From the NCBI GenBank assembly GCA_963920765.1, contig OY987243.1, forward strand, positions 10,168,001 to 10,232,000: 64,000 bases of DNA. Reading direction: 5' to 3'. A program made the position numbers and the translations under genes. Origin of the DNA: Ulota crispa (taxonomy: Eukaryota; Streptophyta; Bryopsida; Orthotrichales; Orthotrichaceae). The notes beneath the pieces are model-generated. The model did not search any database. It had not been told where the DNA came from and worked only from the letters and a program-made list of their open reading frames with translations. Of the stretch, positions 1 to 64,000 are shown piece by piece. Each line of letters begins with the position of its first letter. Position 1 is the first letter of the stretch.

Positions 1-446
1 AAGTTTCATTATCGTTTTTTATTAATATACATCCATTTTTCTTGACCAAGTTTTTTGCAAAAAAATCTTGTAATTCCTAATACGGAGTTCTTGCCACGAC
101 ATTGTAAGAGCATCTCCACGGACATGTACACAAAAAAAATGGATTGAAGAGAGTTTTGGACGAAAAAGGGACAATTAATGTATGTACTTGCTTAAATATT
201 CTTCCTTGTGACTACAAAAAGTGCAATACTTGCATGCACAACAACTCTTTGAGATACAACATTTTCTTATACAAAAGCAAATGATGAAAAATCTATTTGC
301 TTTGGCCAACAAGGACACTTGTCATTAATTGAACATCAATTTATCCAATTGGATGAGTGGGGAAACGAGTAGTTAACACTAGAAACAAGAAAGACAATAT
401 TTCAAGTTGTGGAGTTTTCAAGGTCAAATTGGAAATGCTCCAAGCT
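1..446. other. AT-rich intergenic DNA, no feature seen
   Basis: No long open frame or clear inverted repeat was found. The stretch ends where the first TA-flanked MITE begins. Confidence 0.5.
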
Positions 447-774
447 TAAGGTAGGAGGTTCTAAAATGGTGCATGCTCTAAAATAGTGCACCTCTTCAAA
501 TGTATTCAATCTATACATGTTATTTTTCATAGCCCTTCAACAATGTACAAGTGATATACATTTGAGGACGTGTTTCACTTTAGAGACCTATGGCCTTTCC
601 ACTCAAAATTTCATAACTAATTCCACAAAGCTCCAAAACATATGAAACACCTTGGGTTAGATGCTAATTCCTTTTGTCTTTCAAGGTAAATTTACTGAAA
701 ATATTTCAAGAAGCTTCACCTCCCAAAATTCAGTTTCAGTCCTTAAACGCTCCGTTTTATAACCTCCTACCTTA
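447..774. mobile_element. MITE, TA/AGGTAGGAGG subfamily 2, copy a
   Basis: The element starts TA-AGGTAGGAGGTT and ends AACCTCCTACCT-TA, so the two ends are inverted and both are flanked by TA, as expected for Tc1/mariner-type insertion. Internal blocks (ACATTTGAGGA..., TTCATAACTAATTCCACAAA) recur at 8278-8607 and 47938-48283. There is no coding capacity. Its right TA lies inside the TTAA of the next element. Confidence 0.8.
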
Positions 775-1423
775 ACCCCTAAATGCCCAAGGCACCCAAT
801 TTAGGTGTTTGCAAAACTTTGAAAACAAATAAAATCTTATCAAATCACTATTTTTGGTATTTTCTTTTGAACACAAGTTTGTTTTGAAGTATATTTTCAA
901 TATCAAAAATCTGATTTTCAAAATGAATGTTCATGATTTTTCTATTCAAGATTTTGTACAAGGGTGTCCACTGCAATCTTGAGTTTTTTAGTGTTGGAAG
1001 ATCTTGAAAATGAGCCTCAAATACACTAGATCTTGGAGAAAAATTTGCATTAGAAATCCATTTAAAAAAAATACAAGAGTAGATTTTGAAATCCATAAAT
1101 TGGTTTAGGTTAAACATGCAATGACCTTAAACCTCATATTTTTTTGATGACCAACTTTTTAAATTTGACGTGTGAAATAAAGATTAGAAAACTTGAAGTC
1201 ACTTTTGCAGTTTTAACACCCTCATGTTCAAACATTATAATCTTTCAAACTATAAGTGATATTATTGTGTTTTCTTTTTACATGTAATTTTAACATGTCA
1301 AGTTTAAATTTGTATGATTACAGTTTAAAAAAACTTGATGAGATTTATGAAAAGATTGGCTGATTGTTCACTTTCCTAAAAATGCCAAGAAGTTCAGAAA
1401 GGCCTTGGGCATTTAGGAGTTAA
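772..1423. mobile_element. Non-autonomous element with TTAA-flanked CCCCTAAATGCCC ends (piggyBac-like)
   Basis: The left end reads TTAA-CCCCTAAATGCCCAAGG and the right end CCTTGGGCATTTAGGAG-TTAA. The match is an inverted repeat of about 17 bp with one or two mismatches, and TTAA is present on both sides. The interior is AT-rich and has no transposase. TTAA target duplication with a C-rich terminal repeat is the piggyBac hallmark. Superfamily assignment is inference. Confidence 0.6.
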
Positions 1424-2583
1424 TCTGTGTCAAATTTATGCCCCCTGCTACCCCGCCAACAAACATGGTGGATGTGCCCGACATTGATGAATGAAATTAA
1501 AACAGGTGGTTACATCGACAGAATATCATCGGGACGGTACCAGCAAATCGATGACTTGGACTTGGAGTACCATCGCCGGGGAATCATCGGGTCAGTATCG
1601 TTGGGTCGCCCGGACGCACATTCAAATTTTGAAATGAGCGCGCGTCTGGCTTCCCCCCGTCTCCGCCCGGCGAAACCACGGGTCACTCCCTCGCTACGTT
1701 CAAATTTCTTCGCGCGCCCGCCTTCCTGGGCCGCAATTTCTTTGGGCCACCCTCCTCTCTCTGGCTTAGTCTCTCCACACTTAAGTCCCTCCTCCAACGT
1801 CTTCTGGAACACTTACCTTTCCTCGCAATCTGTCTTTGCGTCGTAGGTAGCGCCACCGGAAGTACCTCTGCCTTGTGGCTTCGGAGGCAAGGGTTTCACA
1901 GGTTCATGGTTTGAGCGATTTGGTGGTGTATGGAGCGAGTTAGAGCACCTTGAAGGTGTCAGTAGCATTTGTGGTTCAGATATTGAGCCTCGACTTCGAA
2001 TCTCTGAGATAGTGCTTCCAAAGTCGGAGGTGAGCGTTTATTTTCTGTTTCCCTGAGTTCGAAATTGAGTTGTGGCGGTTCTTAGCAGTGCTGACTTTGT
2101 TGTGAGATTCGTGTTTTCACATTTAGGAGGAACTGTTTATGAAGTATATTGTCTATCAATCAGATGTTGGATGGATTTTGTGTTTTGTGATCATTTGTGA
2201 TTACCGAAAAACAACTTCCTCGTTGTTTTGAAAGATAAAGGAAGCAGGTGTAGTGCATGAACACTGCGCGGTTCAGATATTGAGCCCCGACTTCGAATCT
2301 TATACAGGAGTTGTGCTTCCGTGGTTGGAGGTGAGCGTTTGTTGTCTGTTTTCTTGAAGTAGGAGTTTAAAATTGAGTTGTGGTGGCTTACTTTGTTGTA
2401 AGATTCGTATTTTCACATCGTGGAGGAACTGTATTTATATATAGTGTAGTGTCTAACAATCTTATGTTACATTTGTGTTTGTGATCATTTGTGGATACTG
2501 AAAAACAACTTCCTCGTTGTTTTGGAAGATATAGGGAGCAGGTGTAGTGCAGGAACACTGTCAATCAACTCGATTGCAACTCC
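1424..2583 (+). promoter_or_regulatory. Promoter and spliced 5' leader of the POLYCHOME-like gene
   Basis: Base composition rises from AT-rich to GC-rich at about 1560-1850, as at a promoter or first exon. Positions 1971-2267 and 2268-2562 are a tandem duplicate. Each copy has an exon-like block ending GGAG followed by GTGAGCG (donors at 2030 and 2331), then an intron ending GCAG (acceptors ending at 2247 and 2541). In the second copy an in-frame TAG follows the acceptor, so the exons here should be untranslated and translation should begin at 2584. Confidence 0.5.
1971..2562 (+). repeat. Two-copy tandem duplication of a leader exon-intron unit
   Basis: Copy 1 (1971-2267) and copy 2 (2268-2562) align along their whole length: GGTTCAGATATTGAGCC, GGAGGTGAGCGTTT, AACAACTTCCTCGTTGTTTT and GCAGGTGTAGTGCA occur in both, in the same order, with scattered substitutions. 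Each unit carries its own donor and acceptor. A transcript could therefore use one or both units. Confidence 0.85.
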
Positions 2584-3671
2584 ATGTTTGGTGAAGGTAT
2601 CTTCTCCGGAGCGTTGGAGTACAGGTGGTGTTCGTACAATTTTAAGGATTGGTGCTCGATGAAGAGGAGTCAAGTCGACGAGCAGAATTGTGGTCACTGG
2701 GAGTACGAAGAGCGATATCCAGAAGCTGTAGTCCTAAATCAGAGTTTTATGCCAAGAAGCTTTGGCACGACTACGACTCGCAGGTTGAGGTTTCTGAGAG
2801 CATTGAACAGGGATCCTACCGCAGGAATGACACTGGTAGAAATGGCCAGTCGAGTTGAAGAGACTTCCAACTCACCTCAGAGAGCACGGACGGACTTGCC
2901 TGCATCGGTTGTGACAACCGAAAATCGGCGGACAGACTTGCCAGTGGTCGGGACGGATGACAAGCCGGATGGTTCCCACGATAATGATGGAAGTGTAATG
3001 GATGTCGTCTTGGATACCACGAGCAGTCCAAGGTTGGATGTTCACGAGGACGTAGTTCCTGGAAGAACCGAAGGCGTGGTGGATGAACCAATCCGGACAG
3101 TTACTTCTTATTCGTCGCCAGAGCTCGTGTCAGTTTCAGATACCGTCGTATCACAGCAAGATTCTGGTGCCGACAAAGAAAATTTGGACCCGCTCGGCGA
3201 TAGGAGTGTCTTCCCTCGTCGCAGCCCGTTGCCTGAGTGGTTTCCAAGGAGGCCTCTACAAGATATCACTAATGTCCTTGCTTACGATCTGGTGAGGGTT
3301 CTCATTTAACCTGAATGAATGCGAATGCTCATATCTGTCGAGAGTCTTCCTTTTCAATTATCGAGGAATCTTTTCTTGTTGGATACAAATGCTGATGTGA
3401 TTTATATGTTATGATTTTATCTATTTGTATGGACTTTTCTCAGATACGTTTAACTCATAACTTTGGAATGTTTGCATGTCTCATATGACAGGACAATGAA
3501 CAGCCACAACCGAGGAAAAAGCGCAATAAGAAGACGGGCAATACCCAAGCGCCAGTATTGTTGTTACATTGTGACACACCAGTGAAGAGTGCTTCAACCA
3601 TCACCCATCCCAAGCCCCTCAACTGCTCTGCCCCCAAGCACTCGTACAATCTCAGGAAGAATTTCCGATAA
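2584..3671 (+). CDS. POLYCHOME/OSD1-like putative APC/C regulator
   Basis: Two exons, 2584-3291 and 3492-3671, joined at GATCTG|GTGAGG and GACAG|GACAAT, give 295 residues. The ATG at 2584 is the first after an in-frame stop at 2545. Residues 215-232 (core LPEWFPRRPLQDIT) resemble the LPSWYPRTPLRDIT block of plant POLYCHOME/UVI4 and OSD1/GIG1 proteins, which inhibit the anaphase-promoting complex. A KEN box lies at 198-200, RxxL motifs at 222-225 and near 66-74, and a basic, nuclear-signal-like stretch at 244-250. The rest is acidic and disordered, with RTDLP repeated at 102-106 and 117-121. The usual C-terminal MR tail is absent; the protein ends NLRKNFR. The family call rests on one short motif plus the KEN box. 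It could instead be another KEN-box cell-cycle protein. Confidence 0.5.
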
Positions 3672-5261
3672 CCTGATCTGTCGTTGCCTTCGTTTCATAT
3701 TTGTTACACATTCAAAGGCGAATTGAATGGTGTGTTCTTTTACGTCTGTTTTCAGGAAGCAAGTAAGGGGTTTACCTCTGGTGAGTTCCCTCTAGCTCCT
3801 GTTTGATAGTATTCTCATCACCTGATGATTTGCCTCTTACTTGAAAAGTTGGACACACATCCAGCTTTGGCAATCAATATCAATAGTGGCCAAATGCTGT
3901 TTTGATGTGGCTGTCTCGTAGATCTCGTTAGTGTACTGTAGCTAAGCAGATGTCGTGTTATGTCTGTCATAGTATGACAAACAAATGCCCCTTCAATTTT
4001 GTTGGTCGGCACATTAGGTTCAGTGATAATTAGTGCAGATTTAGTTGTAGCCCAAAGGGTGTACGATATGTCAAAATCTCTTCGCATTAAATTATTGCAC
4101 TGAATAGCATTCTTTGTCAATTTCGATTTTGCCACTGAATCTGACATTGTCCAGCCAACTCAGTGCGAGTGTGTGGGTGTACCTTTGAACAATGCATGAT
4201 TGTTACGCCAGTGAGGTAGATATATTGCACAAGCACTGGATTTTAAATGTAGCACTGCTGCGTAAAGTCGAAAGAAGCTGTTATGCTGAATGAAGTGTTT
4301 ATCAGCCCTTCGTTGCTTATATTCATCATTCTGTTTGATGTGAAGAAATGAACCACAATCTAGCATGTGCATCGATTCCGTACATGTCAATCGTGAAATG
4401 AGAGCCCCTTCAGTCCCCATATACCTTAGCTCCACAGTTAGGGATGACAATGAACCCATACTTTGACTTCTCTTGCCTCCTGTTCCCAACCATGATTCCT
4501 ATGTGGTTTAGTCTGTGATTTATATAGTTCATTTAAATAGCTCCTTCGATAGTAAGAGGACTTACTTTACAGTATAAGTGTAAGGATTTGTCTCCTGGAA
4601 ACTCAGCTTTACCTTGGAGGAGCATATCCCTTTGTAGTTTTGATGAGGTATCAATGAACAGATTGCTAAATCCTGTGCTGGTATGGATTTTTTGTTACGT
4701 ATTGACGATGATAAGTACGGCTTGCAACCCATTTGGACTATATATTATGTCGGGTAATACTCGATGAAGTGAGCATTTTGAGGAAAATTGAGTGATGAGT
4801 AGGGTGTAACCCAACGCTTTATCCCAAATTTTCCCATGATGCTCTCTTTGTAAACTACTACTTGTAGTAAACCACTGAAAATGTTTTGAATGAATGTGTG
4901 AAATACTTCATATATAATTCTTAATCCCCAATTATTTAACTTTTACAATAACGGGTTCATAAAATTACGATTCTATATATTAATCTCTTCAAAATATGAA
5001 ACATAAATTCTATGTAGTGGTTCATGTTGAACAATTTGGGTGGTATCCAAATTATGTGTCTACAGCTAAATGCTCATTATCTTTATGTAAGATTTAGCTT
5101 TTTAATAGATAATCTCCTACAAAGGTTGATGTACATGTGTTGATCGTAAGCTTTTGCACTAGTAACACATTAAGGAATATGAGCTCATTGCAAAAAATTT
5201 TACCAATTTGTTTTGTTTATTTGTTGAACTAGTAGTATCAACTTCTACTCATAACCCTCTA
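3672..5261. other. 3' flank of the POLYCHOME-like gene and intergenic DNA
   Basis: The stop at 3671 is followed by AT-rich sequence. A possible further splice acceptor near 3755 (TTTTCAG|GAAGC) could belong to the 3' untranslated region. The short open frames on both strands here have no domain, splice or codon support. Nothing else is recognised. Confidence 0.4.
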
Positions 5262-5510
5262 TTAACCCCTAAGTGCCCAGCCCATATTCATCAAATTCTA
5301 AACCCACTCACACTCAATCCAACCAAATTGTCATCACAAACAAGATTCACAAAATTGAACTGAATTGAATGGTAGGTGAGACAAGCTCCGAAATATAGGG
5401 AAAAGGACAAATGGTTTGATTGTACCAATAGAAAGATTATAACAAGTCAAACAAGAATTTTTTCATTTCTAAGAGCCCATATTTGGGGTGATGAGACGCT
5501 CAGGGGTTAA
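5262..5510. mobile_element. TTAA-flanked element, CCCCTAAGTGCCC subfamily
   Basis: The left end is TTAA-CCCCTAAGTGCCCAG and the right end is CGCTCAGGGG-TTAA. Internal sequence (AGATTCACAAAATTGA, AAAGATTATAACAA) is shared with the copy at 29336-29577, so this is a two-copy subfamily about 245 bp long. No coding capacity. Confidence 0.65.
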
Positions 5511-5741
5511 ATGTTAACTTTAGTGAGGGTTTTGTGTTGCCACATGCTAACTTGTTTTGCAATTTTGCATTGGTCTTCACTACAAATACAATCATGAAGT
5601 ACTAAGGATATCCAAAGCTGTTACAATAATTACAAAGAAATGATGTAGAATAGGTTTAGGAATGATGCAAAAATATTTGTAATGTTTTTTGTCCTTTTGC
5701 TTGAGGTACTAGTTTGAAAATGATTTTTGTGATTTACATAT

Positions 5742-6366
5742 ATAGGTAGTTTACCCTATTATCACTCTGCCCCTATTATCAATTCTCTATTTTCAAAAAT
5801 CATATCTTTTAGGCTTTATTTCAAATCTAAATATACAAGTATTGCAATGAAGGTTTTAGAGTCTTTTACTAGTAGTGCAATTGTTGTTCCATTTGACCAA
5901 AATTTGTAAAAGATATAGTGTATGAGCTATGAAGACCTTAGTTAGATTTACAATTTATTGGCCCAATGCCTTAGCTATAGCAATGTCAGTTACAAAAGAC
6001 CAAAAATAATTGAAATTTGTCAACTAAGTTAGCACTAATGGATGACCACAAAAGCCAAGGAAAGGAAGAAGAAGTTCAAAGATGAAAATGACAAAATATG
6101 ATCATGTATGACAATGAAAATCTCTAAGGAATTGATAAGGAAGTGATAATAGGGCAATTTCAATTTTGAGCAAAACCTTGACCTTACCTCATTGAAACCT
6201 TGATAACTAACTCATACTTCACTTATTTAGGAATTTGGAACCTGATACAAAACCTTGACTTGATTATCTTTTAGATTTTACCATAATCCTAACTTTTGGT
6301 GTATTGTAGACTTTTTTAATTAATATTTGAATTAAAGTCCAATGATAATAGGATAAACTACCTGTA
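5742..6366. mobile_element. Inverted-repeat element with GGTAGTTTACCC ends
   Basis: The left end (TAGGTAGTTTACCCTATTAT, about 5743-5762) is matched in inverse orientation by TAATAGGATAAACTACCTG at about 6346-6364. The ends are roughly 20 bp with one mismatch and the interior is AT-rich without a gene. The boundary is approximate. Confidence 0.55.
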
Positions 6367-6371
6367 GTGCA

Positions 6372-6570
6372 TGACACTTATAACCAATAACTATTGGTCA
6401 AAAAGAAATGCTAAAGCACAACACTATACCCATTAGCTCAAAAGTAATTCCACCACCAAGCGGGACAAATCCTAAGCTTCATCTTGGTGGACTCGATTTT
6501 TTAGTAACTTTTTTTTAACAAAATCTTAGGCTAACCACTTGAATTTGGAGTTGTTGGTTATAAGTGTTAA
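6372..6570. mobile_element. Short MITE with GACACTTATAACCAA ends
   Basis: GACACTTATAACCAATAAC at the left matches inverted TTGTTGGTTATAAGTGTT at the right. The whole unit is about 200 bp and sits immediately beside the previous element. No open frame. Confidence 0.55.
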
Positions 6571-7601
6571 TGCATCATGATGTATATGAAATTTGTATCT
6601 AATGTGTATAAGACTATTTGTACCTTATTGCACTCATGAGTTTTAAGAACACATGCTTTCAAAGATACTCTAGATGTCTAGACATATAAATGTCAAAGTC
6701 TCTATTTTTTACAAATCTCTTTTATGAAGAATTTCATGACATAAATGTCCCTTGGTTTGAATTGTTGGGTATACTTTGTCAAATAAATAATTGCTTTTCC
6801 ATATTTTACTTTTTTTTTTTCAATATTTTTCTAATAGTTCATAGTGTGAGTAATACCATTTCCATTTGGCACTAAGTCAACAAGTGTTCCTTGCAACAAC
6901 CCCATAGCCAATGGATGTAAGAAGATTAGGTGTTGCATATCCTCTTTATAATTACACAATTTATTTGTTATATATCATGGAAATTGCAAACTTTCTCAAT
7001 ACATGCATGTAATATTCAAAGAAATTTCAATGCAAAGAAGTCCTTTTCATTTGTTAACAAGAATATGTAGTAGAACGTCCCTAAATTGATATGCTTGGGA
7101 CCACTGCAGATATCAGTTTATGAAGGGTATTTATTTCACATAGTGGGATAGGGAGTGGAATAGGGAGGGGGTGGATTTTGTTGGGAACAAGATATTAGTT
7201 TACAGAGTATTAGTTTTGGGAGGTTCTACTCTATAGTACATAAAAATGATTCCTATTTTAGAGGAACTACATTGCCAAAGATAAGAATACTAGATGTCCC
7301 TACATCATAACGTATGATCTTTAAACAAATCCAAATTGCACAATTTTTTTGGAACTTGACACACCTCATTAAGATCATATTAGCATATTCCCCTAAACAA
7401 AAGAGCAAAACCCATTGAAAAATATTCTACATTATAGCTAGCGACTAATTCAGCTTCAACTTCTGGTAAATAAAAAGGGGCTCGATTAGTTTATGCTAAA
7501 CAAGAAATGAAGAACAATGGAGCCATGCAATTAGACCCAACCAATATATCTAAAAAATAGTGTGATCAAATTGCTTCTACTTTAAGGTGTCTCCTAACAT
7601 A
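6571..7601. other. AT-rich intergenic DNA, no feature seen
   Basis: One 61-residue frame (6690-6875) is mostly phenylalanine and isoleucine from T-rich sequence and is not supported as a gene. No clear repeat pair was found. Confidence 0.4.
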
Positions 7602-7918
7602 TAAGGTAGGAGCACCCATAAGCAACGCTGTCCCCATAACCATCAATTTTGAAATCTTTGAAAATCTTTGGAAGTAAATAGATGTAATGACAAGGATGTA
7701 CAACATGTGAACATGAAATCTTGAAAGTGGTTATGGGTACAATGGCAGTTTGCTCTTCAAAAATTCACAACTTATTCTCACAATATCCAAATAATACATT
7801 CAAAATTGCAAACTCATTATTTTTTATTCCTAATAGGATCCTATAATTTGCTACCTGCTTATTAATACTCATCATGTTCAAAACCCTTGAATTGACGCTT
7901 ATGGGTGCTCCTACCTTA
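7602..7918. mobile_element. MITE, TA/AGGTAG subfamily 1, copy a
   Basis: The ends are TA-AGGTAGGAGCACCCATAAGC and GCTTATGGGTGCTCCTACCT-TA, an almost perfect inverted repeat of about 21 bp flanked by TA. The interior (TTCACAACTTATTCTCACAA, TAGGATCCTATAATTTGCTA) recurs at 9235, 53840 and 60436. Non-coding. Confidence 0.85.
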
Positions 7919-8277
7919 CTTCGTACTAAAGTTTTCAGTATCATATTGAACAATTTGATCAATCTAACATAACGGAACTTTTGAAAACAATTTGACAATT
8001 CCAGCTTCCAAAATTAATAACTAATTTAAAAAGAATCTTGAAAAGAATTTGTAAAATATGAATAAGGTGGAATAGACGAGACTTTTAATTATTTTTCAAA
8101 GAAAATGAATGGGAGATTGTTTGAGGCATGACAAGCTTCTCTCAAAATCCTTATAAGATCCCTTCGATGAGACTATATGCTAAATTAGGGTGGAGGGGTT
8201 TCTTGCCAAAATCTCATTAACATAGCCCTTCCTAATTTTTTAAAATTCTCTTCCCACAATCCTCATCCTTATTTTGC

Positions 8278-8607
8278 TAAGGTAGGAGGCTCATATTATG
8301 CTGAAGCTTAAAATCGGTCCACCTTCTCAAATGTATCTCATATGTACATGCTATTTTTCATAGGTTTCAAAAATGTACAAGCAGTGTATATTTGAGAAGG
8401 TAAACTATTATAGAGTCCTATGGTCTTTTCACTTCAAAATTTTATAACTAATTCCACAAAGCTTCAAAAAATATGAAATAACGTGGATTTGATGTCAATT
8501 CTTCTTGTCTTTCAAGAAAAATTTATTGAAAAATAATTCAAGAAGTTTCACCTCCCCAAAATCCAATTTTAGCCCTTAGATGGTCCATTCATGAGCCTTC
8601 TACCTTA
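8278..8607. mobile_element. MITE, TA/AGGTAGGAGG subfamily 2, copy b
   Basis: The ends are TA-AGGTAGGAGGCTCAT and ATGAGCCTTCTACCT-TA. The interior is collinear with copies at 447-774 and 47938-48283. Non-coding. Confidence 0.8.
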
Positions 8608-9079
8608 AGTCTTGGTGTGACCAAGCCTTGTTGTTACGTGGACTCCAAATATCAACCAAGGCCAATTGAGCTTGACAATATGAATTTTTCACGTGAAACC
8701 TTGAGTTTTCTATCTTATCATTTGAACCAAAAACGATTAGGTTACGTTTGTCTTGGCTATGCTATTCACCAACATCACCAAATGTGCTTAGGTGTTTTAA
8801 GAATTTTTTACAACAAATTGATAAAGTATTGAAACATAAAGCTCACTATATTACGTTTTTAATAGTGGCAGCAAAATTTGTTTGAGGTTCATGCAAAAGT
8901 ACATATGATATTCATTCCCTTTGGGAAGAACTAATTGTAAAGGAGAATCCACTTACATAGGAGTTAATACTTCTGTCATATAGAAACTTTCTCACATGCT
9001 CCTTATATATAATAGATGAAATCCAATTTAAGGGGTTTTGAAATCCAGGAAAGCAGGTTGCAACCACCATAAAATTAAG

Positions 9080-10395
9080 GGAGAATGTCATGGACACCTC
9101 TAAAGTTTGCCGTATTTACATAGATATCTTTGGTATTTCAGAAATCACACAAATACCCTTGATTCAAAATTTTCAATCATCTGTTTTGTTGTGCATGCTA
9201 CTTCTTCATGACCAATGTTAAAACAAGAGTGCATTAAGGTAAGTGCACCCATAAGTACCATTGTCCCCATAATTGTCACCTCTGAAATCTTGGAAAATCT
9301 GTGGAAGTGAATAGATGTAATGACAAGAATGTACAACATGTGAACATGAAATCTTAATAGTGGTTATGGGTGCAATGGCAGTTTGCTCTTTAAAAATTCA
9401 CAACTTATTCTCACAATATCCAAATAATACATTCAAAAGTGCAAACTCATTATTTTTTTGTTCCTAATAGGATCCTATAATTTGCTACTTGTTTACTAAT
9501 ACTCATCATGTTCAAAACTCTTAGTTTGACGCTTATGGGTGTACATACCTTAATGTCTCAAAAGAAGTAGCCGTGCACACATAGGGTAGAAATAAGTAGC
9601 ATGCACAATATAACAAAGGAATTGATATGTGCACACTTAGGGTTTGAATATGTGCACATTGAGAGGGGGGGGGTAAATTTTAAATATTTATTATCAACAA
9701 GCTGAATTTGGGAAGCTTGAATTCAAATTTACATTTAGAGACCTTTATTTAGTCTAGAACCATAAAGGAGATTACAATTAAACAATGGCTAGTGGAAAAG
9801 CTTAATTATTTAGTTTAGTTTACAAACAAGGGTAAAAAAATGGAATATTTTTTAATTTGAAGAAAAACCCCAATTTTGGGACTTCTGAATTTTTCATTGT
9901 TAAGAGTTTTTAGGTGATTTAAAATGAATTTTATGATGAGGCTCTACACCAATGATGAAATATCGTGAAGGAATTATAAAAAATTTCACTTTAAATCACC
10001 ATAACATTCTCACAAATGCAAAATTCAATATCCCAAAATTTGTTTTGGAAAAGCGTTTTTTCCAAATTGATGAATATTGTGTTAAAAGTGATAGTATGGC
10101 CCTAGCAAAGCTTTTCCACTAGACATTCAATTGTAACCTCCTTTTTGGTTCTAAACAAAATCAAGATCTCTAAATCCAAACTTGAATTCAAACTTTCCAA
10201 ATTCAGCTTGTTGATGATAAATATTTAAAATTTATGCCCATCGTGTGCATATATCAAACCCCGAGTGTGCACTTTACACATATCAATTCCCTATAACAAA
10301 CATCTAAAAACCAAAGGTATATGTGTTATTTCTGAAAAACTAAGGGTATATATACAAATATCACACCATATTAGGTAAATTGAGAAAAATAATAC
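9080..10395. mobile_element. Nested composite of three inverted-repeat elements
   Basis: The outer shell is a diverged copy of the fold-back element at 59431-59750: left arm from about 9085 (ATGTCATGGACACCT, GTATTTCAGAAATCACACAA), right arm to about 10370 (TGTGTTATTTCTGAAAAAC). Into its loop are inserted MITE subfamily 1 (9235-9552) and a second inverted repeat (about 9630-10275) whose arms share AGCTTTTCCACTAG, AGCTGAATTTGG and GTGTGCAC in inverse order. Outer borders are approximate. Confidence 0.6.
9235..9552. mobile_element. MITE, TA/AGGTAG subfamily 1, copy b (nested)
   Basis: The ends are TA-AGGTAAGTGCACCCATAAG and CTTATGGGTGTACATACCT-TA. The interior matches the copy at 7602-7918 closely. 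It interrupts the loop region of an older fold-back element. Confidence 0.85.
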
Positions 10396-11288
10396 ATTCT
10401 GGAACTTCCACTATTTCTGCCATTATGTGTAACTTAGCATATTACAAAAAAACAAGCATGCACTTTCTTGTACAATAGTGAAGTCTTAGTGATTGCTTTT
10501 AAGAATAAATTCAAATTATTACAATTTTGACTCAATGTTCAAGGAGACGTTTTAGCTTAATGGTTGAAATCCAACATTTCCTAGTTTCAATTGGATTTTC
10601 CCTAAAATGCATCGGTTATTTTCTGTAAAACTTCTAAATCTATTGTAAAGGTACTACATTTAGATTTTTTTTGGAGAAAAGGACTAGTTTCTTAGCCAGT
10701 AGTTTCAAGTTTCATTTGGGTTTTTTGCAGTTTCAACCAACTGCCAGCCTACCACTACACTAACAGCCGGTTCTTCCCAAACTGTGCTTTGAGCTCTGAG
10801 TATGCTTACATTTACTAAATGTAAGATTAAGGTGGAGTACAAAATGATTCCTTCCTTTTTCCCAATTCACCTAAGAGCATCTCCTGCAGCACATCAAAAC
10901 AGCCTCGCGCTCCCTAGTCGTAACAACTTTCACGTTTCAAGTCCCCAACAGCACTCAATGTGTCCCTATGTAGGTCGTGGGGCCTTCAGATTGAGCCTTG
11001 TTCCAATCAAATTCAAGCTTTCTCCAAGCCCCCCCTTCACGGTCCCTCCCAAGCACTGTTCATGCACTGTTCACAAAAGACCCTACTCCATAACGAAGTG
11101 CACGTGTTGTATCACAATTGCAAGTCCGGAAGGTCTCAGGGCTGCAGGAGAACTTCAAGCCTCGCCTTGAAGGTTCGCATCATTCTCCCCGTCAACCTCA
11201 TTTTTCCAAGGCTTGGAAAGCATGGATGCTGTAATATGGTGTTTATGGCAAATTTCAGTGGTATCCATGGATGAAAAGTTCCCTCAAA
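10396..11288. other. Intergenic DNA 3' of the two-pass membrane protein gene
   Basis: A possible diverged family-3 element spans about 10360-10872: CACCATATTAGGTAAATTG at the left and TTTTTCCCAATTCACCTAA at the right. Overlapping open frames at 10802-11274 lack any recognisable domain. The right part should include the 3' untranslated region of the minus-strand gene ending at 11289. Confidence 0.4.
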
Positions 11289-12446
11289 TTAAACAGCATG
11301 AGCAACTCGGCGGGATTTCGGCCGAGGGCTCCAGTAGAACATCCGGTAGCTGCCATCAGAGATCTCCTCCACCAGCTCATACCCCTCTTGTGCCAGCTCA
11401 CAACATTCCGTCAAACTCAGAAAATGGGTTTTGGCATCGTTCGTGACACAAACACATCGCGACTTCTGTTTCAGGTACTCCTTGATCACACACGCTACCG
11501 AGCTTTCTATGCCGGTCTCAACAAACGTTTCAAATCCACAGCGGTCCTTGCAGTAAGCGAACACCTCGCCATCCACATACGTGAATTTATATACAGAATG
11601 CGCACTGCTCCACGCCAAGCTGTCCGGGTCACCGACAGTGTCTAATTTGCTCATGCATTCCAAACTTCGACGATCTCTCATCACGTAATACTTCTCCCCC
11701 TCGACCAGATGATACGGTTCATTCCGATAAGGGTTCTCGAAGTTGAAAAACCCCTGTTTCTCAAGCCCCTCGTACACCCAACTGAATGTTTCGCTTTGAG
11801 ATAATTTAAAGCTGAGACCCACCATACACGTCCTCATCCACGCTCTGATAACGAAAATGGTCATGGTGATCGCGGCACAAATTGATGAGAAGACGATGTA
11901 GAAATACCGACTCAACGCGCACCGGTTCACGTTTATAACGGCTACGATAGAGTACCCGGTCATGTTGCCAGCAGCAGCCATCATCGAAGAACATGCCGGA
12001 GTCAAGTAGATCATGAAGGTCTTACCATTAAGTGTTTGACCTGAAGTGCAGTTCACGTTTAGTGTGTAACTGTAAGACTCGATGTCGCCTTTGCCTTTCA
12101 ATCTCTCCTCGCAGCTGAAACCCTCTGATACATTCCCGGATACAGTCCCGGGTACAGTGTGGCTCCAGTTCGTGCAGAAAGGATACGGTTCGGAAGTGAG
12201 GAACTTAGAAACATTGCTGCACGCGTCAGCGCTGTTGTAGTAGCGGTTATGTGTGTAACCAGTGATGACAAACGATGAAACAACCTGGTCTACCACTCTA
12301 TAATTAGACTGGACTGTATCGAAGCAGAACAAGCCGTTCAATGTCTGCAATCCATTTAGCATGGTCGAAAAGGCTCCGAACAGAGTGCCTAGTATCAGTG
12401 CCGGCAGTCCCCAGCCGTACACTCTCCCACAACCCCGAGGGGCCAT
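11289..12446 (-). CDS. Unrecognised two-pass membrane protein, intronless
   Basis: A single open frame of 385 residues. The ATG at 12446 is preceded in frame by a TAA six codons upstream, so the start is well set. A hydrophobic segment at about 13-34 and another at about 181-203 (YFYIVFSSICAAITMTIFVIRAW) suggest two membrane passes. The loop between them, about 35-180, has NXS/T sites at 78, 93, 105, 132 and 161 and seven cysteines (41, 76, 91, 112, 133, 152, 176), as in an extracellular, disulfide-bonded domain. The remainder, about 204-385, is a soluble cytosolic part rich in aromatic and charged residues, including a cysteine cluster near 299-332. I do not recognise the family and assign no function. 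The intact length, sequon pattern and GC content above the flanks argue that it is a real gene. Confidence 0.7.
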   Translation of the reverse strand: MAPRGCGRVYGWGLPALILGTLFGAFSTMLNGLQTLNGLFCFDTVQSNYRVVDQVVSSFVITGYTHNRYYNSADACSNVSKFLTSEPYPFCTNWSHTVPGTVSGNVSEGFSCEERLKGKGDIESYSYTLNVNCTSGQTLNGKTFMIYLTPACSSMMAAAGNMTGYSIVAVINVNRCALSRYFYIVFSSICAAITMTIFVIRAWMRTCMVGLSFKLSQSETFSWVYEGLEKQGFFNFENPYRNEPYHLVEGEKYYVMRDRRSLECMSKLDTVGDPDSLAWSSAHSVYKFTYVDGEVFAYCKDRCGFETFVETGIESSVACVIKEYLKQKSRCVCVTNDAKTHFLSLTECCELAQEGYELVEEISDGSYRMFYWSPRPKSRRVAHAV

Positions 12447-13427
12447 AGTGGGAGCCAAAATTTAATAAGGTCACTGCTGCTTGCATGCAATATTGCAATC
12501 GATCGACAGCCCTAACCTTAACTTCAATAACAACGTCACAGTACAGAATACTAGGCTTTTGGGAGCATGCATCGATCACGTAATGAAGCGCCACTGCTCG
12601 AGCTCCCGCAACAGTTATGCGCAGTAGTACAGCCCCAAGAGCTCGTTATATCAGGAAAAAGTTCCAAGCCTTCCCCCTCACAAACAACAATGAAGTGAGT
12701 TAGTAAGAGCATCCTCAATCCAACAGGTATATTGACTCTGTAATGGCACTCACTGGGTCTTAACTTGAGTATTGCAAACCTAGTCCAATGCACCTTGCAT
12801 GTGAGACTTGAGCATGTGGGACGTGATCTTATAGGGGACAGCAAAACCTAGCCCATGCCCTATAGTTGCAAGGGCCCTCGAGAGTTCTTCAAATTACTTT
12901 GTATATTGCTGTCAAAAAAATGATGACTACTTTACAAGTCAAAAATAGAGATCTGGGTGTCAAAAAAACCAATAAAAACAAAGTTTACATCCCTCTCTAG
13001 TCTCTACCGGTGTGCAGAGGGTCACAGGAGCCGGTGTGTCGCCATTGTAGCAGGGTCTGAATAGAGGATGCCGTAAGATTGTCCTCAATATATATCAGCT
13101 AATTAGCTTCAGCCATTCTGGTATTCTAGAGTGGGTGACTATGAAGGTCAAGAGCTTGCAGTCTAAAAAATATCGCTTCGCAGCAAGAGAAAATCTGTAC
13201 CACCATCATTCTACTATTTCAGAGTCCTAGAACAATTGGTGGTCAGGAGCAGGTTGGTTGCATACAAGGAGGTCATGGGCCTTGATCACTTACTTCGACT
13301 TTCGGGTCGAAGCAGAAAGTCAGAGCATGCTCCAATAAAGGAGGTTCACAATTCAAAGTACTTTCCACGTCGTACGCCTTGAGTCTTTGCTCGGACTATC
13401 GTTACCCAGGGCGGGCCACAGGCCTTA
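12447..13427. other. Upstream region of the two-pass membrane protein gene, then intergenic
   Basis: This should contain the promoter of the minus-strand gene starting at 12446. Short open frames here lack support. I see no RNA gene or other repeat. Confidence 0.4.
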
Positions 13428-13873
13428 GGGAATCTGTAATGGCACCGGGAAAAACCCGGCAACGGGCCCTGCAATTCAGTCTGTCTGATCCTTTAATAGA
13501 CAGTGAATTTGACCATAATTTTTTAGTGATTTGAAGGGTATTGAAAATATTATTGTGAAAACGTAATAATATTTGGGTTTGGACATTGACTAACTTAAAT
13601 ATATCTCATCAAGTGTTAACTCCAAATCAAACCTAAATAAGGAAATTTTTGTAAAGGGGTTGGCAAATTATTTTTGGAAGTTAGCTAACACTTGATGGGA
13701 TATATATAAGTTAGTCAATGTCCAAACCCAAATATTATTACGTTTTCACAATAACATTTTCAGTACCCTTCAAATCACTAAAAAATTATGGTCAAATTCA
13801 TTGTCTATTAAAAGGTCAGACTAAATTGCCGGGACCATTGTTGGGGTTTTTCCCGGTGCCATTACAAATACCC
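13428..13873. mobile_element. PIF/Harbinger-type MITE with TTA target duplication
   Basis: The left flank TTA (13425-13427) and right flank TTA (13874-13876) are identical. The element begins GGGAATCTGTAATGGCACCG and ends CGGTGCCATTACAAATACCC. The arms extend inward for about 200 bp (ATTATGGTCAAATTCA, CCAAATATTATTACGTTTTC) around a centre near 13645, so the whole element can fold back on itself. A three-base TTA duplication with G-rich ends fits PIF/Harbinger. No transposase. Confidence 0.75.
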
Positions 13874-13876
13874 TTA

Positions 13877-14429
13877 ATAATTTGCTCCCAAATTTGCTAC
13901 TGCTTTTTGATCGGAGCATGCTGCAAAGCGGGGTTTGTTTTTTTGTTTTTTTGTTCGTAGACCAACCGGCACCTAGCAATATAAGCAGGTAAGGACAAAA
14001 TGGACAGAATTGATAGAACCAATGACAAGTGTACATGAATCCATGAATTGTACTAATAGCAGTAAATTTCATCCAAATTTTGATAAATTTGGTGTTTGCC
14101 TAAGGAGGGAATTGGCAATTTCATCCACTTTTCCATCAATTTTTTGTAGTGTTACAATTGCTAGTAAAGAATTGAGGTAAGACTTAGCAAATTTTTGTCA
14201 AAAAGAAAAACTCTACTACAAAATGTCATGGTTCATAGTTTGCACTTTGCACTATGTAGTCTAGTAGGTCCCATGGTATGCGTTAGGATCTTGGATCCCT
14301 CCGTGTGCATGGCAAATGGGGCCAAGCTTCCCTTCATTTGGTCTACAACCCTTGTTTTGAGGCTTTGCAAGGGTGAGAGGGCCTAGACCATGGTTGTTAC
14401 ATTGGACACCGCATGTCCGCCCACTTGCA
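13877..14429. other. Intergenic DNA, no feature seen
   Basis: The sequence is of mixed composition with no gene or clear repeat. A 63-residue frame at 14195-14386 has no support. Confidence 0.35.
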
Positions 14430-15315
14430 TGTATAGTAGGGGGACAAAAAGATTGGGAACACCATGTTATGCCATTTAAAGAACTATTCCTAACATATAG
14501 AATCTAATTGACATTTTTTTGTCTTGTATCATTGGTGTTTAATTCATATGCAACCTCCATCAAGCATACCAAATTTCAGCTCCTAAAAATCAAAACTATA
14601 TGTTTAGTGAATTATTTTACATGAAATTCATAGTTTTACATGATAATTAACTGAAAAGTATTGGTGATGAATTTTTGATATTGGATTGCATGGGTATGCA
14701 AGAAACATCTGTACACACATCTTTCCTTCCAACAAGCATCTCCAAAAAGCTTCAAAATTCCTTCTATAGAGATTCTAATGTTGGGATGATTATGACCAAA
14801 ATTTGTAAAATAGATGCATACTTTTTAGGATAAGAATTTTCAATTTTATTTGTGCTTAATGATTAAGTTTGTGACCATGATCACTAAGATATGCTTAATT
14901 TGCCAAAATCTTATTATAAAAAATATACATCTATTTTACAAATTTTGATCATAATCATCCCAACATTAAAGTCTTTATAGAAGGAATTTTGAAGCTTTTT
15001 GGAGATGCTTGTTGGAAGGAAAGATGTGTGTATAGATGTTTCTTGCATACCCATGCAATCCAATATCAAAAATTCATCACTTATACTTTTCAGTTAATTA
15101 TCATGTAAAACCATGAATTTCATGCAAAATAATTCACCAAACATATAGTTTTGATTTTTAGGAGCTGAAATTTGGTATGCTTGATGGAGGTTGCATATGA
15201 ATTAAACACCAATGATACAAGACAAAAAAATGTCAATTAGATTCTATATGTTAGGAATAGTTCTTTAAATGGCATAACATGGTGTTCCCAATCTTTTTGT
15301 CCCCCCACTATACAC
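14430..15315. repeat. Long inverted repeat, arms about 400 bp
   Basis: The left arm (about 14430-14820) and the right arm (about 14925-15315) are reverse complements over almost their full length. Examples are AACACCATGTTATGCCATTT, CTCCATCAAGCATACCAAAT and GCAAGAAACATCTGTACACA, each matched inverted with few differences. A spacer of roughly 100 bp separates them. ACTTG occurs just outside both ends and may be a target duplication. No coding capacity. A transcript would form a long hairpin. Confidence 0.85.
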
Positions 15316-15630
15316 TTGAAGTGCCCAACTGTGCTACTAGTTAGTCCAATGTAGTCAAGAAGTCAACTCATAATTGATTTCAAAAAATGATAAAGAAAAA
15401 TTTATTTTGTACATGCTAGATTGCTAGTGATACTCATTGTTGCCAACATGAAATCAAAATGTGAATTTAATGTCATATCATGTAGTAAAAATGAAAAAAT
15501 AGAAAATTTGTTCTTCCTTTTTTAAGTAAAAATCCTAAGAATGTTCTAAAAAATAAAAGACAAGTCCAGCTTCCATGGTGTTTGTTTTATGCGGCCGCTT
15601 GTGCTGTTTAATAGCCAAATCTTGTCCAAG

Positions 15631-15918
15631 CACTACAAGAAAAAGGGCCATTTTTAACTAAGGATTTTGACTACAAAAAAGACTAAGACAACTACACTTT
15701 AGTGACTAGTATTTATGACCACACGTAGTCATAAATAATTAATTTATGATTGAATAATTTCATTTTGTCATAAATAATTTAATTTATGACTACACGTAGT
15801 CATAAACTAAATTATTTATGACTACATGTGGTCACAAATACTAGTCACTAAAGTGTAGTCGTCTTAGTCATTTTTGTAGTCAAAATCCTTAGTAAAAATG
15901 GCCCTTTTTCTTGTAGTG
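15631..15918. mobile_element. CACTA-type MITE
   Basis: The element begins CACTACAAGAAAAAGGGCCA and ends TGGCCCTTTTTCTTGTAGTG, with the three-base direct duplication AAG on both sides (15628-15630 and 15919-15921). CACTACAAGAAA ends with three-base duplications are diagnostic of the CACTA (En/Spm) superfamily. The interior contains subterminal repeats around ACGTAGTCATAAA in both orientations. At 288 bp it has no transposase and is non-autonomous. Confidence 0.9.
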
Positions 15919-16164
15919 AAGGTAACAACCATGTTTTGGACTTTGTAGTGTGCTTTGCAGGGCTTTGACCATAATGGAATTTTTATGGGAAAATTGGTAC
16001 ATTTCCTAGTTTTGTTGACTAGGATTAGTAGGATGAGCAATGTTTTTTCCACTTGGCAATGGCCAAAAGCTTAGTATTTTTTTCCAATATGAATTTGTGA
16101 TTTCTATTTAGTATTTGACAAATTGCGAGATTTCAATGTCTTCTTAGCAAGTTGGCATATTTCC

Positions 16165-17361
16165 CATTAGCAAAATTTTGAACCCTCCAAGAGGCACTTA
16201 ACAAGTTCCAAAAAGGATCCCAAGGTATGTACATTAGAGGAAAAATGAGCTCAAGAGAAGGTCTCCCAATCTTGACACACTACTATATTTATTGAGGTAG
16301 GAGAAGCATAGGTAAGGTACCTACACAAGGGTCTCTACCTTGTGTGAAGTACTCAAATGTACCATACTACATCATAAAAGGATTTGATGATGTAAAAGCA
16401 ATACTATAACATGACAATCACTAATGCAAGGACCTCTAGTGGGACACAAGAATAAATTGCAATTAGAATTCTCATTCAAATAAGGACACTCATCAAACAA
16501 AGAGGATATAATATTGTAAAAAGAAAGTATCCCCATGAAGTAGTAGTACTACATCATAAGTTGCAAGTGGGTATAGGACATTAATCTCTTTTGATTTGAA
16601 AAAGGACATTAAATTTACATGCTTTTAACTCCTCTAGCCACCTCCCTTGAGGATCTTCTCTTGAGCTAATTTTTCCTCTAAGGCTTATCACAACAAACAA
16701 ATCATCTAATTCCCTATTTCTGCCCACCTTTTGAATTCAATGCAATCATGAAAGGTAAATATCATTATATTATCCCAATTGGACAAAAATTATGGGTATA
16801 AGTGTACATAGGACCATAAATTCTACTTTACTCTATTTAATTAGATGAGTGAAGTACTTGGATAATGACTAGTGAGCTCATTTACATATTCTGAAAGTAC
16901 AATGCCTTTTGTGTTATTTTGGAATTGGCATGTGGATAAGCATTAGCAAAATTCTAAGCCCTCCAAAGGGCCCTTAAAAACCGTGCCACACTACATAACG
17001 GAGGTGAAAAAAATCATAAAAAATAATAATATTATTAAAATTGCCGTGGCACACAATCTAACAGCTTGCAGATGTTAGAAATGGCAAATTATGACAGCCA
17101 AAAATGGTAGCTTTTTTCTCTATATGCACATCTCTCATGTGGAGTTAGGGGCCTTTTGGAGGGCTCAAAATTTTGCTAATGGTCCTTCATACAAGGACAA
17201 GATTACCATTTTATATACATGCTTTTTGTGACGTACTATTGAAAAGTCATATGAGGTAGAGACTCTTCACAAATGCTTCTAATGTACCTGGCCTAGGCTC
17301 AATAAATGCTAAAAGTGTCAAGAATTAAGGGCCTTTTGGAAGGTTCAAAATTTTGCTAATG
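16165..17361. mobile_element. Nested elements with CATTAGCAAAATTTTGA ends
   Basis: Four copies of a terminal motif occur: CATTAGCAAAATTTTGAACC at 16165, CATTAGCAAAATTCTAAGCC at 16941, and inverted copies ending at 17181 and 17361. All continue into CCTCCAAAGGGCC-like sequence. This fits an inner element (16941-17181, about 240 bp) inside, or abutting, an outer one (16165-17361). A second internal inverted repeat (TCAAGAGAAGGTC / GATCTTCTCTTGA) lies in the outer element at about 16250-16665. Non-coding. Confidence 0.65.
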
Positions 17362-18340
17362 CCAAATGTAATGTATATGGTTGTTTTTTTTTTCTCTTTT
17401 GTATAATGTTTTTAAAAGGGTTGATGCATAGCTAAGGTTTTGTAATTTAATATTTTTGGCAAGAATTGAACTTAGCCAAGTTCTCACCTTCTTGGAGTCA
17501 ATTATATTACTTTTGAACAATGCATGATTCCAATAGAGAATCTATACATTTTTTGAAGGCTAATTAGTACAACAAAACAATAAATGTAATTCAACACAAC
17601 TAGCTATCTTGAAAATTAAGTCAAAACTTCCACCAATTTTCAAAGTTGAAACCCATGCTCAATTCATTTCAAACAAGCCGTTGTATGGACATCAAGTACA
17701 CATGCATGATGTTTCTTCAAGCTTCCACAATCATTATTTCAAACAATCACAGCATCTTTTCCTTTATGATTTTTGTGGTAGGATTTCAGGTTTTTGAGGA
17801 TGAAGTTCCATGTGGCTAAGTGGGAGGCAACAATTGGGAGGCAACAATTGTGTTAGTTAAAGAGTGACAAATAAGCCCAAATAGTTGACTTGGGTGAAAA
17901 GCATGGACAACTAAATAATTTCCTCAAGGATAAGAGATGGTACCTTGTAAGTGTTTGTATGGCCGTATACAAACCTTTGGAAGTGCTTGTTTTGTCAAAT
18001 CATATATGCACTTATATGGAGTGATATAAGCATTTAGATCAAAGTGTGTATGTTCAATATAAACACAAAGTGTCAAAGTTGAAACCCCTAAATAATGACA
18101 CATCATACATTGATAAATTGATTTTAGTCATCTAAAGAACAGTGTTATACACCACATTTCTAGTGATGCAAAACTTTCATGTAGATTTCCTAGCTATTTA
18201 GAAAATACACCATTAACATTTACAATAGTACAATAACAAATTTATATACAAATGCAACAATTGTTTTAGCAAAATCAACAATAGGGTGCTAACTTCTACA
18301 AGTACCTCTTTTTTACCAAAAGTACACATGCATTAAGAAC
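17362..18340. other. AT-rich intergenic DNA
   Basis: No supported gene. GGGAGGCAACAATTG is directly repeated at about 17821-17848. Nothing else stands out. Confidence 0.4.
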
Positions 18341-18343
18341 TCA

Positions 18344-18570
18344 AGTTGCAACCAATACAATAAACAAAGATACTGACCATCACCGGCTCTTCTTAATACA
18401 ACAGGATACATGGTCATTGATAGCTGCAAAAGGTGTACTTTTTTATGTACCTTTGAAAGCCGGAGGAAGGTGAGGATGACGTCAAGTCAGCAACCAACAC
18501 AACATACAAAGGTATTGACAATCAGCGGCTCTTCTTAATACAAAGCCATACATGGCCATTGAAACTTACA
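18344..18570. repeat. Two-copy tandem duplication, unit about 141 bp
   Basis: GCAACCAATACAATAAACAA... at about 18348 recurs as GCAACCAACACAACATACAA... at about 18489. Both continue through CGGCTCTTCTTAATACAA and CATACATGGCCATTG-like sequence. It lies downstream of ATG101, about 550 bp beyond its stop codon. Confidence 0.7.
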
Positions 18571-19113
18571 ATTGGAGCGCTTGGTAGTTGCCAACTGCAA
18601 ACGTTTTTATAGTCAGCTTTCTAAAATGGAACAACTTCATATTTACAATTATAACAGGCAGTACTTTCAAAACTCAATACTTTTCTAAACAATGGATTCT
18701 TTTGTTTTGGAAGTTCGACTATATGCTAAGCCACAAAAACTTACGTGGTCGCCAACGTAAAGTTGAAGCAAGTTAACAACCTGATGAATTGCCACATTGG
18801 ACAATGTCCAATTAGTAATGCTGTAAAATTTCTACCAACTGCTGGATTTTAGAACATTTCTTCAAATTTCACAAACGCAAATCTATTTCAGTGCCCAACG
18901 TACACCAACTAGCAACCTGCGCATCGTCTCGTACCATTACAAGTACATTACAATATACCTAAAATGCGTCTAGAAAGCTCTTCTTTTATAGAAAGCAAGG
19001 TTATGATGTTGCGACAGAACCTCCATGAAAAAATCTGTTGGCACACGTCAATTACATCTCCCTTGCAGCGTCTTTGTACAATAGAGCCACAGTAATTATT
19101 TACAAGAAAAGGT

Positions 19114-22100
19114 TCAGCTCAGCATCGTCGGAGGTCCGGTTTGCAACATTCGCTTGAACATGTCCATTCCAAATGATGAGTCAGAGGAGCTGTCAAAAGG
19201 GACAAAGCAATATCACTTGAGTAAGGAATCATATACAGCTCACTTCATTACCACATAAGCGACGGTGGAATAGAAAGTATAAAGGTCAAGCCAAAGTATA
19301 CAAAACTGAATTGAAATAGAAAACAGTGGAGGAGGTTCCTGTTGTTACCTGGGAATAGAGATCTCGAAAGGGAAGGAGATGACTTGATCCGGTTGTAGAA
19401 CAGGAGGAATGTGATCCTTTTTCTCGTTCACAATCAACAAGACTTGAGTGATGACTTCACGCAGGGCTGTCTCAAGTGCTGCAAGCCGTCTTTGTCGTTC
19501 ATCCGTCGTTGTTTCTGCTCGTAGAAATCGATATCAACTCAAGTCCAAAAAAAAGGACTATAATGTGCATACTGAGCTTGCAATATCATAGCCTCTTTAG
19601 ATTGCAGAGGTCCTAGCGACAAGAAATTTTATACCCTGATTAAAATCGTTTTGTACAAACTTTACTTCAATTTGTTCAGAGTCAGCTCTATACTAATCCA
19701 AGTAACATGAATGAGTATGAAAACGTGGCGCTCACATGGCTCCTTCAGCACGCTTGAAAAACTTTTTAGAGAAAAAGGTGCCATGGTGTCTTTTTGAGGT
19801 AGATTGAACACTTAATGCATCAAATATGCCAAAAGGAATTATACCTGCAATGCCTTGTCTGGTTCGAATTCAAAACTTGCTGCTTCAACTTTTGCAATCT
19901 AAAGTGGCCCGTAAGTTACGAGAAAAGCCTCAACTACAATGCCAGCACAACTTCAGGATATATAAACAGGAAAAATATGAAACAATTCGCAGAAGTAAAA
20001 GAGTGTGGCTGATAAAAACCTACCTCCAGTGTCCCCTGATCGAGAGAATTTTTTAGACTGAAGAGGCGCAGGGGGGACTACGTAAAGCTGAATACACCAC
20101 TGCTCCCAATACAGTCGTTCTACCTTGCTGAACCACGCCATATTCTTGCTTCGTGTTTCGTAGAATGATAGACATACCTATCACACCAACGCTAGCTTCA
20201 AAATTTGACACAGAAGGTTCAATAATAAAAAATAAACAAAAAAGAAGAAGAAGCAGTAAAATGGGAGGGGAGTTCTAAGCGGCAAACCCGAGACTTTTTG
20301 TTTGGATACTTTTCAACCGACGCCAAGAAATGATCAATTTTCTCCTCGACCTTCTTCTCTGTAAGCGCATCTCCACACCGTACCTATTAATCCAAAACTC
20401 ACCACTTAGTACAATGTAGCTTGAATCATAAAGTTGCCTATTCCAGTAAAAGAGAAGAAGCCTACCACTTCAGTCCCAAAACGATCAAGGATTCATGGTT
20501 TGAAATCAACAATTTCATTGAGCATATTGTTAGAAACAGAGCTCAATTTCCATAACCAGAATCAATAAAGAACGGATCAGAAAAAAAGATTTTGAACAAA
20601 ATGTACTAGTTAAAAAAAACACATAAGGCCCGACTTAGGCCGCTTGATCACTTAGAGCTTCAAATTTTAGTTGTTTCCTTCCGTTGTCCGAGCAGCTACA
20701 ATGAAGCTTCTCCAAAAGTTTGATGACCATTCAAGCAAGCAATCTACACTAATTCTGAAACAGGAATATCTTACAATTAATCTTACGCTACCAGGAAAGG
20801 AGAAACCACGACGTACATATGTAGTCTCGAGGAAGATCTCAGAATCGACGTCACGAGGCCGCACCAATCCAAGTGCTCGATTGAACAGTATTGTGTGGAG
20901 AATGCCTGTCAAAAGCGTAGACATCAATAAGCAACATTAGTTAACCCCTAAAGGACCAAGCTTTTTTTTTTGAAAATCACTGAAAATTGCCACTTTTGGA
21001 AGAATGGGTAGAAAGTTAGGAAAAAAAGTTTTTTTGAAAATTTAACCGTAAGATCTTGCCCTAGACTATGGGAGGTACTTGTGGGAAAAAACTCAGCTCA
21101 TTCTAGTTGTAGAGGAGTGAGATATTGACATTTGAAGTGAAAATAAAAGTTTTTTTCCCTGCTGCCCAAAAATATCAAAAAAATTGCTCTACACAAAGTT
21201 GAGGTTTATTTTTCCCATGTAGAAGACCAAGTTAGGTAAATGTGGGAGAATTTTCAAATGAATTGGAGGTGTGGATTATACTTTGTAAAATCCTGCAATG
21301 TTGTAAGGTCATGAAATTTGCATATACACTAGGCAAAATTGGAGGATTTATGTAAAATTCAAAAACCCAAATTACTTTAATCCAAATGGTGAAAACCAAG
21401 GAATCTTAGTCTACTACAACTTGCAAAAAAAAAAAGTCAAAAAACAAATACACAAAGAGCTCAAAAATGTGGAGCAACAAGTTTTACAAGGGGGAAAAGG
21501 AATGGAGGTTTGGGAGTCCCATACCTACCCGCAAACTAAAACCTCTCATAACTTTCACCTCATCTATCAAAATTGAATGATTCAAAGACATCCATGTACA
21601 TAAAAATCTAAAGAACTAATTTCAGATTTTTATTTAAAAAAAATACAATTTTGAATTTTTTTTTGGGCTGCCCGCCCTTGCCCTTTGTCAGAAATTTATA
21701 CATAACTTCTTCAATAAATGTTGGAATGAAGAAAAAATTAGATGCCCACGTAGATTTTTGAATTGCCCACCTTCAATAAAAGTTTCAAAAAATCACAAAA
21801 AGTAGATTAGCTATAGGTACATGCCCGAAATCCATTTGTCCCCGTAGGGGACAATTGGTCCTCTACGGGTTAAATCTTATTTATTTTGATTTTGTTCTAA
21901 TATGACACGATGGACATTACCTAGAATAAGAATGGATCAATTATTAAATCTAGGATGGAAACTCCTTTTACCTATTGCATTAGGTAATTTACTATTAACA
22001 GCTTTCAAGTTCTTTTATTATAAATAGAAAACAATTATGAAATGATTTAATCTTCGAAAAAAAAAACAATAAAAAAGATATATATTTGAAGGATATCTAT

Positions 22101-22517
22101 TATATGTTTATTATGTTAAATAGGCTACAGCCTTGACGATATTCCGCAGTCTCGTCTTCTACTGTAACAAAACGCGAGAAAATGCTTTTCCTCTAAAGAA
22201 AATCCGGCCACAGGTCAAGCTACAAAAGCGATCTCTTGCTCTAAACCCTAGCGAACGAGTTTCTGCCGTCCACTAAAAAATCAGCACTCCTTCTACCGTT
22301 CTACCATAAATTCCGAGATCAAATGGAACTGGTCCAGGCAACTTACATCTCAAAACTTCGCGGATCTGATAATGCTCCACTTCCTGCACGCCAAAATTCA
22401 AAAGTTTTCTTCATCAACACGCAACCCTAACTTTCAAGAATTCAACCAAAAACGCTTCAAATTGCGACATGAAAGTAGACTTACGAGCTCATTGAGGTAG
22501 AAGACTTCGCAATTCAT
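19114..22517 (-). CDS. ATG101: Autophagy-related protein 101 (ATG101)
   Basis: Seven exons on the minus strand: 22517-22485, 22383-22347, 20905-20817, 20383-20288, 20177-20024, 19514-19349 and 19189-19114. Joined, they stay in frame for 216 residues, about the usual length. All junctions are GT-AG. The protein opens [20 protein letters not shown] and contains [37 protein letters not shown] and FPFEI, then the tail [13 protein letters not shown]; all are conserved in ATG101 across eukaryotes. ATG101 is a HORMA-fold protein that binds and stabilises ATG13 in the ATG1/ULK1 kinase complex, which starts autophagosome formation in the cytosol. Intron 2 (20906-22346) is the longest and holds a TTAA-flanked element and a plastid ndhA fragment. 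No lesion is seen in the coding sequence. Confidence 0.95.
20941..21873. mobile_element. TTAA-flanked element in ATG101 intron 2
   Basis: The left end is TTAA-CCCCTAAAGGACCAAG and the right end is TTGGTCCTCTACGGG-TTAA. The terminal inverted repeat is about 15 bp with one or two mismatches. The interior of about 930 bp is AT-rich with homopolymer runs and no transposase. It lies wholly within the intron. Confidence 0.65.
21880..22030 (+). pseudogene. ndhA: Plastid ndhA 3'-end fragment (NUPT) in ATG101 intron 2
   Basis: The frame at 21902-22027 reads [33 protein letters not shown] and then a divergent tail before TAG. The [20 protein letters not shown] stretch is the conserved C-terminus of NdhA, a membrane subunit of the chloroplast NADH dehydrogenase-like complex. 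Upstream, ATTTTGATTTTGTTCT is out of frame with it, so the relic has a frameshift or break. Only about 40 codons remain, so it is non-functional. The AT-rich codons agree with plastid origin. The right border may extend to about 22130, but I cannot place it. Confidence 0.75.
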
Positions 22518-22964
22518 GGTCGGAGGCGGAGAATTTGTGCGCTGATTTAAGTACTACAAAAGGTGCGTTTCACGGAGTGCGGAGACGAGAAAGGCGTCGG
22601 AGTCTGGTGGCCATGAATTTTGGTGTTTGAAAAATGGAGCAAAATCAGTCGGATTGCAAAATAGAAATTTGAGTAGCAGAAGAAGAAGATCAGAATACCG
22701 AGTATAGAACGGAGAGGTCTGAATGAGGAAAGGTCGTTCGAGCCTGATTCCGGGTGGAATCCGTCATCGTCTACAGAATTGCGGTGTAATATAAGAAAGT
22801 GTACGTAAATTTGACTCTCCCCTTTCACCGTTTTGTAAGATTTGGTTGGCGTAAGTTACAAAGAAACTCTCAGATGTCTAGCAAGGTCTCCAAAAATTGC
22901 TGAACTTCTCGGGGCAAACAATACAAAAGCTGAAACAAAATCTGCATAGAAATGTAGGCTTGTA
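22518..22964 (-). promoter_or_regulatory. Upstream region of ATG101
   Basis: This is the sequence between the ATG101 start codon and a TTAA-flanked element at 22965. It should contain the promoter and 5' leader. I cannot place a TATA box with confidence. A 93-residue frame on the same strand (22547-22828) has no support. Confidence 0.35.
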
Positions 22965-23860
22965 TTAACCCCTTAGGGCCGCCTGCTCTCCAAGCTGGTC
23001 GTTCTCTTGGGAAACCAAATTGTTTCAAGATCTTTAGCAATCGAGCTAGATGTAAAAAGCACAGTCCAATCGTACTAATGTAAACTACGGTCTTGGAAGA
23101 TAAGCTTGTAAAAAATTTGGACCGATTTGCCTATGATACGTGCTGCATTAGTGAAGTAAGAGTTGTTGCATTGAATTAAGTTTGGAGCTTACAAGTTGTA
23201 TGAATGGCTCCTACGAGCAACCACTATAGAATCAAACTTTGAAATTGTGGAGTTTTCTTACATGTGATATGTTGAAGGGCTTGAACTTATAATTTTGGGA
23301 AAAAGTTGTACCATCTGTTTTATTTGATGAAGGAAAGGTATGGGTGGTTAGGGTGCAAAAATTGTGGAATTGGTCATGAAATTTTGATCATGTTAGAAAA
23401 ATGGGATTTGCATGGTTAGAAATTCTAACCAGACAAGTTATTTGAATAATATTGATCTATGACTATGTATCTTTTCAAAAGTAGTGTGACAATATACAAG
23501 TGATTTTGATCATGCAATGTTGAAAAGATTGAAGGGCTCGGGGAGGGGTACAAAGCCAAAGCATAATTGGGTTGGTTGTTGTCGTAGCACTATTTACCAA
23601 GTCCCAAAATATGTCAAGTGACATCATCCTCTTGTTGGTGTTTTGATGAGTGATTTGTACTGAACACTCAGGTTTCCGGATACCCCTTTCAATGAATCAC
23701 TCTCTCTACAACTTTGATCAAACAAGTGTGCATGAAAATAGACTTCATCCCCTACATGTTAGTAATTGGTCAATCCATGATCCAAAATTGATAACACACC
23801 TAAATTTGGTTTCAAAACTTGTGAAGGCAAATTTTGCCTCCTCCGGTCCTAAGGGGTTAA
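22965..23860. mobile_element. TTAA-flanked element upstream of ATG101
   Basis: The left end is TTAA-CCCCTTAGGGCCG and the right end is CGGTCCTAAGGGG-TTAA, a nearly perfect 13-bp inverted repeat. It is about 890 bp long, AT-rich inside, with no transposase. The ends match those of the other TTAA-flanked elements in base order, not in interior sequence. Confidence 0.7.
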
Positions 23861-26800
23861 AGTAGGAGGCTTGTTAATTGACTATCTAAGGGAAAGATGA
23901 CGTTTGTACAAAAATCATGCCAAAAGTCATGCCAATTTAGCAGCTTGGAAATATTTTTGGTAGAAAGGTAAAGAAGAAACAATTTTATGATCATTTCAAT
24001 TGAAGTTTTCTAAGTTGGTATAAATTAACTACAATCTATCAAAGCAAAAGGTGTATAGGTATCTATTCTTGATCATATGTGGTAACATTCATGATGCAAA
24101 GGTGGCTTGTAAATGGAGCACATGAGTTTTAGATGCAACCACTGCAAAGCCAAGAATGTTCCAATAAGGCTCTTGAAGCGTGCAAGCAACCATTCCATAT
24201 TCCAATGCTCAAATCATGATTAAGAACATGTTTTCATGTGTTTTAGTATGACATATATCTATATTATATTGAAAGACAAAATTCAACACAATTATGGCCA
24301 ATAAGCACACTTATCAGTAGCTCATGTCACTCTCTTGAGATTCTAAAACTGTGTAAGCATAGGTAGAATTTTTGAACATAAAAAATTGTGACCCATTTAA
24401 GAATGTTTGTGCATTGTTTTAAGAGGCTCTATATGGTACATTCAAAATGCCCGTTTTGAATTCAAGCCTCCTTCCTTAGTAAACTCTCAAGCTGCAAAAC
24501 ATTGTAGAGCCGGCAAAGGTAAATCTAGGTATAAGTTGGATAAGTTAAAGCCGTTTAGAAACATCAAGCAAATTCTAGCAAATTCTAACAAATTTTAGAA
24601 TTCTAACAAATTCTAGCAAATTCTAACAAATTTTAGAATTCTAACAAATTCTAGCAAATTCTAGCAGAATCTTACAATTTCACCCATGTACAAGTTACCT
24701 ACCTTCAGGCGATTTGCTAAAGACCTAAATACCTTTAACTTATATCACTGCTTGATATGGAAATTTAAAAAAAAAGGTTAGATGAAATATTCAACTAAGT
24801 CCGGATGGTTCATAGTTTAGAAATAATAATTCATTTTTTTGTGCAAATATATATGAAATACTAAGAGATCTTGCATGTTTTGTTTATAAACTACAAGAGA
24901 TTTTGATGTTTTGCCAAAATATTGGAATAACTCCTTGCATAATCCAAAAATGTGATGAAATTTGCAAAATGCTCATATTATATAGATAGTTTCGATTTAG
25001 ACAAAAGTGGCATTAAAGTGATGAAAGACATTTAATGATTGTAACAATAATATCAGTGTTGTGATTGAACCAACAAACTTAATACTTCATAGTATAAGGG
25101 AAGAGATCTCTACCTAAAAGATTTTTTTGGGTGGATAACTTAACGTATTTTAGATTTGATGTGCGACATAATATAGGGAGGCGTTTATTCTTTTGAGGTA
25201 ATAATTATGAAAAAATTACAATTAAGAAAGGGTTCATTCAAATAAAAAAATTGAGTATAAGTAATATAGGTAGGTTTTAAACATACCTCATTACCTTTTT
25301 TTTACAAGTAATTAAGGGGCCAATATCATGGGGTATCCTATGGTCCTATTGTATTTATGGTGGGTATAGGGTATCCAATGTTCCAATGAGGGTGCTAGGT
25401 GTTGGGTGATGAAAAATGAAGGCAACAATGTGGATGAATGGTTAGGGTTTACTTCACTTTTGGGTCAGGGTTTTGTTGCTTGGTGTTAGGGTGCACGTTC
25501 CAGCCTTCTAGGTTTTAGCTTGTTTCATTTGGCTTGTGTGCAACAGGGTTTTTGAATACAGACATGTAAACAAAGTTCATTCACATGCTTTGACTCTTAG
25601 ATGATTTACTCTTGAATTTTTGGAGTGAAGAAGCATTTTTATTTGCATTGTATATTTTCATGAAGGATTTGATCTTTGTCTTGAAATTACTTATGAAAGC
25701 ATAGTGTTTTCATACCTTAACCCCTAAAGCCTAAATTGTCAAATTACTTAACAATTCAAAAATTTCAATTATAAAGAAGATAGCTTAAGAAAAAAAATTG
25801 CTTAGCCCTTATAAGGGATTAAAGAGTGCCCTAAAATTGGTCATTTGACCCTATTATATAATTATAGAGGCCTTTTTATTTGGCCCAAGGAACTAAATAG
25901 CCCCTTATAAATTACCCCCTTGCCGCACGTGGGTTACCCAACATACAAAGAGTGATCCACCTAAGAAAGATTTAGAATATAATGTATTTTGAGTTGATTG
26001 TGAGTTTGGTAGTAAGTTGATAGCGGATTGGATTTTAGTTGTCGAATGGAATTACCAAGTTTGTTTGTCACGTGCGTTAGGCAAAGATGTGGTGTTAAAT
26101 GGCACTTTTCATTTGAAAGTTGTTACATGCCAATTTTTTTATTTAAGACAAGGTAACTTCTATTCAATTGTACTTATGCATTGAGTCTATTGCTTCTTAA
26201 TCATTTATATGTGAAAATGAAAAGGCCCATGTCTTGTACAATAAAATAAAATCTTCGCATGTAAGTGCTTCCATAAAAATGGGCTAGTTTTCAGAATTTA
26301 AAATTTCTTTTTGGAAATAGGTTATAAAATTATAATAAGACAAATACAATGGTACTTTGTTGTTTTGTTAAACGCGAGTATGGATGACCATTATTACAGC
26401 TATGAAGTAGCTACCCCATTTCCTTAACTTCAAGAGGATTTGAGTGAATTTCAAGATTGTAAAAGTATAGCATGCATGTATGATGCTTTTGTGTGCTCAT
26501 ATTGTTTACATTGACGTTGGTAATTAGGTGAAATAGTAAATTCCTTTTTCCTTCATAAAATAATGATTGTTTTTTTGTTGAAGCTGTTCAAAACTATACA
26601 ACATTCAAATGGGATTTTGTAGTGGATTATTTCTCTATATTTGAAGTTACTTTAAAATCTTGAACAAAACATTGTTTGAAGACCATGAGGATCATTTATG
26701 AATATTTTCAATTTGAAGTAGTAGGATCATAGTAATAAATAACATATCAAAAACCATGGAAAGCATAATAGTTTGAGAATTTCTATGTCAATTTGTCTTT

Positions 26801-29335
26801 GCTGTGCAAGTTGTGTTCTTCAATGAAGTATTCAAAATACATACATCCACAAGCTTAGATGAAACACATTATGGACAGAATAGTACTTATTGTCCAGTAG
26901 CTTGTACATTTATTCAAAATGATGTAACGCTGGTTTTAGATGAAAAACTTCATCAATTTCATCCACTCTAAAATAAATATCGTTGTTGCAAAATAATCAT
27001 GTTTAGTATAATGGTGGCCATTTTGATCTTTGAAAAAAATCTAATATAAGATATCCAAGTGGACGAAGTAATACCAATATGTAAACAAAAGTTATGAAAC
27101 CGGTATCCAAATTATTAAGGAGAACTTGTTAGGAAGAAATCTTTTTGAAAAAAAAAGCCCCCATTAGGCTAACATCAAGTCTAAGGAATCTTGCTTAGGT
27201 TAATCCACATGGTTTCCAAGGGTGTAAAAGATTTGTGGTTAAGTGGGTAGACATGGAGTCATTATGATTATATTATAGCCCAAAACTAGTATGGCTCTCT
27301 ATAGCAAAAACATTGCATAGAGTTCAATCCTACCATGGCATATGCTAAACTATGTGCATTTTATCTTTTTTGATGTAATTTTGTGAAATATGAGTTTCAT
27401 CATTTGAAATAAACTTAAAATGTAGCATACGGTTGGGGCTATGATTAGTTGTAATTAAAATGAAAAAAATTGTGCAAGCGAAGGAAAAAAAAAGTGCTTG
27501 GTTGAGGTGGCTGGCTACATCCGGCCAAGTTGGTGCCATGGCCTGTTGAAGCTGGTTGAGCCCAAGCCTTCTTCTACGATGTTTTGTGTATGTCCCTGGG
27601 TATTAACCTTTGAATTTTTCAGCCATTTTGAAGGTGTTTTGGACCTCAATTTTGTAAGTTATGAAAGGGTGAAGCTTAAAGAATGATGAGTTATTTTTAG
27701 GCCAAAGAAATCATAAGATCTTATAGAAAATCAAGTCCTTATCATCTCTACAAAGTTTGGTTTCAATCCAAGGGTTTGATTGGAAGATTATAACAAAAAT
27801 GTAAATGGTACTACAAGGAAACTAATGTTTTGGAGTAGTTGAAATTGTGCTTTGATTGGCTCTTTTGGACACATAACATTTTAAAAAATTGGCATCTTAC
27901 GCTCATTCTCAAGGTAATCAAGTTCCACACGCATAGAAACAAGTCTTGTATTTTTAAGGTAAAAAATGAGTGAGAAAATGGTCTTGCAATAGTGACCACT
28001 TTACCCTTAAATTTCAAAGACTGTGAGTAAAATTGAAGACTTTCACAAATCTAGGGCCAAAATTTAACATAACTCCAAGACCACCCATGGTTTGAAAATT
28101 TTGGTAAATTCAATGGTGACTCTTCTTCTAAATTTGAAAACACCCCTACATAGCTAACTTGTTTATCTTTCAAAGGAGTCAAAATTCAAGTGACTCTTCA
28201 CATTCTTAAGGTCATAAATGGCATTGCTAAAAACCGATTGACCCAATTTGGGTCGATGAAAAATTTAAGGATTAGGGAAGCGATCAGTGGTGATTTTGGA
28301 CAAGCACCTCAACTAGTTTTTTTTTTTTACTTATTCTTCAATTGTGAACTAAAATGTAGTGGACTTTTGGACATTCAAAAACAAGATAGGACCAATTGCA
28401 ACCAATAAATCAAAATTGCACAAATCACATGAAACATTTACAAAATGTCACTAAAAAGGATAGATTTTTTTTTCCCTTTGTGTTCCTCCACACAATCATG
28501 ATAACATTTTAATCTATAGGGATCTTTGCACAAAAGATATGCATTAATGCACTTAAATTCTTCAATTGCAATCTAGAACGCAAATGACTCTGAATAAATT
28601 TTGCTCAAAAAGTCCCCATTGATACACAATTATATTTGAAAGTATCACCATCAAGTTTCGAGAAAGGTATGTACAACCTTGGCCAATTTGTAAACCGCTC
28701 CAAAATTGTACTTGCAAAATTTTATGTTTCTCACAAACGCTTTGCTTAGGTTACTTTACCCCAATATACCTTGACCATCCCATGTCATCGAGCTCTACTC
28801 TCAATGAGTTGCTTTATATCTCCACCTTCCTGTCTTGTCCCAAGTTTGTAGGTTTGGGAAGATTTGGGAATTATAATAAATATACAAAAGAAATGCAAAT
28901 ATGCAATTTTTTTTTTTCATATTATTCTCCATATATTGATAAGGGGTAGCTCTTTTTTCAACTAGTGTTATGAATGGAATATTTTTTCCTCAAGTGGTCA
29001 TGTGACAAATAGATTTTCAAGTTAGTAGTTTTAAGAATAGGCTCAAAAAATTTGCCATTTGTTTATGGTTTTTGAGATGTAAAAGTATATATTTTTTTGT
29101 TAAAACCCAAATTTAGATTGACCCTAGACCTCCTAAAAGTTGTAAACTTAATAAGTAAGAGCAACTCCACCACAAATTTAAAGGGACCCTTAATCAGTAC
29201 TTTAGCAAGAAGATTGATAGTTGAGACCTCCACTGCTTTATTGCTATTAACTTTCAGATAACTTGGAGGATCGAAACAAGCATTAGTTCACGTCACTCTT
29301 GAGGTTTTTTTCAACCACGTTAGAGCTCACAGAAG
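23861..29335. other. Gene-poor AT-rich intergenic DNA
   Basis: There is no supported gene in about 5.5 kb; the short frames here are unsupported. It contains a short minisatellite (24569-24667) and a possible degraded TTAA element starting near 25718 (TTAA-CCCCTAAAGCC). No RNA gene was recognised. Confidence 0.45.
24569..24667. repeat. Minisatellite of AAATTCTARCA units
   Basis: An 11-base unit, CAAATTCTARC with variants ending TTTTAGAATT, repeats about nine times. It is organised in a higher-order unit of roughly 46 bp that occurs twice. Confidence 0.8.
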
Positions 29336-29577
29336 AAAACCCCTGAGTGCCCAGCACAAGTTCACTCAAATCCAAACTCTTTGGAATTCATTCCAATCAA
29401 ACTATCACCTAAAAGAGATTCACAAAATTGACAGTACCAATTGGTAGTGAACATAGGCCCGGAGCTCCAAAGAAAAGGTCCTTTCACCGTACCATTGAAA
29501 AGATTATAACAATCAAACAAGGAAATTTTTCAAAATTGAGAGGCCATATTTTGGCCCCTTGGGTGCTCAAGGGTTAA
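29336..29577. mobile_element. TTAA-type element, CCCCTGAGTGCCC subfamily
   Basis: The right end is GGTGCTCAAGGG-TTAA. The left end is AAAA-CCCCTGAGTGCCCAGC, so the left TTAA appears mutated. The interior is collinear with 5262-5510 (AGATTCACAAAATTGA, GAAAAGATTATAACAA). Non-coding. Confidence 0.6.
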
Positions 29578-29811
29578 AGGAAAAAATGAAAGGGCACTTG
29601 AGAGAAAAAACTAAAAGTTCCTGGTGCTGGCAACAACAAGGAACAACAAAGTACCATGAGTGTGATGGGTTAGGGTGATTGCGCAATGGGAGCGCACTAG
29701 ATAGGGCAAAGCTGCAACAAAAATGACTCAATTTGTGTCCTTGAAAATCCCTTTCACATTTGATATTCAAGTAACATGATGGAACTGCTCTAAGAAGACA
29801 AAAACAAGTGC

Positions 29812-30077
29812 TAAGGTAGTGTGTTCTAATTGGGTTCATGCTCTAATTGTGTTCAGCTTTAGGAATGAGAGACATTTTAGATTAAATATCTATGACTGTC
29901 ATCGATGAGTTAGGTGGGACTAGCTTTATAGCTAATCCCACCTAACTCATCAATGACAGTCATAGATATTTAATCTAAAATGTTTCTCATTCCTAAAACC
30001 GAACTCAATTAGAGCATGAATGCAATTAGAGCATAAATGCAATTAGAGCATGAACGCAATTAGAAAACACTACCTTA
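29812..30077. mobile_element. Near-perfect palindromic MITE (TA/AGGTAG ends) 5' of the carboxypeptidase gene
   Basis: The ends are TA-AGGTAGTGTGTTCTAATTG and CAATTAGAAAACACTACCT-TA. The inner arms (about 29860-29923 and 29932-29996) are almost exact reverse complements, for example ATTAAATATCTATGACTGTC and its inverse, around a loop of about 8 nt. The right arm has the unit GAGCATGAATGCAATTA repeated about three times. It ends about 445 bp before the carboxypeptidase start codon. Confidence 0.85.
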
Positions 30078-30522
30078 GGTGAAGTTCTCTTCTTTGCTGC
30101 TTTGGAAGTCCTGAAATGGCTAACAATGTTTTTTCGTGTTTCCCTGTTCGTGGGGCATCTGTCAACGGTAACAGCCGCTACAGTCTATTCCGGTCCCACT
30201 GTGACCACACGTCATTGCAAAATGAAGAGTTCCTATGACCGTCCAACCTCTAAGACCGTGCAGGCCATTAACCGTGCTGCAAACGATCCATTGGATTGGT
30301 TCTGAGCCAGCGAAAACGATGAACCGATACCCCATGACCGTGGACCATCATCCCGCACTGTGGAGTACAAGGACCGGTGCCGTAAAAGGTGTCTCCGTCA
30401 AGGGACCCTCAATGGTACTCCGGCTCCACCTCAATTTGCTTGAAGATTGAGCAACAATCACACCGCCTCTTCTTCTTCATCACCTGCTGCCGAGCGTTCT
30501 TCAGAATATTGCATTGCATTGA
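30078..30522 (+). promoter_or_regulatory. Promoter/5' leader of the serine carboxypeptidase gene
   Basis: Composition shifts from AT-rich MITE to mixed or GC-rich sequence approaching the ATG at 30523. Small frames at 30102-30450 have no support and could be upstream ORFs at most. Confidence 0.4.
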
Positions 30523-35775
<5,253 letters not shown>

Positions 35776-38665
35776 ATTCTAGTCTGTGATTTTCTGTAAA
35801 GGTACATAACCGATTGCGCAAGGTCCGCTGTGTTCCTTGCACTTGTCTTGCCGTATGGGATTGTACAGGAAGGAGAACTACGCCTGCAATATCAAATATT
35901 GCAGGGAGAACCAGTTTCCCTTGTAGTATTTAGTGAATACTCTGTAGAAGTAATAAGTTATAAGGCAAGAGATTTGATGGGGAATGATGTTACCTTGGGG
36001 GCTGTCCTGGTAGGCTGTGTGAGAGCCCTCAGTTTCGAATTTCCTTTCAGTCGGTGTACTTTCAAACATGCACAGGATCGTGTTGGATCGGTATCGAGAG
36101 TCTTGAGACGTTCAAATGGACTGAATCCGGTTGTGGGCATGTGATATGGTTGTACTCTGGTTGCGTCCTTGTGGTGCAGCATTTGCACTTTTAAAGGTCT
36201 AGACAGTTTTGTGTTTTGTTTTGTTTTGGGAATCAAGATTAGGTTGGGAAGTTGTATTCGTGTTTGTAAAATGTGCACTCGTCCTAATAATTGGCAGGAA
36301 CAAGTGAGACTCCAGATTCCACTTGTTACATGTGGGCTTGTCTTCATCATCAATACATGGAAACAGTGGCTTGGATGAAATTCTACCAAAATGGCATGAA
36401 ATACGCGTTGCACTGACAGAATATATCCTGTCACACTCATCATTCATTATATTAGCCTTCACAGTTGTGACGGATGTGAATTCAAGAGGAATGCCGTCTA
36501 CTGAAGCAAATTCTTTCACTAAACGAGGAATACTAATTAGGGTTCTTTTTTAAGAGGTTTCAAACAAATGAGTGCAGTCTTGTATTAACTTCTATACAAC
36601 CGTGTTATTCCATTGGCCTTGAATCAGAGCTCACATGATTTGGGGTTGCTGGCAACATGGGACCTTCAAATACCAAGCTCACGAAATTGAAGACACAAAA
36701 GTTCAAGACAAAGTCACTCGGCATACGTAAATGTTAAAACTGCTAATGATGTAGGATAAACGAACAGGTCTCTAGTGTGGAAGCTAAATATGATGCATTG
36801 AAGAGTATATTTTAATCAAAATTAAGTTAGGAGAGGTAACAAAAAAGAGGCAATTGGGGAATGACTTACAACTTAGCTGAGTTGCCACTACCTACCTCAA
36901 CCTTATGCTTTTGACATTTCGAAATGTAAAATAACTCTGTACACGCATGTTTTTGTAATACCGTTTCTAGTTTGTATTGACACACCTTTTGTTGGTATCG
37001 AGTACTTAGGAATAAAGGTGTGTTACTGTGTCCTTCATGATAGAGTTTAAAGGTCTGAACATTCTTTTCAACATATGAGAAGAGGCAAAACAGATGACAG
37101 TGCCAATTTAGTTAAAATGGCAATATTAGGTCATGCAGCCTAAACCTAGAATCTTTACTTGTCATAGTTAGTGAGTTGAAATTGGACTTTTGTGAAGATC
37201 ATGTCATCACTTTTAGTGCATGAATATTGTCAATTTAACAAAATTTATGTAACTAATACATTTAACTAATTGTGGACTATTTGTGTAAAAATGAACTTAC
37301 AATGTTCAATGCCATATTTGTTAATTTGGGAAGAAACCCTAATTTTGGGAATGAACTAGGTTTAAGGTAAGCGCCTCAAACCAAGTTAAATGGTTAAGGT
37401 GAAGTATAACTTGGGAATCTGATTTTCCCAATTTTATGAATATGACATCGTTCCTAAAACTACAAGTTTTTAAATTCTTTGCATGTATTTTTCCCAAAGT
37501 TTTGCATGGCTAAAGATTTGGACATACCTCTTTATACTTTACAAGTACCTTTCAATAAGTTGCAAACCATATCAGTTTCTGCTTAAGGACTCTGGAGAGT
37601 CCATATTTAGTCAAAAGCAACAACCAACTGAAATTATAGTTATTTAATTGTTTTATTCCAAAGCTATCAATGCTATATTGCTAATTTGCTACGCACTGCA
37701 CCCCATTTTTGTTGATTAAGAGGGCCACTTATTACCCAGGTTTCCACTGGTTATCTCTACATAGAAGCAACATGTACACCTGTCCGATAGAAAGGGGATC
37801 ATTCTTCTTCACGAATGATTTTCATCGCAATTTTCTCCCTATCATGAAAATGTGCATGCCAGCCAAAGCTTTATCGTATCAAAGACCAAGTGCGAACTGG
37901 CGAGTGCTTGGCACCTCCATTCATGAGAACACATACGAATCCACAGCTCAACTGATTATGCATACCAAATACCCCTCCAAAGTCGAAAAAAGTATCGGAC
38001 TTCCAAGTACCTGGAAGCCATAGTCATAATCCCTCCAGGAAACGACCACCTAAGGCCACTGCAACAAGAGCAATAGTCAGGCATGAATCAGCGTAACCCA
38101 CCCAAGTAAAACTACATCACCAAAAAGCGAGTCTGATAATAAGTGGAGCTTGAAAATGGACTGTCTCTCGAACCAACAGGTAACTAGTCCCCGAGCACTG
38201 ACTGCTACTATAAGCCAGCAACTCTGGCATACATGAAAGAAGGTGTAATTGCATAATTATTTGTATCCTTGCATTCTGCTTCAAGCCCTTCTGGAAATGA
38301 CTTTTCTCCCACCTGTCAAGGCAGCCCCCACAACGGGAATCCCCACCTGTCAAGACTAGCACTTTATGTGAGCCGACCGAGGTTGAGACAATGTCCACCG
38401 AGCTCCACCTGAAATATAAAAACTGAGTATCAGTCCTGCACTTCCTTTTCTTAACAGATTGCCCTCTGCTCCAGTGAGAGCCCTTGCTGCTTCTTCTATG
38501 AAGCTGGCTTTGCATTTTGCGCTGCTGCTTGGCTTCGAGTGTTTGCATCCATTTGCCTTGCTTTTCCTCCGGGCTTGATCTTGTCCGGAATTCTTTCTTC
38601 TCCAAATTAGAATAAAGCTTGAGAACAGCGTCATCGTACTTGTCTTCGCATTTCTGGAGTGAAGG
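35776..38665. other. 3' flank of the carboxypeptidase gene and intergenic DNA
   Basis: The first several hundred bases are likely 3' untranslated sequence; ORFs here (35830-36144, 35958-36443 antisense) show no domain. A family-3 MITE lies at 37310-37448. A minus-strand frame at 38117-38692 overlaps the next gene's start region and is discussed as a finding. Confidence 0.4.
37310..37448. mobile_element. Family-3 MITE (CCATATTTGTTAATTTGGG ends), short form
   Basis: GCCATATTTGTTAATTTGGG at the left matches inverted TCCCAATTTTATGAATATG at the right. Inside is the family block AGGTTTAAGGTAAG / CTTAAACC. About 140 bp, non-coding. Confidence 0.65.
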
Positions 38666-39256
38666 ATGTCTGGATCGGAGAGCTCTCAGCACCGCAGCAA
38701 TCGTCGACTGCTAGGGTACGAGGTCATGCCTCAGCCAGGACTTGAGGCAGAGGTGCACGAGCATCCATTGCCTCATGAGCACTCCGGACCCTCCGAGCTA
38801 GGAGCAGATTATTCATCAGACACGGTCGAGCTCGAGCTGCCACCACCACAGGCTCGAGGGGATGCTAAGGTTGCACATTCTCCTACTTTTCCTCGGTTGT
38901 ATATTATCCTGGACGATAGCAGCGACGAGGAGCAGCAGGTGGAAGCGCCACCACCAGTTCCAGTTGGAGCCACAAATGCACACCTGCAGTACTCCGCGGA
39001 ACAGCCTCCTGCTTTGCCTCCAGTTGCTGCTGTGTCTCCTTTGGGTGCTCATCCGGAGAGAACCAGTGACAGCCGAGGAGGTGTCGACAGACCGGAAGAA
39101 TATCGCCTCCAAAACGGACGTCCGAGGACACAAGCACCTCCACCTAGTCGAGTTTATCGTGGCGGCACCAACCGTGCTTCCAGGCCTCGGAGACGTCTAC
39201 AGTCGTCCTCATTGCGCATAAATGCCACACCTCATGAGGAGGCAAATTCATTCTGA
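38666..39256 (+). CDS. Hypothetical proline/glutamate-rich protein
   Basis: An open frame of 196 residues with an in-frame TGA immediately upstream of the ATG, so if real it starts at 38666. It is disordered: proline-glutamate runs, an acidic patch DDSSDEEQQ at about 81-89 that resembles a CK2 site, and a basic arginine-serine C-terminal part. I recognise no domain. Codon choice looks coding-like and GC content is above the flanks. A minus-strand frame (38117-38692) overlaps its first nine codons and its upstream region, and either strand could be the real one. No introns are proposed. Confidence 0.4.
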   Translation: MSGSESSQHRSNRRLLGYEVMPQPGLEAEVHEHPLPHEHSGPSELGADYSSDTVELELPPPQARGDAKVAHSPTFPRLYIILDDSSDEEQQVEAPPPVPVGATNAHLQYSAEQPPALPPVAAVSPLGAHPERTSDSRGGVDRPEEYRLQNGRPRTQAPPPSRVYRGGTNRASRPRRRLQSSSLRINATPHEEANSF

Positions 39257-40644
39257 TGAGCTGCTCCGGTGGTCAGGTGGCCAGCTGGTCAGGTCGATGT
39301 GATGTTATTTCAGTATGCTCAGGCTCACAGTTCCCACAAATCCAACTGCGGAAGCACATCTAGTGTGCACTTCGGAATGCAAGCGTCTTTTTGTTTTTTT
39401 TCCTTTTTCCGAGGCAGGTTTTGGTGTAGATACTTAGCTACTGTTGTGTGGATACATGTTGTAGTTGTTGCAGTAGTTTACTGACTACTACGTACTGAGT
39501 TCATGGGGTTTAGCATCTCCACTGACGTTAATTTTCAACCATTTAGAGGGTTTCTGTTGTCTCTAAGTAGATTAGATATTGCTTCGTTTCAAGATAGTTG
39601 CTTGTAAATACGGCAGGAGGCTCTCGGAGATTGAGTCTCTGAAAAGGGTGAGAAATAAAAAATCCTCATTCATTTTTAGTGTTGCGAAGTATGCACAATC
39701 ATGCTTTGATTCTCTGCATCGGTTTCACTTGGGTTTAGTGCTAGTTGAGTAGCATTTCAGAGGTGCAGATTCTTAAACTACTTCTTACTCTTGGCTTCTT
39801 CCTGGGCTTCTTTAATTGTTTGTGAAATATGCTTATCATTTGTTCATGTATTATGGTGTTTCAATGTATCTCAACTTCTAGAAATCATGTTTTCATAGTC
39901 TCCTCTACTTGTTCCATTTGTGCTGAAGTCGTAGAAGAGAGGTTGGACAGAGTAGTAGATCAGGAAGCTGAGAAATAAACAAGAGGTTGTTTGGGCTCTA
40001 CTAGAACAACTGACAATGAGCGCAACGGGAAAGAGATTGATGTTTGGAATCCTAAACAAACCAGCTTATGTCTGAAGGTCATGGTAATGCAATGTTGCTG
40101 AGGACTGAAAATTCCACATTCAAGTACAAAAACTGTAAAAACCAGGTCCAAAGAAATCCAACACTTGTTTCAAAAGCTGAATCAGATCTAAAAGGTGCTT
40201 TGAATATAAGGAAAGTATACAAAAACAATTAAAACAACCAGGCAATAAGTATAGTACTATTGTGCGTCGTTGTTTGAATTGAAAATCGACAACACAATGA
40301 AAATTTATGGTGAATGAGGTCCATTCCAAAGAATTAGTCTTGTTTGGGAAAGTTAATCTTGGGGTCACTTCCTGTGTTGCATTTTTCTTGTAACTAGAGT
40401 GTCCATTTTCCAAATGACGCTTTTTACAAACGAAAAGTAACATGCTTGAAATACAAAGTTTGTAAAACATACGTTAGAAACTTAAAGGATATTCCTTTGC
40501 GTGCTAGTTGAAGCCCCGTACATTACTTTAAAAATTTTGCAATTTTTAGTTTACCGAGCGTAAAAAGCACACAAATGAATGCTTTAAACTCACCTGGAGA
40601 AAAGAACGATACAAAGGTGAAATACCATATTCAATAAATTGCGA
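39257..40644. other. 3' flank and intergenic DNA up to the assembly gap
   Basis: No supported gene. Minus-strand frames at 39871-40470 are short and lack domains. The stretch abuts the N gap. Confidence 0.35.
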
Positions 40645-40844
40645 NNNNNNNNNNNNNNNNNNNNNNNNNNNNNNNNNNNNNNNNNNNNNNNNNNNNNNNN
40701 NNNNNNNNNNNNNNNNNNNNNNNNNNNNNNNNNNNNNNNNNNNNNNNNNNNNNNNNNNNNNNNNNNNNNNNNNNNNNNNNNNNNNNNNNNNNNNNNNNNN
40801 NNNNNNNNNNNNNNNNNNNNNNNNNNNNNNNNNNNNNNNNNNNN
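40645..40844. other. Assembly gap, 200 N
   Basis: A run of exactly 200 N, a round size that suggests a placeholder rather than a measured distance. It lies upstream of the DnaJ-like gene and may hide missing exons. Confidence 0.98.
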
Positions 40845-41464
40845 ATCGGCAGATAACAACTAAACAGCAGCTCGTATGCCACGTATGCCTCGGCATTCGT
40901 TATCTTGTCTTATGCTGTTGCCCCCGTCGGCGAAAGAGTAAGACTCTCTTGCCGGCTTCGACGATCTCCATTTTTACACTCGTTTCCATGCATCTCTACG
41001 TGAGATTTTCTTCCACACTTTGCTGAAACATTCCTGCAGCGTTGCTTGTGGTCCGATTTGAAAAGATTGAATGCAGCCATGCAAATTTCTCTTGAAAGTT
41101 TCTATAGTTAACCTAGCGCTCTTTGTTTCCGCTCATGTTAATCCTCTCTTGCTTGGTTTCTTCGAGGTTTAGATGCAGTCTGTTTGTCTTAAGTTTCAAG
41201 TAATAACTGCGCTTCTTTGCTGTGAATGTTCGCGATCTTTTTAATGCTTGTATTTTTGCTCATCCTTTTCACTCAGCACCTGGACTTCTCATTTATGTAT
41301 TTCATCTGTATGGAGTTGCGTGCTTATTTTTTTTTGTTTGCTTAATGATTTGCAGCTGGTGATCTCTAGCTGGTGATCTCTAGCTGGAGCATCGGTAGAT
41401 GCTCAGAGCAGTAGTCGGAGGAAAAAGCAAGCTCAAGGTTTCAATGATGTCGGGTCACTACTGA

Positions 41465-42118
41465 GCAGGATCGAGCAGAGCTGCAGCTGTAGGATCGAGC
41501 TCTGAGGGATACACATTTACATGCACACTAGAAGAACTATACAAAGGATCCGTAAGAAATGTATATTTCACCAGGACAATTGTTAACCGCAATGGGAACA
41601 CCACGTCGACAGAAATGAGACTAAAAATCACGGTGATTCCAGGGTGGAAGCAAGGCACCATCATCACATTTCAGGGCTTGGGGGATATTCTGGAGCCGAG
41701 GAAGGCACCTGGGGACATGGTGTTCGTGGTGGAGGTGCTGCTCCACGAGATGTTCACTCGCAAGGACCACGATCTGATCATGCGGAAGAATATCTCCCTC
41801 GTGGACGCCTTGACAGGTTGCAGTTTCTTCGTGACAACGTTGGATGGTCGGAGGTTGAGTGTGGAATATCCGAGTGTCATCACTCCGGACTTCGAGATGG
41901 TGATTCCAAGCGAGGGCATGCCTGTTCCAGACTCACAGCCTGCCACGAGAGGCAAACTCCGGATCAAGTTCGACGTCCACTTTCCTGTCAGGCGTAGTGA
42001 TCAGCAAAAAATTGGACTCTGGCTGTTGCTGCAAGGCTGCAGTTCTTCATCTTCAGGGTCATGCTCTTATCACTTCGGCAGCCAAGATACAAGGTTACAA
42101 AGAAACTGGCCACCCTGA
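41465..42118 (+). CDS. DnaJ/HSP40 type II C-terminal domain, J domain not visible (partial or degraded)
   Basis: The open frame runs from just after an in-frame TGA at 41462 to the stop at 42118. It reads CTLEELYKGS, LKITVIPGWKQGT-ITFQGLGD, DLIMRKNISLVDALTG, TTLDGRRLSVE, VIPSEGMPVP and GKLRIKFDVHFP, the substrate-binding and dimerisation C-terminal domains of DNAJB-type HSP40 co-chaperones. The first ATG in this open frame is 41615, inside the domain. An ATG at 41399 is in the same frame but is cut off by the TGA. No J domain (HPD) or Gly/Phe region is seen between the gap and 41399. Where the family normally ends, the frame runs on into a serine-rich tail of about 35 residues. This is either a pseudogene, a J-less protein, or a gene whose first exons lie in or before the gap. 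Confidence 0.7.
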   Translation, partial: AGSSRAAAVGSSSEGYTFTCTLEELYKGSVRNVYFTRTIVNRNGNTTSTEMRLKITVIPGWKQGTIITFQGLGDILEPRKAPGDMVFVVEVLLHEMFTRKDHDLIMRKNISLVDALTGCSFFVTTLDGRRLSVEYPSVITPDFEMVIPSEGMPVPDSQPATRGKLRIKFDVHFPVRRSDQQKIGLWLLLQGCSSSSSGSCSYHFGSQDTRLQRNWPP

Positions 42119-42390
42119 AGGCGTTCTTGACAAACCTCCAACTTCCACCGATTTACTGTACAAAAGTCCTAGTTTTTAGATGTGAGTCCTTAGTAGTTTT
42201 CCTGCCAAGCTCAGTGCTTTCCAAAAATCCGGCCTCAGCGGCTGTTGCAGGGCTGTTCTTCATCTTTAGGGTAACAATCATGCTCTATATCACCTCGGCA
42301 GCCAAGTCATAAAGAAATAGGTGATCCTGTAGTCGTGCAAGAGGAACCTCCTATTTACTGTACAAAAGTATTAGTTTTTTCATAGTCCTA
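42010..42390 (+). repeat. Tandem duplication of the 3' end of the DnaJ-like gene
   Basis: The segment at about 42018-42178 (GCTGCAGTTCTTCATCTTCAG, CGGCAGCCAAG, TTTACTGTACAAAAGTCCTAG) recurs at about 42236-42376 as GGGCTGTTCTTCATCTTTAG, CGGCAGCCAAG and TTTACTGTACAAAAGTATTAG. The first copy carries the end of the open frame; the second is untranslated. Confidence 0.75.
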
Positions 42391-43094
42391 GTTTTTACAG
42401 CTTTTTACTCTTGCATGTCACGGATTTGGTGCGTCGAACATTCAGTAAGTCACTTTCACAGGGAAGATTGGAACTGTGTATCTGTCCAATACAAGGATCT
42501 ATCCTCACTAGTGTCATAGGAAAATTGGTGTCACTGCCTAGGGTTTAGGGTTTATGGACATAGATATAATGCAGTTATTGTTTTGTTGTGTTCCAATTTA
42601 AAAAAGTTACAAATTTTGTAACAAGCACTATTAGTAGTAATTCATGCTGCTTGAGGCATGATGTAGTTTTCGTCCACTCCAAGGCAAATATTGTTCTTTG
42701 TACTTTTAGCTACTCCAACTGTAAAGCAATCTTACACACCAGTCCTTGAAAATGCAAGTATTAGCTCCTTTTAGGCAGCTGCAACAAGAGGTGTTGAGAG
42801 TGGTCATGAACTCAAGAAAGTAGAGCGATTTTTATGCGAATTAAAGGCAACATAAAATAAAATAGGAAGAGCAAAGTTTCAAGGTCATTCAATGTTAGCT
42901 TATGGTGGTTTCTAGAGATCAGAATGTACGCAATGGAGACACGGGCATACAAATGTTGCAGGACCACGCAACTATTGGGCATATTTTTGTCGTACATATG
43001 ACTTGGCTATGAATATGTAGAATTGTAGAGTGCTAGAACTGAGTCGAAGTAGTTATAGATCTGCAAAGCCAGTTTGGTGTTTTCCCCGAGACCA
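42391..43094. other. Intergenic DNA
   Basis: No supported gene or clear repeat beyond the duplicated DnaJ-like 3' end. Confidence 0.4.
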
Positions 43095-44278
43095 AAACAC
43101 CATATTTGTTAAATTGGGAGAATGAGTACATTTTGGGACTTTCGAAGGTTTTAGGTGATCACCTAAAAGCAAGCTTGCAAAGTTTTTTTTGGTACACTTG
43201 CCCTCACTTGAGAGGAGGACCTTGCAAGGGAAAAAATATTAGTGACACAAATATGCTGTTCCAAGTTCTTGTGTTTGTTAAGTGTGTTGATCCAATGAAT
43301 TGCATAACTTTGGTACTCTGAACCCTACAATTTAATGAAATGTTTCTAAACCTCATATTAGGTAAATTGGGCAAAAGTGGACATTTTGGGACTTTTGGGT
43401 TTGGGGTGATCACCCCAAACCAAGCTTCAGCGTTTTCTTTTTGTACACATGCCCTCCCCTGAGAGAAGGAATTTGTGAGGGAAAAAATCTTAGTGACTTA
43501 GACTGAGTCTAATACTTTTGAATTTGGTTAGACTAGTTTGAGGTAACTTTTTGGGTTTGAGGTGGATTACAAAATGGTACCTTTGTTTTTCCCAATTTAC
43601 CTAATATGAATTTTATGATTATTAATTATAAGAATTGGACTTATGGACCTGGTAATGTAACATTTTATGTAGTGTAGTTCTTTAGAGTGAATTACAACTT
43701 GTAGAATAGTGTGCTATTGTCAATTGACAAAACATAAGAAACAAATGAAGAGCAATAAATATAATATTTAATAAAAATGGCACATGGTATGTGAAAATAT
43801 CATAAAACACCATATTCATTTAATTGGAAATTTGTGAATATTTTGGGCATTAACTAGCTAGATTTAAGTTGACCAACTTAAACCAAGTTCTAGGTTTAAG
43901 GCAAAGACAACTTGGGAATCTGGTTTTCCCAATTTAATGAATATGGTGTTATAAGTGATTTCTTTGCAAAATCAACAAAGTACCATAAATTTGTCATAAG
44001 TAAGCACAAAAAATGTCATATTCGTTAAATTGGGAAATTTGTTTGAATTTGGGACTTCTACAAGTTTAAAGTGATCACCTTAAACCAAGTTTTAGGTTTA
44101 AGCAACGTTTTTTTTGGTACATGTGTCCTCACCTGAGAGGAGGAATTTGTGAGGGAAAAAATCTTAGTGACTTGGACTAAATATGATACCTTCAAATCTG
44201 GTTTAAATTAACTTTTTGGGTTTAAGGTGAAGTTCAATTTGGGAACCGCGTTTTCCCAATTTAACGAATATGGCGTTT
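43095..44278. mobile_element. Cluster of family-3 MITEs (ACACCATATTCGTTAAATTGGG ends)
   Basis: Complete copies lie at 43352-43611, 43805-43950 and 44014-44278; a copy lacking a clear right end starts at about 43097. The ends read ACACCATATTCATTTAATTGG and CCAATTTAATGAATATGGTGT. Longer copies share CTGAGAGGAGGAATTTGTGAGG and GGGAAAAAATCTTAGTGACTT; the short copy lacks these. Non-coding. Confidence 0.75.
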
Positions 44279-47194
44279 AAATGTTTCCCCGGTATTACTT
44301 ATGAATGCTAATTTACGAATGTCAGTACACTAAATGTCCTTTGTTGTTCATGGATGTTGATTTACAACTGTCAATTACACTACAATGACTACATGTTGTT
44401 TACTTGAAAGAATTGAAAAAATGAAAGAGTGCTAAACAAGTCTTTGGAATTGCATCCAATTCTACGATGCTATACAACAATATTGATCATGCAAAAAAGT
44501 CACTGTGTGTAAGAGTAATCATATTCACAAATAACAAAAACTTACGTTTTACATGAGGACCTTGATTCATTGGGTATAACTTGCAGTTTGATTAGCTTAA
44601 AAAAAAAAAAAAAGTCACATGGTAATGCAACATTTTCACAAATACGATGGTGAAATCAAAATAGTTATTGACAAGCCAATCGTCCAATACATCGAAGGAA
44701 ATTTTCTAGGAGAAGAAATGTAATAAATTGGAATATGAATTGACTCGACTTATTATTTCTTTATATGGACTCAATTGACACCAAAACTCCTTGGATAAAT
44801 GGTGCTAAGTATATAGAAACAAGCAGCTATGACATAAAATGCTTTGTCACTAAAATACTAACTTGGGTTTTAAATAAGGTACCAATTTAAACTTCATTAG
44901 TGTAGCTTCTCTCAATAGTCAATACAAAGTCTTTCCTCCTATACTAAAACCAACAAATGGCTAGTTTATAAAACGTAACTCTTTTGACAAAACACATAAT
45001 GCATACAATCTATCATCAACCACCTTGTGGTTTTTGTTTGTTGAGAGTAACCTCATCAGAACTTGCTACATAAGTAGGTTACAATGAGGTTATTCAACCC
45101 CCTCCAAGGCCAAGAGCCCTAAATCCCTAATGTAGGTTGTAAGTTTTTAAGCATTGCCGTTGTGTCAATGTTGTAACCTTTTTATGGTAGGCCCAGCGTA
45201 ATGATACAAACAATAGATCTAGTTATTCATTGAATTCTCAATTTCTCAATTTTTGTGCCAATATATAATATGTAATATAAACATAATTTTCATAAATCAC
45301 AATATTCTTCACATTTGTTGTGAATTGTAATTAACTTTTTGAATTTACAAACATATTACTTGTGACATTCTTCTATATTACTCTCGGGGAGGTGACTCTT
45401 CAATTTTTAGTAAACTACGTGAGATAAAAAATAGGGTCAATTTTATTCATTGGAGGTAAATTTTATATTTTTGTTAGAATTACCATAGCACCAAAATAAT
45501 GTCTATTACTTCATTATATGTAAAATAGGGTGGTGAATAATGCCTTCATTGTAAAATTCTGTAGAAAAAAAATAGGATAGGAAACATAGGATCCTCTAGA
45601 AAGTGTTTAGTACGTAGGATGAGTTTGATTATTATTGTTTGACAAGTTTGAATGAAAAATTAAGTATGTTATGTCCAAGTTTTAAAAAGAATGGAGGGAA
45701 ATTTGTTTAGAATTACTTTGAAAGCTAGGCTAGAGGGTGCAAGCTTGTGTGTGATGTGGGATTGTGATAGGTTCTTTGCTTAAGCTTTTGTGTGGTGGGG
45801 GACTGTAATTGGTTGTTTGCATAAGATTGTATGTGGTGTGGGACTGATTGGTTGTTTGCTTCTGCTTCATGTTCTTTGTTGTGTTTTCTCATTCAAAGGT
45901 GTCTTTTAGTAATTCAAATGCTTGTAAGGGTCAAAGTCTTCTATAAACCCATTGTATACACATAAGTTTTTCTTATGATACTTTTGTGTTTGTAAAAAAA
46001 ACAGGGTTTGAAAAATTAGGTCATATAGCCAATTAGAAATAAGCATAAGGTACCCTAAAATACACTAAAGTAGCTTTTTATTTAAAGAAAGGGAGGAAAA
46101 ATTTACCTTAAAAATTTACATACCCACACTTAATTATCCCATTATTGCAGGTGATATCCAATCATAAAAGGGTTTGACCCCCGAGATATCACGTGAGATT
46201 TTCAAGATTAAAATATTTTAGAAAGTTCTGAAGGTTCTTTTGTTCAAGTTTACTTAATTTATGTTTAAGCAATACGTGCAATGTTCTTCATTGATTATGA
46301 ACATAAATGATTTGGATTTGGCTTGGCCTCTTCTTCGTCACATTTTTCTCATTGAGATCAACCAAATTGGACATTTTCCAACCACAAAACCCTCATTGTT
46401 GTCAAGATACCGCTGTTGAAGAAAGTGAGAAAAGAGTGTGTCAAAATTGCCACTATATTTGGTAGAATGGTGACAACCAAGGTCAATTATATGACCTCGC
46501 TTAGCAAAACATTTCAAAAAGGACTTAGAAATTGTTACTCAAAATATCAAAGTTAAAATATTGTGTATTCAAATGTCAATTTTGTTAAAATGGTGGTATT
46601 TTTGTGCCATTTCCATACGGGCACAAAAAGTGAATAGAGAAGGGTCCAATAATGAATTGAGATGCAAAATATTTACGTAGTATTAAGTGTACATTCTTAA
46701 CATTTATAATGCTTTCTTCTACGTCCCCTACTCCATTTTAATGAAATACGCCATTTTAAGAAAATTGATGTTTCCTGTAGCTTGTTAAAGCCCAACACTA
46801 TGGTGGAAATACTCACAATCTATCAATGTCATAGTCAACTAATTATCAACCATTCAAAATCCATAAGTAATACTCTAAAAACTACTTTAAAATGCACAAA
46901 TTTTGGGAGATATATCCATATAGAAAGAGATGTGCAAAACGCCAAAAAATACATACAAAGATTGAGAAATCTCTCAATGTTTAAGCAACAGACTAACTTA
47001 GAAAGTCCATAATTACATGAAAGAATAGTCTATAACCTAGTTATATATACGTCATATGGCAGAAATAAATCTGAATGAGGAATTCAGAATTTACAAATGA
47101 CTCCGTAGAGGCCAGATCATGTTTGCTGCCCCTGGTGCCTTAAATCTATACAAGTTTCACGCTAGCTAGGTCATGTCAAAACTCAAAACCCACC
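44279..47194. other. Gene-poor AT-rich intergenic DNA
   Basis: No supported gene. An imperfect tandem repeat lies at 45740-45870. A 15-A run occurs near 44600. Nothing else is recognised. Confidence 0.4.
45740..45870. repeat. Imperfect tandem repeat, about 45-bp unit, three copies
   Basis: Units share GTGTGGTG.GGGACTG, TTGGTTGTTTGC and AAGCTTGTGTGTG-like blocks in the same order. Confidence 0.65.
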
Positions 47195-47372
47195 GTCTCC
47201 ACAACTTTCCGTCATTCACAACGTCCATTATTCACAACTTCCGTCATTCACAACAATTCCGTCTTCACAACGTCTGTATTCACAACGTCCGTGTTCATAA
47301 CTTCCATCCACCAACAACTTCCGTCCTCACAACTTCCGTCCGTCGTCACAACTATCGTCTTCACAAACTACT
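47195..47372. repeat. Minisatellite of TTCACAACTTCCGTC units
   Basis: About eleven degenerate copies of a 13-17 base unit (TTCACAACTTCCGTC / TTCACAACGTCCGT) occur in a row. A 74-residue frame across it is an artefact of the repeat. Confidence 0.85.
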
Positions 47373-47661
47373 GAACAATAAAACTCCTCTAAACTGATAT
47401 GGTTGGGACCCCAAGAACTAGATTACTTTGAGTACATTATTAGTTAATTACCTTGAAGTTAGTGCTGGGATACCACCAAGGAATATTACTACTATTGAAT
47501 TAATTGCTTTGGTTTATGATTGACATATGATCTGACATTGAGATTTGTGTTATACATTAGTTTACAAAGCATATTAGCTTGGAGGATATTAGCTTACAGG
47601 AGTTCTACTGTAGAAGGAGAAGAGCTCGAGAGTGCAAGCAAAGGACCAGTCTGCGGTTCAA

Positions 47662-50600
47662 TCAGGGGATGATGGCCTCTTCGGCCCAAGCGTGAGGGTC
47701 TTCCGGCACCGATTGGTACTTGGCTTCCTCAGGATCCTCATCCAGCTGGGCTTGTTCTTCAGGGTCCGGGGGAGGTTTCTCGACCTTGACGAAGCAAATG
47801 GACACAAGTGTGATGAGCGATCCCACCAGCTCTATCCCCGTCAGTGTTTCCGAACGAAACAAGTACCTGCCATAAGTTACACCCCAATTCCCATTCAAAA
47901 CCAAGCTCAAACAAACTAGGACTTACTACCTTACTACTAAGGTAGGAGGTTCTAAAAGGAGGTTTTAAAAGTGTGCAGGCTCTAAAATGGGGGCATCTCC
48001 TCAAATGTACAATATTTGTACATGGTGTTTTTCATGACCCTTCAATAATGTATAAGTGATGTACATTTGAGGAGGTGCACCATTATAGAACCTTATAGTC
48101 TTTCCACTTTCAAAATTTCATAACTAATTCCACAAAATTTCAAAAAATATGAAACAACTTGGGTTGGATGTCAATTCCTCTTGTTTTTCAAGAAAAATTT
48201 ACTGGAACACATTTCAAGAAGTTTCACCTCCCCAAAATTCAGTTTCAGCGCTTAGATGGTCGGTTTATGAGCCTCCTACCTTATACTTTGGTTTCAAGGT
48301 GCCAATTGTTGTGAATCTCCATTTATTTTAACAAAAATGACACATTTGACTACTTTTGGACTATTTGTGTAATTCTGAACTTTCTACGCCTTGAGTCCTC
48401 AAACATGAAAGATTTCCAGATATTTTGCATTATTTCTTTTCAAATATTTTCTATGTTCTCTGATTTGAACATATCTTTCTGCAAGTATTCTTCAATGTTT
48501 TGCAAATATTTCAATGTTTAGCAAACCAAAACAGATTTTAGGTTACTAGCTTATGAACTTCAGATAGTCTGTACTTAGTTGAAATGCGGCATGAAGAAGG
48601 AATTTAAATTACAGAGAGCTCACTGAGCAACATGAAATTGATTCAATGCAGACATCGAGAAACGTTTTTCAGTGCTTGATCTTAGCTATCTAGGTATGCA
48701 AGAGGACCATACACATTGGAAGGAAAATAATATTTCATCACTTTAGGACCATTATAGGGGCTGTTAGCCCAGTTTTCCAAAATGCCACGATGCATAATAA
48801 ATTGTAACTTAAAACATATAAAGGCAAGCAAAAGTTGTAAAGTATGGCTTGTATATCATATCCTCAAGGAAATGAACACAAGAAGCTAAAAAATATTTGG
48901 ATGGACAAAAAAAACCAATTTCTATGTGCATTAGAACATGTTTGAATTCATTTGTCTGACACATTTTTCGCTCCGGGGTGTTGAGAGAACATACTGTACC
49001 CGTCTTCTCCAAATTCAACGCATTTGAGTTTTATTCAACTTTTCCTCAAGGTGAAAATTTTCAAACGTCAAGTTTAAATGTTCAGAATATGCTTCCAATT
49101 CAACGAGACAGATCGTGTACTTTCATTAGCAGAAATTTGCATTTTATGTGAATACAATGTGGACAGCGTTATGTTTGGAGGGGTGAAGATGATAGAGGTC
49201 ACACAACATAAAGTTAGGTTGGCATTTAGTGCATGGGCTTATGATTCTCACCCGAACATGGTTGCAAACACTGGTGTAAGCAGCGTGAGCGCACTGAGCT
49301 CCGTCAGACTGCCTGCATCATCCAATAAATTAGGTCTACATCAGTCAAGACGTTAAGCTTCAAAATGGTTACTGTTCTTCATCTGAAACTGGTCATTTCA
49401 AACCTTCGGCACGTGCTACAACACCAATTACGACTCTAAAAATCGCCTTGGCACAGAAAGAGAGAGCACAAGAGATTTACAGGTTTTTGTCATGACGTTA
49501 CAAAGTGTTCTAAATTGTACGTACTCCCCTCCAATTACACGGTATTCCCGCCTAAGGAATCTATATAACCTACTTGAATACGCCCTGCATATTAACTAAT
49601 ATTCTGAAATATTAGACAGTTCCTCGTTACAAAGCGCAGTGCATTAAGTGATTAACCCCTAAAGGATGTTGCTGTACTGTACACGCTCTTCTGTGGTACA
49701 TACGGATGGGATATTTGAGTAGCACATGAATTGCATTAAAACCGTAAATTTCAAGCCAAGTCATAAACATGCTACCAGTTAATTAGGGTTTTTTTTGGGG
49801 AATTTTTGACATTTGTCATAAAGCCATTTCTTTACGTACTAAATGGTCCTTGTACAAATACAACCAACACTTTTGGTAGGCAACATCCTTTACGGGTGCA
49901 TTAGTAATAGAAGGAGAGAGATGAGTTTGTTACAGCATGTAGTACCTTTGGTTGCATTGTAGAAGTATAAACCAGTGGCGACGGCACTGCCAAAGACGGA
50001 GGTGTAAAAAAGACCGGCCCAATCTCCAATGGTCAGATCTCTTATATGCCCACTGACGGCTGGATCTTGCTTCCAAAATGATAAGGCTAAGACTGGAATA
50101 CCCCCCAACACCATATGCTGGTAAACAATACACAGAAACCACATACTAGTGAGAATACTGAAAATACTTATACCACAGTCCATTTGTTTCTTAATATAGA
50201 CTTTGCAAAGTTTGTAATTAACACACTATTGTTTGGCAAATTTGTGTTAAAGCGGTGCTTACTTACAGCCCCTAGTAATTTGCATCCATAGAAGACCAAT
50301 CAATGCTTGTATCTTGATCCTGCTAAATGTCATCACATTCAAAGACCTCCCAAAAATTTCAAGCCTCCAAAATCTATGATTACATTAATAGTCCACATAA
50401 TTATTTTGTTAAACATGGCATCTAGTCAATTCAGTTAGGTTTTTGGATTTAATACTCAGCACCAGCCTTTAGAAGAGATTCAAAGCGGCTTTTAAATTTT
50501 ACAAAATCTGTAAAATCACTCTCTAGTGGTTTGACTCTTTTGTAGAGTGTCACCCTCTCGTAGAATTTGTGACCAATGGGTGATTTTTAGCCAGGGGGGA

Positions 50601-53337
50601 AAGTAACAAGAGTATCCAAAGCACGTTTCTGAGGAACTCCAAAACTATCCAATATAGTCTAAGAACGAATTTAGAATCGGTATTACTGAGCCTTAGTTGT
50701 ATTTCTTACTCTTTCGTAAATGTTGTGGTAGTGAGTATAAATGTGCTTGAAATAAACCACTTTGTGCTTTGACAAGAACTTTCTAAAAAAACGTGTTATT
50801 CATTAATTTGGGAAAATGATGGGTACCATTTTGTACCTCACTTAAATCCAAAATAGCCACCTTAATTTGAATTCAAGTGGTCACCTAAATCCTAGTTAAT
50901 GAACTCTGTCCAAAATTTCAAAAGTTAATGCACTTTTTGTTCAAAATTTCAGAAGTTAATGAATTTTCTGTCCAAAAAAAGCGTATTTTTGGAAAATGTA
51001 TGTCTCACTTCATTGGACGGACTCCCAAATCAATGAATATGGCCTTCTCTGAAAAAAAAAAAAAAAAAAAAAAAACCAGAAGTCCCTCGATGTAGTTCCG
51101 AAGAGTTCTTCGAAGAAAATCAATGGACTATGGTGGCCACACTCTAAATTCGAACAAGAAATCACAGCAAAAGCCACAGTTTTAATTGCTGAAGAGCTGC
51201 CTCTGCAATATGCACCAAGCACAAAGTTGAAAAAATATAGAAAAAAAATATACATGTATCTTACCCAGCCAATCACCATGAGAGGGTCAGAGTATTTTGA
51301 CACCCAGCGCATCATAACTGTGCCAATGGCCATGCATTGTGCAGACAGCAACATCCACCACGCCCCACTGTCCCATATACTCCACGTCTCGGTTGAGTCC
51401 AAAGCAGGCAAGGCAATTAACCCCGGGATCAGAGAATGCAACAGTCTTCCCAGACTCTCAACTGGTACCTACAAATCACAGAACGCGTTAAGAACTACGT
51501 GGCACAAACGGTAATACTTTATTGGGAAAATTTTATGGATAACCCTGACGTTTGTCACATTTGTAAAGATAACCCTGGTTTTTCAGAAATTATACATTCA
51601 AATACCCCTTGTACCATAAATTTTTAGGCGTTTGTTTTGTTATGAGCACTACTTCCTTTATGACCAACGTTAAAGCAAGGAGTGCAATAAAACAATAAAG
51701 AAGCAGCTTGCGCACAAGGGACTGGGGAGTAGATCAAAGTGGCATGCACAATAGAACAAACGTCGAAATAATTATGGTCCAAGGATCTTTGTACAATTCC
51801 TGAAAAACCAAGGGTTTCTATATAAATGTGGCAAACTTCAAGGGTATCCATAAAAAATTCCCTACTTTTTTTCACTGACAGAAGTTCAGAAATCTGGCAC
51901 ATTCAGAGGAAAAAAGAAAGTCTAAAGTAGGAACCGGAGAGTTTTGAGACGACACTCAACTAAAATATCTCAAATCCATTACTGTTCTAGATTTTAGAGT
52001 TGGGCAAAACAAACAAAAAAGACTCGTGTGAGGGGATGTACACGCTTTACCTCAATCATGAGGAGACCGAGGATGCCGAACGTCAATGCAACTATGGACT
52101 TGGGACGAAGAATCTCTCCATAGAACACCGCCGCAAGAACAGCCACCGTCAAAGGTTGAGAGTCGATGATCACCTGCTCTCACATTCTTGCAACGATCAG
52201 AAAAATGCAAAGTTAACTCCATAAGGCAGGAACACCCATAAGCGTGAAACTAAGGATTTTGGAGTAGGAAAACCAGTTGATGAACTTTGAAAAATTATTG
52301 TCAAGTTAGCAAGAGGAAACTAAAAATGTTGGTACCAATTTCAAATTTTCAATTGCAAGCATTTGTTCACAAAGATCTTTCAAAATCCAAAATCACTAAA
52401 AATATATAATAGTGTGTAGGAGATGTTAAAGACAACGCTTATTGAAATCTTTAGTGTGCTCATATACTCATAATATTAATTTGAGAAATTTTTAAATAGT
52501 GAGATGCAGCACTCAAGACCATCATGTCAGTCAAACCATCACTTTGTCATCCATATATTTGTATCTGTCGGTTCCGACACAGATCTGGCTCGTAGGCAAC
52601 GCCCGGGACACTCACGGGGAGGGGTTTCGCTACATTACAACAAACTTCACAAACTAGTGAAGAAGAGACAAGATAGAGTGCGAAGTGAAGAGGTCCGTCA
52701 GACTCACGCTGCCGAGACCAGCAGTCGTCTTGGTCAGCCCTTCAGCCAAACAGCTCTGGAAGATAGCACCGTTGATGATGGCAAACAGCGCAATTGAAAA
52801 CCACGCTTGCAGTCCAGACGGAATCCTCGCATTCCTCGCCCTGCAATTTCAAAACCACGCCACCGACACGTTTTAGTACCGCTTTTTGCACTGCGACGGA
52901 ATTATCGAGGACGATCAACTTGGATACTTAGCTAGTACAGCAAACTTTTGCAAAATTCCCTGTCTCATTTCAGTAATTCTTCACGCGTTCCCTGTGAGTT
53001 GTGAAACATTTCTGCCTATTTCTTCTGTGTTTTCCCTGTCTCACATTGAATTCATACGCAAATCCCTACAGAAAAATTTACGAGAGATTTCTGTGAGGAT
53101 TGAAGTGCGTGATGATGTGGCTGTGGATGCAGAGAGAGAGATAGTAAGCGGCACCAACATTGCGAAGGCGAGAATGAGAGCGCCAGCGGGGATCAAGCGC
53201 ATGGCGGCCACGAAAAAAACGCCGGTGGTGGGCGTCACCGACTCCATGACCACCATGTTGGTCCCCCAGAAGAAGAAGGGCAGCCCCAGCACCACTGCGT
53301 CCACCACGTGACCCGCCATTTCCACCTTGCGTCCCAT
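47662..53337 (-). CDS. EamA/DMT-family transporter, WAT1-related (At3g02690-like)
   Basis: Seven exons on the minus strand: 53337-53159, 52840-52708, 52173-52051, 51468-51265, 50117-49946, 49312-49252 and 47866-47662. All junctions are GT-AG and the sum is in frame for 358 residues. Conserved blocks are PFFFWGTNMV (20-29), RLIPAG (47-52), VIIDSQPLTVAVLA (105-118), WWMLLSAQCMAIGTVMMRWVSKYSDPLM (182-209), SVFGSAVATGLYFYNATKGSLTELS, and GIELVGSLITLVSICFV. These match the plastid WAT1-related protein type represented by Arabidopsis At3g02690, a ten-helix drug/metabolite transporter with two EamA halves; the substrate is not established. The C-terminus is acidic and proline-rich. The first in-frame ATG (53337) gives no plastid transit peptide; an in-frame TGA lies just upstream, so an unplaced leader exon is possible. 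Each of five introns carries a repeat-like insertion. Confidence 0.9.
47938..48283. mobile_element. MITE, TA/AGGTAGGAGG subfamily 2, copy c, in transporter intron 6
   Basis: The ends are TA-AGGTAGGAGGTTCTA and ATGAGCCTCCTACCT-TA. The interior is collinear with 447-774 and 8278-8607. It lies between transporter exons 6 and 7. Confidence 0.8.
49652..49899. mobile_element. TTAA-type element in transporter intron 5
   Basis: The left end is TTAA-CCCCTAAAGGATGTTGC and the right end is GGCAACATCCTTTACGGGT followed by GCA, so the right TTAA appears lost. The inverted repeat is about 18 bp with one or two mismatches. Non-coding. Confidence 0.6.
50792..51037. mobile_element. Family-3 MITE in transporter intron 4
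   Basis: GTTATTCATTAATTTGGGAA at the left matches inverted TCCCAAATCAATGAATATG at the right. A run of more than 20 A follows at about 51050-51075. Diverged copy. Confidence 0.6.
51524..51862. mobile_element. Fold-back element in transporter intron 3
   Basis: The arms GGGAAAATTTTATGGATAACC / GGGTATCCATAAAAAATTCCC enclose further paired blocks (CAGAAATTATACATTC / GTACAATTCCTG). It is homologous to 59431-59750 and to the outer shell of 9080-10395. Confidence 0.7.
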
Positions 53338-53839
53338 TTGGAACACCGTTCACTCCGCACGCACTAAATTATTTCACATTCCTGCAGCGAGAAAATGCTC
53401 AACCGCGTCGAACTTGGACCCGAGGGTGAAGCCGTGGAGGAGTGTGGGGAATCTTGAGCTTTCTAGACTTTCCATACATGACAGTCGTGAGTCGTCTGGG
53501 AGGTTGATTATTTGTGCTTCTAGCGCTAAATAAGGGATATCTTCGGTTGTGTCAAGTGTCAACACGAGGGTGCAAGTGGTCCGGAAAGCTGGTTCGTCTG
53601 CTTTCGAATCTGAGCTAGATTCCCTCGGCAGCGACGTGAGATTGTGGACGAATCCCTCATCTACAGTGCAAAGGAGCGGTCCATAGTTCCGGATCTGAGG
53701 ACTCTACTCGGCACTGTGGAGTGTGGAGCAGAGCATCTCCGGTGGACTGTGTTGAGTGCATTTTGCATGGTGGCGCAGTGGCGCTCTGGGCCACGGCTCA
53801 AATGCGTCGGTGTGGGGTCAGGGTGGAAAAGCACTGGGG
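53338..53839 (-). promoter_or_regulatory. Upstream region of the transporter gene, with short ORFs
   Basis: It is GC-richer than the flanks. An ATG at 53768 in a good context (CCACCATGC) opens a 35-codon frame rich in Ser, Arg and Thr, transit-peptide-like, that stops at TAG; another frame runs through 53374-53565. Neither joins the transporter frame by a simple GT-AG junction that I could find. They may be upstream ORFs or an unresolved leader exon. Confidence 0.35.
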
Positions 53840-54155
53840 TAAGGTAGCCACACCCATAATCATCACTGTACCCATAACCATCATTTCTAAAATCTTGGAA
53901 AATTTGTGGAAGTAAATAGATGTCGTTATAAGGATGTACAATATGTGGACATGAAACACTAGTGTTGGTTATGGGTGCAATGGCAACTTGCTTTTTAAAA
54001 ACTCACAACTTATTCTCACAATATCCAAATAATACATTCAAAAGTGCAAACTCATTATTTTTCTATTACTAATAGGATCCTATAATTTGCTAGATGTTTA
54101 TTAATAATCATCATGTTCAAAACCCTTAATTTGACAGTTATGGGTGTGGCTACCA
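53840..54155. mobile_element. MITE, TA/AGGTAG subfamily 1, copy c
   Basis: The left end is TA-AGGTAGCCACACCCATAA and the right end is TTATGGGTGTGGCTACC, after which the expected T-TA is degraded. The interior matches copies at 7602, 9235 and 60436. It sits upstream of the transporter gene. Confidence 0.8.
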
Positions 54156-54405
54156 AGATAGACACACCCAAATCCAACCCTTGCCTTGGCCGACCATTAA
54201 CGTACCCAAGGTGTACATTTCAGTTCTGAAATGTACACCATGGGTACGTAAGGTTGGAATTAGGGAGGTCCTGTTAAAGGGTCGGGTATGGGTGTGTGTA
54301 CTTTAGTCACGATTGATTTTTTTGCATTCTCAATCTTCACAAAAAATTGACATGTCCGCTATTGACACAAGGGCAGTTTTGTGAAGATTGAGAAAAAAAA
54401 ATCTC
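54156..54405. repeat. Two small adjacent palindromes
   Basis: The first (about 54156-54306) has the arms GACACACCCA / TGGGTGTGTGT and a central near-perfect palindrome at 54197-54251 (ACGTACCC, GGTGTACATTTCAG / CTGAAATGTACACC, GGGTACGT). The second (about 54309-54404) pairs CTCAATCTTCACAAAA with TTTTGTGAAGATTGAG. Both are non-coding and MITE-like. Confidence 0.7.
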
Positions 54406-54864
54406 GTCCCCCAAGTGTGAGGAATTGGCTTGAGAATGGTTTTCATGCGTGAACTCTTACAACAATCCTCTTATTTTCTCACTTGTGAGTTGCTTTTCAC
54501 CCTCACTCTTTTTGCTCCTCCAATCCGTGATTGAATTGCCTTTCTCTAAGTAAAACATTCTCTATTCTTCATTCTCCATTCTCAATCACCCACAAAAGGG
54601 GTGTCTCACCTCCTTCCATGGAGAAGTGCTCCCATGGGCTCCTACTTTCACTCAGTCATTTCTCAATCTTCACAAACATCTCAAACTCAGACCAACCGTG
54701 AGTACCCCTACTATTTTTTCACTCGCCAAAAAATGTGAGAATTTAGATATTTGACATTGGGTGATTGAATCTGAGAATTTTGAATCCACATATGGATTCA
54801 CAGATCCTGCAGTAGTGTGGGATTCCCAAGGAGAATACACTTGAACAAATAAAAAAGAAGGGAC
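54406..54864. other. Intergenic DNA
   Basis: No supported gene or repeat was seen in this stretch. Confidence 0.4.
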
Positions 54865-55382
54865 AAAACACCGTATTCATTAATTTGGGAAAACGAGGTG
54901 TCCCACTTAATTTTCCCCTCAAACTCAAAAAGTTACTTTAAACTAGATTTGAAGGTATAAGATTCAATCAGAGCCACTAAGATTTTTTCCCTTGCAAATT
55001 TCTACTCTCAAGTGAGGGCACGTGTACCAAAAAAAAATGCGAGCTCAATTTGAGGTGATCACCACAAAGTCCCAAAATATACTCTTTTTTTCAATTTAAT
55101 GAATATGGTGTTAACACCATATTTGTTAATTTGGGAAAAACACGTGTCCCACTTTGTACTCCACCTCAAACCCAAAAAGTTACCTTAAATTAGATTTAAA
55201 AGTATCAAATTCAATTTGAGCCATTAAGATTTTTTTCCCTCGCAAATGCCTCCTCTAAGGTGAGGACACGTGTACAAAAAAACGTTGAGAGCTAAGTTTG
55301 AGGAGACCTCTTCAAACTTTCACCTCAAAATTTGAAAATCCCAAATATACGATTTTTCCCAAACTAACGAATATAGTGATTG
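54865..55382. mobile_element. Two family-3 MITEs inserted end to end
   Basis: The first copy (about 54865-55112) ends GAATATGGTGTT and the second (55113 to about 55382) begins AACACCATATTTG with no base between, giving the palindrome GGTGTTAACACC at the join. Both contain CCCTCGCAAATT/GCC and GTGAGGACACGTG-like internal blocks. Confidence 0.75.
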
Positions 55383-55623
55383 TTACAAATTATTACTATT
55401 AAGTTACCCTGGTTTGGAAAAACACCTGAGCTTTTCCGCCGTAGCCCCACATCGAAGTATGTGCAGTAAACTGAGCCCTGGGCCACACGGGAACGGGATC
55501 TCTGCGACTGCGCAGTCCGTACAGTGCCACAAATCAAGCCAGCGCGTGAATCCGGTCACTTTTGGAAAGGATGCTTGTATGGGTTGCATGGAGCTGGGTC
55601 CGGGGAGAACCAGCATTTGGTGT
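55383..55623. other. Intergenic DNA, GC-richer
   Basis: A locally GC-rich stretch with overlapping short frames on both strands (55404-55655). No domain is recognised, and it is not called a gene. Confidence 0.35.
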
Positions 55624-56344
55624 ATTGTCAACGGCAATTGATATCTTTTGCACACTCTTCTAACGATTCTACCACTTCCTATAAATGGTCGATATTTATG
55701 ATATTATAGTAGGTGTGGATCACAAACAAAACATCATAAAATTGAAATAGTAAATTTGTCTAAATAAGTTGTAATTTCAATTTTGTTTTTCAACTCTAAA
55801 TCTTACTCACAATATCAATTAAAAATATATTATGCTTAGTTTATTTTAGATTTTTTAATTGATACTATGAGCAAAATTTAGAGTTAATTTTTTTTGAAAT
55901 TGCAACTTCTATGTCAAACACTATATTTGTTAAAAGGGTACCATTTTTACAAATTGGAACTTTTGGCTTTTTTTTTTGAGAACACCATAATCATTGAACT
56001 GGGAATCTGTTGACTGTATTCCAATGAAGTGAGATAAATATTATCCAAAAATACGCTTTTTTTGAACAAGAAGTTTGGAATTTTGGACAAAAGTCCATTA
56101 AGCACGTTTCTGGTGACCTCCTTAATAAATTAAGCGGGACTTTTTGGATTCAGGTGAAAAACAAATGGGACCTATGGCTTTCCCCTTTTAATGAATATGG
56201 TGTTGTCAATGTTGTATTTTTAATTTAGTGATGTTCTACCTGTGGTCCACACCTACTACAATATCATAAATATTGATCATATATAGTAGGTGTGGTAGAA
56301 TAGTAAAAAGGGTGTGGTACACATATCAATTTCCATTGTCAACC
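55624..56344. mobile_element. Inverted-repeat element with a nested family-3 MITE
   Basis: The left arm (TTGTCAACGGCAATTGATATC, ATTCTACCAC, TAGTAGGTGTGGATCAC) is matched by inverted blocks at the right (GTGGTCCACACCTACTA, GTGGTAGAAT, ATATCAATTTCCATTGTCAA). Inside, 55981-56204 is a family-3 MITE (AACACCATAATCATTGAAC ... TTTAATGAATATGGTGTT). Borders are approximate. Confidence 0.6.
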
Positions 56345-57250
56345 AGTTGAAGTTGTAAATTTTAAAATATTGATTATAGTCTGCCCATACTAGTAAGCAA
56401 GAGGATTCCCTCCTTGCCTCCATGTCTTTTTCCAAATTTTTATAGAATTTCTTGGTGGAAGTTGAAGCAATCAAGGACGCCCCACTTATAGAACACTAGG
56501 CGCCCTCCAACCATGTCCTTTTCCAAAATAAATTAAAACGTTTTCGTGGAAGTTGAAGCAATAAAGGATGCCCCAAATATCAAACACCAAGCACCCTTTA
56601 ACTATGTGCTAGAAAGCCCACAAAGTGCCAAGAACCTCTTGCAAAATATTAAAAAATAGCATTACAATGAAAACAATTATTATGTTTGATTTCAAAAGAG
56701 GACTAAAATGACTATGCATCAAGATTGATTTCTAGACCAATTGAGAAATATTGATTTTTTGTAAAAGGTAAATGTTGCATTACCCACTCATGTCCAACTT
56801 GCGCTAGTCTATGCTTGTGTATCTTGTACATGCTTGTGAAAAGCACATTGAAAATGGAAGATGTCGGATTTTTAGCCACTAAAATTAAAACTTTTCTTCG
56901 AATGTTGGAATGGAGTAATGATTGGGAAGAATTGACAAAATCGAGTCAACCAACTGAAATGGCAAAAAAACTAGTTAAAATTCAAAAGTATTAAGAGAAA
57001 GACTATCCAAATTTTTCAAAAAAAAAAAATTAGAGCATATCATTCATGTAATATAGAAAATATTAGGGCATGTTCAAGAAAAGAGATTGCAATTGGAAAA
57101 TATTGGATTTTAAAGCTAGTATGGAGATGTTTTGTGGCACAATAGGCTTTCCTTGTGTCCCAAAGTTTAAGAAATTGAGGACCAACCTATAGGCTTTCAC
57201 TTGTTTCCTAGGTACTCATTAACAACATGGCAAGGTGCATTAAGCCTATC
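56345..57250. other. AT-rich intergenic DNA, no feature seen
   Basis: No supported gene. A short direct similarity (TGTCTTTTTCCAAA...GGAAGTTGAAGCAAT and TGTCCTTTTCCAAA...GGAAGTTGAAGCAAT) occurs at about 56421-56560. Confidence 0.4.
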
Positions 57251-58016
57251 TTAATCCCTAAAGGATCAAAAAGCCCAATATGGCCACAGGAGGTGCTTGG
57301 ATGTGTGAAAGTATACAAAAGAGGCATTTTTAGCTCAAATTTTGGTCTGCCACTCAAGTCCAAATGAAGTTGCTAGTTCAATTAAAAAAAATTGATCGGC
57401 TTGTTGTACCTTGATGCGCCTCCTTTACTCTAGATTCTCCATGGAATATGAAATATATTCTATTTTTTCAACAATTAGAAGAAGAATTTCTTTGGGGAGC
57501 ACCTTAGAGAGCAGATGGAATGGGTGCTCTCATGTCTCATATTGTACAAGGGAGAAGTTTGGTGATGTGTCACTTCTTTTTTCTTCATTTGGACAAGGTT
57601 TTCATAACTCTAAAGTAAGGAGCTGGTGAAATCTAGCTACTTTGAGTGACCATATATTTTGGAGTTTTTGTCCATTTGTGAAGTTTTTTTTCCATCAAGT
57701 ATAGCAAGACACAATCTCATGGGATCAACCATTAGGTAAATCTTTTTATTGAGAAAATATTACAAGAAAGTCCAAAATCCATATTTTAAATTGTTGCCCA
57801 AATTGGAAAACATGAGATTCTCAACGGTGGGGATTTTGCAAATTTACTTGGATTTGAAATCAAATTGGTTTGAAACATTTGATTTATAATTGGATATAGA
57901 ATGACCAATTTGGATTATGTGATTACTTGTTCAATTTTCCAAAAACTAGGGGAATGTGTTGAAGGTTTCATGTTGGAGTTATGCTGAATTTTCTTAGCAA
58001 GACGCTTAGGGGTTAA
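57251..58016. mobile_element. TTAA-flanked element
   Basis: The left end is TTAA-TCCCTAAAGGATC and the right end is GACGCTTAGGGG-TTAA. The inverted repeat is weaker than in other copies (about 9-10 bp), but TTAA is present on both sides. About 760 bp, non-coding. Confidence 0.5.
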
Positions 58017-58102
58017 AACCAAGCTAACATTGCAAAACCAAATCAACATTGCAGAAGACCTTACAAAGCTTTAGAGCTTCTCTACACCCCCTAATTGAGT
58101 GT

Positions 58103-58481
58103 TTAACCCTTAAACAACCACAAGGAATCGTAAAATCCTAGTTGTATCATAATTCTACAGTGACACAGATCTGATTTCCATTCTTTTCTTGACGTGGATT
58201 GTAAATCGGAGCGGCTAGACAAAAGTGCTTGCTCTTGGCGCTCTGGCAGCGTGTTCATTTTGGGGGAAGTCACAAATACGCTCCAGCTACATATTTGTAG
58301 CCCACCTCCAATACAAACGCTTTGCAAAGTCGGAAAAACAATTGCAGAAACATGTTGAACATTGCAAAAGGTGGAGACAAACAACAATACACAACCCTCA
58401 AAAATCCAAAAAAACACCTCTAAATATGGAAAAAATACCCTATTTTGGCCGCATTGGCACGCTAGATCGTTTAGGGGTTAA
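58103..58481. mobile_element. TTAA-flanked element
   Basis: The left end is TTAA-CCCTTAAACAACC and the right end is GATCGTTTAGGGG-TTAA. About 375 bp. The interior frames on both strands are short and unsupported. Confidence 0.55.
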
Positions 58482-58558
58482 AGAAGCATTCCTTGAAAAG
58501 GCCAATCTCTCAACTTTTGTCATACTTTTTTTTCTTAGTAGGTGTAGAATCTAATACT

Positions 58559-58939
58559 TAAGGTAGAAATACCAAAAACTGTTAATGACCATTACTCAAA
58601 GAAGTAAATTGCTCTAAAACCAACAATAGCTGCATCAAAAAAAGTTTCTGAAACATTCTAAGAAGATGCTATTTCCTTGCGTTCGATTGGTTCAAACTTA
58701 TTTCGGAACAAAGTACTAGATGTAGCTGTTGAAGGTGCACCTATGAAACCAAAATTGGTCCAAACCCTAAATCCACATTTATATTGCATAAAATATTCAT
58801 TCTTGAGTAATTTTTCTTTTTCTTTTTACACTCTCCCTTATCCTTGTTCCTCCACAGATTGAGCATAAATTCTCAAGGAATCCCCATATCTTATAGGCTA
58901 AAGTGGCTAATTTTAACCGTTTATGGTATTTCTACCTTA
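58559..58939. mobile_element. MITE with TA/AGGTAGAAATACCA ends
   Basis: The left end is TA-AGGTAGAAATACCAAAAAC and the right end is TATGGTATTTCTACCT-TA. The terminal 7 bp are those of subfamilies 1 and 2, but the interior differs, so this is a further subfamily. Non-coding. Confidence 0.75.
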
Positions 58940-59430
58940 GGTCACTCTCCGATGAGATATGATACAATGACCTACAGATTTTTGGTTGCTATGATACAAA
59001 AAATTGCAAACCTAGCATTTCAGATCATATCCTTCATTTTTGAAGATAATTTCACGTAGAATGACTTGAACTTGGAGTAATTGCAAAGGAAGCGAGATTT
59101 CCTTACAAATTTAGGGAACTTTTCTCATGAAAACAGATCATAAGTCATCAAGAAATTTTAGTAGAAAAACAATCGCAAACACTATTTTGGCAGATCCACC
59201 AAACAAGATGTTAAGTGCATCACTTTATTACTCACCTTAACAACATAAAATATTAAGTACACACAAGACATGATTTAAAGAAGACCAAAAAGGTTGACAG
59301 TTGTATCTGATAGGCAACAGCATGCTACCTCAGTTGCAAATGTCACTTCAAGATCTACTGTCAAGAAGCTAGGGTCAAAGTAATAAGATGTTGGACTGGA
59401 ACACCCTGGATAACTATTTACACCGTAACT
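58940..59430. other. Intergenic DNA
   Basis: No supported gene or clear repeat was found. Confidence 0.4.
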
Positions 59431-59750
59431 TCAAGGAAAAATTTCATGGATAACCCTGAAAGTTCGCAATATTTTCACAGATACCCCTGCTTCCTCGGAA
59501 ATATCACAAATACCCTTGGACCAAAAAATTTAGGCGTTTTTTTGTTATGCATGTCACTTCCCTTCATCCTTTGTACGCACGCATAACAAGAAAGGAAGTA
59601 GTGTGCGCACAAAGGGAGAAGGAAGTGAAATGCATAACAAAACAAACGCCTAAATTTTTTGGTCTCAGGATATATGTGATATTTCTGAAAAAGCAGGGGT
59701 ATCTATGAAAATATTGCAAACTTCAGGGGTGTCCATGAAATTTTCCTGAA
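59431..59750. mobile_element. Fold-back element, intact copy
   Basis: The two halves are reverse complements over most of the length: GGAAAAATTTCATGGATA / GTCCATGAAATTTTCC, TAGGCGTTTTTTTGTTATGCA / TGCATAACAAAACAAACGCCTA, CACTTCCCTTC / GAAGGAAGTG. The centre is near 59590. It is homologous to 51524-51862 and 9080-10395. Non-coding. Confidence 0.8.
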
Positions 59751-60435
59751 CTTTAACAACTACGCCGAAGATGTAACACACAAGTCAAAACTTAGAAAGC
59801 CCCACGTCCTTCCAAGATTCATGATTATTCACTCACCACGTAGACCCTGGTTTTGATGCCGGACCAAGTCAAGTGGATTCGAAATCATCACTCCAGTAAC
59901 AAAGATCTCGAAATGCTTACGTGAATATCCTGGAATTGACCAGCACTCTATTCAACATTTTGTCTAATGTTACTTAGTATAATCTATATTTCGCAAATCC
60001 ATGATAGTCAATGAATAAGAGATGCATCTCAAGGAAAAGAAAATCGAGAACAAAACGACCAGATTTAACGTTAAACTATATAGAAAGAGATCTCAAACAT
60101 ATTTTTTTAAGGCACAGGTTGTAACCATGCATTCCTTACCGAAATTAAAGGAATCCTTCGATCTGTAGTTACAACGTCAATTGTTTCATTCAGGAGACTG
60201 TACGCGGCAATATTCGAGGCCTATACTCACGGACTAATAAAATTTACAAATCTGGAACTGGAATCAAAATTCTCTGTCGTCGATCACGTGATCTAGCTTC
60301 ATTAGAAGTGACATAATCTGCAACGCTACATGCCAGCAAGTAAAGTGGAGAAGTGGTAGTGCATCAGAAGTATTACCAGTTTTCAGAGGAGATTATGCTG
60401 CACAAGCATGTAGCCTACTCTGGATCGACGTGCAC
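59751..60435. other. Intergenic DNA downstream of IWS1
   Basis: Mixed-composition sequence with no supported gene. Part may be IWS1 3' untranslated sequence if transcription runs through the adjacent MITE. Confidence 0.35.
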
Positions 60436-60742
60436 TAAGGTAGCAGCACCCATAAGCGCCACTGTCCCCATAACCATCACCTCTAAGATCTTGAAGAATC
60501 TGTGGAAGTGAATAGATGTAAATACAAGGATGTACAACATGTGAACATGAAACCTTAGTGTTGGTATTAGGTGTAATTGCAGTCGGCTCTTTAAAAATTC
60601 ACAACTTATTCTCACAGTATCCAAAGAATATATTCGAAAGTGCAAACTCATCATTTTTCGGATACTATAATTTGCTAGATGTTTATTAATAATCATCATG
60701 TTCAAAACCCTTAGTTTGACGGTTATAGGTGCGGCTACCTTA
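60436..60742. mobile_element. MITE, TA/AGGTAG subfamily 1, copy d, at the IWS1 stop codon
   Basis: The left end is TA-AGGTAGCAGCACCCATAAG and the right end is CGGTTATAGGTGCGGCTACCT-TA. The interior is collinear with the three other subfamily-1 copies. The right TA (60741-60742) and the first element base (60740) together form the IWS1 stop codon TAA on the minus strand. Confidence 0.85.
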
Positions 60743-62188
60743 AAAGTAGTTGACGGCACCACGGCCTTCCACGCTGATCTTGGATGCCTGCATGCTCTTC
60801 TTGGGGGTTTTCAATTGCTGCAGTTTCTTGTTCATCTTCATTCGCTTCTCATCTTGATGCTGCTGCCGTGCCCTGTTCTGAAACTCCTGAGGATCGACCT
60901 TCGACTCGGGGCGCCGAACGAAGTCCAGAGCAAGAGCTTCGGGTCGGGAAGCGTGTTGCCTGTACCCGGGATCGCCCCGCTTCACTTCCTTCTGACCTTG
61001 AAGCATATCCAGCTCGTCTCCCCTGTCGATGTTCGCACGCTTCACGGGGGGTTTTTTCACAGGCGTTCTCCGTGGCAAAGGTCGATCCTCATCATAAGTG
61101 CGTAGATCCTCGTACCTCGTGCTCTTCTGGAAAAGAGGCCGGCTCCATTTATCCACCAGATCTCTCGCCAGCTTCTTATTCGCGGGTGTCTCCTCCGGCA
61201 GACGAGAAAGAAACATGACCACCTTGCCAAGCCCGCTCTTTTTCAGCTGATCCCGCCGCTCGAACTGCTCCACGTCGATGGGGAGATCCGTGAGGAGCTT
61301 CAACAGGGTGGTCCGGATGTTCATGTTGGGTAAGGACCCGTCGGGAAGAGGCTCCAGCCAATCCTTCAACGACGACAGCACGCCTCGGTCCAGAAACTCC
61401 ATTTGCAACTGCCGCTTCTGCAGCACCGTCCAAAGCTCCGACAGCATCTTCAGCTTCTCAATTGCAGGCTTCGAGTTCCGGTTCAGGTCCGCATCCGTTT
61501 CTGCTGCAACATCCAGCTTCGCCATGAACTGCTCCACAAACATGGCGATTTCCTCCGGCGTTCGCTCCAGTTTCTTCTTCTTCTTCCCCTTCCCGAACAA
61601 CCTCTCGTCCTCCTCGTCTTCCTCCGCCTCCTCGGCCTCCGGGTGCCGCCGATCCCGATCCGATCCCTCCCCATCGCTGTACACCACACGGTCTTCCTCC
61701 GGCACGCCTTCGTCGTCGATGAACTTATCCTCGTCTTCTTCCCCGGACTCGTCGCCATCGCCCGCCACCGAGTTCCACATTTCCTTCATCTCCTTCTCCC
61801 CTTTCTTACCCCTGGTGATCCCCTTCCCACCCTTCCCCTTTTCCTTGTACACATCTCGAACCCTATCCTCTCCACGCTGCTTCTTCACACTCCGCCTCCT
61901 CTCCGGCTCCTCCTCTTCCTCCTCCGACTCCACCTCCTCGTGCCGTCCGCCCCGTTCCTCATCGTCCGACTCCTCCACCACCGCCTTCTTCACCAACCGC
62001 TTCCGCCCTCGCCCCGCCTTCCTGTCCTCCTTTTCCACCGGCTCCGGTTCCACTTCCTCCTCTACCTCAGGCCGGATCATCCCTTCCTCCTCGGATTCAT
62101 CGTCTACAGGCCTCGGCTCACGCGCACTGCCATTGCCTTCCCCTGCAGAATACGCCGAATTCGGCGATCCCTCCCTCGAATCGCCCAT
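60740..62188 (-). CDS. IWS1: Transcription elongation factor IWS1/SPN1
   Basis: A single open frame of 482 residues. The ATG at 62188 (MGDSREGS) is chosen because the frame upstream has no ATG, only GTG codons. Residues about 25-205 are acidic and disordered, with lysine-rich patches, as in plant IWS1. The conserved core, about 210-365, includes ERTPEEIAMFVEQFMAKL, the TFIIS N-terminal-type motif DWLEPLPDGSLPN (277-289), KKSGLGKVVMFLS and DLVDKWSRPLF (343-353). The C-terminus has MNKKLQQLK and SVEGRG, also conserved. IWS1 binds SPT6 and RNA polymerase II in the nucleus, and in Arabidopsis it acts with BES1 in brassinosteroid-responsive transcription. Plant homologues usually have introns; here there are none. 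The stop codon is completed by a MITE end. Confidence 0.95.
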   Translation of the reverse strand: MGDSREGSPNSAYSAGEGNGSAREPRPVDDESEEEGMIRPEVEEEVEPEPVEKEDRKAGRGRKRLVKKAVVEESDDEERGGRHEEVESEEEEEEPERRRSVKKQRGEDRVRDVYKEKGKGGKGITRGKKGEKEMKEMWNSVAGDGDESGEEDEDKFIDDEGVPEEDRVVYSDGEGSDRDRRHPEAEEAEEDEEDERLFGKGKKKKKLERTPEEIAMFVEQFMAKLDVAAETDADLNRNSKPAIEKLKMLSELWTVLQKRQLQMEFLDRGVLSSLKDWLEPLPDGSLPNMNIRTTLLKLLTDLPIDVEQFERRDQLKKSGLGKVVMFLSRLPEETPANKKLARDLVDKWSRPLFQKSTRYEDLRTYDEDRPLPRRTPVKKPPVKRANIDRGDELDMLQGQKEVKRGDPGYRQHASRPEALALDFVRRPESKVDPQEFQNRARQQHQDEKRMKMNKKLQQLKTPKKSMQASKISVEGRGAVNYF

Positions 62189-62194
62189 CCTCAC

Positions 62195-62356
62195 AAACCC
62201 TAACACCACTCCACCACCACTAATTCCTTCCGCTCGCTTGTATCAAACAATTACTACAACAACAGCAGAACGCACCAAACCCTAGCAAAAGCAAGCGAGC
62301 CAATCATGCAAACAAACAAGAATGGCGTGGTCTCCAAAGAATGCAGCAAACCCTAA
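62195..62356 (-). promoter_or_regulatory. Three telo-box-like motifs upstream of IWS1
   Basis: AAACCCTAA at 62195-62203, AAACCCTAG at 62277-62285 and AAACCCTAA at 62348-62356 lie within 170 bp of the IWS1 start codon. AAACCCTAA telo-boxes are common in promoters and leaders of plant housekeeping and translation genes. Their role here is inferred. Confidence 0.5.
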
Positions 62357-64000
62357 GGACTAAACAACCCTAGTCCGGTTTTTGAACACAAATGGCTGAA
62401 GTCGTTCTAACAAGAAAGATGCTTGTGCGGTTTTCTCTGAAGTCAAGGATCGTGCAAATGCTGGGTCCTCCGTCTTTTTGTACGTGGGACCGATTCCGTC
62501 CGTTTCCAAGAGCATCATTCTATGACTGACTTCTATGACTTCCCTGCAACGACACGGAATGCGAGGTCCTGTGACGATGACGACGGACCTCGAGAGGCGT
62601 GACGAAACACGACCCTCACATCGGTAGTTAGCCTCGCTTTCTCCGAGGCTAACCCTAATCGATACCCTCGAAGACTTTTTCGACCACACGTGACCACGTT
62701 CAGTCGAGGCGTTCACATCTGCACACTAAGTTTATGTCCCACGTGTCACTAAAATCTATGAATGTGATTGGATAAGACCTGAAAGTAGATTGTATGAGTT
62801 GAAAAGTTCCACGTCTTGTGTTCCACTTTCCAATCTACCAAAATAGGCTTATAGAGATGTGGACAAAAAGATCCATTTCTCACTCAAACCCTCTCCATGT
62901 AATCAATTCTTCACCAAACCTAAAACCAATTACATATTTTAAAAACCTATAAAGGGGGAAAACACGCATTAAATTTTGAGATGTAGAGTATTCCAACTCC
63001 ATGCCTTTGACCCATTCCAAGTGTAATTTTGAATTATCAAATATACTATATTCATCAATTTTTAGTCTTCCACCAACAATTTTTTTAGCATTTAATCACC
63101 TTCTAGAGCTTGAAATTGCCTCAACTCAAGCGAGCCTCTTGTAGGTAGAAAGAGGGACACAATGCACTAAAATTTAACATGAATCAAATTTGGAGAAGTG
63201 TTAATAAAAAATCATTTAGAAAAAGCATCAAATTATGATTAAAATGCTTTTAAAATCATTACAAGTTCACCATTAGTCTAAAACCAATACATTCTCACAT
63301 TATTATTAGAGCTTTTAACATATGTAATTTTAAATTTTAGATTTGGTGAAGTAGTGATGGTGTGGGAGGGGTGTGATTGAGGAATGGATCTTTGTGTCCC
63401 CATCTCTATTAGCGGTTGGCTCTTGGTATGTTAATAATTCACCATTAGAATTTTATTAAGATTTTCATATATAAAATAGAATGCAAAGCACCAATTTCAA
63501 AAAGTTGTCAATTTGTATCAAATGGGATGAAAAGTAGAATAGAGTATAGTAACAATAAAGTATGACAAATCAATGCAAGTTACACCACAACACTCTCTTT
63601 TATTCTCTTCATCAAACGTTGAAAACAAGTCACTTGTAGTTGCACCACAACTTTCTCTTGGCCAATCAGAACGCTCATGTATTCTTTAAAAGAATTTCAT
63701 TTTGGATGAAAAGTAAAATAGAGTAGAGTACAAGTTTATCTAAATTATTAAATGGAATAAAGTAAAATTTGGGGGGCTTGACAATATGGAGCATAGGAAT
63801 AGGGGCAGTTTTTAAATTGGAATTTTTTGTTTGGTGCTAATCTAGCGATTGCCTTTTTTGTTTTGTGTGCAAATTTGGCTCCTTTCATTTATTTTTTGGT
63901 GAAATTCACACATAATCCCCAATTTTTAGTGCAAAAGACATTTAAAGTAAATGATTGTGGCGTGACATGTGGGAAAAGGTGGCTAAAGCAGTTCCTGCAT
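62357..64000. other. Upstream region of IWS1, then AT-rich intergenic DNA
   Basis: A small GC-rich hairpin (GTTAGCCTCG / CGAGGCTAAC) lies at 62627-62653. From about 62720 onward the sequence is AT-rich with no supported gene or clear repeat pair. Confidence 0.4.

Follow-up and report, generated by a model that had tools for sequence, protein, structure and literature searches.

The window analyzed here, a stretch of 64,000 nucleotides from Ulota crispa (C2:10168001-10232000 in a genome of 274.8 Mb and 157 contigs), carries on its minus strand an IWS1 gene whose coding sequence (60740 to 62188) begins with an ATG at 62188 and runs uninterrupted, with no intron required, over 482 codons to a stop at 60742-60740. 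The identity of this open frame is given by PDB and Pfam matches. A PDB search aligned residues 44-477 of P0001, the translated stretch, with human IWS1 (E 5.8e-34), and the frame matched the Pfam Med26/TFIIS helical bundle (TFIIS N-terminal, Med26-like domain, 7.7e-13). The PDB alignment also revealed that the C-terminal block of the frame is homologous to human IWS1. The protein ends with the residues SVEGRGAVNYF, and the alignment of the human chain 9egx_O terminates at KISIEGN, at residue 817 of 821, four residues before the end of the chain. Thus, in either protein the end lies only a few residues from this block. No plant IWS1 orthologue was found among the 10 distinct sequences listed in the PDB search, none being named as a plant protein, and a literature search on IWS1 tails returned nothing usable.

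At the end of the gene, the minus strand reads ...GTC AAC TAC TTT TAAGGTAGCCGCACC..., where the last bases lead directly into a MITE of 303 bp with terminal repeats AGGTAGCMGCACC (60438 to 60740), as delimited by its genome-wide repeat family and its inverted repeat. The stop codon TAA (60740 to 60742, minus strand) is composed of the gene-side copy of the TA target duplication (60741 to 60742), which provides its first two bases, and of the first base of the element, an A at 60740. The other copy of the TA directly borders the element on the far side (60436 to 60437). The location of a MITE inside the stop codon of an intact IWS1 gene is therefore confirmed, and the proposal of the first-pass annotation, that the insertion falls within the stop codon and that the third base of the TAA comes from the element, is borne out by the sequence and by the borders of the element. 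When the element and one TA are removed, the empty site reads directly as ...GGT GCC GTC AAC TAC TTT TAG TGC ACG..., in which the in-frame stop is the same codon, TAG instead of TAA. The base that completes the TAG once the flanks are joined with one TA (TTT TAG TGC) is the G at 60435 (minus strand), and this TAG would be the native stop as it stood before the insertion if that base has not changed since.

The arms of the inverted repeat (60436-60461 and 60717-60742) are 26 nt long including the TA and 85% complementary, so that the element combines short length with terminal inverted repeats, as is typical of MITEs. One of its frames is open throughout, and its 303 bp are too short for a whole transposase. 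A genome search with the MITE gave 40 scored matches among 3,108 first-look candidates. The exact 20-base terminal pattern was found 244 times in forward and 246 times in reverse orientation, and the reversed control gave 0 and 0; these 490 genome-wide matches are ends and not copies, as a copy with two good ends is counted twice, and copies are thus fewer. All 30 of the fetched copies spanned 299-318 bp between the borders drawn by BLAST and had different flanks, i.e., the family is represented at many unrelated sites by copies of similar length. At these borders, TA directly flanked both sides in 19 of the 30 copies, including the one in IWS1; the 11 others differed on one side, where inspection by eye revealed either a base substitution or a BLAST border set off the true end. 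Just outside the TA, all four bases occur (T 31, A 27, G 20 and C 16 among 94 ends), which limits the target duplication to TA and assigns the A to the element. As the family starts with A, the retention of a stop after a hit in the TA of a stop codon was not a matter of luck. The 30 copies were turned to one orientation, and a consensus was derived from the 29 copies other than that of IWS1. Divergence from this consensus ranged between 1.3 and 5.5%, the IWS1 copy being the most distant of the 30 (5.5%, 17/307); these distances do not represent the age of the family, as the 29 copies shaped the consensus and were all picked for their likeness to the IWS1 copy. Two more apparent copies of the family, more diverged by eye, are present in the window (7604-7916 and 53842-54155).

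The TA target duplication, as found at the BLAST borders of those 19 copies, is the one known for Tc1/mariner elements and points to this superfamily. PIF/Harbinger, with its three-base duplication, was rejected because the bases beside the TA vary among copies; a three-base duplication would in any case yield the same empty site. As for a source of transposase, 134 DDE_3 matches were detected in the genome (150 scored of 206 candidates). One of the three DDE_3 elements that were fetched (L074) has TA-CAGTSAGGTAGCAAAAG ends, as read by eye, which have AGGTAGC in common with the MITE, offset by five bases, and it matched both DDE_3 and HTH_Tnp_Tc3_2. The two others showed no AGGTAGC and no inverted repeat led by TA. 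The element itself (L074:661-2208) is Tc1-like, about 1.5 kb long and flanked by TA, with a transposase frame split in two (82 + 258 codons). Because the AGGTAGC lies at a different offset, it constitutes a weak lead, and not an established autonomous partner of the MITE.

A paralogue of IWS1 (L042, G000:C2:10304020-10305495) lies at a distance of about 74 kb and is oriented the opposite way. It was called broken, as it contains one TAG and one TAA in frame. In the alignment of its coding part, eight gaps were found, each with a length divisible by three, which suggests that it was coding until fairly recently. About 130 bp of it are identical to the intact IWS1, while 100-base blocks earlier in the coding part range from 70 to 92%; this pattern points to either gene conversion or a strongly constrained domain. 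The 3′ end of the paralogue carries no MITE. Beyond the element, on the minus strand, positions 60192 to 60420 align with this MITE-free 3′ flank with 66% identity (153/231 columns), with a local score of 63, where none of 500 shuffles exceeded 19, and identity in 100-base blocks was about 67-69%. A whole-genome DNA search with 60160-60435 listed the window itself alone, its first look having missed the paralogue at such divergence. It is thus most likely that the native 3′ flank of IWS1 survives, moved 305 bp away. The first-pass annotation had considered that the native terminator and the proximal 3′ untranslated region were replaced by the element; instead, the 3′ flank appears displaced past it, since in the paralogue the homologous sequence follows closely on the coding part. 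Around the stop, the paralogue is too diverged for an ancestral codon, TAG or other, to be read there (42 of 85 aligned bases identical and 15 gapped in the 100-base block spanning the stop). The best MITE trace in the paralogue locus, at L042 3714-3757 and about 700 bases past the coding end, had a local score of 22, slightly above the maximum of 19 in 200 shuffles, and was taken as chance or as a scrap.

Taken together, these data make it highly probable that a TA-targeting, non-autonomous DNA transposon, Tc1/mariner-like by its target site, entered the TA of a native TAG stop of IWS1, which now reads TAA with the same protein end. The initial A of the element would have turned the codon into TAA, with translation terminating at the same residue, and the G past the element would be the original third base of the stop. 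The 3′ end of the mRNA would then be made either at the AATAAA of the element, or beyond the element with a 3′ UTR longer by 305 nt. This account is supported by the borders of the stop and of the element together with the TA on both sides of the family copies, by the empty site in which VNYF is followed by an in-frame TAG, by the end of human IWS1 four residues after the KISIEG block, and by the homologous 3′ flank retained in the MITE-free paralogue. The simplest reading is a native TAG, as within a longer coding sequence the only possible codons starting with TA are TAC and TAT. It should be kept in mind that the step from TAG to TAA rests on a single base, the G at 60435, and that, with an IWS1 copy 5.5% away from the consensus, a later change of that base is possible.

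Such a change would be needed if the element had instead hit an in-frame tyrosine codon (TAC or TAT) of a longer protein and removed its tail, the flanking base having mutated to G later. The element is capable of truncating a protein, as both of its ends carry stops in two of the three frames (a TAA at once, or a TAG two codons in), and after the TAG of the empty site the frame stays open for 13 further codons. However, the empty site has a TAG precisely there, human IWS1 terminates at nearly the same place, and the gaps in the alignment of the far flank with the paralogue are not in threes, unlike those of a coding sequence. We thus consider the loss of a tail very unlikely. The first-pass annotation had left open whether the original tail was lost or preserved by chance; with a TAG at the same codon of the empty site, the VNYF end is most likely native, and the insertion most likely turned TAG into TAA and left the protein unchanged. 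It is hardly conceivable that the TAA and the GGTAGCC next to it are native gene sequence and not the border of a MITE. We found no support for this idea, which is refuted by the family copies, as the same ends are common to copies at many unrelated sites. The occurrence of the same stop and GGTAGCC in relatives without the MITE, from which the first-pass annotation would have concluded that these bases are not from the element, was checked in the paralogue alone, and neither the TAA nor the GGTAGCC was present in the aligned stretch that was examined.

Besides the stop codon, the element may bring other signals to the end of the gene. A motif scan revealed a candidate poly(A) signal, AATAAA, within the MITE (60682 to 60687, minus strand), which starts at base 56 if the T of the stop is taken as base 1. 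No other exact AATAAA occurs in the 943 nt scanned on the IWS1 strand, and 24 of the 30 MITE copies, that of IWS1 included, have one at position 52-57. Transcripts could therefore be cleaved after it, in which case both the stop and the poly(A) signal of IWS1 would be derived from the element. This would refine the insertion account and is no alternative to it, and we regard it as quite possible without leaning toward it: a hexamer is weak evidence, and the homology of the far flank with the 3′ flank of the paralogue fits a native end located there, but does not prove it. The third frame is open across the entire element from the IWS1 side and for 25 codons from the other end, so that an element inserted with the fully open phase and orientation would let translation pass instead of stopping it. 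Accordingly, an ORF of 115 codons runs through the entire MITE on the minus strand of the window (60415-60762). For the 325 nt that comprise the last 18 bases of the coding sequence, the stop codon and the element, the predicted RNA fold surpassed all 100 shuffles (z -3.76), and in this prediction the terminal repeats, hence also the stop codon, are within the closing stem.

By chance, 0.3-3.3 insertions into stop codons would be expected, and a single one is thus unremarkable. This estimate takes 490-3,100 copies (490 being the number of ends, a generous lower figure), an assumed 20,000-30,000 genes of which an assumed two thirds have stops starting with TA, and a TA frequency of 0.069 per base, as measured for the window alone. 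A scan for long frames ending exactly at TA+A, over 94 ends from 60 fetched loci (of the 3,108 first-look candidates), detected no other clear stop-codon insertion, and IWS1 alone exceeded 150 codons. One other locus (L022) presented 140 open codons and an empty site likewise with TAG, and was rejected: it does not look coding, and its length is within chance, as the maxima in the other two frames, used as control, were 103 and 164 codons.

The IWS1 case is thus neat, but it is an ordinary kind of event and overturns no known view. Its value is that of a clear record, at the level of the base, of a TA-targeting element that entered a stop codon, with the protein probably unchanged. Since its first base after the TA is an A, the element yields TAA whenever it inserts into a TAA or TAG stop, and one of its two orientations additionally places an AATAAA near base 56. 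One might speculate that the family is safe for stop codons and acts as a portable gene end, maybe tolerated or enriched at stops in the AATAAA orientation, which we consider unlikely. A simple rule can be proposed, by which the stop is preserved when the TA is followed by an A or a G as the first base of the element, and it is testable across annotated genomes.

The element resembles the Stowaway-like Tc1/mariner MITEs of plants, which are also short, with terminal inverted repeats, a TA target duplication and a high copy number. It differs from them in its terminal repeat, which starts with AGGTAGC, whereas the terminal consensus of Stowaway begins with CTCCCTCC, which after TA would not rebuild a stop. 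In the accessible parts of three reports (PMC12550479, PMC7357744, PMC6593561), no insertion inside a stop codon is described. For rice Ghd2, the available portion of the report describes a Stowaway-like MITE in the 3′ UTR that is associated with translational repression (PMC5338036), while the MITE of IWS1 starts within the stop codon. According to the part of the study at hand, many MITEs overlap last exons in Arabidopsis accessions, and the 2,308 that span part of a coding sequence and part of a 3′ UTR may contribute stop codons and poly(A) signals (PMC5454002). Compared with what is given there, IWS1 adds a site at which the event can be read at the level of the base, probably as a TAG turned into TAA through the TA target.
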